64,000 nucleotides of DNA from Marinoscillum pacificum. GTDB lineage: Bacteria; Bacteroidota; Bacteroidia; Cytophagales; Cyclobacteriaceae. Shown piece after piece: positions 1-64,000 of the stretch. Below the pieces are notes generated by a model. That model was not told the DNA's origin and did not search any database. It worked only from the letters and a program-made list of their open reading frames with translations. The stretch's first letter is position 1. The number at the start of each line of letters is the position of its first letter. The position numbers were made by a program, and so were the translations under genes. The DNA lies in NCBI RefSeq assembly GCF_024714495.1, contig NZ_JAMZMJ010000003.1, positions 186,001 through 250,000 of the forward strand, written 5' to 3'.

Positions 1-821
1 AACTTGACCAATGCTCGCTCTCGATCTATTTGCTCCATGCCTCCATAGTAGTTAGCATGGCTGATATCATACTGATCCAAATGATTACTTACATAATCGA
101 TGGTGTCTTTGTAGTTGCAAAAAATGATTCCAGGTTTATTGCCTATGTGCTTCAATAAGGATACAAGTGTGTCCAGTTTGTCTTTCTCAGGAGAAATGAC
201 CCTTTTGATAGTTAGCTGATCATTCTTTTCGTGCAGGTAATCAATGTAAGCTGGATTTGGGATCTTCACAAACTTAGGCACATTCACACCTTGAGTTGCC
301 GAAGTAAGAATGGTCTTTTTTACTCTGCCTACAGCCTGAATGATTTCCTTCATTTCATCTTCAAAGCCAACTTCAAGTGATTTGTCAAATTCATCCAGCA
401 CTAGAAAAGATACTTTGCTTGCATCCAGTTGATTTCTACGGATTTTATCAGCAATTCGTCCAGGTGTACCAATTAGAATGGCTGGAGTATGTTGTAGATC
501 CTCACGGTCTTTGATGGCAGCTCTACCTCCATAGATGGCATTCACTTTGTAGCCCGAGCCCATTTCTCTAGCTACCTGTTCTATCTGTAGTGCCAATTCT
601 CTAGTGGGTACCAATACCAGTGCCTGAACTTCGGTAAACTCTGGACTTAGTAGTTTTATCACAGGTAATAAGAACGCCAACGTTTTACCAGTGCCAGTAG
701 GAGAAAGCAATATGGTGTGATTGTTTTGCTTGATCACACGAGCAGCTTCTTCCTGCATTGGATTCAATGCGGAGATACCTAGTTTTTGGAGAATTTCTTG
801 TTGACTCTTGATTGTAGACAT
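1..821 (-). CDS. DEAD-box ATP-dependent RNA helicase, 3' part beyond the window
   Basis: Translating the minus strand from the ATG at 821 gives 273 residues that continue past the left edge. Superfamily 2 helicase motifs appear in order: motif I SPTGTGKT, motif Ia PTRELA, TPGR, motif II in the variant form VLDEFDK (DEFD rather than DEAD), motif III SAT, and the start of the second RecA domain (GIIFCNYKD). The enzyme should unwind or remodel RNA using ATP in the cytoplasm; which RNA cannot be told because the C-terminal substrate domain lies outside. The gene stands alone, divided by about 60 bp from the channel gene on the same strand. Confidence 0.9.
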   Translation of the reverse strand, partial: MSTIKSQQEILQKLGISALNPMQEEAARVIKQNNHTILLSPTGTGKTLAFLLPVIKLLSPEFTEVQALVLVPTRELALQIEQVAREMGSGYKVNAIYGGRAAIKDREDLQHTPAILIGTPGRIADKIRRNQLDASKVSFLVLDEFDKSLEVGFEDEMKEIIQAVGRVKKTILTSATQGVNVPKFVKIPNPAYIDYLHEKNDQLTIKRVISPEKDKLDTLVSLLKHIGNKPGIIFCNYKDTIDYVSNHLDQYDISHANYYGGMEQIDRERALVK

Positions 822-879
822 TGCTGAATTTATAAGAGCGCAAAGGTCAGCAATTTGAATGGAAATACTAGCTTGAAAT

Positions 880-1674
880 CTATTTCTGATCTCGTTTCCT
901 AATTTCCTCCATCAGCAAATCGATTTTCTTGTGTAGAGACTCTATTTCATCTTCGATCCCTTCATTGTTGTCCATGACCATTTCATCTACGAAAATGGCA
1001 TTCATGATGGACATTCCGAAGATACCTCCGGTGATCACTACAAAGAAGAAAAAGATTCGTGTAAAAACTGGCTTTAGTGGCGCGTCATGGATATTGGCAA
1101 TAATGGTAGTTGGAATATCATTCCACCCTTCTAGGGTGAAGACCTGGAAGATAGAATAAAGTGAAATCGCGGGATCTCCAAACATCTCAGGAGCCTCTTC
1201 TCTAAATAAATAACTAGCCAATACAGCAAGGAGAACATTGTAGATCACCAACGCAACAAGTACAAAGACTGAGGCTTTGAATGCACGAGCGATTCCAGAT
1301 AACATTCTAGACATATTGGGAATGAAACGCATAAAACGAAGCATTCTCATAACTCTTAATAGTCTGAAAACCAGAAGATAAGAGATGTCTGGAATATCGA
1401 TAACTAAAACAAAAATGGATGGTAGCGAAATTAATACCAGGAAAAAATCAAACTTGTTCCAGTTGTTTTTCCAGTAGTATTTCCATCCACGCATACCAAC
1501 TTTGATGACTATTTCGAATAGGAAATAGATGGTGAAGGCATGATCCAGCAACGACAGAAATTCATTGTTGTGCAGATGCTCGTATCCCATTATAAATAAT
1601 AGGATGGAGTTGAGCATGATTGCAGAAGCAACCACTAACTCATTGGTAAAGAGTTTGACAATCCGTGAGATCAT
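880..1674 (-). CDS. Voltage-gated cation channel, BacNav/BacCav family
   Basis: 264 residues, the usual size of single-domain bacterial voltage-gated channels that work as tetramers in the inner membrane. S1-S4 occupy about residues 12-125. S4 has arginines at every third position (R104, R107, R110, R113, R116), the voltage-sensor signature. The pore segment carries the filter TLEGWND at residues 180-186, between S5 and S6. The acidic C-terminus (from about 235) has the heptad look of the family's tetramer coiled coil. NaChBac and NavAb have TLESW filters; here position 4 is Gly and position 7 is Asp, a combination associated with calcium selectivity (see findings). The family is certain; ion preference is inferred. 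Confidence 0.92.
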   Translation of the reverse strand: MISRIVKLFTNELVVASAIMLNSILLFIMGYEHLHNNEFLSLLDHAFTIYFLFEIVIKVGMRGWKYYWKNNWNKFDFFLVLISLPSIFVLVIDIPDISYLLVFRLLRVMRMLRFMRFIPNMSRMLSGIARAFKASVFVLVALVIYNVLLAVLASYLFREEAPEMFGDPAISLYSIFQVFTLEGWNDIPTTIIANIHDAPLKPVFTRIFFFFVVITGGIFGMSIMNAIFVDEMVMDNNEGIEDEIESLHKKIDLLMEEIRKRDQK

Positions 1675-1786
1675 CGGCGGTAGATTAAATAATAGGTTGA
1701 TGATTTGGCTCCCTGAAATTAAAAATAAAATACTTTAATGGCTAGTCTTTTTTAGTGTAAACGAAATATTCATCATATAAGAGCCG

Positions 1787-1820
1787 AAAAAAAAACCTCC
1801 AGATCTGAGACCTGGAGGTT
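1787..1820 (-). terminator. Intrinsic terminator of the 1.8-9.1 kb operon
   Basis: On the minus strand a 9-bp perfect stem (AACCTCCAG with CTGGAGGTT, arms 1812-1820 and 1794-1802) is followed by a run of nine T residues (1795-1787). It lies 21 bp after the stop codon of the SGNH-like lipoprotein gene and closes the five-gene minus-strand operon. Confidence 0.9.
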
Positions 1821-1841
1821 AGCCTTAGTAGTACTGACTAC

Positions 1842-3083
1842 CTAGTAGTCAGAGTCTTGCTGCACCACTTCCCATGCCAATCGCTGTAGGTGGATTCTTA
1901 GGTCATCGTGCATATAGTCCAAGTCATTGTAGCCTCTGAGGTCATAAATACCTTTGGCTCCAGATTCGACTAAAAGTTCTTGATAGCGCTCGTTGGTGAT
2001 TTCCTCAAGAGGGTATTGACTCTCAGAGAAAGCCGAGGAAACCAGGTATCTGTTTGATCCTATAGAAAGCCCTTCTGGAGATTGATTGAATACTGAAGCA
2101 TATATTACTAATGACAAGAAATAGTGACCTACCGTACTCGCATGGTATTGGTCTTCGTAAAAAATGTAATCTGCCCAAGCCATATTACCGCTCGCTGTAA
2201 TGCCATTGGTTTCCGCCAGGTCTTCGAATCCAGGTACTGTTCCTGCCTCTATTTCTCTAATTAGCCTAGCCACGGCATAACCTGCGGGGATGAAAACGAT
2301 ATTTGGGCGATTAGCATTTTTAACAAAGTTCTCCCATTTCACCCCTTCAAATTCGATACGATCTGCTAATGGAAGATCTGGAAAACCTTGTCCACTTCCT
2401 TGTAGTTGATCTATTTCTTCTACTGTAGGACGAACATAGTTTTGATCGGATGGCCTGGTGGCCCCATCATTTACTTCATTGTATCCCAATGACCATGTTT
2501 GGTAATAATAAGTGATTGCATCCGGGTTGCCACAAGTGATAGCATCTGTGTATCGTTGTAATGCATAAGGTGAAGGAATCCAGTCATTATCAGGGTTCAA
2601 CCAAATAGCTGGCACTTGATAATCAGCAGGAGGGCAGTCTGTTACAGGATCGTTGCTGTCTGCACCATATTCTATGGTATTGTACCACTGGTAATCCCAT
2701 TGCTCTGTCAACACGAGGAAGTCATAGTTGCTACTCGCGCCATCATCGAATAACGCGGCAATCTCAGACACGTCATATTTACTTTCCAGGCTCAGTCCTC
2801 CATGATTGGTAATTTCGGTTATTTCCAGCGTAGTGCCTGTCATAGCTTCATGCGTCATCAGTTTTACATAATCGTCAACAATGAAATTGAAAGCGCTGTG
2901 ACCTACAAACATGGCATTCAAATCTCCAGTAAGAGTTGGAGTGGTAGTATTTCCAGTTGTATCAATGGGGTTTTGATTATCATTTGGATCTACAGGTTGA
3001 GGCTCAGTGATGGTGTCACAACTGCTCAATACTAATGAAAGAATGATGGTGAAATAGGTTGTTGATTTTACTAAGGTTTTCAT
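1842..3083 (-). CDS. SGNH-hydrolase-like lipoprotein
   Basis: 413 residues with a lipoprotein signal peptide (hydrophobic residues 8-20, lipobox LSSC with Cys22), followed by a low-complexity linker rich in Asp, Pro and Thr, so probably surface or periplasmic. The mature part starts FVGHSAFNF, resembling block I of SGNH/GDSL hydrolases with Ser63 as candidate nucleophile, and near residue 317 has DQYHAS, which fits the block V Asp-x-x-His pair. These enzymes deacylate esters, for example acetylated glycans. It is the last gene of the sigma/FecR/TonB-receptor operon, 10 bp after the T9SS protein gene, which supports a role in glycan trimming. The family call rests on short motifs only. Confidence 0.6.
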   Translation of the reverse strand: MKTLVKSTTYFTIILSLVLSSCDTITEPQPVDPNDNQNPIDTTGNTTTPTLTGDLNAMFVGHSAFNFIVDDYVKLMTHEAMTGTTLEITEITNHGGLSLESKYDVSEIAALFDDGASSNYDFLVLTEQWDYQWYNTIEYGADSNDPVTDCPPADYQVPAIWLNPDNDWIPSPYALQRYTDAITCGNPDAITYYYQTWSLGYNEVNDGATRPSDQNYVRPTVEEIDQLQGSGQGFPDLPLADRIEFEGVKWENFVKNANRPNIVFIPAGYAVARLIREIEAGTVPGFEDLAETNGITASGNMAWADYIFYEDQYHASTVGHYFLSLVIYASVFNQSPEGLSIGSNRYLVSSAFSESQYPLEEITNERYQELLVESGAKGIYDLRGYNDLDYMHDDLRIHLQRLAWEVVQQDSDY

Positions 3084-3093
3084 GTCTAGTTAA

Positions 3094-4899
3094 TTATTGG
3101 ATGATAAATTTTTTAGTTACTTGTTCCCCGTTTTGATTGATTTTTAGGAGGTAAAGTCCTGGTTCGTAATTAGATACATCGACGATTTTGGTTCTGTACT
3201 TTAGGTTTTCTGATAGCATCAGAGCTCCATTCATGCTGTATAGTCGGATGGACGTAGAGCCGTTTAATTCACTTAGGTTAATGTTGAGATAGTCAGATGT
3301 TGGATTTGGGAATAAGGTGATTTCGGGTTCACTCATGGAGTTACCGAGTATAGTAGCAGGTGGTGTTGTTCCATTTGCCCAGTCCAAAGCTGCCTGAAAC
3401 TTATAGCATTCAGAATCTGGTTGATCAAAATACTCTTTCATCCCAAAAGCTTCACCACTTTCGTAGTTGCTGTAGCTGGTGTAATGAACGAACGTACTCC
3501 CTCCAAAATCTTCCCATTGCTGGAAGTAATCCATATAGACATCATAGATTTCTTCATCTTTGTTGATGGCTGATACTAGATCTGGATCTACACCAACCCA
3601 CTCTGTAAAGTGTTGACCCCCTTCATAGGCTACTATCGGTTTGTTGTTAGCAATTGCTACTGCTTGATTCTTATAAAGCTCTGTCCCAGCGTCACTTGTC
3701 GGATCAAACAGGTTTTCCATGCATTGATTGACAGCATCCATTATTGCATCCATGCCCTGATCTTGAACAGGTGTCAATGGATCGCCATCGTAATGATTCG
3801 AGAAATAGGGTCCTATGGCAATCACATCGATGATATCCATCCTACTTAATCGATTGAGCTCGGTTGCTGCGGTTTCTAATTGCCAGGCATTATCTGTTTG
3901 ACCGCTCAATACCACTATCAAACGATCGCGCTCATTTTCAAATACACTGATGAAATTGTCTGCCGTAGTTACAACTTCCCTTGCATATTGAGTAGGAGGG
4001 TCAAGCTCTGTGCCTTCTATCGTTTCGTATAAGTAGACACAGCCTTCGTAGCCCCATTCCCCACAGTTCCATTGTTCATTGCCCCATTCCATCCAGTAGC
4101 TGTGGTTAGAATTCAAAGAGCTACGGATCAATTCTGCCATTTGTAATTCAAAATCGTTTGATGCGCGAGGAGGAACACTCACCCAAAGATCTGCATCTGC
4201 TTCATTGGCTAGGGCAATCATCGCTTCATATGGAAGTCCGGGATCTGCTGCGTCTCCTGCGGTCCAGGTAAGCTTGTCCAGATTTACTCTCTCAGACCAT
4301 TCAGACATTGGAGAATACATACCAGCGCCCCAGGCGAAACGTACCAATTCGAAATTGGCAAAGTAGTCTACATAATGATCCGTCCAATAGCCTGAATTTT
4401 CGTCATAACCAGGTAAGTACAGTCTAAGATTTCGTACATGGTCTGTACTACTTGTTCTGGTCAATGTTAAGATGATACCTGCTTCACAGCTACTGGAGAT
4501 TGTAATGGTCTGAGTTTTCTCACTAGATTCTTCAAACTCATAGAATCCATCACAAGTTTGCACTGTCATGGCGCCTTCGCCTTCCCACATGAGGGTGTAA
4601 TCTCCTGTAGGATAGGCGGTGGTTTCAAGGAAGATGTACAAGGCTGCTCCATTTTCGTTGGTGATGGAAGTCGGATAACCGTTTTCATCAACTTGAGTCA
4701 TTCGCTCTCCATCTTCTCGGAAGCCACTGCTGTGTTTAATCGCATTGGTAAATGGTGCGGCTGTGGTGAAATAGGTGAAGTCTCCCCAAAAGACATTTAA
4801 CCCGTCGTGAGGTAAATTAGTAGTGTTTCCCTGTGCCCCAACTTTCAAAATTGAAGCGATGAAAATCAAACTAAGTAAGTAGCAATAGATCTGTTTCAT
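3094..4899 (-). CDS. T9SS-secreted glycoside-hydrolase-like protein
   Basis: The ATG at 4899 puts a clear signal peptide first (MKQIYCYLLSLIFIASI, cut after VGAQ); an upstream ATG at 4947 would add 16 unlikely residues. The 601-residue protein has a beta-rich N-terminal part, then a probable TIM barrel with MEWGNEQWN, which looks like the Asn-Glu acid/base motif of clan GH-A, and PIVAYEGGQ, a candidate nucleophile strand. The last 80 residues are a type A T9SS sorting domain (FPNPTSDYLNI near its start, PGLYLLKI, ending KKFIIQ). The product is therefore expected outside the cell or attached to its surface. No specific GH family was recognised. The gene follows the TonB receptor in the operon, which suggests it prepares that receptor's substrate. 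Confidence 0.75.
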   Translation of the reverse strand: MKQIYCYLLSLIFIASILKVGAQGNTTNLPHDGLNVFWGDFTYFTTAAPFTNAIKHSSGFREDGERMTQVDENGYPTSITNENGAALYIFLETTAYPTGDYTLMWEGEGAMTVQTCDGFYEFEESSEKTQTITISSSCEAGIILTLTRTSSTDHVRNLRLYLPGYDENSGYWTDHYVDYFANFELVRFAWGAGMYSPMSEWSERVNLDKLTWTAGDAADPGLPYEAMIALANEADADLWVSVPPRASNDFELQMAELIRSSLNSNHSYWMEWGNEQWNCGEWGYEGCVYLYETIEGTELDPPTQYAREVVTTADNFISVFENERDRLIVVLSGQTDNAWQLETAATELNRLSRMDIIDVIAIGPYFSNHYDGDPLTPVQDQGMDAIMDAVNQCMENLFDPTSDAGTELYKNQAVAIANNKPIVAYEGGQHFTEWVGVDPDLVSAINKDEEIYDVYMDYFQQWEDFGGSTFVHYTSYSNYESGEAFGMKEYFDQPDSECYKFQAALDWANGTTPPATILGNSMSEPEITLFPNPTSDYLNINLSELNGSTSIRLYSMNGALMLSENLKYRTKIVDVSNYEPGLYLLKINQNGEQVTKKFIIQ

Positions 4900-4970
4900 G
4901 TTTGTAATGATTGGATTTGCTACTACATACTGTAGCTTCCAAATCACCCTACCATGAAAGTGGAAAAAAT

Positions 4971-7553
4971 CTAAATTTTTATTCGAAGGCTCAAGTTTGG
5001 CGTAATGCTATAGAGTAAATAGTCGTTTTCTATTATTTCAGGAGTGTTTTCATCATCTGAGATGATGTACCTTCTATCGAAAGTGTTTTTATAATTAGTT
5101 AGGTTCAATAAGGAGAAACCTATATCGGTACGAAACTTATTGGAGCGGTGAACAAAGTGATACCAGCAGCTAAAGTCTAGCCTATTGTAAGTGGGTAGAC
5201 GACTTGAATTGACCTGATCGTAAACGAGTTCCAAATAGGTAGTGCCTTCATCTGATTGATGTTTTTCTGTTGCAAGGGCTTTGGTGTAAGGACGACCTGA
5301 TCGAATAGTGTAACCCAATGATAGTTCCCAGCTGTTTTTCTCATAAGTAGTAACCAGCTGTAACCAATGCGGAATATTGTATTGAGAATTGATCTCTTTC
5401 AGGTCTGCTTCCCTAATCTCAGAAGAGGAATACTGATAAGTATAGCTTATCCAGGTGTTCCAATTTTTCCATTGTCTTTTGACCAATAAGTCCAAGCCGT
5501 AGATTTGTTCTTCGCCATCGAAGTAGGGGTCTAATAATAAACTGATTTTTCTGGCATCCAGTCCAGTGACTCGTTTGGAATACATTTCCATATCGATCAA
5601 CCAAATCCGGTTACTGAAAACACCACCCAGATTTATTTGGTTGTTTTGGATCATACTAAACCGTTCTTCAGTGTCTCCAAGCATCCAGAATTGTTCTGGG
5701 GTATTGGATAAGGTAAAGTCAATCTCATCTGCTCCAGTCAGGAATTGATGATAGATTCCTGCTGAGGTCTTTAATAACAGATTATTTGTTAGTTGGTAAC
5801 TAAGTTTTGCTTGAGGTGCAAAATAAAAATTCTGGTCATTGGATAAAGTTGATACTCGTTGACCGAAAGATGTTTTCCATTTTTCCCCGAATACTCCAGA
5901 CCATTCACTAAAGAATGATGTGACAGCTGCATTAGCTACTTGCTCATTTTCATACACTTCTGTCTCATTTTCTATCATGTCTTCACTATATGTCTTCAAT
6001 CGTGTTGTATACCAATTTTGTTGCAAGCCAATGTCAAAATGATGTTTTTCGTTGATGTGAAAAGTTTGCGTTAGTCTGAGTTCGTTGTTGGTTAAATCGT
6101 TTCGTCGGGTTTCTAAATATTGGTAGTTATTGAAGGACTCTGAGATGATGTTCGTGTATTCTTGTTCGTAATTGGTTCTGGTAAATTCCAGTGTTGAGGA
6201 GGAGTGGCTCGTCCATAAATGTTTCCATGAACCACCAAAACCCTTGTTCCTGGTATTATTTAGTTGATTTGTTTCTCCGATTTCTTCTTCGTCTTTACTG
6301 TTAAAATCGAGTCGGCCATTGGAGAATAAATAGCTCAGTTGGAAGTGATCCTTCGGAGTGAAGTCGACATCCCAGGCGGCATTGTAATCAGCGAAGCTGA
6401 TGTGGCTATTGTAATCAAATCCGTCATTCAGCTGGGTTTGATAGAGCGCTGTGGTACTTCCATCAAAGATTTTACTGGTCATGGCGTCAAAGGTAGGAGT
6501 GACCAACAAGTCGTTGTAGGACCTGCGGGCAGCAATCATTACTTGTCCTAGAGACTTTGGCAATTGACTCCCCACAAAGACATCTGCATGCGTCATATTG
6601 AAATTGGCTTCGGCCATCAATTGATTGTCCGGCTTTCTGGATTTAGCCAGAAACAGTCCAGAAGCAGCTCCTCCATATTGAACAGGTACATAGCTTTTGT
6701 AGATATCCAAAGAACTGACTGAGGCAGGAATGAAGGTGGAAATGTTGCCGAAATAGTGAGCGGGGTTATAAATGGGAATGTTGTTCCAATAATAGAATGT
6801 TTGGTCTCGGGAAGCTCCGCGAACATGAATTCCCGATGCTGACTCATCGTTGGATTGGATACCGGGTAATAATTGTGCAGAAAGCAATACATCTTGTTCC
6901 GCTAATCCTGGAAGAACCTGCAATTCTTGTGGATTAATGGAAATCTTGCTGGCATCTGCGTTAGTAGCTATTCCCTTATTTAGATATTCGATCACTATCT
7001 CGGAAAGTTCTCTTACTGACAGTTTTAGGAAAACTTTGATGGTGTCTTGATATCCCACCGTGGATAAATCAACCACCTGTGATTGATAACCAACAAAAGA
7101 CACTATTAAACTGGATCGATATGGATCTGATAAGGTCAATCGTGTCAAACCATCTTGATTGGTAATAGTTCCTGTGCTGGTATTCTGAATTTCTATCGTT
7201 GAAAATGGTAATGGGGTATTATTAGCATCATAGGTTTGGATGTAAAACTGATTGATTTTTTTGATGAGGTAGAAATTGTCTTTGACTTGTTCAGCTGATA
7301 GAAAGAAAGGTTGAAGAATTTCTTTTAGCACAACATCCATGGAAGACTCATGAATAGCTAGCTGAAGGCTCCTGGTTGGTAAATCTTGTGAATTGTAAGA
7401 GAAATGTGTCCCTGTTTGTTGTTCAATTAGTGTAATGACTTCTTTTAATCCAATGCTGTCAGAAGTAATGCTGATCGGATTTGACTGAGCAAAGGAAGTC
7501 CAGCAAAGAACAATGAGTAGATTAAAACAAACAAGTTTATGCACTGACAACAA
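4971..7553 (-). CDS. TonB-dependent receptor with STN signalling domain
   Basis: 860 residues. Order: signal peptide; STN (secretin/TonB short N-terminal) domain at about 27-90; carboxypeptidase-regulatory-like domain at about 92-175; plug at about 190-300 with the HVRGASRDQTFYYWNNIPIY pattern; outer-membrane barrel ending in aromatic/basic residues. The STN domain signals substrate occupancy to the FecR encoded 53 bp upstream. There is no SusD partner, so this is a stand-alone transducer rather than a SusCD pair. No ATG is available at the start: TTG at 7553 or GTG at 7544 must serve, the latter giving a cleaner signal peptide. The substrate is unknown; linked hydrolases point to a glycan. 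Confidence 0.92.
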   Translation of the reverse strand: MLSVHKLVCFNLLIVLCWTSFAQSNPISITSDSIGLKEVITLIEQQTGTHFSYNSQDLPTRSLQLAIHESSMDVVLKEILQPFFLSAEQVKDNFYLIKKINQFYIQTYDANNTPLPFSTIEIQNTSTGTITNQDGLTRLTLSDPYRSSLIVSFVGYQSQVVDLSTVGYQDTIKVFLKLSVRELSEIVIEYLNKGIATNADASKISINPQELQVLPGLAEQDVLLSAQLLPGIQSNDESASGIHVRGASRDQTFYYWNNIPIYNPAHYFGNISTFIPASVSSLDIYKSYVPVQYGGAASGLFLAKSRKPDNQLMAEANFNMTHADVFVGSQLPKSLGQVMIAARRSYNDLLVTPTFDAMTSKIFDGSTTALYQTQLNDGFDYNSHISFADYNAAWDVDFTPKDHFQLSYLFSNGRLDFNSKDEEEIGETNQLNNTRNKGFGGSWKHLWTSHSSSTLEFTRTNYEQEYTNIISESFNNYQYLETRRNDLTNNELRLTQTFHINEKHHFDIGLQQNWYTTRLKTYSEDMIENETEVYENEQVANAAVTSFFSEWSGVFGEKWKTSFGQRVSTLSNDQNFYFAPQAKLSYQLTNNLLLKTSAGIYHQFLTGADEIDFTLSNTPEQFWMLGDTEERFSMIQNNQINLGGVFSNRIWLIDMEMYSKRVTGLDARKISLLLDPYFDGEEQIYGLDLLVKRQWKNWNTWISYTYQYSSSEIREADLKEINSQYNIPHWLQLVTTYEKNSWELSLGYTIRSGRPYTKALATEKHQSDEGTTYLELVYDQVNSSRLPTYNRLDFSCWYHFVHRSNKFRTDIGFSLLNLTNYKNTFDRRYIISDDENTPEIIENDYLLYSITPNLSLRIKI

Positions 7554-7605
7554 TTCGTATTCGATCAGTGATCAAAATTAAGAATTAGTGCGTTTGGTTC
7601 AAGTT

Positions 7606-8514
7606 TTAATCGTCCAATGTTAGCACCTGTAGGTTCGAATCATAGCTATACTCGATATCTAATGGTTCTAATACTAATTTGATAGCTACTTCTACATCAT
7701 CATGAGGGAACGACCCAGTGTATTTCAAATCAGGTACTTCCTTTGCCACCACCTTAATTTTGTAAACACATTGAAGTTCATCTAAGGCTTCCTTCAAGGT
7801 GACGTCTTTCAAGGTTGAAATTCCATTTTGCCAGCTAGGTACTGATAGCGTATGAGTGCCTTTGTCGATAACAGCATCTTCTTCAATAGACAAGAATTCA
7901 CTTGCTCTGATGTTTTGATCCACGGTATTGGTTTTTACATTAACCAATCCAGTGTAACAGGTAACATCAAGTCGAGAAGATCTTGATTTTACATTGAAAC
8001 TGGTTCCCAAAACGGCAATTACTCCATTCTCTGCGTTTACTTCAAATCGACTACCCTTTTTTACTTCAAAGAAAGCTTCTCCATCTAGTTCCAATTCGCG
8101 ATGATTCTGCCAATCACTTTCATCATATGCCAGGTAAGAAGTTGAGTGAAGAGTTACTTTTGAGCTGTCAGGTAGCCAAACAATTTTTTGCTCACCGATG
8201 CCCGTAGAAACAGAAGTGCCTGACAGTAAGAAGTAGAAAGTAATGATTAAAGCCACGACGGCAGCTACTGCCACCGTCCATACAGGCTGTAGACTTCTTG
8301 CTTTACCTTGTTTCGATTGATTAAGAGAGTATTTTACTTTTTCGAAATGAGCTTTAGCATCATAGGGAGGAAGTTTTAGCCCTTTGGATGCGATCAATAA
8401 ATCCAAGAACTCCCTACCTTCTGGAGATGCTTCAAATTCAGCTCTCTCTTCGTTGGTGAGTTCATTGTTGGCCCATCGGCCTAAAAAAGTATCGTCTTCT
8501 TCCCAGATGCTCAT
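7606..8514 (-). CDS. FecR-family anti-sigma factor
   Basis: 302 residues. A short cytoplasmic N-terminal part (about 1-85) would hold the ECF sigma factor; one membrane helix follows at about 92-112; the periplasmic FecR domain contains VWLPDSSKVTLHSTS and ELDGEAFFEV and the strand IAVLGTSFNV; a C-terminal DUF4974-like/STN-like module (about 225-302) should meet the receptor's STN domain. It lies between the sigma factor gene (42 bp upstream) and the TonB receptor gene (53 bp downstream), the classic order of trans-envelope signalling operons. Confidence 0.95.
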   Translation of the reverse strand: MSIWEEDDTFLGRWANNELTNEERAEFEASPEGREFLDLLIASKGLKLPPYDAKAHFEKVKYSLNQSKQGKARSLQPVWTVAVAAVVALIITFYFLLSGTSVSTGIGEQKIVWLPDSSKVTLHSTSYLAYDESDWQNHRELELDGEAFFEVKKGSRFEVNAENGVIAVLGTSFNVKSRSSRLDVTCYTGLVNVKTNTVDQNIRASEFLSIEEDAVIDKGTHTLSVPSWQNGISTLKDVTLKEALDELQCVYKIKVVAKEVPDLKYTGSFPHDDVEVAIKLVLEPLDIEYSYDSNLQVLTLDD

Positions 8515-8556
8515 TTCAACAATACATACGGTTAGTAAGGAAATACCCTACTTCTT

Positions 8557-9069
8557 TTAAATGTTTTTACAGATTACTCTTAATTTAATCAATGCCTGAC
8601 TCATACGCTTCTCCACAGCCTTTACGCTGATCTCCAGCTGCTCTGCGATTTCTTTGTAAGTCCGTCCATCAACACGGTTGAGAAGGAATACTTCTCGCTG
8701 ACCATCCGGCAATTGGTCTATCGCCTTGCTCAATTGCTGACTTAGTTCCTGATGTCGCAGCTCAAAATCGGGATCCTCTATGTTGTTGAAGTCCGTTTGT
8801 AACTCCAGATGCTTCTGTCTTACTTTATCCTTGTCCAGTAGTTTCAGGAATTGATTTTGAGAGACCTTATATAGGTAGGATTTAGCCATTGAGGGCAGCA
8901 CCTTCAGGCAGTTTTTCCAAAGAATCACAAAAGCTTCTTGTATGATATCTTCAGCATGCTCCAGGTCTCTGAACTTGTAATACAGAAAACTTCTCAGCTC
9001 AGGAGCCAGCTTCATGAATAGCTGCTCGAATAAAGATTCTTCACATACGTTATTAGACTCTTTTGGCAT
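8557..9069 (-). CDS. ECF RNA polymerase sigma factor
   Basis: 170 residues. Region 2 is visible at about 15-80 (AEDIIQEAFVILWKN) and region 4 at about 115-165 (EVFLLNRVDGRTYKEIAEQL followed by the helix-turn-helix KAVEKRMSQALIKLR). The size and the linkage to fecR and a TonB receptor place it in the FecI-like ECF group of Bacteroidota. It heads the minus-strand operon and is divergent from the GH43 gene across a 154-bp AT-rich gap, so the two may share control. Confidence 0.95.
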   Translation of the reverse strand: MPKESNNVCEESLFEQLFMKLAPELRSFLYYKFRDLEHAEDIIQEAFVILWKNCLKVLPSMAKSYLYKVSQNQFLKLLDKDKVRQKHLELQTDFNNIEDPDFELRHQELSQQLSKAIDQLPDGQREVFLLNRVDGRTYKEIAEQLEISVKAVEKRMSQALIKLRVICKNI

Positions 9070-9223
9070 TAAGTTGTGAATATATAAATGTCATTGATTA
9101 GATCTTTGTTTTTTGATGGTAAAATGATTTGTGATAAAGTCAACAGGGTTGTTTAAATTAATCGTAAAAATTACGTTAATTAAAATTTTAAATTAATTAG
9201 CCCAATTACTACTATCCCAAAAC

Positions 9224-10756
9224 ATGGAAATGATGATGAGATTACTATACGTTTTTGCTGTTCTTTCAATGTTGATTGGCTGCGGACCACAACTAAAACC
9301 GGTCTCTGAACAACGTAATCTCATTCCAGGAGAACTCCCGGATCCATCGATTATAGAAGTTGATGGAACTTATTATCTCACTGGATCTTCCAATGATTGG
9401 GGACCAGTCTACCCGATCTATCAATCGACAGATTTGAAGAATTGGAGCATTGTGACTTACGTTTTTGCAGAGCAACCTTCATGGACAATCAATAGTTTTT
9501 GGGCACCTGAGCTCTATTATCGAGATGGTAAATTCTATTGTTATTATACCGCCAGACGTACCGATGGTGTATCAGGGATTGGTGTGGCCGTAACTGATGA
9601 TATTACCAAGGGCTTTGAAGACAAAGGGCAAATCATTGAATGGGGAAGTGAAGCCATTGATGCGTTTGTCTATGAAGATCAGGACAAATTATATATCACC
9701 TGGAAAGCTTATGGCTTAAACCCAGATAAGCCAATTACTATATTAGGTTCTGAGTTGAGTGAAAATGGGTTGTCGTTGAAAGGAGCAGTATTTACCGTGT
9801 TAGAAGCTGATGCAGATGGATGGGAGCGAGGCGGAATAGAAGGTCAGTGCATTGTGAAAAAGGGAGATTATCTATATATGCTCTATTCTGGAAATGCTTG
9901 TTGTGGTAGTGGATGTGATTACATGGTAGGAGTGGCCAGGTCTAAGAGTATATTAGGTCCATGGGAAAAGTACGTTTCCAATCCATTGTTGAAAGGTAAT
10001 GCTCAATGGAAATGTCCAGGACATGGTACTGCTGTTGAGGTAAATGAAAATTGGCAATACGTGTATCATGCTTACAGTTCAGAAGGTTTTCCAAACATGG
10101 GACGTACCAATTTGATCAGTCAGATCAACTGGGACTCCAGTTCTGAATGGCCATATGTTGATATTCCCAATGATTCGACTGAAGTCAAGTTAGTAACCAC
10201 TGATTTTAAGGATGTGTTTGATGGTGAATCGATAAATTATAGGTGGAGATATGATATTCCTAACAATCACTTCACGGCTAGTTTGGATTCAGGAAAATTA
10301 CGATTATCTGAAACCGGTGAAGGAAACAATCCTTCAGGGGCAAGTTTAGTGATAGATCCTCAGGTTGCTGATTTTACCATGCAGACGACCATCAGTCAGC
10401 AGAATAATTCTTTAAAAGGATTGATTCTTTATGTGACCAAATCGAACAATCTTGGATTTGGAGTTGCTGGCGATAGTTTGGTTGTTTGGAAAGTGAAAGA
10501 TGGAGAGTTTTATGAGCTTGAGAAGATTGCTGTCAAGTCTGTTAACAAAATAGATTTGAAAGCGGATGTTGTTGATGCACAGGAGATTATGTTTTCATAT
10601 AAACTTGATAATGACGAATGGAAAACTATAAAAACTGCTGTCTCTGGAGATAATCTTGCCTGGTGGTCCTGGGGAACGAAAGCAGGGTTATTTGTCAAAG
10701 GAGCCGCTCACAATGGAGAAGGTGCTTTTGATGAGTTCAGCATTTCTTATCACTGA
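9224..10756 (+). CDS. Glycoside hydrolase family 43 lipoprotein
   Basis: 510 residues with a lipoprotein signal (LSMLIGC, Cys20). The five-bladed propeller of GH43 is recognisable: ELPDPSII supplies the general base Asp40, AIDAFVYEDQDKLYITW holds the pKa-modulating Asp, and GGIEGQCIV the acid Glu. An extra beta-rich domain from about residue 325 to the end resembles the C-terminal sandwich found in beta-xylosidase/arabinofuranosidase members. A CCGSGC cluster in the catalytic part is unusual. Expected activity is removal of arabinose or xylose from plant or algal polysaccharide at the cell surface; the exact bond cannot be told. It is divergent from the first sigma/FecR operon. Confidence 0.9.
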   Translation: MEMMMRLLYVFAVLSMLIGCGPQLKPVSEQRNLIPGELPDPSIIEVDGTYYLTGSSNDWGPVYPIYQSTDLKNWSIVTYVFAEQPSWTINSFWAPELYYRDGKFYCYYTARRTDGVSGIGVAVTDDITKGFEDKGQIIEWGSEAIDAFVYEDQDKLYITWKAYGLNPDKPITILGSELSENGLSLKGAVFTVLEADADGWERGGIEGQCIVKKGDYLYMLYSGNACCGSGCDYMVGVARSKSILGPWEKYVSNPLLKGNAQWKCPGHGTAVEVNENWQYVYHAYSSEGFPNMGRTNLISQINWDSSSEWPYVDIPNDSTEVKLVTTDFKDVFDGESINYRWRYDIPNNHFTASLDSGKLRLSETGEGNNPSGASLVIDPQVADFTMQTTISQQNNSLKGLILYVTKSNNLGFGVAGDSLVVWKVKDGEFYELEKIAVKSVNKIDLKADVVDAQEIMFSYKLDNDEWKTIKTAVSGDNLAWWSWGTKAGLFVKGAAHNGEGAFDEFSISYH

Positions 10757-10941
10757 TACAGGTGCGCTTAAAAAAGTATTTGAAATAAAAGGATTGGTAT
10801 GCTTTTGGTCTTTCATCCTATGAGGCCAATGTCTGTAGAGACTCAACATTTAAAGGTAAATGAAGATGATTTCGTTCCTCAATAAAAATGACTGATAGGT
10901 AACTTAAAACCTTCCTTGACTATGATAGGGTAATGTTTGTT

Positions 10942-11538
10942 TTACTTTTCGCACTGAGTATTGTAGAAAGTGACAATTTCCTGAGGTATTTTGAAATCTC
11001 CATTGGAGAGATTGCGCTTAAGATCAGGGCAATCAGAGAAGAAGGACGATAAAACTTTCTTTTTTAAGCCGAAAATTCCCTGCGTTGCTCGGGCCATTAC
11101 ATCTTCATTAGCTTTTTTGAGTAATGGAAAACGCGACGGTTGATCATCCATTCCATCTACCCAGTAGTAATAATACATGGATACAGGGCCTTCGGTTACT
11201 ACTTCTAAAAATTTCTCATTTCCTCCAAAATCAACAATTTGGTAATGGTTGGTTAAAATATTTAATTCAGGTACCGCTTGTAACCGGAATTTTCGATAAA
11301 TGTGATGACCAATACCTATTTCCTGAATTTCACTATGCGCATATTTTTTACGCTTCCGTTTTTGATTAGTCAGGCGAATTTTAGAAAAGTGTTTGTCTTT
11401 GGTAAGCAGTTGTTCATATCGATCAATCGATCCAAAAAGACTGTCTCCATTGGTCAATATCACATAGTCAGATTGGGCAGTTAGAGGGATTGATATTGAA
11501 CTGGAGAAAATCAGTAGAACTAATGAAAGCTTGATCAT
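10942..11538 (-). CDS. Hypothetical secreted protein
   Basis: 198 residues with a signal peptide (hydrophobic 4-19, cut after LTAQ). The mature start YVILTNGDSLFGSIDRY is a pattern seen in many uncharacterised exported proteins of Bacteroidota. A basic stretch (NQKRKRKKYAHSE) follows, and the rest is beta-rich. No enzyme motif was recognised. It lies alone on the minus strand between the GH43 gene and the second sigma factor gene, so a link to glycan use is only positional. Confidence 0.75.
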   Translation of the reverse strand: MIKLSLVLLIFSSSISIPLTAQSDYVILTNGDSLFGSIDRYEQLLTKDKHFSKIRLTNQKRKRKKYAHSEIQEIGIGHHIYRKFRLQAVPELNILTNHYQIVDFGGNEKFLEVVTEGPVSMYYYYWVDGMDDQPSRFPLLKKANEDVMARATQGIFGLKKKVLSSFFSDCPDLKRNLSNGDFKIPQEIVTFYNTQCEK

Positions 11539-11824
11539 GATGAAAAATACAGTTTCTTCGTCAAATCAAGATGCAAGTTGAGGAAAAAATGGCTTGGTGA
11601 TTTTACTTCCTTCATAACTCATCAATTCATCAGTCAGATCTAATTTCAATTTGTCATTAGAATGCTGGATGAGTACTAGTAAAAACAGTTGTGTGTAGAT
11701 TATTTGATTTTTCAAGCTAAGCAATTATCGATAGGAGAACTTGTAGACTTTTTATGACTAATTCATTTCATTTTTCTTAATTTGTGCGTTATTCTGAAGT
11801 GTTTTCTTAGTCTTTTGGTTTAAA

Positions 11825-12469
11825 ATGTCTCGTAAAATTCACAAATTATCAATTGCGGTTCCCCAGTCTGAACAAGAATGGGAAATCTACTTTGAGGTGA
11901 TTTATAAGGAATATTTTAAAAGATTATATGCATATGCCAGAGCCATCGTCGATTCTCAGAGTCTGGCAAAAGATGTTGTTTCCGATTTGTTTTTGGGTTT
12001 ATGGAAGAATAAAGAAAACCTTGGTCAAGTGGATGATCTTGAGGTTTACTTATTTGTTTCTACTCGCAATCAAGCCGTTCAGGCCTTAAAGAAGAATCAA
12101 GCTATGCCATTATCTAAGGAGTCTCTTGAGATCAAATTGGAGTCAATTGATTACATCAATCCTGAAGAGCTATTATTAGAAAAGGAACTTCTTGTATTAT
12201 TGAAGAAAGTAACAGCTGAATTGCCAGATCAATGTCGATTGATTTTTGAACTATCCATTGAGAGAGGTCTTAAAAACTCAGAGATTGCAAAGGAATTAGG
12301 GATATCTCCAGTGACCGTGAAAAGTCAGAAAAGGAAGGCACAAACCAAGCTTAAAGCGGCAATTTTAAAATATTATCATGATCATGATGATTCTAATTTG
12401 CCTGATATCCGAATGATTAGCCAGTATCTCCTGTTAACTGGTGTTATCAATTATGATTTGTTTGGTTAA
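11825..12469 (+). CDS. ECF RNA polymerase sigma factor of the SusCD locus
   Basis: 214 residues. Region 2 at about 25-90 (YKEYFKRLYAYARAIVDSQS, DVVSDLFLGLWKN) and region 4 at about 140-190 (LPDQCRLIFELSIERGLKNS, then SPVTVKSQKRKAQTKL) give the Bacteroidetes family 1 sigma-70 type. A C-terminal tail of about 25 residues ends in a hydrophobic stretch. The fecR gene starts 136 bp downstream and susC/susD follow, so this factor probably activates the SusCD operon when the receptor is loaded. Confidence 0.95.
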   Translation: MSRKIHKLSIAVPQSEQEWEIYFEVIYKEYFKRLYAYARAIVDSQSLAKDVVSDLFLGLWKNKENLGQVDDLEVYLFVSTRNQAVQALKKNQAMPLSKESLEIKLESIDYINPEELLLEKELLVLLKKVTAELPDQCRLIFELSIERGLKNSEIAKELGISPVTVKSQKRKAQTKLKAAILKYYHDHDDSNLPDIRMISQYLLLTGVINYDLFG

Positions 12470-12605
12470 TTGCCCAATTCATTGAGGAAGTAGTTGGTGA
12501 AATAAGGTATTTGTTGATTTGAATGCAATTATTTAAAACTTTGAGCGCCTTTTGCTTTGTTTCAGACTCCTTAATATGTAGCGCAGTTAAAGCGCCACCT
12601 ATTAT

Positions 12606-13583
12606 ATGGAAGACCTACTATACAAGTATCTAAATAATGAGCTATCTCAAGAAGAATGGGTGGAGCTACGTCACTGGTTAGATAAGAGCGACCTTAACAA
12701 AACAACACTTAATAACCTTAAATCTTTCACATCTAACATCAGTCATGAGGCAGATGAGTTAGAGCAATTAGTGTGGAAAGAGTTAAAACTTGCCAATCAA
12801 GCAAATAAGCAGGTGTACCCAAAGTCTTCCCGTACATTATGGCCTTTCTTAAAAGTGGCTGCAGTTTTTCTAATTCTTTCAGCCTTGACAGTTCTTGCTT
12901 ATCGGTTATATCATCAGAAAGCAGAACCTCAACAGGTTTTAATATCGATAATCATCAAAGAAGCTCCTATGGGGAGCAAAATAAAAACCAGATTACCAGA
13001 TGGAACTACTGTTACTCTAAACGCTGGATCAAAGCTTTACTATCCAGAGTCATTTACCAATGAACATAGAATTGTTCAACTAGAAGGTGAAGCTTTTTTT
13101 GACGTTACTCATGATCCTGAGAAACCGTTTTTTGTTGAGTTTAATGATAGCGAAGTAAAGGTATTGGGTACTTCGTTTAATATAAGAGCATATCAGGAGG
13201 AGCAAACCTCTGCAGTCTCTGTGGCTACTGGTAAGGTGTCCTTCAAGTCTCAGGACGATGAATTAATTCTATTGCCTATGCAAATGGGTGTTCAAAACCA
13301 TCAAACATCAGAGATGACTAAAAAGAAAGTCGATCAGCTAGAGGCTTTCGGATGGACAGAAAAAATTCTTTATTTCAACCATACAACATTTGATAAGGTG
13401 ATTAAAGATCTCGAGCGTTGGTATGGCGTCAATTTTGAAATCAATGGAGACTTTACTCCTCTTGGTACTTTTTCAGGAGAGTTTAGAAATGAGTCACTTA
13501 ATCAAGTATTGCAGGGATTAGCACATATCTACCATTTTGACTTCAAGATCGAAAAAGGTCATGTGACACTTGATAAAAAATAA
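12606..13583 (+). CDS. FecR-family anti-sigma factor of the SusCD locus
   Basis: 325 residues. An N-terminal sigma-binding segment (about 1-75) is followed by one membrane helix at about 81-98. The FecR domain (about 120-215) has SKIKTRLPDGTTVTLNAGS, LEGEAFFDV and VKVLGTSFNI. A DUF4974 module at about 245-325 begins EAFGWTEKILYFNHTTFD. It sits between the sigma factor gene and susC and should pass the signal from SusC's STN domain to the sigma factor. Confidence 0.95.
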   Translation: MEDLLYKYLNNELSQEEWVELRHWLDKSDLNKTTLNNLKSFTSNISHEADELEQLVWKELKLANQANKQVYPKSSRTLWPFLKVAAVFLILSALTVLAYRLYHQKAEPQQVLISIIIKEAPMGSKIKTRLPDGTTVTLNAGSKLYYPESFTNEHRIVQLEGEAFFDVTHDPEKPFFVEFNDSEVKVLGTSFNIRAYQEEQTSAVSVATGKVSFKSQDDELILLPMQMGVQNHQTSEMTKKKVDQLEAFGWTEKILYFNHTTFDKVIKDLERWYGVNFEINGDFTPLGTFSGEFRNESLNQVLQGLAHIYHFDFKIEKGHVTLDKK

Positions 13584-13661
13584 GCATAATAACCATAATC
13601 TATAACCAAACTAAAACCCTTATGATATCCAGAGAACCCTAGCTACTTAACCAAAAAAGAA

Positions 13662-13706
13662 CCCACAAGTCCTGTTTTGTCTGCGAAACGGTACAGGAAA
13701 TGTGGG
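13662..13706 (+). promoter_or_regulatory. Hairpin in the susC 5' leader
   Basis: Between fecR and susC lies an extended hairpin. CCCACA (13662-13667) pairs with TGTGGG (13701-13706), and inside it CCTGT (13671-13675) pairs with ACAGG (13693-13697). The two helices are separated by an AGT/AAA internal loop, and there is a further short GTTT/AAAC closing. It ends 40 nt before the susC start. No T-run follows, so it is not an intrinsic terminator. It could be a leader element that stabilises the susCD message or binds a small RNA; the function is inferred. Confidence 0.5.
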
Positions 13707-13745
13707 CCACAGTTTCGATAAATCATTTACCAAAACCTAATTTTT

Positions 13746-16700
13746 ATGGAATCAAAATTACATAAAATAGTTATTACTATGTCCAAAATGTGCATATACG
13801 CAATAGTTATACAGCTTTCTGTATACACATTGGCATTTGCTATGGACGGAAAGGCGCAAAATAAAAGCGTCAATGAGATTCGGGTGAACCTGAACCTAAA
13901 AGCTCCTACCAAACTCAATAAGGTGCTGGAGTCCATAGAGAAAAATACAGAATTCTACTTTTCGTTCAGAGACAATGAGGTGAAGAGTTCTGCATACAGA
14001 CTAAATTCAATAACTGAACAAACGACTCTTGGAGATCTGTTAATGGATATTTCCGAGCAGACAGATCTGTCATTCAAGCGGATTAATAACAATATCTACA
14101 TTTCCAAGAAGGAAGATGAAGGAAATAATGGAATTGAAGAAATAATCCAGGAGGATATAGAGATCTCAGGTATTGTAACCGATGAAAAAGGTGAGCCTCT
14201 TCCTGGAGCAACTATTGTCGAAAAAGGAACTTCAAATGGAACTATTACTGATGCTGATGGTTCGTTTAAACTTTCTGTATCAGAAGGAACTACTATAGTG
14301 GTAGGGTTTCTAGGTTATTTACCACAGGAGATTACCTTATCGGGTCAATCAAGCTTAAGGGTAACATTGATAGAAGACCTCACCAATTTAGATGAAGTCG
14401 TAGTTGTAGCATTTGGTACACAGAAGGAGTATTCAATCGTAGGTTCTGTATCTACTATTGAGCCAAATAGGCTACAAAACAGCACTAAGCGATCTCTTAG
14501 TAATAATCTAGGGGGGCAAATATCAGGAATCATTGCCGTGCAGCGCTCAGGTGAACCAGGGTATGATAACTCTAACTTTTGGATCAGAGGGATATCCACT
14601 TTTGCCGGAGCTCGATCACCACTCGTTTTGATTGATGGAGTGGAGCGTTCTTTAAATAACATTGATCCTGCAGAGATTGCCTCATTTTCCGTATTGAAAG
14701 ACGCGGCTGCTAGTGCTGTATATGGTGTGAGAGGTGCCAACGGTGTAATATTGATCAATACCAAACGTGGACAGATAGGAAAACCTTCGGTTGATATTCG
14801 GTATGAACAAGGATATACGCAACCTGTGAAGTTGCCGGAGTTTTTAGGAGCAGCTGATTATTTAACCCTGTTGAATGATATTGCATTGGAGTCTGGTCAG
14901 CCTCAACCTTACACAGATGAGCGGATACAGAATATTAGAGATAATGTAGATCCGGATTTGTATTCGGATGTCAACTGGTTGGATGCGATTACGAATGATC
15001 ATGCTTCCAATAGTCGATTAAACCTAACAGTTTCTGGAGGGAACGAAATCTTAAGATATTCTTTGGTGAGTTCCTTTTATGGAGAAAATGGAATCATCGC
15101 ACGAGATGACGCACAGTCGTGGGATTCATCTATGAAACTTCGCAGATACAATATGAGATCCAATGTTGACATTAATTTGACCAAGTCAACTTTGTTGAGA
15201 GTCAATATTGGTGGTTATTTGATGGATGAAAATAGGCCGCCTCAGTCTATAGATAATTTATTTGGAAGAGCGTTCGAGACACCTCCTTTTGTGCATCCAA
15301 CCATTTATTCTTCAGGTGAAATACCAGTAGTTCCTCAACGAGATAATCCATGGGCTCTTGCCACTCAAACTGGTTATGAAAGACGCAGTGGGAGCAAATT
15401 GGAATCATTGTTTTCGATCAACCAGGACCTAGATAATATTCTTCCAGGATTGAAAACGAAGGCACTTTTCGCATTTGATAGATACTCGAGCAACGGTGTT
15501 TTGAGAAGTAAAAGCCCGGATTATTACAATCCAGCAGTAGGCAGAAATGAAGATGGAAGTTTGGATTTAATTATTTATCAATATGGGCAAGATTTTCTTG
15601 GATATGAAGCAACATCTGAATGGGGTGATAAAAATATCTACTCGCAATGGGATTTGACTTATACGAGAAACTTTGGTAAGAATTATGTCGACTTGATGTT
15701 TCTGTACAATCAGCGAAACTATGATAATGGTGATCGCTTGCCATTTAGAAACCAGGGGATAGCCGGAAGATTCTCTTATGCATATGATCATAGATATGTT
15801 GCCGAGGTGAATTTTGGATATAATGGCTCAGAGAATTTTGCTGAAGGGCAGCGCTATGGATTGTTTCCTTCAATAGCCGTGGGTTGGCTGTTGAGTGAAG
15901 AGCCTTTCATGGCGTCATACAAGAATGTGTTTGATAAAATTAAGTTCAGAGCTTCCTATGGCCTGGTTGGTAATGATCAAATAGACGGAAGACGGTTTGC
16001 TTACATAACTACTATTGGAGATACTAACGGTTATACCTGGGGAGTAAACAATGATTACTCCAGAGCGGGGCGTACGGAAGGAGATTACGGAGTATCTAAT
16101 TTAACCTGGGAAACGGTTACTAAAGCCAATATTGGTCTGGAATTGGGTGTTTTCAACAGTGTTAAACTTCAGGCAGATGTGTTTAAGGAAGTCAGGGATG
16201 ATATATTCATGCAGCGCAGGTCTGTGCCAGGTTCTAGTGGCTTTGTGAATACGCCTTGGGCCAATTATGGTAAAGTTGACAACAGAGGTATTGATCTTTC
16301 ATTGAATGTAAACAACAATATCTCGCGTGACTTCAATGTCTCCATGTGGGGAACATTTACTTATGCAGTTAATGAAATTCTAGAGCAAGATGAACCAAGT
16401 ACCATCATTGGCACCAATAGATCCTCTACAGGTAAACCTGTAAATCAAATCTTCGGATTGATTGCTGAAGGACTATTTACAGAGTCCGATTTTGCTAATG
16501 TGGAAACAGGTGAATTGCTAGAATCTGTACCTGGCCACACCTTCGGACCTGTGAGACCTGGAGATATCAAATATCAGGATGTTAATGAAGATGGAGTTAT
16601 CAATGATCTGGATAGAACTGCAATTGGCGGAACTGTAGATCCTCAAATTATCTATGGGTTTGGATTAAATATGAGGTACAAGAGTTTAGATTTTGGTGTT

Positions 16701-17126
16701 TTCTTCCAGGGTAATGCCTTAACCTATAGAATGATTGGTGGTTCGTCGTTCATTCCAGGGTCTAATAATGGTGCATTGGGTAATTACTTTTCTAATGCCG
16801 ATGATCGATGGACAGTTGAGAACCCAAGTCAGGATGTCTTCTGGCCAAGACTTTCTAACTATCAACACGCTAACAATAACCAGGCTTCTACCTGGTGGCT
16901 TAAAGACATGAGCATGTTAAGAATGAAAAACATAGAGATAGGATATAATTTCCCTGTCGCTATCATTAACAAAATTCACATGAAAGATGCCCGTGTTTTT
17001 GTTAGGGGGGACAATTTGTTGACATTCTCAGGATTTGATCTTTGGGATCCGGAATTAGATACAGGTAATGGTTTTAGATACCCTATTATGAGATCTTTCT
17101 CTGCAGGTCTAAACTTCAATTTTTAA
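13746..17126 (+). CDS. susC: SusC/RagA-type TonB-linked outer membrane transporter with STN domain
   Basis: 1126 residues. Order: signal region; STN domain at about 45-118; carboxypeptidase-regulatory-like domain at about 138-205 (SGIVTDEKGEPLPGATIVEK); TonB box and plug (VVVVAFGTQKEYSIVGSVST, then LVLIDGVERSLNNIDP and GVRGANGVILI); and a long 22-strand barrel ending in ...LNFNF, a typical aromatic C-terminus. SusC proteins pull glycan oligomers through the outer membrane under a SusD lid. The STN domain identifies this one as the receptor of the sigma/FecR pair just upstream. susD follows after 29 bp. The substrate is not told by sequence; a neighbouring GH43 suggests an arabinose- or xylose-containing glycan. 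Confidence 0.96.
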   Translation: MESKLHKIVITMSKMCIYAIVIQLSVYTLAFAMDGKAQNKSVNEIRVNLNLKAPTKLNKVLESIEKNTEFYFSFRDNEVKSSAYRLNSITEQTTLGDLLMDISEQTDLSFKRINNNIYISKKEDEGNNGIEEIIQEDIEISGIVTDEKGEPLPGATIVEKGTSNGTITDADGSFKLSVSEGTTIVVGFLGYLPQEITLSGQSSLRVTLIEDLTNLDEVVVVAFGTQKEYSIVGSVSTIEPNRLQNSTKRSLSNNLGGQISGIIAVQRSGEPGYDNSNFWIRGISTFAGARSPLVLIDGVERSLNNIDPAEIASFSVLKDAAASAVYGVRGANGVILINTKRGQIGKPSVDIRYEQGYTQPVKLPEFLGAADYLTLLNDIALESGQPQPYTDERIQNIRDNVDPDLYSDVNWLDAITNDHASNSRLNLTVSGGNEILRYSLVSSFYGENGIIARDDAQSWDSSMKLRRYNMRSNVDINLTKSTLLRVNIGGYLMDENRPPQSIDNLFGRAFETPPFVHPTIYSSGEIPVVPQRDNPWALATQTGYERRSGSKLESLFSINQDLDNILPGLKTKALFAFDRYSSNGVLRSKSPDYYNPAVGRNEDGSLDLIIYQYGQDFLGYEATSEWGDKNIYSQWDLTYTRNFGKNYVDLMFLYNQRNYDNGDRLPFRNQGIAGRFSYAYDHRYVAEVNFGYNGSENFAEGQRYGLFPSIAVGWLLSEEPFMASYKNVFDKIKFRASYGLVGNDQIDGRRFAYITTIGDTNGYTWGVNNDYSRAGRTEGDYGVSNLTWETVTKANIGLELGVFNSVKLQADVFKEVRDDIFMQRRSVPGSSGFVNTPWANYGKVDNRGIDLSLNVNNNISRDFNVSMWGTFTYAVNEILEQDEPSTIIGTNRSSTGKPVNQIFGLIAEGLFTESDFANVETGELLESVPGHTFGPVRPGDIKYQDVNEDGVINDLDRTAIGGTVDPQIIYGFGLNMRYKSLDFGVFFQGNALTYRMIGGSSFIPGSNNGALGNYFSNADDRWTVENPSQDVFWPRLSNYQHANNNQASTWWLKDMSMLRMKNIEIGYNFPVAIINKIHMKDARVFVRGDNLLTFSGFDLWDPELDTGNGFRYPIMRSFSAGLNFNF

Positions 17127-17155
17127 TCAATCAGGAAAGAAAATATAACTCAATC

Positions 17156-19009
17156 ATGAAGATCTTAAGATATATTTTAATAATCTCAGTATTGACCTCT
17201 GTAAGTGCGTGTTCTGATTATTTGGACAAAATGCCTGATGATCAATTAACACTAGAAATGGTGTTCAATGATAAAACCAGAACCGAAGATTGGCTGGCAG
17301 GAATCTATTCCAATATTCCAGATCCATATTGGGGTTTCGCCAGATCCATTGGCTATGACGCACTATCAGATGATATGGCACCATCGGCTAGATGGGAGCA
17401 ATGGGGTTGGGGAGTGATAGGTAAACAGACTGGCAATTGGAATACTGCCACAGGTTGGGATCCAAATTACTGGTCAGAGTTGCCTAAGCGCATACGAGCT
17501 GCTTATATATTCATGGAGAATGTAAGACCAAATCCTTCACAAAAGGTGACGGAAGTAGAGGTGGAAAATATGAAAAATGAAGCCAGGTTTCTGATTGCTT
17601 ATTATTACTGGCTGATGTTGGAAGCATATGGTCCAGTACCCTTTACACTTGGTCTTACAGCTAGCGACGCTTCTGAAGAAGAACTGTTTATTGGCCAGAC
17701 ACCATTTGACCAGATTGTAGATTGGATTGACTCTGAACTTGTGCAGTTGTCTACCTTATTGCCCGATAGTTATTCAGAAAACCAGAAGTTTGGTAGAGCT
17801 ACTTCCATTATGTGTTTAGCCGTTCGTGCCAGGATGCTATTGTTTGCTGCAAGTCCTTTGACTAATGGAAATCCTGATTACGCAGGACATGTTAACGACA
17901 AAGGCGAGGAATTATTCAATTCAACTTATGATCCTGGAAAATGGAATAGGGCAGCGTTAGCTTCCAAAGAGCTGATAGATGCTGCAGACGCTGCGGGTCA
18001 TGAGTTGTATTATGAGTACAATGATGATGGTACAATAGACCCATTTTTGTCATATCAAAACATGATGTTCAAAAGATCTTCAGATGGTAATAGGGAAATA
18101 CTTTTTTCCAGACCAAATTGTGATACCTGGGAATATGATAAACATGCGCAACCAAGAGGAACTGGAGGTAATGGTGGTATGAGTGTTACTCAGTCATTGG
18201 TGGATGCATTTTTCATGAAAAATGGTTTGCCAATAGATGATCCTAACTCTGGTTATACAGAAGATGGCTTTTCTACAGAACCAGAATTTAGAAATACTAA
18301 ATGGATAGAAGTACAAGGAAATCAAGAAGGTAATGAGGGTAAAGTGACCCTTGAGGGAACTTATAACATGTACTGCAATCGCGAGCCCCGTTTTTATATT
18401 TCTGTTTTGTATAATAGGGCCTGGTTTAGAAGAGAAGATCGAACTACTCGGTTTTTAAGTGAGGAATGGGATGGAGGACCTACTCATGATGCTCCTCAAA
18501 ATGGGTATTTGGTAAGAAAAAAGGTACATCCTGATCATGATCCAAGAAATGGAATCAATCCTTATCGCCCTGGAATTCTTTACAGACTTGGAGAGGCATA
18601 TCTAAACTATGCCGAAGCACTCAATGAAAGTAGTCCTGGAAATCCTGATATTTTAACTTACGTCAATCTAATTCGCGAACGAGCGGGAATTCCTGGTTTG
18701 CCTAGTGGCTTAGGGCAGGATGAAATGAGAGAAGCAATCAGAAGAGAACGTCGTGTTGAGCTCAACTGTGAAGGGATTCGTTATGATGATATTCGTAGAT
18801 GGAAGATGGGGGAAGAAGTTCTGAACGCACCATTTATGGGAATGAATTTCAATGGCACGCAGATTAGTGATGATGAAAATAATCCGGATGCATACTTTAT
18901 TAGGACTATGTATCAGCAACGTGTTTTCACTAAGAAAAATTACTGGTTTCCTGTACCTCAATCAGAAAGAGATAAGAACCCTAATCTGGTTCAAAATCCA
19001 TATTGGTAA
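17156..19009 (+). CDS. susD: SusD/RagB-family glycan-binding lipoprotein
   Basis: 617 residues with lipoprotein signal (SVSACSDYLDK, Cys19 or so), surface-exposed. The TPR-like helical fold of the family is recognisable from YYWLMLEAYGPVPFT, the ARMLLFAASPLTNG stretch, and the conserved C-terminal block YRLGEAYLNYAEALNES ... REAIRRERRVEL ... DDIRRWK. It forms the lid over SusC and captures glycans at the cell surface. It is the last gene of the plus-strand operon and ends 32 bp before a hairpin terminator shared with ssrA. Confidence 0.96.
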   Translation: MKILRYILIISVLTSVSACSDYLDKMPDDQLTLEMVFNDKTRTEDWLAGIYSNIPDPYWGFARSIGYDALSDDMAPSARWEQWGWGVIGKQTGNWNTATGWDPNYWSELPKRIRAAYIFMENVRPNPSQKVTEVEVENMKNEARFLIAYYYWLMLEAYGPVPFTLGLTASDASEEELFIGQTPFDQIVDWIDSELVQLSTLLPDSYSENQKFGRATSIMCLAVRARMLLFAASPLTNGNPDYAGHVNDKGEELFNSTYDPGKWNRAALASKELIDAADAAGHELYYEYNDDGTIDPFLSYQNMMFKRSSDGNREILFSRPNCDTWEYDKHAQPRGTGGNGGMSVTQSLVDAFFMKNGLPIDDPNSGYTEDGFSTEPEFRNTKWIEVQGNQEGNEGKVTLEGTYNMYCNREPRFYISVLYNRAWFRREDRTTRFLSEEWDGGPTHDAPQNGYLVRKKVHPDHDPRNGINPYRPGILYRLGEAYLNYAEALNESSPGNPDILTYVNLIRERAGIPGLPSGLGQDEMREAIRRERRVELNCEGIRYDDIRRWKMGEEVLNAPFMGMNFNGTQISDDENNPDAYFIRTMYQQRVFTKKNYWFPVPQSERDKNPNLVQNPYW

Positions 19010-19041
19010 GTATTTGTAATAGATATAAGGAAGTAACATAA

Positions 19042-19068
19042 AAAAGCCTCGCTCAATGCGAGGCTTTT
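19042..19068. terminator. Bidirectional terminator between susD and ssrA
   Basis: A perfect 11-bp stem (AAAAGCCTCGC with GCGAGGCTTTT) around a TCAAT loop, with T-runs on both strands. It serves susD on the plus strand and ssrA on the minus strand: the mature 3' end of tmRNA lies at 19075, only 7 nt before the stem. Confidence 0.92.
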
Positions 19069-19092
19069 ATTTTGTGGAGTCGGAGGGATTCG

Positions 19093-19485
19093 CTATTCCC
19101 ATTGCTTAAGTAAAGACTCTATTGCTTGCCTTTCAGTCAAAGAATATTTTCCGTTTCTCTTACTGTGAGATTTATATTCTCTGATGAAATTAATTCTCTT
19201 CAATTTTTTCGGATGATAAATATTTAATCGATCCGCAAGAACTGAAAATTTTGAAAAGTAGGAATATCGGAGCTCAGATTGATCAGAATATCCTTTCTTC
19301 TTTTTGGTAACAATAGTTCCTTTAATCTCAAGCTGTTTATAAATGAACTTGTTGATCTTTTCCAAAATAATTCTCTCATTGTTATGAAAGGTTATAACAG
19401 GACTTGGTAATTGGTTTGGATGAATTTTATTCAATTGAATAGAACCATCGGCATCAAAAAAACCAGATATGTAATTCCAATTCAT
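19093..19485 (-). CDS. LAGLIDADG homing endonuclease of the ssrA intron
   Basis: 130 residues from the ATG at 19485 (a TTG at 19500 would add five). The segment YISGFFDADGSI at residues 5-16 is a LAGLIDADG helix with its two acidic residues. Only one copy is present, so it should act as a homodimer, like I-CreI, cutting an intron-less ssrA T-loop site and driving intron copying. The middle is rich in Lys/Arg (KKKKGYSDQSELRYSYFSKF), as expected of DNA-binding strands. The TAG stop codon ends on the very last base of the intron. The frame is open for about 25 codons upstream of the ATG but without another good start. It looks intact, so recent homing is plausible. Confidence 0.88.
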   Translation of the reverse strand: MNWNYISGFFDADGSIQLNKIHPNQLPSPVITFHNNERIILEKINKFIYKQLEIKGTIVTKKKKGYSDQSELRYSYFSKFSVLADRLNIYHPKKLKRINFIREYKSHSKRNGKYSLTERQAIESLLKQWE

Positions 19486-19731
19486 AGATTGAAAATACAA
19501 ATTATCATCAAATTCATTTATCCAGAATTTCTCCTGGGATTGGACTATGTCATCACCTGTTCGAGGTGTTGGGCGCTATGGGCTCACCGTAGTGTCCCTA
19601 GTCTCTGAACCTTCTTCAGTCTTCCCTGAAGCTTGGCTGCAAATTACCATATATGACGTTTCATACTTAGGCTTCTTGCAATTCACCCAATTTTAAACTT
19701 ATCATCCCTGATAAGTGGGTCCGAATTGTCA
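19093..19731 (-). mobile_element. Group I intron inserted in the ssrA T-loop
   Basis: A 639-nt intron in the minus strand. P1: exon GGGTT (19736-19732) pairs with intron GACCC (19721-19717) and ends in the diagnostic U-G pair at the 5' splice site. P10: the adjacent guide bases ATTCG (19726-19722) pair with all five bases CGAAT that open exon 2. A P2-like hairpin follows (CTTATCA/TGATAAG). The conserved core is clear: GTTCAGAGACTAGGGACACT carries the 5' side of P7 and GATGACATAGTCC the 3' side. The last intron base is G (19093), as required for omega-G. The endonuclease gene fills the region after P7. Self-splicing is expected from the family, not shown. Confidence 0.93.
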
Positions 19732-19985
19732 AACCCTCGTCCAGCAAAGGAAATCATGGACCTTCTACATGCTTAGTTGCTCATTTGATCTCGCAGGTGA
19801 GCCGGAGAACAACACCCTACCCGGCCTGCCAGCTATTTGAGTTTCGCACAGTCTTAATAGCATCGTCTGCACTAGTCCTGAAGGTCGACACCCCTTGATC
19901 CTGATTACAGGACAGAATCCTGGAGGGATGTGGCAGGGGGAGGCTTTGGCCTCAACCCTAATTAATTACAACATCTAAGTCGTAA

Positions 19986-20015
19986 TTAGGCTGCCATGGC
20001 GTAATTAGATTCGCC
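19986..20015 (-). other. tmRNA proteolysis-tag reading frame
   Basis: The frame GGC GAA TCT AAT TAC then GCC ATG GCA GCC TAA encodes G-E-S-N-Y-A-M-A-A. It matches the Bacteroidota tag pattern that starts with Gly-Glu and ends in Ala-x-Ala-Ala, with Met where many species have Leu. The resume codon is GGC. The tag ends are signals for ClpXP and related proteases. The frame is in exon 1, so it is intact with or without splicing. Confidence 0.93.
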
Positions 20016-20147
20016 AATTATAGTTCGAGTGAATTGATCACAGGTGTACACTCGCCACCTGACATGCAAGTACATCATTTACACTTCCTGTCGATTCCGG
20101 TCGACCCCATTTAAGTGTTCGTCCCTGCCTTCTGCAGAAACGGGTTG

Positions 20148-20177
20148 CAAATATAGTAACATTGGTTACTCTACAAA
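20148..20177 (-). promoter_or_regulatory. Promoter of ssrA
   Basis: On the minus strand TTTG (20177-20174) and TATATTTG (20155-20148) stand 18 nt apart and match the Bacteroidota housekeeping consensus TTTG...TAnnTTTG. Transcription would begin near 20142, leaving about 35 nt to be removed by RNase P to give the mature tmRNA 5' end at 20108. Confidence 0.75.
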
Positions 20178-20201
20178 TAATTCCTTAGAATCGATTCTAT
20201 T

Positions 20202-21158
20202 TTACGTAGCGGCGTTGCTAGAGTTTACATTCATCTCAGATAAAGTCATTCCGCCTTTGATTCCAAAATCCAGTGTCCTGATTGGGAAAGGAATAGTGAT
20301 TTCATTTTCATCAAATGCCTTCTTAATCGCTTTAATCGCTTTGGAGCGCATATGTAAAAAACCGGGATTGTCAGGATAATCTATCCAAAACTTGATTTCA
20401 AAGTTGATAGAGCTATCTCCGAATTCAGTGTACGTGAAGATCATGTCTTCATGACGAATTACGCCTTCCAGGTCTTTTAGTGTTTGTAATACCAGGTCTT
20501 CTACTTTTTGTAAATCATCGGCATAGGAGACTCCTACAGCCAGGTCAATTCTTCTTTGTCCGAGGATAGTGAAGTTCTGGATTGGGCTCTGTAATACGTC
20601 TTTATTGGGGATGTAGACCTCTTGTCCTTGAAATGTTTTGACTACCGTTACTCGCAGGTTCGTTCTGGTGACTGTACCCATATAGTCGCTGATTTTCACT
20701 ATGTGACCAATATGAAAGGGAGTTCGGAAAGCAAGTATGATTCCTGAAACGAAATTGGCCGCAATGTCTTGAAAAGCGAAACCCAAAGCTAAACCAACTA
20801 CTCCAACCCCAGCTAATAGCGATGTAACGGCTTTGTCTAACTGAAGTACATCCAGGATAATGAATAACCCTGTTCCTAGAACGAGGTAGTAGATAATCGT
20901 TCCGAAGAGGTTTTCCAGTGATCTATTAGCTGAAGATCGTCTGAAAAGTCTTAAGAAAACTTTTTGAATGGCCTTTGCGGAAAGTAGAAAGATGATAAAC
21001 AGCACTACGGCCACCGCCATGTTGGGCAGCATATTGAGAAAGTAGTCCCACCAGGTAACAACCTTTCCGGTTATTTGCTCGATAGGTTCTTTCATTTCGG
21101 TAGTCAAAGAATCAGCGGCTTGCTTAATCTTTTCACCGGTGTTTTGCGGATCATTCAT
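20202..21158 (-). CDS. MscS-family small-conductance mechanosensitive channel
   Basis: 318 residues from the ATG at 21158 (a TTG at 21176 would add six). Three hydrophobic helices cover about 40-150; the third, pore-lining one is rich in Gly and Ala (LLAGVGVVGLALGFAFQDIA), the MscS TM3 signature, followed by the beta domain (GTVTRTNLRVTVVKT, EVYIPNKD) and the alpha/beta cytoplasmic vestibule. It releases solutes on hypo-osmotic shock through the inner membrane. It is transcribed in the same direction as ssrA, which follows after its own promoter. Confidence 0.93.
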   Translation of the reverse strand: MNDPQNTGEKIKQAADSLTTEMKEPIEQITGKVVTWWDYFLNMLPNMAVAVVLFIIFLLSAKAIQKVFLRLFRRSSANRSLENLFGTIIYYLVLGTGLFIILDVLQLDKAVTSLLAGVGVVGLALGFAFQDIAANFVSGIILAFRTPFHIGHIVKISDYMGTVTRTNLRVTVVKTFQGQEVYIPNKDVLQSPIQNFTILGQRRIDLAVGVSYADDLQKVEDLVLQTLKDLEGVIRHEDMIFTYTEFGDSSINFEIKFWIDYPDNPGFLHMRSKAIKAIKKAFDENEITIPFPIRTLDFGIKGGMTLSEMNVNSSNAAT

Positions 21159-21221
21159 ACAATGAACAACATGCAAATTAAGTTTCTGTTTTGAGAAAAT
21201 TAGAAGAGGATACGGTGATGC

Positions 21222-21446
21222 CTAGAAATTTTGATTAAAAATTGCAGTTTTTGATTTTGCGTTTAGCGAACTATTCTCTGATTTGGAATATTTGCTATTA
21301 ATAACTTTTAGATCGCTTTTGGATGCTTTTACACTAATAACCATTATGAAAAAAGCAATAAGAGTAATTGCAAAAAGTTTAATTCTCATTCTTGTAGCCA
21401 GTTTGTAGCTTGCTTTACTCCTTCTGTTAGTTTGGCTAATTTTCAT
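21222..21446 (-). CDS. Hypothetical single-pass membrane or exported protein
   Basis: 74 residues: a basic start (KISQTNRRSKASYKL), one hydrophobic helix (KLFAITLIAFFIMVISV, about 24-40), and a Ser/Lys/Asn-rich tail. ATG start at 21446. No family was recognised. It lies alone between the MscS and methyltransferase genes. Coding status is uncertain because only the membrane segment and ATG support it. Confidence 0.4.
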   Translation of the reverse strand: MKISQTNRRSKASYKLATRMRIKLFAITLIAFFIMVISVKASKSDLKVINSKYSKSENSSLNAKSKTAIFNQNF

Positions 21447-21557
21447 GAAGCAAAGTTGCCATAACTGTAAGTGTCAAAATAGAGGGAAATAACCAAATAA
21501 GAAATTACGTTATACACTTAGAGTTACCCCTAATGAATCACTTAATTTCCTTGAAAT

Positions 21558-22691
21558 TTAGTTTTCTCGGCTTCCTTTATACATCTCGTATTTCTGGAAT
21601 TTGCATTCCAATGATCCGTTAAATAGAACAAGTTTCTTGGATGCTCTCAACTTTAAGTGCTTAAAAGCCTCCATGTTGCTGCTCAAAATCCAAGCATCAA
21701 ATCCATCAAAATTGTTTTTCAATACATCACTTATGGTTTTGTAGAACTCATTGGTGTTGGTTCTACCAATTCGTTCACCATAAGGCGGATTGCAGACGAT
21801 CATTCCTTTTGGAGTTTTAGGACGATGATCTTCAAAAGCAATTCGTTGGATATTGACTACATCCTTTAGTCGAAATTTTCTTAAGCTCTTGTTAGCTGCT
21901 AATACGGTATTGCCATCAATATCTCCTCCTGAAATATCTAATTGAGTTTTTCTCACTCCAGCACGTCCTTCTGCTACTACTCTGTTCCATACGGTTGGCT
22001 GGTAGTTGCTCCAGTTTTTGAAGCCAAAGTCAGATCTGTTTATTTGAGGAGGTATGTTTTGACCCATCATGGCTGCTTCTATCAGGATGGTTCCAGTGCC
22101 ACACATCGGATCAATTAAAGGAATGTTTTTATTCCATCCGGCAAGTTTCAATAAGCCTGCACCAAGGACTTCATTGAGCGGAGCCTCATGTCCGGGCTCT
22201 CTATAGCCTCTACGATTCAGTGTGTCACCAGAGCTGTCTAGCGAGATGGTAAACTGATCTTTGAAGGCATATAAATCGAACTGGATGTCTGGGTTTTTGA
22301 TGTCTACAGATGGACGTCTTCCGAACTTATTACGAAATTGATCTACTATAGCATCTTTCGTTTTTAATGCTGCATATTTTGAATGCCGAAAGAATTCTGA
22401 AAATACCGTATTGTCGATGGCGAAGGTCTGTTCCATTTTCAGGTACTTGGACCAGTCATGCTTCATTACCTGATCGTAAAGCTGCTGTTCATTTCTTGCC
22501 TGGAAACTATAAACAGGAACTAACACTTTGAGTGCTAATCGAAGATTGTAGTTGGCTTTGTATAGAAATTCTAAATCACCTTCACACGCTACAGATCTTT
22601 TATGAACCTGCACGTTCTGACCACCTAAACTTTTTACCTCTTCTGCTAATAGTTCTTCTAAACCGAAGAATGTTTTAATATGTATTTTCAA
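21558..22691 (-). CDS. THUMP-domain SAM-dependent rRNA methyltransferase (RlmL-like)
   Basis: 377 residues. An N-terminal ferredoxin-like/THUMP region (about 40-150) precedes a class I methyltransferase with LIDPMCGTGTILIEAAMMG (SAM-binding motif I) and the catalytic VCNPPYGERIG (NPPY, amino-group methylation). The family to which this belongs makes N2-methylguanosine in 23S rRNA (RlmL N-terminal half). The start is TTG at 22691, overlapping the stop of the upstream gene as TTGA, so translation is probably coupled. Target nucleotide is inferred from family. Confidence 0.9.
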   Translation of the reverse strand: MKIHIKTFFGLEELLAEEVKSLGGQNVQVHKRSVACEGDLEFLYKANYNLRLALKVLVPVYSFQARNEQQLYDQVMKHDWSKYLKMEQTFAIDNTVFSEFFRHSKYAALKTKDAIVDQFRNKFGRRPSVDIKNPDIQFDLYAFKDQFTISLDSSGDTLNRRGYREPGHEAPLNEVLGAGLLKLAGWNKNIPLIDPMCGTGTILIEAAMMGQNIPPQINRSDFGFKNWSNYQPTVWNRVVAEGRAGVRKTQLDISGGDIDGNTVLAANKSLRKFRLKDVVNIQRIAFEDHRPKTPKGMIVCNPPYGERIGRTNTNEFYKTISDVLKNNFDGFDAWILSSNMEAFKHLKLRASKKLVLFNGSLECKFQKYEMYKGSREN

Positions 22692-23302
22692 TGTTTCTCG
22701 TCTTTATTCCAGGCTTTTACTCCCGCTTCAATCCGCAAAGCTAAATCATTCTTGGCAGGTGGGATAGGACATGAGTATCTTCCGCTGTAAGCACAGTAAG
22801 GGTTGTATGCTTTGTTGAAGTCCAGAACTATAATATCTCCTTTAGGAATTCTGAGATCCAGGTATCTACCGCCTCCATAGGTTTCAAATCCATTAGTCAG
22901 ATCGGTGAAGGGTGCGAAGAGGTAATCCTTATATTCTTCTTCCTCTCGAAGTTCCAGGTTTTGATAGATCGGAAACTCAAATTTTTGACCCTCTATTTCA
23001 AATCGAGCAATACCATATTGTACATAAACTGGTAGTCGATCAGTAGTTGTTGGAATAGTGAACGGCTTTTGAAATGGTGTAAATTCAAACGAGGCTTCAA
23101 TTCTCCAATCTTCATTGATTGGGAAGAACTCTAAAGATTCGAACTTTTTAAAGTCTTTTTTCTCTAGTGGAGATTCTTCAGGATCGGCGAACTCATGATT
23201 TAATTCCTTTTGCCATTCTTTAATTTCTTCGGCATGAGATTGTTGTGCAAACAAAACGGCACTGACCGATAACGAAACAAGTGATATAACTGCCTTTAGC
23301 AT
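22688..23302 (-). CDS. DUF1684 family exported protein
   Basis: 204 residues from the ATG at 23302, which gives a clean signal peptide (MLKAVISLVSLSVSAVLFAQ); a TTG at 23332 is less likely. The mature protein has the DUF1684 hallmarks: RYLDLRIPKGDIIVLDFNKA, then YNPYCAYS and YSCPIPP near the C-terminus. The function of the family is unknown. It overlaps the methyltransferase gene by 4 nt. Confidence 0.88.
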   Translation of the reverse strand: MLKAVISLVSLSVSAVLFAQQSHAEEIKEWQKELNHEFADPEESPLEKKDFKKFESLEFFPINEDWRIEASFEFTPFQKPFTIPTTTDRLPVYVQYGIARFEIEGQKFEFPIYQNLELREEEEYKDYLFAPFTDLTNGFETYGGGRYLDLRIPKGDIIVLDFNKAYNPYCAYSGRYSCPIPPAKNDLALRIEAGVKAWNKDEKH

Positions 23303-23389
23303 AATTGTGAAAATAGATATTTTGATCTTCAAAAATCCATTAGATTTACCCTAATCCTCCATGGATTATAGACCAAAGAAAGTATAAAC

Positions 23390-24580
23390 ATGACCAAACT
23401 CACCTCATTTCTCACAATAGTTCTGCTATTGTCTCTGTCTTTTTCATCTCAAGCACAGGATAAAGGAATCCAATTTGTTGATATGGAATGGGAGAAGGTT
23501 CTGGAGAAGTCGAAAGCTGAGAATAAATTAATTTTTATTACAGGCTTTGTGGAATGGAGTGAACCTTGTGCTGTCCTTCGCGAATACACACTATCAGATA
23601 AGGAAGTCGGAGAGTATTATAATCAGAAATTCATCAACGTACTGGTCGATATGGAAGATTATCTCGGGTTGCAGTTGACTGATTTGTATGAGGTACAATC
23701 CTACCCGGTATTTTTATTTATAGATGCAGAAGGGAATATGGTTCACAGAGGATGTGGAGCTATAGATGCTGCAGATTTTTTGACAATGGGTGAAGTTGCT
23801 TTAAGTGAAAGTAACCTTTCCATCATGAAGCAAAAGTTTGAAACTGGTGAGCGATCTGTGGACTTCCTTACCGAGTATTCTTATGCTCTGGAGTATGCTT
23901 GTGTGAATAAAACTGAGTTTATAGAGACATTTTTTGAAGGAACTGATCAGAAGGATTGGATGACAGAAGAATCATGGACCATGATTAACTTGAATGTGTC
24001 TGACCCATACAGCAAGCAGATTCAATACTTGATGGCTTATCATGATAGGTTCTCTATGAAATACGGGAAAGATACTGTGGATGCTAAGATTTTTAACGTG
24101 TTGCTTGATCAGCTTATTTCGATTTATGAAGGTGAAGATCTGACCTTGTTTGCTACCCAGGCTTTGCGTCGATTAATTTCGGAAGTAGAATTTACGGATA
24201 AAGAAAAGTTGGTAAGCCTGGCTGATTTGAAAGTGAATGACCTCAAAGAAAACTGGCCTGCTTACGCTACAAATGCAATTACAGTAGTTGAAGAACAGGA
24301 GGTTAGCGACCCTGATCAGTTGAATGAGTTTAGCTGGAAGTTTTATCTATTCATAGATGATGTGGCACAGTTAGAAACTGCCGCCAAATGGATGAAAGGT
24401 GTTCTTCAGGATTATCCAGATGCTACCTATTATGATACGTATGCTTCATTAAAATTCAAACTGGGAGACCAAAAAGAAGCTGTAAAATATGGTCAGTTGG
24501 CACTGCAAGCAGCAGAACTGGAGGGAGAGGATGTGATGCATTACAAAACACAGCTTGATCTCTTCAAAGCTGGAAAGTAA
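23390..24580 (+). CDS. Secreted thioredoxin-fold protein with a one-cysteine active site
   Basis: 396 residues with a signal peptide cut after SQAQ (residue 23). A thioredoxin-like domain (about 28-140) carries WSEPC at 56-60 where thioredoxins have WCGPC, so the first, nucleophilic cysteine is Ser57; the cis-Pro loop is SYPVFLFID. The remaining 250 residues are helical and look TPR-like near the end (YYDTYASLKFKLGDQKEAVK). A disulfide reductase activity is unlikely in this form; a binding or isomerase-like periplasmic role is possible. Its stop codon abuts that of the convergent GNAT gene. Confidence 0.8.
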   Translation: MTKLTSFLTIVLLLSLSFSSQAQDKGIQFVDMEWEKVLEKSKAENKLIFITGFVEWSEPCAVLREYTLSDKEVGEYYNQKFINVLVDMEDYLGLQLTDLYEVQSYPVFLFIDAEGNMVHRGCGAIDAADFLTMGEVALSESNLSIMKQKFETGERSVDFLTEYSYALEYACVNKTEFIETFFEGTDQKDWMTEESWTMINLNVSDPYSKQIQYLMAYHDRFSMKYGKDTVDAKIFNVLLDQLISIYEGEDLTLFATQALRRLISEVEFTDKEKLVSLADLKVNDLKENWPAYATNAITVVEEQEVSDPDQLNEFSWKFYLFIDDVAQLETAAKWMKGVLQDYPDATYYDTYASLKFKLGDQKEAVKYGQLALQAAELEGEDVMHYKTQLDLFKAGK

Positions 24581-25090
24581 CTACAATTCCAGCTTCATGA
24601 TCAAATCCGTCTGTGCGTCATCACCCAGCTGAAAGACGTGAGTTCCGATGGATTTGAATCCCATCTTTTCATAAAATGCGATGGCTTTCTGATTTTTTTC
24701 CCAAACCCCAAGCCAGATAAAATCGAGATTTTTAGATTTCGCTTGAGCAATGGCGTGATCGATCATTTTTCGTCCTAAACCTTGTCCTTTTAAGCTATCT
24801 GTAACATATACTCGTTCTAGCTCTAGTGAGTTAGGTAAGTTGTCTTCAGTTTGAGCGTCACCAACATTGGACTTATAGTAACCAATAATCTTGTTCCCCA
24901 GTAGGATAACATAAAAGTCGGATTCTGGATCCAGAAACTCATATTGAAAGGACTTATAAGAGAAGGTAGTTTGGAGATAATCTCTCATGTTGTCCTCGGT
25001 GTTCATATGACCGTAGGTAAGTAAGAAATTATCTCTGGCAAATTCTAAAAGTTCATCAAGGTGCTGTACTGTTGCTTTTACTATTTCCAT
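24581..25090 (-). CDS. GNAT family N-acetyltransferase
   Basis: 169 residues. The GNAT core is clear: LERVYVTDSLKGQGLGRKMI contains the acetyl-CoA pyrophosphate loop (Q-G-L-G-R-K), followed by IWLGVWEKNQKAIAFYEKMG and FKSIGTHVF, the usual C-terminal motif B. The substrate (amine, peptide or drug) cannot be told. It begins inside the last 35 nt of the pseudouridine synthase gene, indicating an operon. Confidence 0.9.
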   Translation of the reverse strand: MEIVKATVQHLDELLEFARDNFLLTYGHMNTEDNMRDYLQTTFSYKSFQYEFLDPESDFYVILLGNKIIGYYKSNVGDAQTEDNLPNSLELERVYVTDSLKGQGLGRKMIDHAIAQAKSKNLDFIWLGVWEKNQKAIAFYEKMGFKSIGTHVFQLGDDAQTDLIMKLEL

Positions 25091-25961
25091 TGCGTCGTTC
25101 CCAACGATTTTGTTCGTTTTTCATTCTATTAATGAATTTGGACGGCAAATTGATACTGACATCCAATTCCACTAAAGTAACAGGATGTGTGAAAACTAAC
25201 CTTATCGCAGATAAAAATAGTCCCTTATTTTTGATGGTTTGCTTGGCATAAATAGGATCTCCATAAATTGGGAAACCAGCTTCACTACAATGGATTCTTA
25301 GTTGGTGAGTTCTGCCTGTTTTGGGTGAGAGCTCTAGTAAAGTGAGTTGGTCATTTTTTAGTGATCGCACTTCCTTTAACTTTTTGAAAGCGGTGATAGC
25401 AGGCTTACCATTGATCACAGATTTCCACTGTCCCTCATTTGGAGTTTTGCCCATAACTAGAGCATTATAGGTCTTATGTACCTTTCCTTTTTGAAATAAT
25501 TGCCCCGTTTGAAACAAGGCCTTACTCGTTTTAGCTGCAATCACAAGCCCTGATGTCAGGTTGTCCAAGCGATGTGCAGGTCTGGGAGAATAGAGGTTGG
25601 TCTCTGAAAATTTAAGAGGATGTGAATGAGCTAGAGCGGCTTCAAGCGTTCTAAAGTAGTTGCCACTTGTTGGTAATCCAGGAGGTTTGTTAGCGATTAA
25701 GAGATGTTCATCTTCATAGACTATTTCGATCTCCAAAGAGTAGGGTTTGATTCGAGATTTGGTTGAGTAATAACCAATTCGATCACCGGGAGCGGGGATT
25801 TTAGCAGTAGTGCAAGCTTGGTCATTAATTCTTATGCCGCCGGATTTGATTGCTTTTTGAATACTATTTTTAGTGGGAAGCTGATCAAAAACACCAAGAA
25901 GGTAATCGACTATTCTAGAAGTATTAATTTCAGAGACTATATGTTCAGCAACTTTCTGCAA
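25056..25961 (-). CDS. RluA-family RNA pseudouridine synthase
   Basis: 301 residues. An S4-like N-terminal segment (IKSGGIRINDQAC) is followed by the catalytic domain with HRLDNLTSGLVIAAKT, where the Asp of HRLD is the catalytic residue, and GRTHQLRIHCSEAGFPIYGD, the conserved C-terminal block. It converts uridine to pseudouridine in rRNA or tRNA. No ATG exists at the N-terminus; TTG at 25961 is used, after an in-frame stop. It is followed by and overlaps the GNAT gene. Confidence 0.92.
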   Translation of the reverse strand: MQKVAEHIVSEINTSRIVDYLLGVFDQLPTKNSIQKAIKSGGIRINDQACTTAKIPAPGDRIGYYSTKSRIKPYSLEIEIVYEDEHLLIANKPPGLPTSGNYFRTLEAALAHSHPLKFSETNLYSPRPAHRLDNLTSGLVIAAKTSKALFQTGQLFQKGKVHKTYNALVMGKTPNEGQWKSVINGKPAITAFKKLKEVRSLKNDQLTLLELSPKTGRTHQLRIHCSEAGFPIYGDPIYAKQTIKNKGLFLSAIRLVFTHPVTLVELDVSINLPSKFINRMKNEQNRWERRNGNSKSNSTAP

Positions 25962-26011
25962 TGGCTCTTTTGCCTACAAAGGTAATGAATCCAAAACGGG
26001 GTGTGTTTGCT

Positions 26012-26530
26012 TTACTTTCCGAACATCTCTCGATTGAATTGTTCAGATTCTCCTTTAGGAATAGATAAAGATGACCAGTCATGCCCTTTCTGCATTTTTC
26101 CCAAGAAGATTATTTGTCCTACATGAAGTGAATAATGTGCAAGTTGTCGTTGAATAGCCTCCATTACAGTGTGGGCTTCGTTTCTTATGTGCACAATATG
26201 CCCAAGGTCATCCTCGTTGAGTGAATCAAGTGTGTCTAAAAAACATTTCCAACCTTCATTCCATCTCTGAAGAAGCATTTCTCTGGACGCTATTTCATCT
26301 TCAAATTCATTTTCTCTATTCCGCCATGACTTTTCCCCATCTTCAGTTAAGAAATTGGTCCATCTGGAAAGCATATTACCAGCCATGTGATTGACAATTA
26401 TTCCTATGCTATTGGATTCAGGTTCTGGTTTCCAGAATAGTTGCACCTCCGAAAGTTGCTCAAATGTTTTCTCTGCAACTATTTTATACTTTAATAGTGT
26501 GCTGATGGTGCTCGATAGATATGTTGTCAA
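26012..26530 (-). CDS. DinB-like protein (DUF1572 type)
   Basis: The TTG at 26530 overlaps the TGA of the upstream gene (TTGA) and gives 172 residues beginning TTYLSSTISTLLKYK, as expected for DUF1572; the ATG at 26587 would add 19 residues read inside the neighbour. The four-helix DinB fold is suggested by NHMAGNM, RLQWNE-like helix segments, and RQLAHYSLHVGQIIFLGKM, where the histidines likely bind a metal. The biochemical role of this subgroup is unknown; related DinB/YfiT proteins are thiol transferases. Confidence 0.8.
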   Translation of the reverse strand: MTTYLSSTISTLLKYKIVAEKTFEQLSEVQLFWKPEPESNSIGIIVNHMAGNMLSRWTNFLTEDGEKSWRNRENEFEDEIASREMLLQRWNEGWKCFLDTLDSLNEDDLGHIVHIRNEAHTVMEAIQRQLAHYSLHVGQIIFLGKMQKGHDWSSLSIPKGESEQFNREMFGK

Positions 26531-26835
26531 TGATCCACTGTTTCGTAAAAACCTAAGAATTCTTCTCTTGAATACAAAGGTGCACATTGTGAGTTTAGTT
26601 GATCATATTCTGACTTGTTTTTAGTGAGGAAGTCTTCATATGATTCTTTGGAGATCCAACTATCGATCACCAGATAGTCATTTTTGTCAGATTTTTTGAT
26701 CAATTCCTGCCCTAAATAATCTTCACTTTTCTCATAAAAGTGAAACCAGGTTCCATTGCGTTTGTAAGCTTCTTCGAATTGGTCTTTTTGTTCAGGAGAA
26801 CACTCATATCGCCAGACCAGTTGATACATTTTCAT
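26527..26835 (-). CDS. Dimeric alpha/beta-barrel (ABM-like) protein
   Basis: 102 residues, start ATG at 26835. The fold pattern beta-alpha-beta-beta-alpha-beta of antibiotic biosynthesis monooxygenase-like proteins is visible: YQLVWRYECSPEQKDQFEEA, LGQELIKKSDKNDYLVIDSW, SKESYEDFLTKNKSEYDQL. Members act on varied small aromatic molecules or merely bind them; no substrate can be named. It is translationally coupled to the DinB-like gene. Confidence 0.7.
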   Translation of the reverse strand: MKMYQLVWRYECSPEQKDQFEEAYKRNGTWFHFYEKSEDYLGQELIKKSDKNDYLVIDSWISKESYEDFLTKNKSEYDQLNSQCAPLYSREEFLGFYETVDH

Positions 26836-26900
26836 GGGGAGGAGGTTTGTTCTTTCTATAATTTAATCAGAATAAGAACAAACCTCAACCGTTATGAAAT

Positions 26901-27905
26901 CTATTTATATTCTTCCTTTCCGTCTGCGTGCTTAGCAAAGCGACCACTTTCTTTCGGATGCACATGGTCATTTTTAGGCCACGGCCATCCACCAAACTGG
27001 GTTCTTTGATACTCTTGAAAGGCTTGCTGTATTTCAGCTTGTGTGTTCATTACAAAAGGTCCATACTGAGCAACAGGCTCGTTGATTGGCTTACCTTGTA
27101 ATACCAGAAATTGTGCTTCTTGATCACCGTTTTTGATTGTTACCGCTTGACTAGCATCTAATTCAGCGGCTTTTTCTAAGGGTAGATTTTCATCATTTAA
27201 TTGAACAGATCCACCAGCATAATAATAAAGAGATCTATTAGCTTCAGCGCTTGCCAACGGTAATGTCCATTCAGCGCCTGGCTGCATCGTTAAAGTCCAA
27301 ATGGCTACTTCATTGGCAGGATCCGCTGCCCATGAGTCTGGAGCTGGGGATAATGCTTTTACATCGCCAATGGAGCCAGATATCACTTTTACTTTGGTTT
27401 TACCATCTTCAGAAGTATAATAAGGAATATCTTCCGACCAAAGCATTTTAAAATGCGGCTCAACAAACTTGCTTTTCGCGGGTAGATTCAACCAAATCTG
27501 AAACAGAATTAATGGGTTTTCTTCATCTTCCTTCAACAAAGGAAACATTTCGGAGTGGTTAACTCCCTTGCCTGCAGTCATCCACTGTACATCGCCATTG
27601 CCAAAACGACCTGCTGCTCCCAAAGAGTCTGAGTGATCAATAAGGCCTTTTTCACCAACCGTCACTGTTTCAAATCCTCTGTGTGGGTGCTGTGGGAAGC
27701 CCGGAACTGTTGATCCATGATACATTCTCCATTTATTAGAAGGATCAAAGTCTTGTCCTAAGTTTCTGCCAGCAATTGACTCAGCTGGACCCATATCTTT
27801 ATTTCCTTTAGGATAATCGTCTTTGTGATAAACACAGAATAGAAACGGGTCTTGGGTTGCCCACGGGAAGCCAAGTGGCTTTATATGTTTGATTGCTGAA
27901 CTCAT
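26901..27905 (-). CDS. Pirin family protein
   Basis: 334 residues of the bicupin pirin type. The N-terminal cupin has [14 protein letters not shown] and [11 protein letters not shown], which supply the three His and one Glu metal ligands; the second cupin (about 210-300) lacks them, as usual. Pirins bind iron and some oxidise quercetin-like flavonoids; regulatory roles are also reported. The gene stands alone, with about 65 bp between it and the ABM-like gene, and is divergent from the fucosidase gene. Confidence 0.92.
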
Positions 27906-28025
27906 TGTTATTAATTGTTAATTTAAATGTACCAACATGTAAATTGAATAATTTGTTTCATTAATTCGCGATAATATTGAATGTAGATTTGATTTGAGAG
28001 ACTTCCTTAATTTAGGTGAAATAAG

Positions 28026-29417
28026 ATGAACATTAAGATTACTGTACTTATCCTGTCATTATTTATGACTTTAGGAGCATTAGCTCAGGATCCTGAAAAT
28101 AACTTGCACGAACAATCGGAAGCATACGTATGGCCGAATGATCCTTTAGTATTGGCGAAGCTGGAAAACTGGCAGGATCTGAAGTTTGGAATGATAATTC
28201 ACTGGGGATTGTATGCTCAAGCTGGGATAGTGGAGTCCTGGGAATTGACTTCTGAAGATTGGATCAACAGAAGAGACAGTATGACTCATCATGAGTACAA
28301 ACAATGGTATCGATCGCTTAAAGATGATTTTAATCCTGTGAATTTTGATCCAGACGTATGGGCAGAAGCGGCCCAGCGTGCAGGGATGAAATATGTGGTT
28401 TTTACTACTAAACATCACGACGGTTTCAACATGTTCGATACTAAATATTCGGATTTTAAAATCACGAATGGTCCGTTTGCCAATCATCCAAAATCAAATG
28501 TTGCTAAATACGTTTTTGAAGCATTTAGAAATAAAGACATGATGATTGGAGCCTATTTTTCGAAGCCTGATTGGAATTCGCAGTATTTCTGGTGGGAAAA
28601 GTATGCGACTGATGACCGAAATGTCAATTATAATATTGGAGTTCATCCTGACAGATGGGAGAAATATCAGCAGTTTGTGTCGAATCAAGTGGAAGAACTC
28701 ACTACGAATTACGGTGATCTGGACATCCTGTGGTTTGATGGTGGCTGGGTTCGAGAAGGGAGGATGGTGCATGGAGGTGAGCAAAGTGTGAATATGCCAG
28801 CTTTAGCTGAAATGGCTCGTACAAATCAACCTGGTTTGTTAATTGTTGACAGAACCGTGCCAGGACTATACGAGAACTATCAAACACCGGAGCGTACCAT
28901 CCCTGAGAATCGATTACCAAACCCATGGGAGAGTTGTATTCCGTTAAATAATAACTGGGGCTATGTGCCTAATGATGATTCGAAATCCTCAGAGCAAATT
29001 ATCCATTCGTTAATCGAAATAGTGGCTAAGGGCGGAAGTTTACTACTCGGAATTGGACCAAAGCCTGATGGAACTCTTAGGACTGATGATGTTGCTAAAA
29101 TGAACGAGATAGGTTCGTGGCTACAGGAGAATGGTGAAGCCATATACGGAACAAGATCCATTGAAAACTATCAATCTGGGGAGGTATTCTTTACGAAAAA
29201 AGAGAATCAAGTGTATGCGTTGCTTCCGATTAAACAAGGTATCAACATAAGGGAAATTATTTGGACCGGAAACCTGCCCAAGAACGGCACTAAAATGAAT
29301 TTACTAGGATCGAGTAACCCGGTCAACTATAAAATAAAGGATAATCAAGTAATCGTCATGTTGCCTAATGGAATTGAGAATAAGGTAGCTTTAGCGTTCA
29401 CTTATGCAGTTGACTAA
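28026..29417 (+). CDS. Alpha-L-fucosidase, glycoside hydrolase family 29
   Basis: 463 residues with signal peptide (cut near ALAQ, residue 21). GH29 landmarks: FGMIIHWGLYAQAGIVESWE near 54-72, YVVFTTKHHDGFNMFDTKYS at 123-142, and DILWFDGGWV, where Asp238 is the expected nucleophile. The C-terminal beta domain is short. It should release alpha-linked fucose from glycans in the periplasm. A TAGATTTG box at 27984-27991 could be the -7 element of its promoter, though no well-spaced -33 box was found. It is the only GH29 in the window and lies away from the SusCD locus. Confidence 0.93.
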   Translation: MNIKITVLILSLFMTLGALAQDPENNLHEQSEAYVWPNDPLVLAKLENWQDLKFGMIIHWGLYAQAGIVESWELTSEDWINRRDSMTHHEYKQWYRSLKDDFNPVNFDPDVWAEAAQRAGMKYVVFTTKHHDGFNMFDTKYSDFKITNGPFANHPKSNVAKYVFEAFRNKDMMIGAYFSKPDWNSQYFWWEKYATDDRNVNYNIGVHPDRWEKYQQFVSNQVEELTTNYGDLDILWFDGGWVREGRMVHGGEQSVNMPALAEMARTNQPGLLIVDRTVPGLYENYQTPERTIPENRLPNPWESCIPLNNNWGYVPNDDSKSSEQIIHSLIEIVAKGGSLLLGIGPKPDGTLRTDDVAKMNEIGSWLQENGEAIYGTRSIENYQSGEVFFTKKENQVYALLPIKQGINIREIIWTGNLPKNGTKMNLLGSSNPVNYKIKDNQVIVMLPNGIENKVALAFTYAVD

Positions 29418-29452
29418 TTGAATTATGTATGCTGCATTTTGTATATTGAACT

Positions 29453-29809
29453 ATGCCTTACAACGAAAGACTTGCTGACAGACTAAGAGAATATCTTTCT
29501 AAAATTCCCAACATCGAAGTAGAGGAGAAGAAGATGTTCAGAGGACTAGCATTTCTGGTCAATGACAAAATGTGCGTTAATGTGAGTGGCGATAACCTCA
29601 TGTGTCGATTCGACCCTGAATTAGACGATCTGATGAAAGAGAAGCTGGGCTATCAGTCAGTGAAGATGGCTGGTAGATATATGAAGGGCTATGCTTATAT
29701 CAATGAAGATGGTTATCGATCGATTGATGATTTTAAGTTTTGGGTTGATTTGGCTTTAGACTTTAATCCACGTGCGAAATCTTCTAAGAAAACTAAATCC
29801 AAAAAGTGA
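29453..29809 (+). CDS. TfoX N-terminal domain protein
   Basis: 118 residues. The single TfoX-N domain is visible from EEKKMFRGLAFLVNDKMCVN through LMCRFDPE and VKMAGRYMKGYAYI. In gamma-proteobacteria TfoX regulates competence, but stand-alone N-terminal domains such as this one have no established role. The C-terminus is a lysine-rich tail. It lies 35 bp after the fucosidase gene. Confidence 0.85.
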   Translation: MPYNERLADRLREYLSKIPNIEVEEKKMFRGLAFLVNDKMCVNVSGDNLMCRFDPELDDLMKEKLGYQSVKMAGRYMKGYAYINEDGYRSIDDFKFWVDLALDFNPRAKSSKKTKSKK

Positions 29810-29822
29810 CGTTAAATCGATC

Positions 29823-30206
29823 ATGTTGAGATCGTTTACTTATAACGCAATTTTTAAAAGCCAACTGTCCATTTGGTTGTTGGTTTTTCTGGCGGCGTTA
29901 TTTCAGTTGCCAGTCTCAACCTCTCAAGCTGATCCGATTTCGCATCAGAGGATAGAACTCGTTGAGTCAAATACTTTCATTCCCAAAAGGGAAAGGGTTC
30001 ATTTATTTGACTCGCGATTTGAATCAAGTAAGCCAGAGACAAGTTCTATTCCATCAATTCAGCAGTTTCATGATCAGCTATCTGGTAATGTAGAACACCT
30101 AGCCAGAAAAAGGAGGTTTATAATTGTTGAGTTGGATCGGTTAAAGAGACTACCTCTTACAACACCCTATGAAGATGAACTGAACAAAACTGAATTCTCA
30201 GTTTAG
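29823..30206 (+). CDS. Hypothetical exported or membrane protein
   Basis: 127 residues from the ATG at 29823, which opens MLRSFTYNAIFKSQLSIWLL with a hydrophobic segment and possible cleavage near TSQA. An upstream start inside the TfoX gene is less likely. The remainder is hydrophilic with no motif recognised. It and the small protein downstream may form one transcript with the TfoX-N gene. Confidence 0.6.
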   Translation: MLRSFTYNAIFKSQLSIWLLVFLAALFQLPVSTSQADPISHQRIELVESNTFIPKRERVHLFDSRFESSKPETSSIPSIQQFHDQLSGNVEHLARKRRFIIVELDRLKRLPLTTPYEDELNKTEFSV

Positions 30207-30250
30207 CCAACATTTCAAACGAGTCAATTCGACTCACATCTTCAATTAGT

Positions 30251-30439
30251 ATGAAAAATTTCAAAAAGGTCCTACGTCTAGTAGTGATGACCTTATTTAT
30301 TGTATTTGCAGCTTTTGGTGCTGGAATGGGTGGAGTTTTTATGCCAAAGTTTTACCGGGATGATTCATTTATAGCAAAAATTGAACTTGTAGAAGAGCGA
30401 GAAAATGATGAATTGGAAGATGAAGATGAAAAGACTTAA
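30251..30439 (+). CDS. Small membrane protein with acidic tail
   Basis: 62 residues: basic start, one hydrophobic helix (VVMTLFIVFAAFGAGMGGVF), a short linker and a strongly acidic tail (EERENDELEDEDEKT). No family was recognised. Its stop codon overlaps that of the convergent hydrolase gene by 4 nt. Small size limits confidence, but the pattern of positively charged start, helix and acidic end is common in real Bacteroidota small proteins. Confidence 0.6.
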   Translation: MKNFKKVLRLVVMTLFIVFAAFGAGMGGVFMPKFYRDDSFIAKIELVEERENDELEDEDEKT

Positions 30440-31239
30440 TCTTCATTTAGGAAATCCAGTATTTCGCTTGCGAATGCAGAGGTTTTATGTGTGTTATTAT
30501 GATCTCCGGGTATGATGGTCAATTGACTATTGGGTAGATGATTTGCAAGTTCTTGAGGAGAGCCATTATCAGTATCTTCATCTCCTGCAATAATCAGAGT
30601 AGGGATTTCAATTTTCTGTAATTCGTCAATCGAGGTTATAGGTTGATATGTTTGCAAGTGACTCAAGATCTCCAGATTAGCATTAATTGATTTGGCATAA
30701 TTCACAGCTCCTTTGGTCGTTTCGTTCAGAGGAGCTGTCCCTGCAAAGGCTTCGGCAAACATGAGTCTACGATCCCAATTCGGGTTAGTGAAATCCGCAC
30801 CCATGCCTCCTAAAACTGCTTTTGATATTCTTATATCTTGAGTCAAAAGTTTTGCTAAAACAATTGACCCACGTGAATATCCAATAGCCATGTAACTATC
30901 CAGTTCTAAATGATCGATCAAAGAGATTAAATCTTTAATCTCCGCATCATTAGCATAGTAAGTTGAATTTAACGGTTTATCGGAATCTCCATTGCCTCTT
31001 AGGTCTGGAATGATTACTCGATATCCTTGGTTTAATAAACTCTGCTTCAGAGAACCATTATTCCATGATGAACCACTTGAAATAAAGCCATGGATTAAGA
31101 GAATTGGAGTTCCAGCGCCAAGATCTTCATAGGCTATCCGAGTATTGTCGAAGGACTGGAAGTAGTTTTTGCTTTGACCGAACAGACTGATGCTCAGACT
31201 AAATAGGCTGATTAGGATAAGTAATTTTAGGTCCATCAT
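30436..31239 (-). CDS. Alpha/beta-fold hydrolase, secreted
   Basis: 267 residues with a signal peptide (ISLFSLSISLFGQ). The catalytic Ser122 sits in AIGYSRGSIV (G-x-S-x-G), the oxyanion region is LLIHGFISSGSSWN, and the late GDEDTDNGSP and GDHNNTH supply the Asp and His. It resembles general serine esterases/lyases of the alpha/beta family; the substrate is unknown. Confidence 0.88.
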   Translation of the reverse strand: MMDLKLLILISLFSLSISLFGQSKNYFQSFDNTRIAYEDLGAGTPILLIHGFISSGSSWNNGSLKQSLLNQGYRVIIPDLRGNGDSDKPLNSTYYANDAEIKDLISLIDHLELDSYMAIGYSRGSIVLAKLLTQDIRISKAVLGGMGADFTNPNWDRRLMFAEAFAGTAPLNETTKGAVNYAKSINANLEILSHLQTYQPITSIDELQKIEIPTLIIAGDEDTDNGSPQELANHLPNSQLTIIPGDHNNTHKTSAFASEILDFLNED

Positions 31240-31460
31240 TTTTCGATTTAGGGTATTGTAAACATACCATCTTTCAAACAGGAGCGAGGTATGAAAATGT
31301 CCTCAGTTGCGGTATCACTTGCTGCCATTCCTGTTAAAGTCAGGTTAATTCTCTTCGGTAGGATTTTTTACCCCTTGGTCTGTTATCTGTATCTAAATCG
31401 GCAGGCATTGCGTTAAATTTGTTATACAAGATTAAAAGAATCTTTATAAGTCAAACCAGC

Positions 31461-32084
31461 ATGAGACCTACCACTTTTCTACCTCAAATTTTATTTCTTG
31501 TAGCTTCTGTTATCTCGTTGAAAACTAGTGCACAGGTGAATCAAGAGCTTATTAATGAATTAGATTCTATGGTAGAGCTTGATCAGCGCTGGAGAACCGC
31601 ATATCGGGAAGGAGTTAATCAATCATTAGACTCATTAACGAAATCGCAATTGGTGATGACTCTAGATGCTATAGATAGTTTGCACTATTTGAAACTGAAA
31701 GAAATGTTTGAAACTTATGGCTATCTGGGTTATGATTTAGTAGGCGAAGAAGGAAGTCATGATTTTTGGTTGTTAATGCAGCATCAAGACAAACATTCTG
31801 ATTTTCAGGAGGCTGTACTGGAGAAAATGGCTAAAGCAGTAGATGAAGATCAGGCATCTTACACAGATTACGCCTATTTACTTGATCGAGTATTGGTTAA
31901 TACAGGTAAACTTCAAGTATTTGGTACTCAAATGACTCTTAATGCTGATTCTACTTCGTACATACCTAAGCCGGTAGAGGATGCTGATAAACTGGATAAG
32001 CGTAGGAAAAAAGCAGGTTTACCTCCTATGATGCTATATATCAAAATTATGAATGAGCGCTATTTTGGGAATCTAAGTCAATAA
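31461..32084 (+). CDS. Hypothetical secreted protein
   Basis: 207 residues from the ATG at 31461, which gives a signal peptide cut after TSAQ; an earlier start at 31419 adds 14 non-signal residues. The mature part is helical, rich in Asp, Leu and Lys, with YGYLGYDLVGEEGSHDFWLL and a C-terminal RRKKAGLPPM. The pattern recalls the DUF6624 group of Bacteroidota, but this is a weak resemblance. Its stop is one base from that of the convergent glycosyltransferase gene. Confidence 0.7.
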   Translation: MRPTTFLPQILFLVASVISLKTSAQVNQELINELDSMVELDQRWRTAYREGVNQSLDSLTKSQLVMTLDAIDSLHYLKLKEMFETYGYLGYDLVGEEGSHDFWLLMQHQDKHSDFQEAVLEKMAKAVDEDQASYTDYAYLLDRVLVNTGKLQVFGTQMTLNADSTSYIPKPVEDADKLDKRRKKAGLPPMMLYIKIMNERYFGNLSQ

Positions 32085-32085
32085 A

Positions 32086-33507
32086 TTAAGTAGCCTTAAA
32101 TCCTTTTCTTTTCTGCTCTCCCCAGGTTTTCTTTCTGCGGATAAACTTGTCGAAGTTTCCTCTCACTGCAGACCACACAGTAATGGGGTGATATACGAAT
32201 GGTTCTATCATTGCTGCGAATAATAGCTTTAATAATGCCCGTCCCTGGGTGTATTCACGGTAGGTTTTTTCCTCTAATAAAAGTGCTATCCATGATATGA
32301 GCAGTGAAAATGTGTATACTAATGTGATTAAGATGAAAAAGTGTTGCCAGTCGATCCACCCCAAAATTGCCAAAACTGCAAAATAAATTAGCCCTGTAAA
32401 TTCAATTAATGGAGCTAACCATTCGAACAGTAACCAGAAAGGATACGATAGCATTCCCATTAACCCGTACTTGGGACGGAAACAGATTTTCTGGTGAGCC
32501 AACAAGGTTTCAATAGTGCCCCTTGTCCATCGGTTTCTCTGTTTTTGGAAAATAGATAACTCCTCAGGAGCTTCCGTCCAGCACAATGGATCAGGCACAT
32601 AAGCTACACGATACGGTTTGTCATTATCGGCCATGAATCGACGCATCCGTACTACCAGTTCCATATCCTCACCAACAGTGCTGGTGTCATAGCCACCTAC
32701 TTCCAGAACAGTTTTTCGGTCAAAAAGTCCAAAGGCACCTGAAATAATTAATAAACCATTCATTTCGCCCCAGGCCATTCTTCCTAAAAGAAAGGCTCTG
32801 ATGTATTCTAAAGTCTGGAATGTTGGTAACCATTTCTTGGCCAGTTTGACCTGTAATAGTCGTCCATTTTTGATGACACAGTCATTTGCAATTCTAACGA
32901 CTCCACCTACAGCAACAACCTTTCTTCGAGTTTCTTCAAGGTATGGCTTTACCATTCTGAGTAATGCATCGTCTTCAATAATGCAATCCACGTCAATACA
33001 AGCCACCAGGTCTGATTTGGCATAGCTTATGCCTGCATTCAATGCATCTGATTTACCACCATTCTCTTTGTCAATCACCAGCAATTTGGAGAATGCAGGA
33101 TTCTTGGATTTGTAGACTTCTTTTATTGGTTTGTGATTCAGGTAAGCACACTCCATGGTGTTGATGGGTTCCAGGTCATAAGCTTCGATCATGCGCAAAA
33201 CAGAATCATCCTTGCTGCCATCATTCACTATTATGATCTCATAATTGTTGTAATGCAGTGAAAGCAACGATCTGATGTTATCGACAATTGATAGGGACTC
33301 GTTGTATGCTGGAGCTATTATGGAAATGCTTGGAGCTAAAGGTGAACGAAGGATGTCATCAAAATAGGTGTTCTTTTCATTTCGAGTGTAGCGCTGCAGT
33401 GCTCTAAATGAAATGAAGGCCAGAACAACATAAAACGACATGATGGTCAAAGCATAGAAGAATATGCCGTAATTGAGAAATTCGGTAATTTCTTTGTATC
33501 CTATCAT
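32086..33507 (-). CDS. Membrane-bound family 2 glycosyltransferase
   Basis: 473 residues. One N-terminal membrane helix (about 12-32), a GT-A domain, then four or more C-terminal helices. Catalytic motifs: IIVNDGSKDDS (UDP-sugar binding), DVDC (D-x-D), GEDMELVVRMRR (general base region) and QRNRW (the Q-x-x-R-W motif of processive synthases such as BcsA, HasA and PgaC). It probably polymerises and extrudes a polysaccharide across the inner membrane. It is the last gene of a four-gene unit with overlapping frames: 4 nt overlap with the HEAT-like gene. Confidence 0.93.
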   Translation of the reverse strand: MIGYKEITEFLNYGIFFYALTIMSFYVVLAFISFRALQRYTRNEKNTYFDDILRSPLAPSISIIAPAYNESLSIVDNIRSLLSLHYNNYEIIIVNDGSKDDSVLRMIEAYDLEPINTMECAYLNHKPIKEVYKSKNPAFSKLLVIDKENGGKSDALNAGISYAKSDLVACIDVDCIIEDDALLRMVKPYLEETRRKVVAVGGVVRIANDCVIKNGRLLQVKLAKKWLPTFQTLEYIRAFLLGRMAWGEMNGLLIISGAFGLFDRKTVLEVGGYDTSTVGEDMELVVRMRRFMADNDKPYRVAYVPDPLCWTEAPEELSIFQKQRNRWTRGTIETLLAHQKICFRPKYGLMGMLSYPFWLLFEWLAPLIEFTGLIYFAVLAILGWIDWQHFFILITLVYTFSLLISWIALLLEEKTYREYTQGRALLKLLFAAMIEPFVYHPITVWSAVRGNFDKFIRRKKTWGEQKRKGFKAT

Positions 33508-34226
33508 TGATAAGTGACTGAGTATTTATCTAAATAGTGCGTTAATCTGCGGGTGGCTGGGTTTTGGGAATTTCTAAGGGTCTCTAGTTGGGCTTTGCTG
33601 AGTTTGAAAGGGCTACGATGTAAGATGGAGAGAATAGAAATAAATGTCCAATTAGACATGATCCCAATTCTACTTTCCATTTCCATTAAGCCTTTGATTT
33701 CGCCAATTTCTACCATGGCGATTTTAGCCTGTTTTCTTACTCTTATATCATGATGGTCTACCAGAGGGACGATGGTTGAATAAGCAGATTTATCACCAAC
33801 GATGGATAACTCGATGATTCCTTCCACGATTCGATGGGTGAAAGTCGAGTCCAGTTTTTTGATGGAAATTTTATCTAACTCAAAGTGGTAATACAGTTCT
33901 TTTGATCGCTCTTCATAAATCCCACTAAATGAGTAGCACATTTGAATTAATTCATCCAAAAGCATTTCTTTTTGCCACGTGTTCTTCACCAGCTGATTGA
34001 GTTGCTTTTTGTATTTGTCACTTTTTTCTGGATAATTAAGCGTCGCGGAGAGTAGTGAAAGAAGTGTGCTCCTGAACTTTTGCTGTTTCTTATTAAATAG
34101 AATGTATCTTATTCGATAGGTGAATATTGATATCAGCGTTAAGAATAGACAGAGCAGTACCAGTCCAATCAGATAGATGATCCATTTGTCAACAATGGGA
34201 TATCTGTTAAGATCAAACATTTTCAC
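33504..34226 (-). CDS. Membrane-anchored HEAT-like repeat protein
   Basis: 240 residues. One helix (WIIYLIGLVLLCLFLTLISI, about 15-34) anchors a cytoplasmic alpha-helical domain; paired helices such as STIVPLVDHHDIRVRKQAKI and AMVEIGEIKGLMEMES look like HEAT/PBS-type repeats. These usually bind partner proteins. The start is GTG at 34226 or ATG at 34220; both overlap the receiver gene's end. Its place between the receiver and the glycosyltransferase suggests it links the two, which is an inference. Confidence 0.75.
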   Translation of the reverse strand: MKMFDLNRYPIVDKWIIYLIGLVLLCLFLTLISIFTYRIRYILFNKKQQKFRSTLLSLLSATLNYPEKSDKYKKQLNQLVKNTWQKEMLLDELIQMCYSFSGIYEERSKELYYHFELDKISIKKLDSTFTHRIVEGIIELSIVGDKSAYSTIVPLVDHHDIRVRKQAKIAMVEIGEIKGLMEMESRIGIMSNWTFISILSILHRSPFKLSKAQLETLRNSQNPATRRLTHYLDKYSVTYQ

Positions 34227-34590
34227 TGTTATTTAAGCGATACAATATGTTTTTCGATCGTGCAACTACTTCATTTGGACTAAATGGTTTGTCAATAAAG
34301 TCGGAAGCTCCAAGACGAAAGGCCTCGAGTATTTTGGATTCCAGATCAGCATCGCTGATGATGATTACTGGAATTTTTTTCTGTTTGGCTATTTCTAATA
34401 TCTCAAAACCACTTCTAAATGGAAGTAATTCCTCCGTGATAATAAGGTCTGGTTGGCTTTCCATATCGTCTATGAGTTCCAGGCCATTAACTACTGACTT
34501 TACTTCAAAACCTTCTATTCTTAAACGATCAGTGAGTACTTTGCGCAGCAATTCGTTGGGCTCTGCCAGTATGATTTTTTGATTACTCAT
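34213..34590 (-). CDS. Stand-alone receiver domain protein with Glu at the phospho-acceptor site
   Basis: 125 residues, a receiver domain with no output domain. Aligning DLIITEELLP with the usual DLIILDxxMP puts Glu53 where the phosphorylated Asp belongs. The acidic pocket normally formed by adjacent Asp/Glu after beta-1 is reduced to ILAEPNE. The Lys of FIDKPFSP and the Ser after IIIS are kept. The domain therefore may be locked in one state and not switched by phosphorylation. It overlaps the barrel gene by 4 nt and the HEAT-like gene by 14 nt. Confidence 0.88.
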   Translation of the reverse strand: MSNQKIILAEPNELLRKVLTDRLRIEGFEVKSVVNGLELIDDMESQPDLIITEELLPFRSGFEILEIAKQKKIPVIIISDADLESKILEAFRLGASDFIDKPFSPNEVVARSKNILYRLNNSENV

Positions 34591-35387
34591 CGTTTGTGCA
34601 AGGTTAAAAACAAAGAAATGGAATGCTGTTGTCTTTGCGAAACGACAAAATCATAGTTGATCCATTGATAGGAAATAGTCCATTGCTTGTTCTTTCTGGT
34701 GGTAGAATTCAGTGAGGCTCCCAAGGTTAATTGATCGGGTTTGCCGCTTATTTCAATTGTTTGATCGCTTATAAGAACAAGGTTTGGGTCATATCCATAG
34801 GCACCTAACAGACCAATATACCCACTATCACTATAGTAGTATCTGTGTGTTAGAATTACCGCGAAGTTGTTGAAGTTATCTTCAGTGAAGCCATAGGCGA
34901 AGTTTCCTCTAATTGAGGTTAAAAAAGGACCATAGTATCTTGAAAGGCTTCCGGTAATAACTCCCAGGCTTCCTGTGTTTTCAAAATTCATCCATCTCAG
35001 CCCAATTGAGTGTTCCCATTTGTCAAAAGGGTTGAAATATTCCAATACCAAATGATTCTTCACGAAAATGCTACCTGGGGACAAACCAAAGCCGGCCATT
35101 ATGTAGTCCTTATTCTCAAATGATTTGTAAAAATCAGATTCTAAAAGAAAGGATGACTGATCAAAACGATTGGCAAAGGTTAGTCGAGGTATGAGAGTGA
35201 AATTGTTTTTTTTAAATTTTACTTCAGCTGTAAGGTTATGCCAATCACTCAATTGCTGGTTAAAGAAACTGTATTCGTAACCAAGTTTTGTGTAACTGTA
35301 GAAAGTAGTATCTCCTTGTTGAGCATTTGAGAAGCTACTTACCAGCATCATCAGTATGACGATGGCGTAAGAATGAATGTAATTCAA
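34587..35387 (-). CDS. YaiO-like outer membrane beta-barrel protein
   Basis: 266 residues: signal peptide ending SNAQ, then alternating amphipathic strands rich in Tyr and Phe (FYSYTKLGYEYSFFNQQLSD, WTISYQWINYDFVVS), ending in HKR. The pattern and size match the YaiO family. The role of that family is unclear, but its members are often found with glycosyltransferases. Here it would form the outer-membrane component of a polysaccharide export unit. Start is a TTG at 35387 because no suitable ATG precedes the signal peptide. Confidence 0.82.
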   Translation of the reverse strand: MNYIHSYAIVILMMLVSSFSNAQQGDTTFYSYTKLGYEYSFFNQQLSDWHNLTAEVKFKKNNFTLIPRLTFANRFDQSSFLLESDFYKSFENKDYIMAGFGLSPGSIFVKNHLVLEYFNPFDKWEHSIGLRWMNFENTGSLGVITGSLSRYYGPFLTSIRGNFAYGFTEDNFNNFAVILTHRYYYSDSGYIGLLGAYGYDPNLVLISDQTIEISGKPDQLTLGASLNSTTRKNKQWTISYQWINYDFVVSQRQQHSISLFLTLHKR

Positions 35388-35541
35388 TTATTTTCAGATA
35401 GTTGCTGATCACAATACTACAAAGTGGTGTCCAGAGTTTTAAAAATTTGATAATATTTTTTTATATCCTTTCATTAGTTACATTATCGCCTTGTTTTTAT
35501 TGTAATTGCGATCATTTCACATCATTCACCATTAGAACACA

Positions 35542-36669
35542 ATGAGAAATTTTTTAGCTTTTATCATCACCCTAATTATTGTTCCTAATGCTTTCAGTCA
35601 GGATTTGAGACCTAGAGCCTATGGGATATCTATTGGTATTCTTAAACCAGGAGAGAACAATGCAATTACAGATGTTACTGGTGTGATGGTTGGTCATGTC
35701 AGCATTGTCGAAGACGAAAATGTAAGAACCGGAGTAACAGCAATTTTACCACATGCTGGAAATCTCTATCAGGAGAAGGTTCCTGCAGCTATGTACATTG
35801 GTAATGGGTATGGGAAATTGATGGGGTATAGCCAGGTCAAAGAACTCGGGAATATTGAAACTCCAATAGTGCTCACCAATACGTTGAGTGTGCCACTAGC
35901 AGCAAATGGAGTGATAAGTTACATGCTTGGACTACCAGGTAATGAGAAAGTTGGTTCCGTAAACGCCATTGTTGGAGAGACTAATGACGGTTTTCTAAAT
36001 GATATTAGAGGAAGACACGTAAAGGAATCTCATGTAGTAGCAGCAATTAATAATGCTAAATCAGGCCCAGTAGTGGAAGGCAATGTAGGTGCTGGGACAG
36101 GAACCATATGTTTTGGCTATAAAGGAGGTATTGGAACTTCCTCAAGAAAGTTACCTGAAGAGCTAGGTGGATACACTGTTGGTGTTTTGGTTCAGACCAA
36201 TTTTGGGGGTGTTCTTGAAATTAATGGAGTTCCTGTGGCCAAAGAATTGGGTAACTATCCTTTCAAGGATATTCTGGAAAAAGCAGATGGGTCTTGTATG
36301 ATAATAGTTGCCACAGATGCTCCTGTAAATGAAAGAAATCTAGAACGAATGGCTAAACGAGCCATGATGGGTTTATCAAAAACTGGAGGAGTTGCTTCTA
36401 ATGGTAGTGGTGATTATGTGATTGCATTTTCAAATGCGAAAGAAAACCTAATATCGAATAATTCAGATTCAAAATTTCTAGAAACAAGCTATTTGCGTAA
36501 TGATGAAATGACTCCACTATTCCTGGCTACAATAGAGGCTACAGAAGAGGCAATTATTAACAGTCTCTTTGCTGCTGAAACAATGACTGGAAAGGACGGT
36601 CATGAGATAAAAGAACTTCCAGTAAAAGGCGTGTTGGAGATCATGAAGAAATACGGAAAGGTTGAGTAG
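35542..36669 (+). CDS. P1 family peptidase (DmpA/BapA type), Ntn-hydrolase
   Basis: 375 residues with signal peptide (cut after FSQ, residue 20). The family matures by cleaving itself before a Ser nucleophile; here DGSCMIIVATDAPV puts Gly250-Ser251 at the expected site. Conserved GVTAILPHAG, TNTLSVPLAANG, VGAGTGTICFGYKGGIG and ASNGSGDYVIAFS follow the DmpA pattern. Such enzymes cut N-terminal D-Ala, Gly or beta-amino acids from short peptides. It stands alone, so its natural substrate is unknown. Confidence 0.92.
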   Translation: MRNFLAFIITLIIVPNAFSQDLRPRAYGISIGILKPGENNAITDVTGVMVGHVSIVEDENVRTGVTAILPHAGNLYQEKVPAAMYIGNGYGKLMGYSQVKELGNIETPIVLTNTLSVPLAANGVISYMLGLPGNEKVGSVNAIVGETNDGFLNDIRGRHVKESHVVAAINNAKSGPVVEGNVGAGTGTICFGYKGGIGTSSRKLPEELGGYTVGVLVQTNFGGVLEINGVPVAKELGNYPFKDILEKADGSCMIIVATDAPVNERNLERMAKRAMMGLSKTGGVASNGSGDYVIAFSNAKENLISNNSDSKFLETSYLRNDEMTPLFLATIEATEEAIINSLFAAETMTGKDGHEIKELPVKGVLEIMKKYGKVE

Positions 36670-36727
36670 TTGTGTAACATTGGCTACATATTCTTATTTC
36701 TGTACAACCTAGCTTAGCCCTCAAACC

Positions 36728-36991
36728 ATGATTACTATGTCATTAGAATTCGAAAAGGTAGAATTAGGCGAAAAAGGGAAACAAGCTAAGAGGCAGGAAA
36801 AGCTTAAGCATTTTAAGAGAACCCTTGTTTACATGGGAATTGGTGCTGTAATAAGTCTAGCAGTTAGCTATTTAACTGAAGGTGCTACGATTACAGCATT
36901 AAATAGTGAGGAAATCGCTAACTCCTTGCTTTTAGGTGGTTTTGTTGGATTCTTTCTAACCAACAGTCCCTGTGCAAGAGGGAGATGTTAG
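36728..36991 (+). CDS. Hypothetical membrane protein, two helices
   Basis: 87 residues: a charged N-terminal helix (GEKGKQAKRQEKLKHFKRT), a first membrane helix (VYMGIGAVISLAVSYL) and a second (LLLGGFVGFFLTNSP), then a short C-terminus ending in Cys-Ala-Arg-Gly-Arg-Cys. No family was recognised. It lies 58 bp after the P1 peptidase gene. Confidence 0.65.
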   Translation: MITMSLEFEKVELGEKGKQAKRQEKLKHFKRTLVYMGIGAVISLAVSYLTEGATITALNSEEIANSLLLGGFVGFFLTNSPCARGRC

Positions 36992-37075
36992 AGACGAGCG
37001 AATGCCTGTAACGCTATATCATTAAGTGTTGTAACAAATCGGGTTTTGAGTCGTCATCTACCAAATCAAAACTCA

Positions 37076-38194
37076 ATGAAACAATTAGTAACAGCACTTT
37101 TAGTGTTCGTAGCTCTGGCGAGTATTGGCCAACGACTTAATTCTGAGAAAAAAGTATTAATGGTGGTCAGTAGCTATGGAAAAGATCAGGGTCAAACAAG
37201 GCCCGGATATGAATTTGATGAGTTCTCTCAGGCTTATCTCATTTTTAAGGATAATGGACTAACAGTTGATTTAGCCAGCCCACGAGGAGGAAAAGTAGAA
37301 CCCGATCAGTATAATAAGGAGAAAGTGTACAATCAGCGTCTGTTAGCTGATGAATACGCTTTGAGTTTACTGGAGGAAACAATTCCCACTTCCAGAATTA
37401 ATTCAGAAAACTACGATGCGATCTTCGTTGTAGGTGGAAAGGGGGCGATGTTTGATTTACCGTATGATCCTTCATTACAAGATATTATACTTGAAATGTA
37501 TGAACGGCCAAATACCATTATTGCCTCTGTCTGCCACGGTCCTGCAGTATTTGCGAATGTGAAAAGTGGTGATAAGTTCATCGTTAAGGATGTAGAAATG
37601 ACAGGGTTTACCAATGAAGAAGAGGCATTATTCGGTAAAAAATGGGTGTCTGAATTTCCATTCAGTTTGGAAGATCAATTAGTACTGCGTGGTGCTAAGT
37701 TCACTAAAGCCAATTTTATGCTCCCTAATGTCAGTGTTTCAGGGTCATTCGTGACCGGTCAGAATCCATTTTCCACAGCAAGATCTGCAGAAGAAGTCGT
37801 TCGTGCACTTGGTCTGACACCTAAGGAGCATATTCAGTATCCAGATGAACATACTGTTTACGCGATAAAGTCCTTTTTAAATGAGGAACTGAGTCTTAAA
37901 GCATTTAATAAGAAATTGAAGCAAGATACTTCCGCTTTTGATATTCCTCTACTGGCGATATACGGTTATTATCATATCATGGCAAATGAAGGTGCGAATG
38001 AAAAGTTGAGACAAGGAATACAACTAGTAGAACTGAGTGCTCCGTATTTTTTCAATGAAAATCTGCAGATAATGGTTGCGCAGACCTACATAGCGATTGA
38101 AGAAAAGTCCAAAGCAAAGAAGGTGTTGAATGATTTGATAGCTAGAGATAAACTTACAGAACAAGCAGAGGAAATGCTGATACAAATTGATTGA
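37076..38194 (+). CDS. DJ-1/PfpI family protein with C-terminal helical extension
   Basis: 372 residues from the ATG at 37076 (a TTG at 37046 gives an unlikely N-terminus). A signal peptide ends at GQ. The DJ-1/PfpI fold runs to about residue 235: early Glu in GYEFDEFSQAY, the nucleophile elbow SVCHGPAVFA with Cys153 and neighbouring His, and the FVVGGKGAMFDLPYD block. This Hsp31-like layout occurs in glyoxalase III-type and chaperone-like members. The last 130 residues are helical and could hold TPR-like repeats (NLQIMVAQTYIAIEEKSKAK). The exact function is unknown. Confidence 0.85.
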   Translation: MKQLVTALLVFVALASIGQRLNSEKKVLMVVSSYGKDQGQTRPGYEFDEFSQAYLIFKDNGLTVDLASPRGGKVEPDQYNKEKVYNQRLLADEYALSLLEETIPTSRINSENYDAIFVVGGKGAMFDLPYDPSLQDIILEMYERPNTIIASVCHGPAVFANVKSGDKFIVKDVEMTGFTNEEEALFGKKWVSEFPFSLEDQLVLRGAKFTKANFMLPNVSVSGSFVTGQNPFSTARSAEEVVRALGLTPKEHIQYPDEHTVYAIKSFLNEELSLKAFNKKLKQDTSAFDIPLLAIYGYYHIMANEGANEKLRQGIQLVELSAPYFFNENLQIMVAQTYIAIEEKSKAKKVLNDLIARDKLTEQAEEMLIQID

Positions 38195-38204
38195 AAATCA
38201 CATG

Positions 38205-38228
38205 AGGGCTATTGTAAAAGGTAGCCCT
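38205..38228. terminator. Hairpin between convergent genes
   Basis: A 7-bp inverted repeat (AGGGCTA 38205-38211, TAGCCCT 38222-38228) lies between the stop codons of the DJ-1-like gene and cysM. The T-run is weak on both strands, so it may be a terminator or an mRNA-end stabiliser. Confidence 0.45.
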
Positions 38229-38236
38229 TATGTATC

Positions 38237-39115
38237 TTAATCATAAAGCCCCATGCTCAAATAACGCTCTCCTGTATCACAAACAATAAAAACAATTAGG
38301 CCCTCGTCCAATTCAGCAGCAAGTTCTAAAGCAGCTGTTAATGCACCACCACTACTCATTCCTGATAAAATGGCTTCTTCTTTGGCCAATCTTCTGGCCA
38401 TCAGTCGAGCATTGTCTTCGCTTACATCAATAACCTGATCAACTCTTTTTGGATCAAAAATAGCTGGAAGGAATTCTGGTGACCACCTTCTGATTCCCGG
38501 AATAGAAGACCCTTCTGTTGGTTGGGTGCCTACAATTTGAATAGCTGGATTTTGCTCTTTTAGATACTTGGAAACTCCCATAATTGTGCCAGTTGTTCCC
38601 ATTGCAGACACAAAATGCGTCACTTTTCCGTCAGTGTCTTTCCAGATTTCAGGGCCAGTCGTTTTGTAGTGCATGCCGTAATTGTCTGGATTAGCAAACT
38701 GGTTGAGCATGTAATACCCTTGATTGGTAGCCATGTCTTCAGCTAATTCACGCGAATACTCGATGGTTTTCTCAGCAGGAGTGAGGATTACTTCAGCTCC
38801 ATACGCTCTCATGGCTTGTACGCGCTCTTTGGTGCTGTTTTCGGGCATCAATAAGGTCATTTTCAAGCCAGCTGATTGAGCGATCATGGCTAGTGCAATG
38901 CCGGTGTTGCCACTTGTTGCTTCAACTAGTTTATCGCCTTTTTTGATGTCTCCACGTTTCAAAGCTTCTGTGATCATGCCATACGCAGCACGGTCTTTTA
39001 CGCTTCCACCAGGGTTTTGACCTTCCAGTTTTCCGAAGATTTTGACATTCGGATTTTTATTGATTCTTGTAATTTCTACAAGAGGTGTATTGCCAATTAA
39101 ATCGAATAATTTCAT
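38237..39115 (-). CDS. cysM: Cysteine synthase B (O-acetylserine sulfhydrylase)
   Basis: 292 residues. The PLP-dependent fold type II family is clear: GGSVKDRAA with Lys40 as the cofactor-binding lysine, EATSGNTGIALA (substrate loop), STKERVQAMRAYGA, SAMGTTGTIMGVS (phosphate-binding glycines). It makes cysteine from O-acetylserine and sulfide (or thiosulfate). It follows cysE by 41 bp, forming the two-step cysteine operon. The CysM rather than CysK assignment rests on length and the EILSGMSSGGALTAALEL region. Confidence 0.93.
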   Translation of the reverse strand: MKLFDLIGNTPLVEITRINKNPNVKIFGKLEGQNPGGSVKDRAAYGMITEALKRGDIKKGDKLVEATSGNTGIALAMIAQSAGLKMTLLMPENSTKERVQAMRAYGAEVILTPAEKTIEYSRELAEDMATNQGYYMLNQFANPDNYGMHYKTTGPEIWKDTDGKVTHFVSAMGTTGTIMGVSKYLKEQNPAIQIVGTQPTEGSSIPGIRRWSPEFLPAIFDPKRVDQVIDVSEDNARLMARRLAKEEAILSGMSSGGALTAALELAAELDEGLIVFIVCDTGERYLSMGLYD

Positions 39116-39156
39116 GAGCTGATAGTTTTTGAGCCAATGGAGTAATAGAGTAGGAG

Positions 39157-39990
39157 TTATGCTTGTTTCACTACAATCATTTCGGACTTGTCCTCCGACT
39201 CGTCATGCAGTGAAGCTTTGTAGTAAACTCTAGAGTCAGCAGGAATACTCTTTGTTAACCACACGTTTCCGCCTACAGTTGAGTTTTTGCCAATTCGTGT
39301 TTTTCCTCCTAGGATAGTAGCACCTGCATAGATGACCACACCATCTTCAATGGTTGGATGTCGTTTGACTTTCGCATCTTTCTTGTCCACACTTAGTGCT
39401 CCAAGAGTTACTCCCTGGTAGATTTTTACGTGCTTTCCAATGATGGTTGTTTCACCAATTACAATACCGGTACCATGGTCAATGCAGAAGTGTTCTCCTA
39501 TGATCGCATTTGGGTGAATGTCAATGCCTGTTTTACTATGAGCATGCTCTGTGATAATTCTAGGTATGTTTTTTACACCAAGTAGTGCCAGTTCATGCGC
39601 CAAACGATAGGATGCTATAGCGTAAAAACCAGGATAAGATCTGATGATTTCTGACTTGTCATAAGCTGCAGGGTCACCGGCAAACATGGCATTAATGTCT
39701 TTTTCTAGTCTTTCGTAAAGTGTTGGCAGACTTTCAAAAAATGCTTCTATTACTTCTTCCTGTGTATCACCTTCTAAGGATATATTTCTGAGGAGGACGT
39801 CACGCATTTTGTGCTGAAGACTGGCAAGTATTTGTTCTACTTGTTTTTCAGATTCTACACGGTGACTTGAAAAGTCAGGAAACAAGACTCCTAGCAATTC
39901 ATTGAAAAAGCTGATGATTGATGCTTTACTTGGGATTTTGGTATACTCCTGATGGGAGTCATATATTTTCTTAATGAACGATTCTTTCAT
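39157..39990 (-). CDS. cysE: Serine O-acetyltransferase
   Basis: 277 residues. A helical N-terminal part of about 130 residues leads to a left-handed beta-helix of hexapeptide repeats (GIDIHPNAIIGEHFCIDHGT, GIVIGETTIIGKHVKIYQGV, TLGALS, GATILGGKTRIGKNSTVGGN). The His of IDHGTG and the acidic partner form the catalytic site. It makes O-acetylserine from serine and acetyl-CoA, the substrate of the adjacent cysM product. In many species cysteine inhibits this enzyme. Confidence 0.94.
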   Translation of the reverse strand: MKESFIKKIYDSHQEYTKIPSKASIISFFNELLGVLFPDFSSHRVESEKQVEQILASLQHKMRDVLLRNISLEGDTQEEVIEAFFESLPTLYERLEKDINAMFAGDPAAYDKSEIIRSYPGFYAIASYRLAHELALLGVKNIPRIITEHAHSKTGIDIHPNAIIGEHFCIDHGTGIVIGETTIIGKHVKIYQGVTLGALSVDKKDAKVKRHPTIEDGVVIYAGATILGGKTRIGKNSTVGGNVWLTKSIPADSRVYYKASLHDESEDKSEMIVVKQA

Positions 39991-40092
39991 GCCAATACCG
40001 AGAATAGACTTACCTAACGGTAAAAATATGGTGATGTTTACGAAGAAAAGTCGTTAAGCCATCATTTAGTTCAAAGAAAATCAGTTTAAATG

Positions 40093-41010
40093 CTACTGAT
40101 TGTACTTTTTTAGGATTTCAGGGGCAATTTCGGGCTCAGCCATAAGCCATTCTTTCACTTTTCCTTCATCCCATCGATATAGCCAGCTTACTCCCCATTT
40201 ATCAATGTGATAGTCTGTATTGTCAAATACAGGGTCTTTCAATGCGTCTTCCAGGGTGATGAATTCATAACCTTTATCCTTTAATCCTTGATAGATTTCA
40301 CCTAGATAATCAGCATTTAGTGGATTGACATGGCATAAATAGATATGTGGAATAGCACGCCCAAGTGTTTGATCAGCAACACCTTCGTACCATTCAAACA
40401 TTTTTAGCGTATGAGAGACATATGCTTCACCCATTGCTTTCATTTCAGAGCTATCACCTTCAATGACAGCCTTAGCATACATTTTATTGAAGATATAATC
40501 TCCACTTTCTACTGTGACAGGTGCGACGGTGTATCCTTGCTCAGATAGGAATTGCTCAAACTTAGCCTTGGTGAGACTATCTGGTCCAGTATTCAGAAAT
40601 GGATGGCGGAAGTACCGCATCTTGGACCCATATTCTTCTAATAATGAAGAGGTGAACACTTCACCCTTAATGACTTCATTTTTAAAGTCTTCCAATGGTG
40701 TGTTGTAAAAGGAAGGATGACTGTAGGTGTGATTGCCAAGGTCCAGACCTCCTTCTAACCAATTTCGAAGGATTTGTTTTCTGGCTACCTCTTCATTTTT
40801 ACGATGGAGTTTCTGTTCATTTACAAACCCTATTACAGGGACTTCAAACGACACTGCTGTGTCAATTACTTGTTGATTGACATGCTGAATGTGAGCAAGA
40901 TCTATGAAGGGCCCATTGCTTATTAAGTCATCAATAGTTATCACTACCTGTTTCTGTGATATTGCTGGAAGTGACAGGAGGAAAAGAAAAATTGCTGAGA
41001 GTATTTTCAT
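40093..41010 (-). CDS. Polysaccharide deacetylase (NodB homology) family protein
   Basis: 305 residues with a signal peptide (SLPAISQ). The NodB-type metal site: TIDDLISNG (catalytic base Asp pair), NHTYSHPSF (the two His) and RHPFLNTG (Arg motif). Members remove N- or O-acetyl groups from glycans such as peptidoglycan or chitin oligomers. The C-terminal region with the LCHVNPLNADYL His and the final ILKKYNQ is intact. The substrate cannot be told. Confidence 0.92.
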   Translation of the reverse strand: MKILSAIFLFLLSLPAISQKQVVITIDDLISNGPFIDLAHIQHVNQQVIDTAVSFEVPVIGFVNEQKLHRKNEEVARKQILRNWLEGGLDLGNHTYSHPSFYNTPLEDFKNEVIKGEVFTSSLLEEYGSKMRYFRHPFLNTGPDSLTKAKFEQFLSEQGYTVAPVTVESGDYIFNKMYAKAVIEGDSSEMKAMGEAYVSHTLKMFEWYEGVADQTLGRAIPHIYLCHVNPLNADYLGEIYQGLKDKGYEFITLEDALKDPVFDNTDYHIDKWGVSWLYRWDEGKVKEWLMAEPEIAPEILKKYNQ

Positions 41011-41042
41011 TACTACAAATGTAGTAATTAATTTTGCTTATG

Positions 41043-41076
41043 AAAAAAGGTCGCCAGAATACACTGACGACCTTTT
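41043..41076 (-). terminator. Terminator of the ABC permease gene
   Basis: Minus-strand inverted repeat AAAAGGTCG ... CGACCTTTT with six Ts following, directly after the permease stop codon at 41082. Confidence 0.8.
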
Positions 41077-41081
41077 ATATG

Positions 41082-43457
41082 TTATTCGTATTTTAAATTA
41101 TCAGCCGGATTGCTGGTGGCAGCTCTCAAGGCATGATATCCTGTGGTGAGTATGGTAATTCCTCCAATGACAACCAGTACCAATCCGTACAACAGATAAT
41201 TCATATCAACATGATACTCAAAAGTGCTGAGCCATTCATTCGTTAAATAATAAGCGATACCGAAAGCAGGAATTGCTCCAATTAATACCAGAATAAGGAA
41301 ATCTTTGATCAGTAACGTAACCAATCCGGAAACTTCAGCGCCCAGAACTTTTCTGACACTAATTTCTTTGGTACGTTGTTCAGCAATGAATGAGGCCAGG
41401 CCTAATAGTCCTAAACATGAAATGAAGATCATCATAATGGAGAAACCAAGAAAGAGTCTTCCTCGAAGTTGATCCGTTTCATATTGCTCCATGAAATCCT
41501 GGTCTAGAAAACTGTATTCAAAAGGTTTGTTTGGAAAAGTCTCTGTCCAGGCTTGTTCGATTGATCCGATTCCTGCATCTAAACCACCACTAATTTTGAT
41601 AAGTGCATTCGAATTGTTCAAACTAGGAATAAACAATAGTGCTTCGATTGGTTCATAAAGTGATCGTTGATGAAAGTCTTTCACCACACCAATGACTTTG
41701 TGGTATTTCGTGCTGTCTTGATCAAACTGGAATCGCTTGCCAATTGGGTTGTCCCAACCCATTCTGACAACCATGGCCTCATTCACCATTACTGCAGAAG
41801 CTGTGTCGGTTGGGTATTGAGGATTAATATTTCTTCCTTCGGATAGGTTAATTCCTAATACAGGTAAATAATCATAGTCTACCCCATATGAGTCAATTCC
41901 ATAGTTTTCCATGACCCCTTCATTGGTTTCTACCATCATTACATTTTTACCAAAACCTCTTCCAGGTGTAGTTGTAGATGTAGCGGCATCTTTAATGTTT
42001 GGGTCTTGTAAAAGTCTGTTTTTGAATACAGGCCATTTGTCTCTTGCGGCTGGATTGTCCAATACAACTCTTACTACTCGCTCTTTCTCAAATCCCAGAT
42101 CCTTATTTCTTAGGTATTGCATTTGATCATATATGACCAACGTTCCGATAAGCATCGAAATAGAAATGAAGAATTGAACACCTACTAGAATACTTCGCAA
42201 TAATTTATTACCTGATTTGCTTCCTTTTCCTTTAAGAACGGCAGCTGGCTTAAATGCTGAAAGGTAAAATGCAGGATAACTTCCACTTAGTATGCCAGTG
42301 ATAATGAGCATAACGGCTATGGCAGCAAGCACCATAGGATCACCAAGACTGCTAATGCTCATGGATGTTTGTAGCTGGGAATTGAAAATTGGAACTAGAA
42401 TAAGCACCAATATCAAACTTAAGAACAAAGCGGTTAAAGTGAGAAGTATGGACTCAGACATAAACTGACGTATCAACATGCCTCTTTGAGCTCCCATTAC
42501 CTTGCGAATACCCACCTCCAAAGCACGTTTCATAGAACGAGCGGTAGAAAGGTTCATGTAGTTGATGCTGGCAATCAAAATCAAGAAGATGGCGACAGCT
42601 CCAAAAATGTAGATGTATTTGATGTTGCCCAGTGGTTCGGGTTCACCCTGGAAAGTGGAGTAGAGGTGGATATCCTGAATATTGATCATTTCATATTTGA
42701 TCTTGATATCAAACTGATCGAATATCGTTGCTACATAATTGGTAATGATCGTTTCGTTCAATTTGGTTTCTACGGCTTTTGGATCAATGCCTTCTCGAAG
42801 TAGTATGTAAGTGTATATTCCAAATCCACCCCAACTTTGAGAGTTATTGCGATCTACAGTGCTGGCAGAGATCATTGCATTTGGGCGAATATGGTTATTT
42901 GGAGAGAGGTCCTTGTAAACACCAGTTACTTCCAGTGAGTTGTTGTCAGTTTTGATGATCTCTCCAATTGGGTTGGCACCTTTGAAAATTTTGTCAGCCA
43001 TCGATTGACTAATGACAATGGAGTTGGGGCCTTCTAATGCAGTGGCAGAATTTCCTGAGATGAATTCATAATCAAATACACTGAAAACAGTTGAGTCCAC
43101 CATGAAGATCTTTTCTTCATAGTAACTGATGTCGTTTCTTTCAAAGCGAGTTCTTCCATTTCCGATAAACCGAGTGTACTGCTCTACTTCAGAGAATTCA
43201 TTTTTAACTGTTCTACCAAGTGGCAGCTGGGTGGTTGTCCAGCGGAAAGAATTATCTGGTTCACTTATATCAGATGATATTCTGTAAATCCTTTCTGCTT
43301 TGGAGTGCTGTTGATCAAAACTCACTTCATGATACAGGTACAATACAATCAGTAAGCTGGATACAATTCCAATAGTTAAACCTAATATGTTGAGTGAAGT
43401 GTATCCCGGTTGACGCAATAGGTGCCTAACCGTGATCTTGAGGTAGTTTTTGATCAT
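41082..43457 (-). CDS. FtsX/MacB-like ABC transporter permease
   Basis: 791 residues. Bacteroidota-type double-unit permease: first membrane helix (about 20-40), MacB-like periplasmic domain, FtsX block of three helices (about 280-390), second periplasmic domain and a second FtsX block (about 675-785). Typical motifs LGLTIGIVSSLLIVLYLYHE, ALEVGIRKVMGAQRGML and EISVRKVLGAEVSGLVTLLI. No ATPase gene lies beside it, so it depends on one elsewhere. Such permeases usually act with peptide or lipoprotein handling or with antibiotic efflux. Confidence 0.93.
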   Translation of the reverse strand: MIKNYLKITVRHLLRQPGYTSLNILGLTIGIVSSLLIVLYLYHEVSFDQQHSKAERIYRISSDISEPDNSFRWTTTQLPLGRTVKNEFSEVEQYTRFIGNGRTRFERNDISYYEEKIFMVDSTVFSVFDYEFISGNSATALEGPNSIVISQSMADKIFKGANPIGEIIKTDNNSLEVTGVYKDLSPNNHIRPNAMISASTVDRNNSQSWGGFGIYTYILLREGIDPKAVETKLNETIITNYVATIFDQFDIKIKYEMINIQDIHLYSTFQGEPEPLGNIKYIYIFGAVAIFLILIASINYMNLSTARSMKRALEVGIRKVMGAQRGMLIRQFMSESILLTLTALFLSLILVLILVPIFNSQLQTSMSISSLGDPMVLAAIAVMLIITGILSGSYPAFYLSAFKPAAVLKGKGSKSGNKLLRSILVGVQFFISISMLIGTLVIYDQMQYLRNKDLGFEKERVVRVVLDNPAARDKWPVFKNRLLQDPNIKDAATSTTTPGRGFGKNVMMVETNEGVMENYGIDSYGVDYDYLPVLGINLSEGRNINPQYPTDTASAVMVNEAMVVRMGWDNPIGKRFQFDQDSTKYHKVIGVVKDFHQRSLYEPIEALLFIPSLNNSNALIKISGGLDAGIGSIEQAWTETFPNKPFEYSFLDQDFMEQYETDQLRGRLFLGFSIMMIFISCLGLLGLASFIAEQRTKEISVRKVLGAEVSGLVTLLIKDFLILVLIGAIPAFGIAYYLTNEWLSTFEYHVDMNYLLYGLVLVVIGGITILTTGYHALRAATSNPADNLKYE

Positions 43458-43627
43458 CGTTAGTAATTAGTTTGGTTACCCCTAAGACTTAGCCAGATGA
43501 TAATAGGTTACAAATACTTGATGATCGGTAAGAGGATTTAAGAGAAATTAACAGAAATGTGGATAAAGACGTGTAAAAGCCTGGTATTTAAGGTGTAAAA
43601 GTTGTGGGAAACCACATTCCTAAATTA

Positions 43628-43658
43628 TTGGCAACGCAAAGAAATGGAAGTACCTTAG
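43628..43658 (+). promoter_or_regulatory. Candidate promoter of the structured RNA
   Basis: TTG at 43628-43630 and TACCTTAG at 43651-43658 are 20 nt apart, close to the Bacteroidota consensus TTG...TAnnTTTG with one mismatch in the second box. Transcription would begin around 43664. Confidence 0.45.
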
Positions 43659-43663
43659 AAATA

Positions 43664-43894
43664 TCAAACAAGAGATAGAAACCGAAACGCGAGTTTCCAC
43701 TTGAAGCGCAAAAGTTATCAGAAGCTAAGGCTGATCATAGCGTGGCATAATCAAGTGAGAATAGAGAAGTAACTGGTTTTCCAGGAGAGCTCTAGGAAGG
43801 AATCGAACTGTAGTTTGACGTCTTATGAAGGGCTACGGTCCTGCATTAAGTGCAAAGGGTAGATGTCCTATCAGAGGGGCATCTACCCTTTTTT
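43664..43894 (+). ncRNA. Candidate structured non-coding RNA
   Basis: The 508-bp gap between two minus-strand genes contains no convincing reading frame on the plus strand but several nested helices: GAAAC/GTTTC, CACTTGA/TCAAGTG enclosing ATCAG/CTGAT and GCTA/TAGC, CAGGA/TCCTG and TCGAAC/GTTTGA (one G-U pair). It starts after a promoter-like pair of boxes and ends in a strong terminator. No known RNA family was recognised; 6S RNA, which has a similar size and style, is possible but its consensus features were not found. Confidence 0.5.
43857..43894 (+). terminator. Terminator of the candidate RNA
   Basis: GGGTAGATG (43857-43865) pairs with CATCTACCC (43880-43888), followed by six T residues on the plus strand. 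Confidence 0.85.
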
Positions 43895-43899
43895 GTATA

Positions 43900-43933
43900 T
43901 AAAAAAAGCAGACAACTCAATAGCTGTCTGCTT
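43900..43933 (-). terminator. Terminator of the coiled-coil protein gene
   Basis: Minus strand AAGCAGACA ... TGTCTGCTT stem (9 bp) with at least seven T residues after it. It lies 33 nt after the stop codon at 43966. Confidence 0.9.
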
Positions 43934-43965
43934 CACGCATGGTCTTTCCACAACCTAAATTAGAC

Positions 43966-44259
43966 CTATGCGGTTTTCTTATATTCTTGCTTAATTTTCG
44001 TAAGTCTCTGATTCATAACATCCGACATTTGATCAAACGCAGATCTGATGTGATCAAAGGATTCTTGAGAGTCTGCCATCAAGTTGTCATACAGTGACTG
44101 AATGGTTTCTTTAGACTTCTCTAAGTTGCTTAAATCACGCTTCCAAATCTCTTTTTGCTTGTCAGTGAAGCTTTTGCCACTTCGTTCGATTTCATCAAGA
44201 CTTTGAAATATTTGATCTATTTTTTCTTTAGCAGAATTTCTGATTTTATTTCGATCCAT
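43966..44259 (-). CDS. Small coiled-coil protein
   Basis: 97 residues, entirely helical by composition (Lys, Glu, Gln, Ser, Asp), with heptad-like LeuXX patterns such as IDQIFQSLDEIERSGKSF and NLEKSKETIQSLYDNLM. No membrane segment and no family recognised. It resembles small bacterial proteins with apolipoprotein- or phasin-like helices. It has its own terminator. Confidence 0.7.
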   Translation of the reverse strand: MDRNKIRNSAKEKIDQIFQSLDEIERSGKSFTDKQKEIWKRDLSNLEKSKETIQSLYDNLMADSQESFDHIRSAFDQMSDVMNQRLTKIKQEYKKTA

Positions 44260-44446
44260 AACATTAACTTGTTGATAATCAAATATTTAACTTTGTTTCT
44301 AGCTTGATTGTTTGAATTATTTCGAAATAATTTGTTTTGATTCCGTTAACTCTCTGGTAATGTGTGTGATTGTAAAGATGAATTTTACAATTTTGCATTA
44401 CTAAAAGCTCCAATTATTCTCCTAAAAAACTCAACTGACCTACTGA

Positions 44447-45529
44447 ATGAGCGAATTTGAAAATGACATGGCCAGATCACTCAAAGTGATCAAAAACATC
44501 CTGGTTGTTTTTCTCGGAATTGTCATCCTCTATTTGTTGAAGGTGCTAAGCAATTTGTTTTTGCCATTGGCTTTTGCCTTATTCTTTGCGATCCTTCTTC
44601 AACCTTTAGTGGGTTTATTTAGAAGAAAGTTTTCTCTTAACCTCAGTGTTGTCTTTACTACCATCGTCTCGGTCATTGTGTTTTTGGCATTGGGCTTTGT
44701 TTTTTACAATGCCGTGAGCAGTTTCATTGCTAATAGAGATCAAATATTAAATGGTGTAACTGCCGAATTGAAACCAGTTATTGATGAAATCTCTCGATTG
44801 CTGGGAGCTGAGATGAATGACGATGAATTGAAATCCTATATTTCCAGAGTTATTCCCACTGACAAGGTGTTGTCCATGTCAGGATCGTTCCTAAATACCA
44901 TCAGTGGGTTTGCTACGGAGCTGCTGATGACCATTTTGTACTTTGCTGGATTACTAAGTGCAATAGCTGAGTATGAAAAAGTGATCGATTACATCATGGG
45001 CAAAAATGGCGAGGAACATTCTGTAGCTTCTGATACCTTCCGCAGAGTAAAGGATTCTATCAGTATTTACATCAAGGTGAAAACCATCGTGAGTCTGTTA
45101 ACTGGACTTGGTATCGGCTTGGTTAGTTGGTTTTTTGGAATTCAATATGCCTTCTTGTGGGGTATTTTGGCATTTGTCCTGAATTACATTCCGTACGTAG
45201 GTTCACTTATTGCCATAGTTCCACCTTTGCTCATTGGTGGATTGACTGCTGATAGTGTTTCTGAGTTTGTCTTCTTATTCATTTGTCTGGAAGCGATTCA
45301 GATAGTGATGGGTAGCATTATAGAGCCGAAAATGACCGGTGAGTCATTATCGATTAATACCGTGACCATCTTATTTAGCCTGGTATTCTGGTCGTTTATG
45401 TGGGGCACTGCCGGGATGCTACTTTCGGTTCCAATGACTTTCCTGATCAAGGTAATCCTGGAGCATGTCTCGGATGCTGGGTTCTTTGTCCGGTTGATGG
45501 ATAAAAAGACGGGTAAGGAACTGGGATAA
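44447..45529 (+). CDS. AI-2E family (PerM/TqsA-like) transporter
   Basis: 360 residues with eight or so membrane helices. Family blocks: FLPLAFALFFAILLQPLVGL near the start, the soluble segment of about 60 residues, then VKTIVSLLTGLGIGLVSWFF, FVLNYIPYVGSLIAIVPPLL and GSIIEPKMTGESLSINTVTI. The family exports small molecules or, in some members, acts as a Na+(Li+)/H+ antiporter. No local evidence identifies the substrate. Confidence 0.92.
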   Translation: MSEFENDMARSLKVIKNILVVFLGIVILYLLKVLSNLFLPLAFALFFAILLQPLVGLFRRKFSLNLSVVFTTIVSVIVFLALGFVFYNAVSSFIANRDQILNGVTAELKPVIDEISRLLGAEMNDDELKSYISRVIPTDKVLSMSGSFLNTISGFATELLMTILYFAGLLSAIAEYEKVIDYIMGKNGEEHSVASDTFRRVKDSISIYIKVKTIVSLLTGLGIGLVSWFFGIQYAFLWGILAFVLNYIPYVGSLIAIVPPLLIGGLTADSVSEFVFLFICLEAIQIVMGSIIEPKMTGESLSINTVTILFSLVFWSFMWGTAGMLLSVPMTFLIKVILEHVSDAGFFVRLMDKKTGKELG

Positions 45530-45585
45530 ATAATATTACAGGTATTGGTGCGTTGATGTGGTGTGATTAACTAAACCATATCTTG

Positions 45586-46338
45586 ATGAAAACTATTGCC
45601 ACCATTGCTGCTCTATTTATTGCTATTACATCTTATGCACAAGAAGGTCTGAAAGAAGGCTATAAAATGCTGGGCGGAAGCTTCTCTTTCAATGTTTCGG
45701 AATCTGACGATGATTATCTGGATTACTTCATGGTTGATAATGAAAATCGTTATACCTCCTTTGGTTTTAGTCCATATTATGGAAGGTTTTATGCGGATAA
45801 TCAATTGATTGGGTTGAGGTTTGGCGTATTAACGTCAACTTCAGCTAATCAGTATGTTCGTTATCTTGACAGTACTGAACAAATAGAACGACGTAATTCA
45901 ACAGACAGAAACTCTACCAATCTCTCATTAGGGGTATTTTGGAGATACTATCTGCCTATGAATGATAAAATAGGTTTTTTAGTTGAACCAGCACTAAGTG
46001 GGTATTGGGAGCGTAATGAATATCATTACCTGCTTGAGCACTATCACGTACTTTCTTATGAGCAAAATGATGTCAATGAATATGAGGCTAATTCAACCGG
46101 GTATGGTGTGTTATTGTCTTTGAACGCTGGTTTTTACTTTTTTCCATTACCACAACTTTCTCTTGAAGTACTTCTTGGAAATTTTGTATCTGATTTTGCC
46201 TTTGGTAAATCGACCAATAAGGTTCTTGATGATCTGGAATTGGAAGATGAACGCAATTATTCCAGCTTTAATATCAACTTTAAAGCAGTAAATTCTTTCC
46301 GATTTGATGAGTTGATCCGGCTCAATTACTATTTCTAA
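45586..46338 (+). CDS. Outer membrane beta-barrel protein
   Basis: 250 residues from the ATG at 45586; a TTG three bases earlier is equivalent. Signal peptide ends TSYAQ. The rest shows alternating strands typical of small Bacteroidota barrels (LGVFWRYYLPMNDKIGFLVE, GVLLSLNAGFYFFPLPQLSL) and ends RLNYYF, an aromatic C-terminal signature. Function unknown. Its end overlaps the convergent membrane-protein gene by 17 nt. Confidence 0.8.
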   Translation: MKTIATIAALFIAITSYAQEGLKEGYKMLGGSFSFNVSESDDDYLDYFMVDNENRYTSFGFSPYYGRFYADNQLIGLRFGVLTSTSANQYVRYLDSTEQIERRNSTDRNSTNLSLGVFWRYYLPMNDKIGFLVEPALSGYWERNEYHYLLEHYHVLSYEQNDVNEYEANSTGYGVLLSLNAGFYFFPLPQLSLEVLLGNFVSDFAFGKSTNKVLDDLELEDERNYSSFNINFKAVNSFRFDELIRLNYYF

Positions 46339-47344
46339 GAGCAATTTTTTGATCTAACAGTTCTGTAAAGAAGTTTTTGTCATCAATCGAAAGCAGAATA
46401 ATAGATCCTGTTTTCTTTAAACCATATGCTCCGGTGATGGTGACCATGTCTTTTAAATGAATAATGCAGTTATGAGATTCCATTTCACCAAGTAATGATA
46501 ACCGCACAGCATTTTTAGATTGAGATTCGTCCAAATCTTTTGAGGTAGGAAGTATTTGATCAATTAATTCTAGGGGGATAGCAATGTCTCCAAAAAGTCC
46601 ATATTTAAGAATCAGGTTAGCATCGCTTACTTCGATGAATCGTCGTTTCATAGCCTTCGCATGACCTAATATTTGGAGTGCAGTATATAAACTCAACACA
46701 AACAGTACCCATGCTACTGCTTCATTCCAGCGAATGAGAAGGAAATGTAGAGCAATGGTCTCTACCAGAATCATGACAATGATGATGAACATTAATGCCA
46801 TAGCACCATTCTCTTTATGATAAGTGAACTGATTGTTTCTTGGCTTCGACTTCTTCCAACTGATCAAGGCATAGTAGATCATCCCAATCTCTGTAGCGAG
46901 GATATTAGCAACTCTTGCGCTTGGAAGTATCTCTTTGGCTGCAGTCTTGAGTTTGAAGTAATAGTCAGATTCTTCGGATTTGGAAAACGCTTTCTTTCCT
47001 TGATTGACCTTGTAAATGACAAGACCCAGGACACTTAATTCTACTACTGGAAGTAGGAAATTTTTGATAAGGTTGAGGTGAAATTGCTTATCCTCGGGAA
47101 TCAGAAATGTGGCTATAACAATGCCTAAAATGAATACTGGAACTGCAGTGATTTTGGGCGTTTTGGTTTTCCAAATAGCAATCAGATATAGGATAGGACT
47201 TGTTAGTGTCAGGTCATAGATGATGCCCATGGCCAATGTATCATCTAATTGAATACTTGAGTATGTCACCAGAAATACCGCAAAAGTGAGTATAGAAACA
47301 GGTATTGCTAATGGAAGTGAATTCAATAAACGTGTATTCATCAT
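46322..47344 (-). CDS. Hypothetical polytopic membrane protein
   Basis: 340 residues. Hydrophobic helices at about 12-28, 35-55, 66-84, 94-112, and a central pair near 175-215 with MALMFIIIVMILVETIALHF. The C-terminal 130 residues are soluble, with a PH-like or DUF304-like look (LKYGLFGDIAIPLELIDQIL). No family was recognised. It is followed upstream by the smaller membrane gene in the same direction (about 23 bp apart). Confidence 0.72.
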   Translation of the reverse strand: MMNTRLLNSLPLAIPVSILTFAVFLVTYSSIQLDDTLAMGIIYDLTLTSPILYLIAIWKTKTPKITAVPVFILGIVIATFLIPEDKQFHLNLIKNFLLPVVELSVLGLVIYKVNQGKKAFSKSEESDYYFKLKTAAKEILPSARVANILATEIGMIYYALISWKKSKPRNNQFTYHKENGAMALMFIIIVMILVETIALHFLLIRWNEAVAWVLFVLSLYTALQILGHAKAMKRRFIEVSDANLILKYGLFGDIAIPLELIDQILPTSKDLDESQSKNAVRLSLLGEMESHNCIIHLKDMVTITGAYGLKKTGSIILLSIDDKNFFTELLDQKIALRNSN

Positions 47345-47367
47345 TCTAGGGGTGAAGAGTTAGTTGG

Positions 47368-47829
47368 TTACTGAGCCACTTCAATATTGAGTTGACGTCC
47401 TTCTTTTCTAGCTTTTTCATCCATCTGCGAGCCAATCACTATTCCGATTGTCATTCCAATGGGAATACCTACCCCTAAGAAAGCCATATTGTCCAGTGTA
47501 GAACTGAAAACTACTCCAAATGGTACTCCAAATGAGATTCCAATGGCCATGTATAGATTTCGATAGTAGCCTTTTGGAACAATTTTGACTGATTTTTCTA
47601 CTTGCTTCAGAATTGCTCGAATTGAATTACGGATATTTTTGGTTAGCGCTTTTTCAGATCCGTCAAATTCGTTTAGCAGTGTGATTTGTGCATTGATAAA
47701 CTCGATATCTGCCTCCGTCAAGCTTCTCTTTTCCAGAGCGGAAAGAATGTTTGTTAACGAATTAATCTGGTTATTGAGTTTGGTGTAACCAGATTGGGAA
47801 GGGTTGATTTGAACAGCAATGTATTTCAT
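47368..47829 (-). CDS. Hypothetical membrane protein
   Basis: 153 residues. The N-terminal 95 residues are helical and hydrophilic; a Gly-rich hairpin (LYMAIGISFGVPFGVVFSST, then FLGVGIPIGMTIGIVIGSQM) follows and resembles glycine-zipper-like membrane segments; the C-terminus is basic. No family recognised. It probably forms an operon with the downstream 340-residue protein. Confidence 0.7.
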   Translation of the reverse strand: MKYIAVQINPSQSGYTKLNNQINSLTNILSALEKRSLTEADIEFINAQITLLNEFDGSEKALTKNIRNSIRAILKQVEKSVKIVPKGYYRNLYMAIGISFGVPFGVVFSSTLDNMAFLGVGIPIGMTIGIVIGSQMDEKARKEGRQLNIEVAQ

Positions 47830-47913
47830 AAGCGTTTGGTCGATTGGGTTGAAAACAAGTTCTAACCATTTAGTAGACCAAATAGCTTATTTCTTACACT
47901 CCCATTAAAATAT

Positions 47914-49086
47914 TTATACACTAGCCAGCTTTTTCTTTTCACTTGACTTCCGCATTTGTACAATTACGAAAGTCAAGATCACCCCAGACAAGGCCATTGC
48001 TGCTCCAACCCAGTCTGCGGATGTGAATCCAAAACCTGCTGCTATAGGCAATCCTGCAAAATAGGCTCCAGAAGCATTTCCCATATTGAAGGCGCTTTGA
48101 TTGAGTGATGAACCCAACATCTCAGACCCTTTGGCAGAGTTGATCATGGCCATCTGGATAGGAGTAGAAACACAGAAAGCGATTACTCCAATAGAGAAAG
48201 TCATTACCAAAACCCATACTTGCGAACTCGCCAGGTAGGTATTCAATGCCAATAATATGGCCATTCCGCCTAGTGCCACCGCAACTGCGTAAATCGGTTG
48301 CATCTTTTGGGCGAGTTTGGCTCCAATAAAGTTGCCACAGAACATGCCTGTTCCAGCCAGAATCATGGCATAGCTTACTACCGCTGGATCATGTCCGGCT
48401 ACTTCAGTTATTAATGGAGCGATATAACTGTACCAGGCGAAGAATCCCCCAGTTCCGATAGTCGTGAGCAAAAAGACCATCCAAAGCTCTAGTTTCTTGA
48501 AGATCTTAAAATCGGCAGCCAGAGAGCCACTAGACGAAGGAGGCATAGCTGGCATCCAAAGTTTTACACTCAAAATGGTGATTAATCCGATCACTCCGAC
48601 AATGAAAAACGCAATGTTCCAATGAAATTCCTGGCCCAGATAGGTGCCAATGGGTACTCCAATAATGTTGGCTAAAGTCAAACCAGAAAACATGGCTGCA
48701 ATTGCTTGTGCTTCTTTGCCTTTAGTGGCAATTCTACTGGCAACAACTGCTCCAATGCCAAAGAAAGCACCGTGCGGAAGTCCTGATAAAAAGCGCATCA
48801 TCAAAAGTGTCCAATAGCTGTTGGCAAACCCCGAAAGCGAGTTGAATACGGTGAACCAAATCATCAAACCAACAAGCACTTTGTTTGGAGGCCATTTACT
48901 ACCGATTGCTGTAAGAAGGGGGGCTCCTACTACCACACCCAATGCATAAGCTGCAATAAAATGTCCAGCTTCAGGAATGGTTATGTCAAGAGCTTCAGCG
49001 ATTTCAGGAAGAATTCCCATAATCACAAACTCCGTCATTCCAATTCCAAATCCTCCTGCAGCTAATGCTAGTAGCGCTTTCTTCAT
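47914..49086 (-). CDS. MFS transporter, DHA1/AraJ-like
   Basis: 390 residues with twelve helices. MFS landmarks: GFGIGMTEFVIMGILPEIA in helix 1, the loop with LTAIGSKWPPNKVLVGLM (motif A form), RFLSGLPHGAFFGIGAVVAS and GLTLANIIGVPIGTYLGQ (motif C-like). It should export small molecules by proton antiport. Homology to AraJ-type (sugar or drug) efflux is from pattern only. Confidence 0.9.
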   Translation of the reverse strand: MKKALLALAAGGFGIGMTEFVIMGILPEIAEALDITIPEAGHFIAAYALGVVVGAPLLTAIGSKWPPNKVLVGLMIWFTVFNSLSGFANSYWTLLMMRFLSGLPHGAFFGIGAVVASRIATKGKEAQAIAAMFSGLTLANIIGVPIGTYLGQEFHWNIAFFIVGVIGLITILSVKLWMPAMPPSSSGSLAADFKIFKKLELWMVFLLTTIGTGGFFAWYSYIAPLITEVAGHDPAVVSYAMILAGTGMFCGNFIGAKLAQKMQPIYAVAVALGGMAILLALNTYLASSQVWVLVMTFSIGVIAFCVSTPIQMAMINSAKGSEMLGSSLNQSAFNMGNASGAYFAGLPIAAGFGFTSADWVGAAMALSGVILTFVIVQMRKSSEKKKLASV

Positions 49087-49216
49087 GTGTCGCTTTTTAG
49101 TTATTGAAGATACGATCGATGTATCGACATATTTTTAGCGAAGTTCTTGAGAAACTATGAATTATTGGAAGATCATGATATTCTTTTACAAATAATTGAA
49201 TGATTTGTACAAATGG

Positions 49217-49906
49217 TTAGGCTTTTTGTTTTTTCTGATCCCAACAGATGTAAAGTCCAAATCCGACCAAACAAACTGCAGAAGCCCAGATGAATCCGGT
49301 TTTTAATCGATCGGTAGAATCTCCAAGGTAGGCTATGAAACCTATCAAGGGTAAAATCCCGATGGTAGTTGCTGCCACGAATTTCCAAAACCGCATAGAA
49401 GATAGACCAGCCACGAAACTGATAGTGTCATTGGATAGGAAAGGAGCGAATCGGAAAATGGCAATTATCCAGAAGCCATACTGCTCGAGATAAGACTTCA
49501 TTTTTTTCTCTGACTTTTTACCAAGCAGTTTCTGTAGCGTGTACTCACTGAGGTAGTTTCCGATGCCATAGGCTAGCACAGAAGCTAACAAAACTCCAGT
49601 TATTGCCAATAAGCTACCTTTCCAGGGACCATAAGCTAAGATACTTACTACCATCAATAGCCACGATGGTATCACAAAAGCGAACATTTGAATAATGAAT
49701 CCGGCAAGAATGATGATGGGGCCCCAAAAAGACAGTTCTTTCACCCAGGCTTGAATCTTATCTTGATTTTCACTCGTGAGTACTTTCCATCCTTCATTGG
49801 CAAAATCATGAAATGAGGAGTTGAAAAAATAGAACGCAGCAAGTGTACCTATCAAAACGATGGTTACTGCGGCAGGGATTAATTTGCTTGTACTGATTTT
49901 ACTCAT
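49217..49906 (-). CDS. TVP38/TMEM64-family VTT-domain membrane protein
   Basis: 229 residues with five to six helices. The VTT block is visible in FVIPSWLLMVVSILAYGPWK, GVLLASVLAYGIGNYLSEY, QYGFWIIAIFRFAPFLSND and SSMRFWKFVAATTIGILPLI. Related DedA-type proteins are phospholipid scramblase- or flippase-like and help membrane homeostasis. It lies 130 bp from the MFS gene on the same strand; no close functional link is implied. Confidence 0.9.
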   Translation of the reverse strand: MSKISTSKLIPAAVTIVLIGTLAAFYFFNSSFHDFANEGWKVLTSENQDKIQAWVKELSFWGPIIILAGFIIQMFAFVIPSWLLMVVSILAYGPWKGSLLAITGVLLASVLAYGIGNYLSEYTLQKLLGKKSEKKMKSYLEQYGFWIIAIFRFAPFLSNDTISFVAGLSSMRFWKFVAATTIGILPLIGFIAYLGDSTDRLKTGFIWASAVCLVGFGLYICWDQKKQKA

Positions 49907-49965
49907 TACTATTAGTAACTATTGTACAAGGGGATAATGTTTATAAATGCATTTATTTATGATCT

Positions 49966-50012
49966 CATCCTCGTTTGTAACGAGGATGTATAAAGCAGAG
50001 CATTTGTAATGC
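49966..50012. repeat. REP palindromes upstream of RAYT copy 1
   Basis: Two short palindromes: CATCCTCGTT-TGT-AACGAGGATG (49966-49988) and GCATT-TGT-AATGC (50000-50012). The second RAYT copy has the same pair (61761-61807), so they belong to the element. Confidence 0.85.
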
Positions 50013-50055
50013 GACTTATACCAACATTATCATCATTAATTAGATATATTGCTAA

Positions 50056-50601
50056 ATGTCTGGCGACCGTTATCTAATATCTGATCAAAATGCTTTGTAT
50101 TTTCTAACATTCACTGTAGTGGGTTGGATAGATGTCTTCACTCGAAAAGAATATAGGTTAGATATAGTAAACTCACTTAATTATTGCATTCAATCTAAAG
50201 GGCTTACGGTTTATTCATGGTGTGTTATGAGTAATCACCTTCATTTGATTATAAGAGCAAATGAAGGTTATAGGTTGTCCGATATCATCCGTGATTTCAA
50301 AAAGTTCACAGCAAAACAAATCCTTGATCGAATTGAAAATGAGCCAGAAAGTAGGAGAGATTGGATGTTGAATCAGTTCCGATTTGCAGGACGCAATCTA
50401 AAGCGTATTACAAATTTTAAATTCTGGAAAGATGATAATCATGCTATCGAACTTTCAAGCGGGATGATAGCGGCTAGAATGGATTACATCCATCAAAATC
50501 CTGTAAAGGCTATGATTGTAGAGGAACCTGAACATTATTTGTTTAGTTCTGCAAGGGACTATTCAGGAGTGAAGGGCTTGGTAAATATTGTATTTATTTA
50601 G
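50056..50601 (+). CDS. REP-associated tyrosine transposase (RAYT), copy 1
   Basis: 181 residues of the Y1/HUH transposase family. HUH motif: VMSNHLHLIIRANEG. C-terminal family motif MDYIHQNPVKAMIVEEPEHY contains the conserved Tyr-Ile-His-x-Asn-Pro-Val. It is flanked on both sides by short palindromes with TGT or GCA cores. RAYTs cut and join single-stranded REP hairpins; they are usually domesticated and spread REP sequences. It differs from copy 2 (61853) at about 18 positions, so both are probably functional. Confidence 0.93.
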   Translation: MSGDRYLISDQNALYFLTFTVVGWIDVFTRKEYRLDIVNSLNYCIQSKGLTVYSWCVMSNHLHLIIRANEGYRLSDIIRDFKKFTAKQILDRIENEPESRRDWMLNQFRFAGRNLKRITNFKFWKDDNHAIELSSGMIAARMDYIHQNPVKAMIVEEPEHYLFSSARDYSGVKGLVNIVFI

Positions 50602-50602
50602 C

Positions 50603-50648
50603 CAAGTTTCAAACTTGATAGTTTATGAATCCGCGTTGCAAACGCGGA
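50603..50648. repeat. REP palindromes downstream of RAYT copy 1
   Basis: CAAGTTTCAAACTTG (50603-50617) and TCCGCGTT-GCA-AACGCGGA (50630-50648), directly after the RAYT stop. The GCA-core palindrome recurs beside copy 2. Confidence 0.85.
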
Positions 50649-50672
50649 CTAGTTAGGGGGTGATTGTTTGAT

Positions 50673-52313
50673 CTAGCACTCTTTACTAAGACTCATCGCT
50701 TCATCAATTACAGCCTGAGGGTATCCTGAAATTTTCAATAGTTTGATTGCATTCCGGGTGGTTAATGGTCCTTCTTTTAGCTGATGATCAAATACCAACT
50801 CGTCATTGGTAATGTCTTCAGTAAAGTGATACAGATCAAAACTGTCCTGAAGTAACTCCACTAATTCCAGATCGTGGGTGGCTACCATCACCAGATTGTT
50901 ACCTTGATTGAGATGTGAGAGTACTGCTTTTGCCGCAGCGATTCGCTCCAGAGTATTCGTTCCTCGAAATACTTCATCCAGCACAAAGAAACTAGATTCG
51001 GACGCTGAAGATTGTTTTAGTAGATCACCAATAACATTCACTTCCTGTAGGTAATAGCTCTTTCCCTGGAAGAGATTGTCATCAATACGGATAGAGCTGG
51101 CTACCTTGAGAATTGGAGCTTCAAATGAATCTGCAAAACATAAATGTAGAGTCTGCGCAAGAATCGAGTTGATTGTCAATGTGCGTAAGAAGGTAGACTT
51201 ACCGGACATATTCGATCCGGTGATCAAGACACTTTTACCATGAATGGTGATGGAGTTTCGGACACAGTCCGGAATCAGCGGATGGTAAATATTGGTTGCT
51301 GTTAATTGCTTTTCTTCAGAGCTAAATGTTGGATAGCAGAGGTTAGCATCACTAGTTTGCAGTGAGCAGATAGAAATGGCGGTATCCACTTCTCCAACAT
51401 ATTCAAATAATGTCAGGATTGCTTGTTCTTTTTCTTTCAGTTCCTCCAGTAGTTCGAAAAGTGCAAATACTTCCACCATGAAGAAGTTTTTGAACATCTC
51501 AAATAGACCAAAAACGAGAGCTGAAAGCTCATCTTGAACATTGCCTCCTGGTCTGAAGCTAATCAAACTGTATTTTCGTTTGAAACCTTTCAATTTTCCT
51601 AAAGCATCAGTGACTTCCTCTTGATACAGTTCAGGATTTGATTGATTGAGTTCTTTAGCTACTATCATTAATTGATTGAGCTGAGGTAGGGACTGCATGT
51701 AAACCAGCGTATTGTTCTTATTCCAAAAGTGGACAATCAAACTGATGGTGATTGGCATCAATAAGAACAGCAAGCAAACTGGGTATTTGAAGGAGAGTAC
51801 GATCAAGCAAATGATTGCTGTAAGGTTCAAAAACAATAGGTTATACCATTTAGGTTTAGCCATTTGCTCTTCTGAGAACAAGGACTGCAGGTGGTAAGCA
51901 TCCCGATCACTTAGTTTGTGCAGTAACACCTGAGTTTTTTCTCGCAGGGCAGTATTGCTAAAAAGCTCAGTCAGTTTCTTCCATGGATTGGTCAAAGAAG
52001 TAGAAGGTTCTGTCAAGACTTTGAACAAATACTGCTGGCCTATTCGACTTGTAGTCCGATCTATAAAAGCAAAAATTCCTCTCAGGTCTAGATCGTTAAT
52101 GGTCTGCTCGCTAAGTTTATGATAGGGTTTGTTTTTAGCTTGCTCATAATTGGAATATCGTTCGATGAGGTAATAATCTGAAGGATCGTCTTTGGGTTGA
52201 CCCCAGCTTTTGCGAATCGATTGAAGTGTTTTACGAGCAGTACGCCTTCTAGAAATCATTATGCCTGTAACAGCAATGGCTAAAATGATGATAGCACCAA
52301 GTAAGTAGATCAT
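50673..52313 (-). CDS. Membrane-anchored MutS-like ATPase
   Basis: 546 residues, too short for MutS1 (about 850) or MutS2 (about 780). N-terminal helix (LLGAIIILAIAVTGIMISRR) plus a second hydrophobic pair at about 165-192. MutS core and ATPase follow: Walker A TGSNMSGKSTFLRTL, Walker B FFVLDEVFRGTNTLERIAAA, and the signature ATHDLELVELLQ. The mismatch-binding domain I (Phe-x-Glu) and the MutS2 Smr domain are absent. Bacteroidota encode several such proteins, annotated as MutS; their role is not known and mismatch repair is doubtful. Confidence 0.88.
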   Translation of the reverse strand: MIYLLGAIIILAIAVTGIMISRRRTARKTLQSIRKSWGQPKDDPSDYYLIERYSNYEQAKNKPYHKLSEQTINDLDLRGIFAFIDRTTSRIGQQYLFKVLTEPSTSLTNPWKKLTELFSNTALREKTQVLLHKLSDRDAYHLQSLFSEEQMAKPKWYNLLFLNLTAIICLIVLSFKYPVCLLFLLMPITISLIVHFWNKNNTLVYMQSLPQLNQLMIVAKELNQSNPELYQEEVTDALGKLKGFKRKYSLISFRPGGNVQDELSALVFGLFEMFKNFFMVEVFALFELLEELKEKEQAILTLFEYVGEVDTAISICSLQTSDANLCYPTFSSEEKQLTATNIYHPLIPDCVRNSITIHGKSVLITGSNMSGKSTFLRTLTINSILAQTLHLCFADSFEAPILKVASSIRIDDNLFQGKSYYLQEVNVIGDLLKQSSASESSFFVLDEVFRGTNTLERIAAAKAVLSHLNQGNNLVMVATHDLELVELLQDSFDLYHFTEDITNDELVFDHQLKEGPLTTRNAIKLLKISGYPQAVIDEAMSLSKEC

Positions 52314-52358
52314 TGACGGTTGATTTTGGGAGGTTAGTAGCTGATAGGAGTGGGTTTA

Positions 52359-52817
52359 TTACAAATTAATTTTAATTCGATTTGCTATTACTCTACCTTG
52401 AAGGAATTCAATAAGATCATGAATCCTGTTCTCTTTATTTAGTTTTTTGAGCTGTAATACTTCGATCTTTCCATTATTTAACTTTAATACGAGAATCCGA
52501 GCTCTTATTACTACTAAGTACAATGCCGAAAGTCCCATTAGCATCAGAAAAGCATAGATCATTAGTCCCGCAATTTGTGCTTTGGGGTGGTTTGTGGGAA
52601 ATTCAAAATGAAATGGACCGAAGTAGTAAAAGATTGAATTTGAGATTGTAATAAGTATCAAGCCAAATAGCAGCGTACGAATTGGATATTTTGTCTGTGG
52701 GCCATATTTAAATTCTACTGTTTGTAAATCAACAAAGTCAATGCTTTTATAGACCTGGCTATTTTTCAGAATCTGAATTCCTAGTTCATTGATTTTAAAT
52801 TCTTCGGTGGCGAACAT
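52359..52817 (-). CDS. Hypothetical membrane protein with two helices
   Basis: 152 residues: a soluble start, a first helix (YPIRTLLFGLILITISNSIF), a second (AGLMIYAFLMLMGLSALYLV) and a soluble end with PH-like beta strands (IEVLQLKKLNKENRIHDLIE). Family not recognised. It lies 30 bp from the TPM-domain lipoprotein gene. Confidence 0.65.
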   Translation of the reverse strand: MFATEEFKINELGIQILKNSQVYKSIDFVDLQTVEFKYGPQTKYPIRTLLFGLILITISNSIFYYFGPFHFEFPTNHPKAQIAGLMIYAFLMLMGLSALYLVVIRARILVLKLNNGKIEVLQLKKLNKENRIHDLIEFLQGRVIANRIKINL

Positions 52818-52847
52818 CTTTAGTTTGGATGAATTAAAAACCCCTTG

Positions 52848-53408
52848 TTATTCTTCTTTTTTTTCTGGTGTCCATTTATTGCCTACTAGGTTAGGATTGC
52901 CGTAAATTAAGTCAATCAGTACTTGAGATGCTTTAGTTAATCCTGAGTAGAAGTCACCTTTTCGGAACTCAGGAAGCATTGTACTATCGATTATCTTTTT
53001 CGCAATCTCATCACGAATGATTTGCTCTAGTCCATAACCAACTTCAATTCGAATTTTTCGATCTTTCATTGCGAGTGTGATGAGAATCCCATCATTATAG
53101 TCTGCTCGTCCTATTCTCCAGTCATTGGCAACATCCATGGAATATTCTTCAATGGTGCGTTCATCTAAGGAGTCAATAGTTAAGATGATAAGTTGTGAGC
53201 CAATCGAGTCTTCGAGAGATTTGAGAAGGTCATTCAGTTGGTCTTCTTCCGGGTCAGTGAGGATATCTGCATAATCGTTAACCCTGGCATAAAGGTTAGG
53301 TACGTTTAAACTTTTAAATGCATTTGCCCTAGGTTGTTGATGTGTTGTGTTGCATCCAAGACTTATTGATAGAATTAAATACAGGAAATAAAGGGTGTTT
53401 TTAATCAT
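52848..53408 (-). CDS. TPM-domain lipoprotein (YgcG-like)
   Basis: 186 residues with a lipoprotein signal (LSISLGCNTTH, Cys19). The TPM fold is visible: ARVNDYADILTDPEEDQLND, SQLIILTIDSLDERTIEEYS, NDGILITLAMKDRKIRIEVG, then YGLEQIIRDEIAKKIIDSTM. Members bind metal and some have phosphatase activity; they occur in membrane-repair contexts. The hydrophobic C-terminal helix of YgcG proteins is missing, so this is the short form. Confidence 0.9.
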   Translation of the reverse strand: MIKNTLYFLYLILSISLGCNTTHQQPRANAFKSLNVPNLYARVNDYADILTDPEEDQLNDLLKSLEDSIGSQLIILTIDSLDERTIEEYSMDVANDWRIGRADYNDGILITLAMKDRKIRIEVGYGLEQIIRDEIAKKIIDSTMLPEFRKGDFYSGLTKASQVLIDLIYGNPNLVGNKWTPEKKEE

Positions 53409-53754
53409 TCAGGCTAGATACTAGATTTTAATATTCGGCTATCAATGATGAATTAGCCATTCATAAAATTCAAATTTATTTTCTCTTAGCATCCTTAACA
53501 AATAGTTAAGTAAATCAATGAGCTTGAACATTATTTGTTTAGATCTGCCAGGAGTAACAAACTTGATAATTTATCAATCAAGGTTACAAATACAGATTGC
53601 TGTTGGTTTCTTGCATGAATTTATGATTATGATGGCAATAAAAGTATTGATCTACTACTTTTAAACAATAAATTGTAAATCACGGTAAGCCTCTCTTTCT
53701 CAAATCATGTATCGATCAAATCAGGATATTTTATTTTTTAGAATTATCAATAGC
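53409..53754. other. AT-rich intergenic region with a REP relic
   Basis: About 346 bp between the TPM lipoprotein and the TPR regulator, without a gene. At 53557-53580 the stretch ACAAACTTGATAATTTATCA resembles the REP tail beside RAYT copy 2 (ACAAACTTGAAAGTTTATCA at 62407) with two mismatches. No clear promoter was found. Confidence 0.45.
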
Positions 53755-55332
53755 ATGAAAATGCATCGAATGCTCCTTGTTATTATCGCTTGTTTGGTTG
53801 CTCATTTTGGTTATTCTCAAAATCAGTCAATAATAGATTCGCTTCATCAAGAACTAGTTCATGCAGAGTCTAATGAAGAAAGGGTAGAGGTCTACTATGC
53901 ATTAAGCTATGAATGGGCAGAATTTAGTTTTGATTCGGCCAATTTTCATGCGCAAGAAGGTTTTTTAATATCACGTAAAATCGATAACCCAAAACTGATC
54001 AGTCTTGGTTATTCATCCATTGGAAGTGCCTATTACTGTCAATATGAGTTGGATAGTGCAATTGGTTACTATGACAAAGCGAGAGAAGTCTCTCAACAAA
54101 ATCAAGATACAAGTGGGTTGGTCAAAGCGACATTCAATATTGGTAACATCTACTTGATGAGCGGCAAACTTGAAGACGCTCTCAATGTATACGAGGAAGC
54201 TCAGGGTATTTATAAATCAATGGGTGATCAAATGGGAATAGCAAGAGCTTGGAATAATAAAGCGCTTGTTTTTAGAAGAACCAAACAAAATGAAATGGCC
54301 AAAAAGGCACTGCTGGAAGCCATCGACATTTATAAATCAATTGATGAACCCAAGAAAACATATAATGCCTCGTCTAATCTGGCGAGTATTTATTTACTAT
54401 TGGAAGAATACGATAGCGCTATTCAAGTAGCGAAATCAAATATAGATTTGGCGAGGAGCTTGCAAAACCAATCATACGAATTACAGCCTTTGGTAGTTAT
54501 TGGCCAGTCTTTTGAGAAATTGGAAGAATTGGATAGCTCGTTCAGTTATTACAATAAGGCTAGAGAATTGATCAATGAATATACACCTACAAGCGATAAA
54601 GTTTATGTGTATTTCGGACTTGCTACCTATTACCTCAATAAGGATGAACATCGTCCCGCAAAGCCTTATTTAGATAGCTTGAAAGAATTAGGACCTTTTG
54701 ATAAAATCCTGAATCTGGCCATCCCTTACTATGAAATGACCGCCAAGTTTCATCGATTGAACGGTGATCTTGAATTGGCATATGCTCAACGATTGAAGTA
54801 TGAGGAAATGAAGGATAAGTATCATGACCAACAGTTGATAGATCGAACTACGGAATTAGAACAAGTATTTGAAAAGGAAAAAAGAGAACTTGAGATCGCT
54901 AAACTCCAACTAGAGAATGAGAAGAAATCTCTGCAAACTGTAGCATTGATGATTATTTCTGGTTTAGCATTGCTAGCACTTATTTTCCTGGTTATTCTCT
55001 TTTCACAGCGTCAAGCCAAAAACAAACTGAAACACCAACTTCTCAATGAAGAAATTGAAAGTCTAAGGCTGAGAATAAGTAGAATTTATTCGGAAGTGAA
55101 GCTTTCAGAAATTGAAACTGACATTAAGAAAATCCAAACGGCTTTTCATAATGACCTCTCAGAACGTGAGGCAGAAATCCTTCAATTGGCAGTAACCAAT
55201 AAGACCAATGCAGAGATTGCAGAGAGTGTTCATCTAAGTGTCAACACGGTGAAATACCATCTAAAAAATATTTACAGTAAGATTGGTGTATCCTCTCGCC
55301 TTGAAGCTAGACAGGTGATGTCAGAATCCTAA
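53755..55332 (+). CDS. TPR-repeat membrane protein with LuxR-type HTH
   Basis: 525 residues from the ATG at 53755 (M17 of a longer frame); the signal-like start is MKMHRMLLVIIACLVAHFGY. The N-terminal part holds about eight TPR units (for example LGYSSIGSAYYCQYELDSAI, ATFNIGNIYLMSGKLEDALN), then a coiled coil, one membrane helix (LMIISGLALLALIFLVILFS, about 400-420) and a cytoplasmic LuxR HTH (SEREAEILQLAVTNKTNAEI, VHLSVNTVKYHLKNIYSKIG). The layout is a one-component transmembrane regulator sensing something outside the cytoplasm. It lies directly upstream of the large adhesin gene and may control it. Confidence 0.88.
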   Translation: MKMHRMLLVIIACLVAHFGYSQNQSIIDSLHQELVHAESNEERVEVYYALSYEWAEFSFDSANFHAQEGFLISRKIDNPKLISLGYSSIGSAYYCQYELDSAIGYYDKAREVSQQNQDTSGLVKATFNIGNIYLMSGKLEDALNVYEEAQGIYKSMGDQMGIARAWNNKALVFRRTKQNEMAKKALLEAIDIYKSIDEPKKTYNASSNLASIYLLLEEYDSAIQVAKSNIDLARSLQNQSYELQPLVVIGQSFEKLEELDSSFSYYNKARELINEYTPTSDKVYVYFGLATYYLNKDEHRPAKPYLDSLKELGPFDKILNLAIPYYEMTAKFHRLNGDLELAYAQRLKYEEMKDKYHDQQLIDRTTELEQVFEKEKRELEIAKLQLENEKKSLQTVALMIISGLALLALIFLVILFSQRQAKNKLKHQLLNEEIESLRLRISRIYSEVKLSEIETDIKKIQTAFHNDLSEREAEILQLAVTNKTNAEIAESVHLSVNTVKYHLKNIYSKIGVSSRLEARQVMSES

Positions 55333-55365
55333 AATTCAATATTTTTTGATCAGTTTTTAGCACAA

Positions 55366-55377
55366 CTACCCGGGTAG
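55366..55377. promoter_or_regulatory. 12-bp perfect palindrome between regulator and adhesin genes
   Basis: CTACCCGGGTAG lies 34 bp after the LuxR-type gene and 59 bp before the adhesin start. It is GC-rich in an AT-rich setting and symmetric, as dimeric LuxR-type HTH sites often are. Role as an operator is inferred from position only. Confidence 0.4.
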
Positions 55378-55436
55378 GGTGGGGAAATATTAGCTAAATC
55401 AATGGTTTTTTGAGCATAATTTTTTGCTCGACCACA

Positions 55437-58400
55437 ATGAAAAACCGTTCGCACCAAGTCATTCATTCGAAGGAATGGATGATGCTTATAGGATTATTAT
55501 TACTGACTATTCAGGTGTTAGCACAGTCAGCTTCGCCCACCCCTTTCATTACCACCTGGGTGACGGATGATGGTGAAATCACTATACCAACCAATACATT
55601 ATCTGGTACATATAATTATAGTATCACTTGGACCAACCTCTCCAATTCGGGAGTTGGTGACGGATTTATATCTGGTCAAACAGGGGATTACACCATCACT
55701 GGTTTAACCATTGGAGATACTTATGAAATAGCTATTTCGGGTGTTTTCCCTCATTTCTATATGAATAACGGTTCTGAGAAGAATAAATTAATCTCTATAG
55801 AGCAATGGGGTGCTTTCTTTTTTTGGTCTTCTATGGAAAGAGCGTTCTATGGCTGTAACCATTTGATAAACAATGCCTCAGATACTCCAGAATTATCAGG
55901 AGTAACCAATATGTCTCACATGTTTCGATTAGCTAGTTCATTTAATAGTGATATCAGTACATGGGATGTTAGTAGTGTGACTACCATGAGCTACATGTTC
56001 ACTGAGGCTAGTTCCTTTAACAATGGTGGGGTTGCACTCGACTGGACAACAGAAACAGCCAATGTGACGGACATGTCTCATATGTTCCACAGTGCCACTT
56101 CGTTCAATCAACCAATACATACATGGGATGTTAGTAGTGTCATCACAATGGAGTCCATGTTCTCCTCTGCAGATGTTTTTAATCAAGATATCAGTGATTG
56201 GGATGTCAGCAGTGTAACAAATATGAGGCAAATGTTTTTTGCTAATGATGGGTTCAATCGCCCTCTCAATTGGACTAATACGTCCAATGTGACGGATATG
56301 ACGATGATGTTTCGGTTAGCATTTGCATTCAATAGAGATATCAGCGGATGGGATGTCAGCAGCGTCCTCACAATGGAGCAGATGTTTAATGGAGCATTGG
56401 CTTTTAACAACGGAGGACAGGCTCTCGACTGGACTGCAGGCACTGGTACGGCGAATGTGACGAATATGAGTTATATGTTTCAATTCTCCCCATTCAATCA
56501 AGATATCAGTAGTTGGGATGTGAGCTCAGTTACGCATATGACCTCTATGTTTAGAAATGCCACTGCATTCAATCAGAGTCTTGTTAGTTGGGATGTAAGC
56601 AACATCTCTAGTATGTATCTAATGTTTGATGGAGCCTCCTCTTTCAATCAAAACCTTGGGAGTTGGGACATAAGCAGTGTTTCGGATTTTAGGAATATGC
56701 TGGATGGGACCAATTTATCAGTAAGCAATTACGATGCAACATTGATAGGGTGGAGTACGCTGGAGGGAGCTGAATCGCAAATTCGCACCTCTCGAACATT
56801 AGGTGCAAGTGGGCTGTATTATTCCTCATCTGCGGCGTCCAATCGAGAGATTTTAACTGATACCTATTTCTGGACTATAATCGGAGATAATCAAGTGCCG
56901 AGCCCTGAAATAGCTGTTTATAACGGAGCTGATAATACAGCTCCTGAGCTTACAGCTGCTCAATCTGATATCGTCGATTTTGGAACTGAGATCCAAGGGG
57001 CTGATATAACACAGACATTCTCCATTGAAAATGTAGGTACCTTAGATTTAACGATTTCAAGTATTACGGTTAATGATGCTAGCTTTAGTATCAATAGCTC
57101 TATTTCTACTATAGTGGCAGGAGCCACTGAAACCTTTACAATTACCTTGTCTGGAGCGAGTATTGGAAGTTTTACTGGTGATGTAAGTATTGATAGTAAT
57201 GATGCGGATGAAAACCCATTTACCTTTTCTGTTTCAGGGGAGGTTGTAGAGCCACCTGCTCCAGAAATCGACCTCTTTGCAGGAGTAGATAACACCGCTC
57301 CATCAATCTCCAATAATCAGGACACTGCAATTGATTTTGGAAGCATACTTCTGGGAAGTGATATCGCTCAGACTTTTGCTATTGAGAATACAGGAACTGG
57401 AGATTTAATCATTTCGGATATCACTTCAAGTAATGCATCCTTCTCCATAAGTAGCTCAATTGACACTATTGCTGCTGGAGCTTCAGAGAACTTTACGGTT
57501 ACCTTGTCTGGATTAACCGCTGGGAATTTTAATGCAGACATTACCATCACTAATGACGATGCAGATGAAGGTACATTTGTTTTTCCTGTAGTAGGAGAGA
57601 TCACAGCACCTGAAATTTCCCTTTATGCTGGAGCAGATAATGCAGGTACTTCCGTTACCAATGGGCAAACCACCATCATTGATTTTGGTACTTCTGTTCA
57701 AGGCACAGATATCGTCCAGACTTTTGCCATTGAGAATTTAGGAACTGCTGATTTAACTATTTCAAATATTACTTCTGACGATCCTTCATTTACAGTTAAT
57801 AACACTGTCACAACCATTGCTCCTGGAGTTGTTGAGACGTTCACAGTCACTTTATCTGGTTCAACAGCGGGAAGTTTTACCGCTGACATTACCATCACCA
57901 ATGATGATGCGGATGAGGGGACTTTTGTTTTTTCAATTGAAGGTGAGGTTGTTGAACCAGCTCCTGAGATAGACGTGTTTGTTGGATCGGATAATACTGG
58001 TACTACGATTGCCAATGGACAAACTTCAAGCATTGATTTCGGTACTTCGGTTCAAGGAAGAGATATTGTCCAGACTTTTGTTATTGAGAATACAGGTACA
58101 GCGGACTTATCTATTTCGAATATTACCTCTAGCGAAGCTTCTTTTTCTATTACTAGTTCAATTAATAGCATTGCTTCAGGAGCAACAGAAGTCTTTACCC
58201 TCACTTTGACAGGGACATCAGTAGGTGTGTTTTCTGGTGAAATAACCATCGCCAATGACGATGCGGATGAAGGTACTTTTGTTTTCCCTATTAGCGGTGT
58301 GATTGTTGCTCCAGCGCCAGAGATCGATTTGTATGCTGGGTCTGATAATACTGGAGCTTCGATTAACAATAACCAAACCGAAGCAATTGATTTAGGGAGT

Positions 58401-60689
58401 GTTCTTCAGGGAAGTGATCTGGTTCAGACTTTTGCTATTGAGAATACAGGAACTGCAGACTTATTCATTTCGGACATCACTTCAAGTGATCCATCGTTTA
58501 CACTTTCTAGTTCTATTGGAAGCATCGCTCCCGGAGTTACAGAGACCTTTACAGTTACTTTATCTGGATCAATGGCTGGTACTTTTACAGCAGAGATTAC
58601 AATTATTAATGACGATACAGATGAAGGCACTTTCGTATTTGCGGTTGTAGGAGAAATCACCTCACCAGAGATTGCACTATATGCAGGAGGCGATAATACA
58701 GGTGCCTCGATTGTCAGTAATCAAACCGCAGCAATAGATTTAGGAAGTGTTCTTCTAGGAAGTGATCTGGTACAGACTTTTGCCATTGAGAATACTGGAA
58801 CTGCAGATTTGTCCATTTCGGATATTACTTCCAGTGATGCTTCTTTCGTCATTACTAGTTCCTTTAATAGCATAGCTCCGGGAGCGACAGAAGATTTTAC
58901 TGTCACATTATCTGGGACATCAGCTGGCTTAGTTGCTGGTGAAATAACCATCACCAATGATGATATCGATGAAAGCACCTTCACGTTTTCGGTACTGGGA
59001 GAAATTACTGCTCCTGAAATTAACCTATATGCAGGGTCTGATAATACTGGCACTTCGATTGAGAGTAATCAAACTGCAGCAATTGATTTCGGTAATTCAT
59101 CCCATGGAACAGATCTCGTCCAGACCTTTGTCATTGAAAACACGGGTACGGCGGACTTGACCATTTCTGATATTACTTCCAGCGAGTCGTCCTTTGCTAT
59201 TGATAGCTCAGTTGATGTCATCGTTTCCGGCGCTACAGAGACTTTTTCAGTCACATTATCAGGAATAGTATCAGGAAGCTTTTCTGGTGATATTACAATC
59301 ATCAGTGATGACCTGAATGAAGGAACTTTTGTCTTTCCAGTCATAGGTGAAATTGAGGAACTAGCGACCCCAGAAATAGCTGTATTTGTTGGGACAGATA
59401 ACTCAGGTAAGTCAATTATTAATGGCCAGAGCACATTCGTTGATTTTGGAAGTGTTCTTCCAGGAAGTGAAATCCTTCAGACGTTCGCAATTGAGAACAC
59501 GGGAACAGCGGATTTATCCATTTCTGACATTACTTCTAGTGATCCATCATTCACTATCAGCAGTTCTCTGTCGACCATCCTTACCGGAGATACTGATACC
59601 TTTACAGTTTCATTATCAGGTACGTCAGTAGGTGTGTTTTCTGCAGATATCACGATCACGAATAATGATGCGGATGAAGGAACATTTGTTTTTTCAGTAT
59701 CAGGAGAGGTTTCTGCTATTCTTCAACCGTCTATAGAGCTCCATGTAGGTATGAGTGATCCTCCGGAGGTGATCCAGGAGAATTCATTAGTTGACATAGG
59801 CTTATTTAAGCAAGGGATCAATACGGAAGTGCAGTTCATGATAGCTAATGTTGGAACGGATAGTTTAATCATTAACTCAATCGAATCAAGTAATAATGCA
59901 ATTCAAATCAATACCTCTCATTGGGAAGTGGCTCCAAATAATTCTGGAGTTTTATCCATTATTATCAATGATTTGAATGTAGGTGCTTTTTCCTCATCTA
60001 TTACCATTCAATCAAATGATCCAAACAGTACCCTATTTGAATTTACAATTACTGGAATAGTTGAGGAGGAAGAAATAGAGGTGATTGATAATGCCACGGA
60101 AGAAGTCATTCTTTCCAATGCCATAGTGGATTTCGGAAGTACTACAATTGGAAACCCTAGTACCCGTTCATTTGTCGTTTTCAATCCATCAAAACATGAG
60201 ACATTGGAAGTAGAAGAGATAGTCATTGAGTCTGAAGATTTTACAATAATCGGAGAACTCTTTTCTATTCTACCTGAATCATCTGCTGAATTTGATATTC
60301 AACTATCGGCAGAAAGAGAAGGATCTAATACTGGTGAAATGACCATCGTTAGCAATTTTGCTGATTTTAAGATTTACTTGATTGGTGAGGTTACTCCAGA
60401 GGAATCGTCCCTTAAGGTTTATAATGTGCTCACTCCGAATGATGACGGTAAGCATGACTTCTTTAAAATTTCGGGAATCAACAATTATTTTGGTAATGAA
60501 ATCTCCATTTTCAATAGAGCTGGAAGATTAGTGTATTACACCAAAGACTATAACAATCAAAATGTACGGTTCGAAGGAGATAGTAACCAGGGAAATAACA
60601 AGTCTCTAGAATCCGGTGCTTATTACTATGTCATACGACTTGGGAACGGAGATAAGAAAATAGGCTTTGTACAACTAATCAGGAACTAA
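55437..60689 (+). CDS. Giant T9SS type B surface protein with BspA-like and Ig-like repeats
   Basis: 1750 residues from the ATG at 55437 (a TTG at 55410 adds nine). Signal peptide ends VLAQ. Residues about 110-440 hold about nine BspA/DUF285 repeats (FNQDISSWDVSSVTHMTSMF-like). From about 490 to 1425 there are eight near-identical repeats of about 117 residues of the ASH/choice-of-anchor D type (DFGTSVQGTDIVQTFAIENL, then SGSTAGSFTADITITNDDAD), then two diverged ones. The end is a gliding-motility-type C-terminal domain (LTPNDDGKHDFFKI, ISIFNRAGRLVYY, GAYYYVIRL), the type B sorting signal. The product should be secreted and anchored as an adhesin or motility filament. The PorP/SprF gene begins at the next base. 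Confidence 0.93.
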   Translation: MKNRSHQVIHSKEWMMLIGLLLLTIQVLAQSASPTPFITTWVTDDGEITIPTNTLSGTYNYSITWTNLSNSGVGDGFISGQTGDYTITGLTIGDTYEIAISGVFPHFYMNNGSEKNKLISIEQWGAFFFWSSMERAFYGCNHLINNASDTPELSGVTNMSHMFRLASSFNSDISTWDVSSVTTMSYMFTEASSFNNGGVALDWTTETANVTDMSHMFHSATSFNQPIHTWDVSSVITMESMFSSADVFNQDISDWDVSSVTNMRQMFFANDGFNRPLNWTNTSNVTDMTMMFRLAFAFNRDISGWDVSSVLTMEQMFNGALAFNNGGQALDWTAGTGTANVTNMSYMFQFSPFNQDISSWDVSSVTHMTSMFRNATAFNQSLVSWDVSNISSMYLMFDGASSFNQNLGSWDISSVSDFRNMLDGTNLSVSNYDATLIGWSTLEGAESQIRTSRTLGASGLYYSSSAASNREILTDTYFWTIIGDNQVPSPEIAVYNGADNTAPELTAAQSDIVDFGTEIQGADITQTFSIENVGTLDLTISSITVNDASFSINSSISTIVAGATETFTITLSGASIGSFTGDVSIDSNDADENPFTFSVSGEVVEPPAPEIDLFAGVDNTAPSISNNQDTAIDFGSILLGSDIAQTFAIENTGTGDLIISDITSSNASFSISSSIDTIAAGASENFTVTLSGLTAGNFNADITITNDDADEGTFVFPVVGEITAPEISLYAGADNAGTSVTNGQTTIIDFGTSVQGTDIVQTFAIENLGTADLTISNITSDDPSFTVNNTVTTIAPGVVETFTVTLSGSTAGSFTADITITNDDADEGTFVFSIEGEVVEPAPEIDVFVGSDNTGTTIANGQTSSIDFGTSVQGRDIVQTFVIENTGTADLSISNITSSEASFSITSSINSIASGATEVFTLTLTGTSVGVFSGEITIANDDADEGTFVFPISGVIVAPAPEIDLYAGSDNTGASINNNQTEAIDLGSVLQGSDLVQTFAIENTGTADLFISDITSSDPSFTLSSSIGSIAPGVTETFTVTLSGSMAGTFTAEITIINDDTDEGTFVFAVVGEITSPEIALYAGGDNTGASIVSNQTAAIDLGSVLLGSDLVQTFAIENTGTADLSISDITSSDASFVITSSFNSIAPGATEDFTVTLSGTSAGLVAGEITITNDDIDESTFTFSVLGEITAPEINLYAGSDNTGTSIESNQTAAIDFGNSSHGTDLVQTFVIENTGTADLTISDITSSESSFAIDSSVDVIVSGATETFSVTLSGIVSGSFSGDITIISDDLNEGTFVFPVIGEIEELATPEIAVFVGTDNSGKSIINGQSTFVDFGSVLPGSEILQTFAIENTGTADLSISDITSSDPSFTISSSLSTILTGDTDTFTVSLSGTSVGVFSADITITNNDADEGTFVFSVSGEVSAILQPSIELHVGMSDPPEVIQENSLVDIGLFKQGINTEVQFMIANVGTDSLIINSIESSNNAIQINTSHWEVAPNNSGVLSIIINDLNVGAFSSSITIQSNDPNSTLFEFTITGIVEEEEIEVIDNATEEVILSNAIVDFGSTTIGNPSTRSFVVFNPSKHETLEVEEIVIESEDFTIIGELFSILPESSAEFDIQLSAEREGSNTGEMTIVSNFADFKIYLIGEVTPEESSLKVYNVLTPNDDGKHDFFKISGINNYFGNEISIFNRAGRLVYYTKDYNNQNVRFEGDSNQGNNKSLESGAYYYVIRLGNGDKKIGFVQLIRN
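55900..56720 (+). repeat. BspA-like (DUF285) repeat array
   Basis: Tandem 25- to 35-residue units recognised from WDVSSVTxMxxMF (for example around 55960, 56110, 56200, 56340, 56510, 56590), in the adhesin gene. In BspA-like proteins these bind host or matrix proteins. Confidence 0.85.
56903..59710 (+). repeat. Eight tandem ASH/choice-of-anchor D repeats
   Basis: Eight units of about 351 bp, each beginning with codons for Pro-Glu-Ile and a Gly-x-Asp-Asn block, and ending with Asp-Glu-x-x-Phe-x-Phe. Two further, more diverged units follow to about 60400. The units share long nearly identical DNA segments, so copy number could change by recombination. Confidence 0.88.
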
Positions 60690-61592
60690 ATGAAAAAATC
60701 ACTCGCAATAACCTTGTTTATTTTGCTCGCAGAAACCATCTACGGGCAGAATATCATTCCTCCGCATATGTACTTGATGAATCAAACCATGATCAATCCG
60801 GCCTATGCTGGCATTCATGATCATGCAAATGTTACCTTGATTAGTAGGGGGCAATGGATTGGGGTAGATGGTGCTCCTTTTACCCATACATTGGTTGGTT
60901 CTAGCACCTTTTCTTATCATAGTGCAATTGGTTTTTCGCTTGTAAAAGATAGCTATGGGATCAACTCCGACACTGAAATTAACCTTCAGTATAGTTATCG
61001 AATAGAAATGCATAATTCAGCACTTTCATTCGGACTACAGGGAGGAACCATGTTTTCTTCAGAGGATCCATCCAAACTTAATACCGAGGTGTCTGATGAT
61101 CCGTTGGTAGGAAGCGGAAGATCTACTTCTACAACTCCTTCATTTGGATTTGGAATGATGTATAAATCCAAACGCTTATACCTGGGTGTAGGAATGCCGA
61201 GAATCACAGGTTCAAAAGTGGAAATAGAGGAAATCTACACCAAAGGAGTATCACCAGTTTATAACCTCACCGGTGGTTTGTTCATTAAGTTGACGAATGG
61301 GTTGTTGATTAAGCCCTCTTTCTTATTGAATTATCAAGATGAAGAATTGCTGGCAGATATCAATGGGCAGTTGCTGATTGGGGAAAAGGTTTGGCTGGGC
61401 TTATCTGTTCGTAATTTAAAGAGAGCAGGATTTAATTTTTTGTATTCAGAGGATGGAAAGTATCATTTTGGTTATTCCTATCAGTTTCCGCTCAATGAAC
61501 TTGAGGCTTCCAGTTACGGGACACATGAACTGGTGTTATCATTCGATATCAAATTAACCAGACGTCAAGAGTTGGAAAATAGGTTGTTTTAA
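60690..61592 (+). CDS. PorP/SprF family T9SS-associated outer membrane protein
   Basis: 300 residues with a signal peptide (cut near IYGQ). PorP/SprF signature: HMYLMNQTMINPAYAGIHDH, RGQWIGVDGAPFTHTL, YSYRIEMHNSALSFGLQGG. It is a barrel that cooperates with T9SS in the secretion or attachment of large surface proteins; SprF is needed for SprB export. The start codon follows the adhesin stop codon without a gap, so the pair is surely one unit. Confidence 0.94.
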   Translation: MKKSLAITLFILLAETIYGQNIIPPHMYLMNQTMINPAYAGIHDHANVTLISRGQWIGVDGAPFTHTLVGSSTFSYHSAIGFSLVKDSYGINSDTEINLQYSYRIEMHNSALSFGLQGGTMFSSEDPSKLNTEVSDDPLVGSGRSTSTTPSFGFGMMYKSKRLYLGVGMPRITGSKVEIEEIYTKGVSPVYNLTGGLFIKLTNGLLIKPSFLLNYQDEELLADINGQLLIGEKVWLGLSVRNLKRAGFNFLYSEDGKYHFGYSYQFPLNELEASSYGTHELVLSFDIKLTRRQELENRLF

Positions 61593-61619
61593 GGACTGTG
61601 GAGGTTGAAAGTGTCGAGT

Positions 61620-61668
61620 CAACTTACAAACTTGAAAGTTTATCAATCCGCGTTGCAAACACGGACTA
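61620..61668. repeat. Degenerate REP tail before the 89-bp repeat
   Basis: Remnants of the two palindromes found after RAYT copy 2: CAACTTACAAACTTG and CCGCGTT-GCA-AACACGG, each with a mismatch. They precede the left copy of the 89-bp direct repeat. Confidence 0.7.
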
Positions 61669-61753
61669 GCGATGAGTAGTTATTTTTGAGCGTTTATGAT
61701 TTCGTAGAGTTTCTTATCATGTCGCTTAGTTCGAAGCTCGTTGCTCAGAATCC
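61665..61753. repeat. 89-bp direct repeat, left copy
   Basis: Matches 62497-62585 with about four differences. The right copy covers the 3' end of the 185-residue membrane-protein gene and its stop codon. The left copy therefore is a duplicate of a gene end without a gene. Confidence 0.88.
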
Positions 61754-61760
61754 TTTACCT

Positions 61761-61807
61761 CATCCTCGTTTGCAACGAGGATGGTTAAATCTTAGCATTT
61801 ACAATGC
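61761..61807. repeat. REP palindromes upstream of RAYT copy 2
   Basis: CATCCTCGTT-TGC-AACGAGGATG style palindrome (61761-61783) and GCATT-TAC-AATGC (61795-61807), the same pair as upstream of copy 1. Confidence 0.85.
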
Positions 61808-61852
61808 GTTTGATGATTCCTATTGTCAAGACAGATTTCATAGTATTGTAAG

Positions 61853-62398
61853 ATGTCTGGTGACCGTTATCTCATATCCGATCAAAATGCTTTGTATTTT
61901 CTTACGTTCACGGTAGTGGGTTGGATAGATGTTTTCACTCGAAAAGAATATAAATTAGATATAGTGGATTCACTCAATTATTGTATCCAATCGAAAGGAC
62001 TTACGATTTACTCATGGTGTCTTATGAGTAATCATCTTCATTTGATTGTCAGAGCAAATGAAGGATTTAGACTATCCGACATCATTCGTGATTTGAAAAA
62101 GTTTACTGCGAAACGAATAATAGATCGAATAGAAAATGAACTTGAAAGCAGGAGAGAATGGATGTTGAATCAATTTCGTTTTGCTGGACGTAATCTTAAG
62201 CGAATTACAAATTTTAAATTCTGGAAAGATGATAATCATGTCATTGAACTTACAAGTGGTATGATCGATGGTAGATTAGATTATATCCATCAAAATCCAG
62301 TAAAAGCTATGATAGTAGAAGAGCCTGAGCATTATTTGTTTAGTTCTGCCAGGGACTATTCAGGAGTGAAGGGGTTGGTTAAAATTGAATTTATTTAG
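61853..62398 (+). CDS. REP-associated tyrosine transposase (RAYT), copy 2
   Basis: 181 residues, about 90 percent identical in sequence to the copy at 50056 (roughly 18 differences, mostly conservative). HUH motif LMSNHLHLIVRANEG and LDYIHQNPVKAMIVEEPEHY are intact. It is framed by REP palindromes and by the 89-bp direct repeats. Because both copies keep intact motifs and the same palindromes, at least one has probably moved within this lineage. Confidence 0.93.
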   Translation: MSGDRYLISDQNALYFLTFTVVGWIDVFTRKEYKLDIVDSLNYCIQSKGLTIYSWCLMSNHLHLIVRANEGFRLSDIIRDLKKFTAKRIIDRIENELESRREWMLNQFRFAGRNLKRITNFKFWKDDNHVIELTSGMIDGRLDYIHQNPVKAMIVEEPEHYLFSSARDYSGVKGLVKIEFI

Positions 62399-62400
62399 TC

Positions 62401-62446
62401 AAGTTACAAACTTGAAAGTTTATCAATCCGCGTTGTAAACGCGGAT
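62401..62446. repeat. REP palindromes downstream of RAYT copy 2
   Basis: CAAGTTACAAACTTG (62401-62415) and TCCGCGTT-GTA-AACGCGGA (62428-62446), the same two as after copy 1. A further worn copy extends to 62500. Confidence 0.85.
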
Positions 62447-62496
62447 TAGAGAAAGTTACAAACTTCAGAGTTTAGTAGTCCGCGATGCAAACACGA

Positions 62497-62585
62497 ACTA
62501 GCGATGATTAGTTATTTTTGAGCTTTTATGATTTCGTAGAGTTTCTTATCATGTTGCTTAGTTCGAAGTTCGTTGCTCAGAATCC
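62497..62585. repeat. 89-bp direct repeat, right copy
   Basis: Partner of 61665-61753. It covers the final codons and stop of the 185-residue membrane-protein gene (minus strand), and the bases after it. Confidence 0.88.
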
Positions 62586-63069
62586 ACCACATTGCAGTTG
62601 AGTAGCCAACCCCTACAATTACGCTAGTCCAATGGAATCGAAGAAAGGAGATAACCACTAGAAATATGAAAGTTAGGATGATATGAATTGAATAATTTTT
62701 CTTCTGATCCAATCTACGTTGAATGATCATCTTGTTTCCTCTTCCTTTTCCGATTCGCTCCTTCGTTTTCTTTACGAACTGATCCACAGAGTAGAATCGG
62801 TCTTGGTCAGAAAGGGTAAAACAGATCCCAAATGTTAGTTCTACGTCTTCAAAGAATCTATAATACCGTTTAACTCCTTTAAACGAGTTCTTGATATTGT
62901 TCTTTGATGTTGGAGGAGTTAATAAAAAGTCGAGAAACCTAGACTCATTAAATTCTGCATTCGGAGTTTGTCTGTTCCGTTGAAATATTTCTAATGTTTG
63001 ATATTTCAGTTCTTCAGGTGTCATTTGCGAATGGGAACAATTACCTACAATTTCCGGATATGTGACCAT
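62512..63069 (-). CDS. Hypothetical membrane protein
   Basis: 185 residues: an N-terminal cytoplasmic-looking part (about 120 residues, with YRFFEDVELTFGICFTLSDQ), then two helices (SIHIILTFIFLVVISFLRF and VIVGVGYSTAMWWIL) and a basic tail. No family recognised. The gene is intact, but its final part lies in the right copy of the 89-bp repeat. Confidence 0.75.
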   Translation of the reverse strand: MVTYPEIVGNCSHSQMTPEELKYQTLEIFQRNRQTPNAEFNESRFLDFLLTPPTSKNNIKNSFKGVKRYYRFFEDVELTFGICFTLSDQDRFYSVDQFVKKTKERIGKGRGNKMIIQRRLDQKKNYSIHIILTFIFLVVISFLRFHWTSVIVGVGYSTAMWWILSNELRTKQHDKKLYEIIKAQK

Positions 63070-63313
63070 GTCGCTTATCCGCCTTATAATTTGACCTATT
63101 CATTTGTATTAATGTTTGTAAATGGATAACCCTTTTTTTAACTACCTCCAAAATAACGGAATCTTTTCCAAATCGCAAGGTTAGTATCTGATCGGCATAT
63201 TCCCCTTCAAAACTTCCGATCAGCCGAACTAAATTGTTAATTTCAGTGTAACAATTGTTACGATCCAGACCAGCAGCTAATCCGTATCTTTATCCAGTAA
63301 ATGACGCATAAAG

Positions 63314-64000
63314 ATGAAAGAGTTCATAGATGAAATCATCAATGGGTATGTAGGCTATGCCAATTACCTGTGGCAGGAAATCACACACCCTGCCTGGCAC
63401 AATTACTTCTATTGGTTAGTAGGAGTATCGTTGTTCTTTTTGATGCTGGAGTGGGCCAAGCCATGGCGTAAAGATCAGGCCAGGTTCAGAAAGGATTTCT
63501 GGTTGGACTTCTTCTATATGTTCTTTAATTTCTTCTTGTTCTCCCTGATCATTTACAATGCAGCTTCCAATTTGGTGGTACATTTCTTCAATGATTTGTT
63601 AGCATCTATCGGCATCCAAAACCTGGTAGCCTTTGAAGTGATGAGCTGGCCGATTTGGGCACACTTGTTAGTTGGGTTTGTGGTTCGAGATTTTGTGCAG
63701 TGGTGGACCCATAGATTATTGCATACTAGCCCGAGACTATGGGAGTTTCACAAAGTACACCACTCGGTAGAGGAGATGGGTTTTGCGGCGCATTTAAGAT
63801 ACCATTGGATGGAAACCATTGTCTATCGTTCTATCGAATATATTCCTTTAGCACTAATAGGTATTGGACTAAGAGACTTCTTTATCATCCACATTTTTAC
63901 ATTGGCAGTAGGTCATTTTAATCATTCAAACATCAAAGTGAACTTGGGCTTTTTAAAATACATTTTCAATAACCCACAAATGCACATCTGGCATCATGCT
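63314..64000 (+). CDS. Sterol desaturase/fatty acid hydroxylase superfamily protein, 3' end beyond the window
   Basis: From the ATG at 63314, 229 residues are visible. The histidine clusters of the di-iron superfamily are present: HRLLH, HKVHHS, then HFNHS and IWHHA, separated by hydrophobic helices (LVGVSLFFLMLEW, FLFSLIIYNAASNLV, FIIHIFTLAVG). Members hydroxylate or desaturate lipids in the membrane; some Bacteroidota members act on sterol-like or carotenoid substrates. The product is undefined because the C-terminus is missing. Confidence 0.9.
   Translation, partial: MKEFIDEIINGYVGYANYLWQEITHPAWHNYFYWLVGVSLFFLMLEWAKPWRKDQARFRKDFWLDFFYMFFNFFLFSLIIYNAASNLVVHFFNDLLASIGIQNLVAFEVMSWPIWAHLLVGFVVRDFVQWWTHRLLHTSPRLWEFHKVHHSVEEMGFAAHLRYHWMETIVYRSIEYIPLALIGIGLRDFFIIHIFTLAVGHFNHSNIKVNLGFLKYIFNNPQMHIWHHA

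Follow-up and report, generated by a model that had tools for sequence, protein, structure and literature searches.

The minus strand of the 64,000-nucleotide stretch of Marinoscillum pacificum DNA analysed here (the window) raises the question of whether its tmRNA gene, ssrA, is interrupted in the T-loop by a group I intron, whether such an intron is likely to splice and move, and from where it may have come. From position 20108 to 19075 the strand reads as a two-exon ssrA with a 639-nt insert (Table 1). The explanation that we favour, with a probability of roughly 93%, is that a self-splicing, and mobile, group I intron carrying a homing endonuclease gene (HEG) splits the sole detected ssrA at subsite 3 of the T-loop. 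The Rfam models for tmRNA (RF00023, match 20108-19713, 86.2 bits) and for the group I intron (RF00028, match 19742-19521, 92.6 bits, model positions 1-253) both scored above their gathering scores of 47 and 50. ARAGORN reported no tmRNA in the unspliced window, and a complete tmRNA with the tag GESNYAMAA once 20108-19732 was joined to 19092-19075. The joined exons form the T-stem GAGGG/CCCTC and the loop TTCGAAT, as a sequence-only reading of this DNA had proposed with exon and intron coordinates that proved exact under Rfam and ARAGORN. The tRNA-like domain and the tag frame lie within one gene, as a tmRNA demands (RF00023; ARAGORN), and the same tag is given in the ARAGORN list for Belliella, Cyclobacterium, Marivirga and three others. 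The acceptor stem carries the G3-U70 pair that marks alanine acceptors.

Table 1. Features of the ssrA locus, in window coordinates.
Feature	Position	Strand	Basis or content
Possible Bacteroidota-type promoter (TTTG, 18 nt, TATATTTG)	20148..20177	-	Read from sequence
ssrA exon 1	19732..20108	-	RF00023 86.2 bits; ARAGORN on joined exons; tRNA-like 5' half, tag frame, pseudoknot region, T-stem 5' strand, T-loop bases 1-2
Tag reading frame GESNYAMAA-stop	19986..20015	-	ARAGORN, joined exons, gene positions 94-123
Group I intron, 639 nt, T-loop subsite 3 (TT/CGAAT), last base G	19093..19731	-	RF00028 92.6 bits
Internal guide ATTCG-GACCC	19717..19726	-	Read from sequence, drawn helices
P7 (19603-19599 with 19547-19543)	19543..19603	-	Invariant in seven introns
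P3 3' strand	19575-19569	-	Enclosed by P7
P8	19568-19554	-	Enclosed by P7
P9 hairpin CCAGGA-GAAA-TTCTGG	19522..19537	-	6/6 pairs changed on both sides, seven introns
LAGLIDADG homing endonuclease ORF, 130 aa from ATG	19093..19485	-	Pfam LAGLIDADG_3 and LAGLIDADG_1 above cut-off
ssrA exon 2	19075..19092	-	ARAGORN, joined exons; remaining T-loop bases, 3' strands of T-stem and acceptor, discriminator A
Intrinsic terminator-like hairpin downstream of ssrA	19042..19068	-	11-pair stem, then T run

The motif upstream of exon 1, picked out by eye, is a possible Bacteroidota-type promoter; a sigma-70 scan returned nothing on the minus strand. A second, uninterrupted ssrA, which the sequence-only reading had named among the findings that would refute it, was sought in the assembly (6.4 Mb, 32 contigs, rated 100% complete), and a single copy was found over the Rfam cut-off, together with six shorter tmRNA matches that all fell below it. 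The assembly holds one group I intron and one SmpB gene (PF01668, 186 bits) with an open frame. No second copy of the ssrA 3' end was found in the window, and the idea of a genomic island was rejected for that reason. That the interrupted gene is an artefact of assembly or binning is extremely improbable, as the window ssrA lies within one contig of 457,696 bases, the same structure occurs on a 3.7-Mb contig of a congener (G005), and the upstream matches keep the same order in G005 and in a second congener, G001.

The splice sites and the ribozyme core were then compared with what a group I intron requires. The 5' splice site follows GGGTT and the 3' site precedes CGAAT, the intron ending in ATAG; the cut falls after the second base of the T-loop, which is position 3. 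The U at -1 pairs with G in P1, where GACCC (19721-19717) pairs with the exon GGGTT and places the U-G pair at the splice site, while ATTCG (19726-19722) pairs with the exon CGAAT as P10. All ten positions of the guide are paired, G-U allowed; the P1 with its U-G pair, the five-base P10 and the terminal G described earlier are all present, as is the P3-P9 core. An equally good guide was met in 657 of 200,000 random 40-mers of the intron base composition (about 0.3%), and the guide match by itself is modest, suggestive evidence; the case rests on the whole structure.

Eleven helices from P1 to P9 were drawn on the window sequence and counted over seven introns: those of the window, G005, a 735-kb phage, a Prolixibacteraceae genome (L049), the viral contig L098 and two Flavobacteriaceae genomes (L050 and L052). 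Of 389 cells, 95.4% were paired, a share that dropped to 27-40% when the partners were slid by 1-3 columns, a comparison in which a structure drawn on one of the sampled sequences is favoured over its slid versions. Changes on both sides were seen in 28 of the 57 pairs, and the covariation score was 0.578 for the drawn structure versus 0.05-0.10 for the slid ones. In the seven introns P6 and P7 do not vary and no pair of P1 changes on both sides, so these helices neither gain covariation support nor are contradicted; a different P1 would be expected for L098 and for introns at subsite 7. Together with Rfam and ARAGORN, the covariation bears out the group I intron placed in the ssrA T-loop, and the sequence supports a tmRNA function that would depend on splicing. 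We infer that trans-translation would then depend on splicing as well.

In the proposed pathway, the pre-tmRNA would fold so that GACCC holds the 5' exon GGGTT in P1 and ATTCG holds the 3' exon CGAAT in P10. Attack by guanosine and ligation of the exons would recreate the TTCGAAT loop, and the RNA could then have its ends processed as usual, receive CCA and be alanylated at the G3-U70 acceptor. A decayed insertion, in which the intron no longer splices, ssrA is a pseudogene and rescue is left to another factor, is very unlikely given that the acceptor and T-stem pairs, the tag frame, the guide and P1-P9 are all intact, that SmpB is present with an open frame, and that the arrangement is retained in G005, whose ssrA is 79.7% identical.

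The intron also carries an open reading frame for a LAGLIDADG homing endonuclease, and this was the part of the locus that the sequence-only reading overlooked. The Pfam domain scores were 31.6 bits for PF14528 and 24.2 bits for PF00961, both above cut-off. An alternative TTG start at 19500 would give 135 aa, and the G of the stop codon TAG is the last base of the intron. Weak similarity was found in the PDB to I-PanMI (E 0.003) and to I-OnuI designs. Since it carries a HEG, the window intron is probably mobile: the encoded LAGLIDADG enzyme probably cleaves the T-arm of ssrA copies that lack the intron, and repair of this cut would copy the intron in.

Comparison with relatives showed both states of the gene. 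Among the five congeners searched (G001, G002, G003, G004 and G005), the same intron was found in G005 and an empty ssrA in the other four, so that with the window counted the set comprises two full and four empty alleles. The gene is uninterrupted in G001, G002 and G004; in G003 it is partial, begins at a contig end and crosses the insertion site without an intron. The G005 intron is 639 nt long and occupies the same site as that of the window. Identity between the two is 79.7% for ssrA, 86.6% for the ribozyme part, and 72.5% (nucleotide) and 72% (amino acid) for the HEG. The HEG comparison gave a dN of 0.19 and a dS of 2.3, a ratio of about 0.08 that points to purifying selection, as a rough estimate because dS is near saturation. 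The G003 allele is identical to the joined exons of the window at 268 of 270 bases, so the intron was gained or lost next to near-identical flanks, as would be expected of a homing intron. The occurrence of full and empty alleles is likewise compatible with the predicted cleavage of the intron-less allele by the HEG.

The surroundings of ssrA in G003 differ from those in the window. Some 650 bases after ssrA, the G003 sequence aligns to window positions 9090-7017 at 93%, and about 10 kb that adjoin the ssrA 3' end in the window (9090-19075), including a SusC/SusD-like pair judged by eye, are absent or moved in G003.

Relatives of the HEG occupy ssrA introns in other Bacteroidota and on viral contigs. 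Searching species genomes with the HEGs of the window and of G005 gave five loci, of which three are inside ssrA introns, one is beside ssrA and one is not near ssrA. The three are Bacteroidota MAGs: a Prolixibacteraceae MAG (L049) with a subsite-3 intron and the HEG in sense, and two Flavobacteriaceae MAGs (L050, L052) with subsite-7 introns and the HEG on the opposite strand. In a Phaeodactylibacter MAG (L051) a shortened HEG, perhaps a relic, lies just downstream of an uninterrupted ssrA on the opposite strand, and at the fifth locus (L053) 18 residues matched, not near a tmRNA.

When the viral contigs of IMG/VR were scanned with five HEGs, 22 loci were found, and at 16 of these the HEG lies inside an ssrA T-loop intron, which is the new observation of this study. 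Thirteen of the introns are at subsite 3, one is at subsite 7 (L126) and two are at subsite 8 (L125, L144). The search required a U before the intron, a terminal G, a T-stem with five bases paired and four or more pairs in P1, and these features, including the five to seven P1 pairs found, are thus not independent evidence for the viral introns. Outside the search criteria, and in agreement with them, the T-stem in all 16 is followed by seven bases ending in TCC and then by AC, which make up the acceptor strand and the 3' end. Automatic site choice was ranked and required GGAC; the sites of L052, L136 and L142 were set by hand, the latter two having no GGAC, and an automatic site in L134 was discarded as a stem of G-U pairs. 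In the T-arm of L142, the joined GAGGGTTCGAATCCCTC is that of the window. ARAGORN detected a tmRNA in 10 of the 16 loci after joining and in none of them unjoined; no tmRNA was reported for joined L126, L129, L133, L135, L140 and L144. Two of the introns, those of L124 and L128, carry the HEG in sense; in the other 14 it is antisense. The introns measure 639-768 nt, and the 16 loci are not all independent, as L137 and L138 do not differ in the alignments behind the trees. Rfam was run on 16 of the 22 loci (all but L139 and L141-L145). In L127, L130, L131, L132 and L134 an Rfam tmRNA or intron match adjoins an antisense HEG and no T-arm 3' exon is recognisable; in L132 and L134 a stretch resembling a hairpin lies a little ahead of CACCTCCAC. 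L145, at 23% identity, gave no intron candidate.

The most telling viral-contig case is L124, whose 639-nt intron has the length of those in the window and G005. It carries its HEG in sense, with the final G of the stop codon TAG as the last intron base. On this contig ssrA is flanked by genes for terminase and portal proteins, and genes of the baseplate and for a DnaB-like helicase are also present. Terminase_6N (PF03237) did not serve as a phage test, with one weak match and none of 16 records over the cut-off, and PHROGs were used instead. When five further contigs were sampled for phage genes (20 kb each, largest ORFs only), a terminase was found in L144, a phage-type DNA polymerase in L129, L137 and L143, and nothing but helicases and a GroEL in L126. 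The other ten contigs were assessed by their IMG/VR classing, by the PF03237 search and, for L128 and L140, by a few ORFs, which gave no hallmark match.

The tags predicted by ARAGORN for L124, L136, L137, L138, L139, L141, L142 and L143 have 8-33 residues ending in AA, seven of the eight exceeding the usual length of 10; the L125 tag ends in SA and the L128 tag in AI. The near-identical L137 and L138 receive different tags, so some of the predictions are doubtful.

The phage record LR756501 (735 kb; L047:1633-2248) contains an ssrA-like gene, scored at only 21.1 bits by RF00023, with a subsite-3-like group I intron (229 nt, 96.1 bits), a predicted tag of 33 aa and SmpB elsewhere in the record. 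As this intron ends in A rather than G, its splicing is doubtful. Two sequence patterns were also tried. The pattern GGGTTTGANNNNTCGGACC matched 44 stretches in viral contigs, none with a matching 3' exon, and was not selective. The core pattern AAAATTGNNTGAATTGCNNGAANCCTAAG, which among 390 genomes of the order found only the window, proved overly strict, as a single differing base hides G005 from it; among viral contigs it picked out L098 and L099, where no tmRNA match adjoins the intron. Searches of 72,556 plasmid records with the window intron (blastn) and of 50,697 named-phage records with the window HEG (tblastn) gave no match.

Trees were used to examine how the bacterial and viral introns are related. 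In a ribozyme-core tree of 30 sequences, unrooted and with several low supports, the bacterial L049, L050 and L052 fall among introns of viral contigs, subsites 3, 7 and 8 are mixed, and the window and G005 form a branch of their own. Topology tests on a smaller set of 16 sequences rejected a single clade for five subsite-3 introns (AU p 0.002). For a clade uniting the 735-kb phage with the window and G005, the AU test gave rejection (p 0.028), but the SH test did not (p 0.184); a clade uniting L049 with the window and G005 could not be rejected (p 0.071). In the unrooted HEG tree, L050 and L052 lie inside an antisense-HEG group with 100/100 support that otherwise comes from viral contigs; the other supports are uneven. 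The closest viral-contig relatives of the window HEG are L124 and L126 at 44% and 45% identity, and no recent transfer is claimed at such values.

The HEG family appears to be linked to T-loop introns of ssrA in both Bacteroidota and phages, and phage-borne ssrA genes are on that account a plausible reservoir for such introns. A more far-reaching possibility is that a LAGLIDADG family specialised on the ssrA T-arm circulates between phage and bacterial tmRNA genes, occupying introns of subsites 3, 7 and 8 in either orientation and mostly on viral contigs in the searched set, that phages are the reservoir from which Bacteroidota such as this one are seeded, and that the introns shift subsite while spreading, as opposed to each subsite having been founded once. 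We would put this history at even odds. A different history, also compatible with the intron structure favoured here, would have the intron old, kept vertically and lost separately in the congeners, with phages having no part in its spread. The ribozyme divergence between the window and G005 (13%), which does not exceed that of ssrA (20%), would fit such a history, as would the distance of the window HEG from L124 and L126 and its lack of a match among the phage records. We nevertheless consider it rather unlikely, in view of the intron's absence from G003 beside an almost identical ssrA and of the placement of L049, L050 and L052 among viral-contig introns, with the L050 and L052 HEGs in the otherwise viral antisense group. 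On circulation between phages and bacteria, the congener alleles and the viral copies make it possible to test homing from phage tmRNA genes into a single-copy bacterial RNA gene, and also whether one endonuclease family helps to explain the T-loop location of the published tmRNA introns.

Group I introns were also surveyed in the class, where 17 of 395 genomes gave a match (E up to 1e-6). Among the 20 intron matches listed, two lie within ssrA by Rfam, those of the window and of G433, in which the intron is 231 nt long, at subsite 3 and without a HEG. Other group I introns of relatives were placed by eye in tRNA genes, several of them tRNA-Leu-like (L009, L011, L012, L013, L014, L015, L016, L108, L110, L112, L118, L119 and L123). 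The family members G011, G025 and G026 gave no tmRNA over the Rfam cut-off and no group I intron match.

The class survey agrees with the available text of the catalogue of Nawrocki, Petrov and Williams (2025, PMC11915505), which lists 883 unique intron-form tmRNAs from 21 phyla, all with the intron in the T-loop, at positions 2, 3, 7 and 8. T-loop introns in ssrA were thus known, as the sequence-only reading stated, and far more widely than in its "few bacteria"; the precedent in Bacteroidota that it had left undecided exists, position 3 forms being restricted to the class Bacteroidia (PMC11915505). The genera that ARAGORN lists for the tag, and the three Bacteroidota MAGs with ssrA introns, would place the host of the window intron in this class as well. 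There, a HEG follows P9 in 4 of the 23 HEG-bearing founding sequences (844 founding sequences in all), 36 of the 883 tmRNAs in the final set have a HEG, and no intron exceeds 700 bp, in contrast to 11 of our 16 viral-contig introns, at 702-768 nt. The same source counts 79 phage tmRNAs, intron form not given, and its available text makes no mention of HEG strand, of HEGs shared between subsites or of intron forms in phages. A title and abstract search, thin on subscription journals, found no paper on intron-form ssrA in phages, and the available part of a huge-phage paper (PMC7162821) mentions tmRNAs without the word intron.

As far as the accessible text of PMC11915505 allows, the window gene fits the published kind in every respect tested: an intron in the ssrA T-loop at position 3, U at -1, a 3' G, a LAGLIDADG HEG after P9 and a length below 700 bp. 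It belongs to the class catalogued in 2025 and may already be included in that database; what is added here are the congener alleles and the viral-contig copies.

Two further systems resemble it in part. The phage introns of Dulem virus 41 (L048), which sits among CDS annotated as polymerase/primase, and of L098 have a core like that of the window (66% and 57% identity, trimmed core), but they lie outside ssrA, and their host gene and guide are unlike those of the window. The tmRNA intron at position 7 that Williams reportedly described in 2002 is, like that of the window, a T-loop group I intron in ssrA; it is inserted four bases further on and uses another guide.
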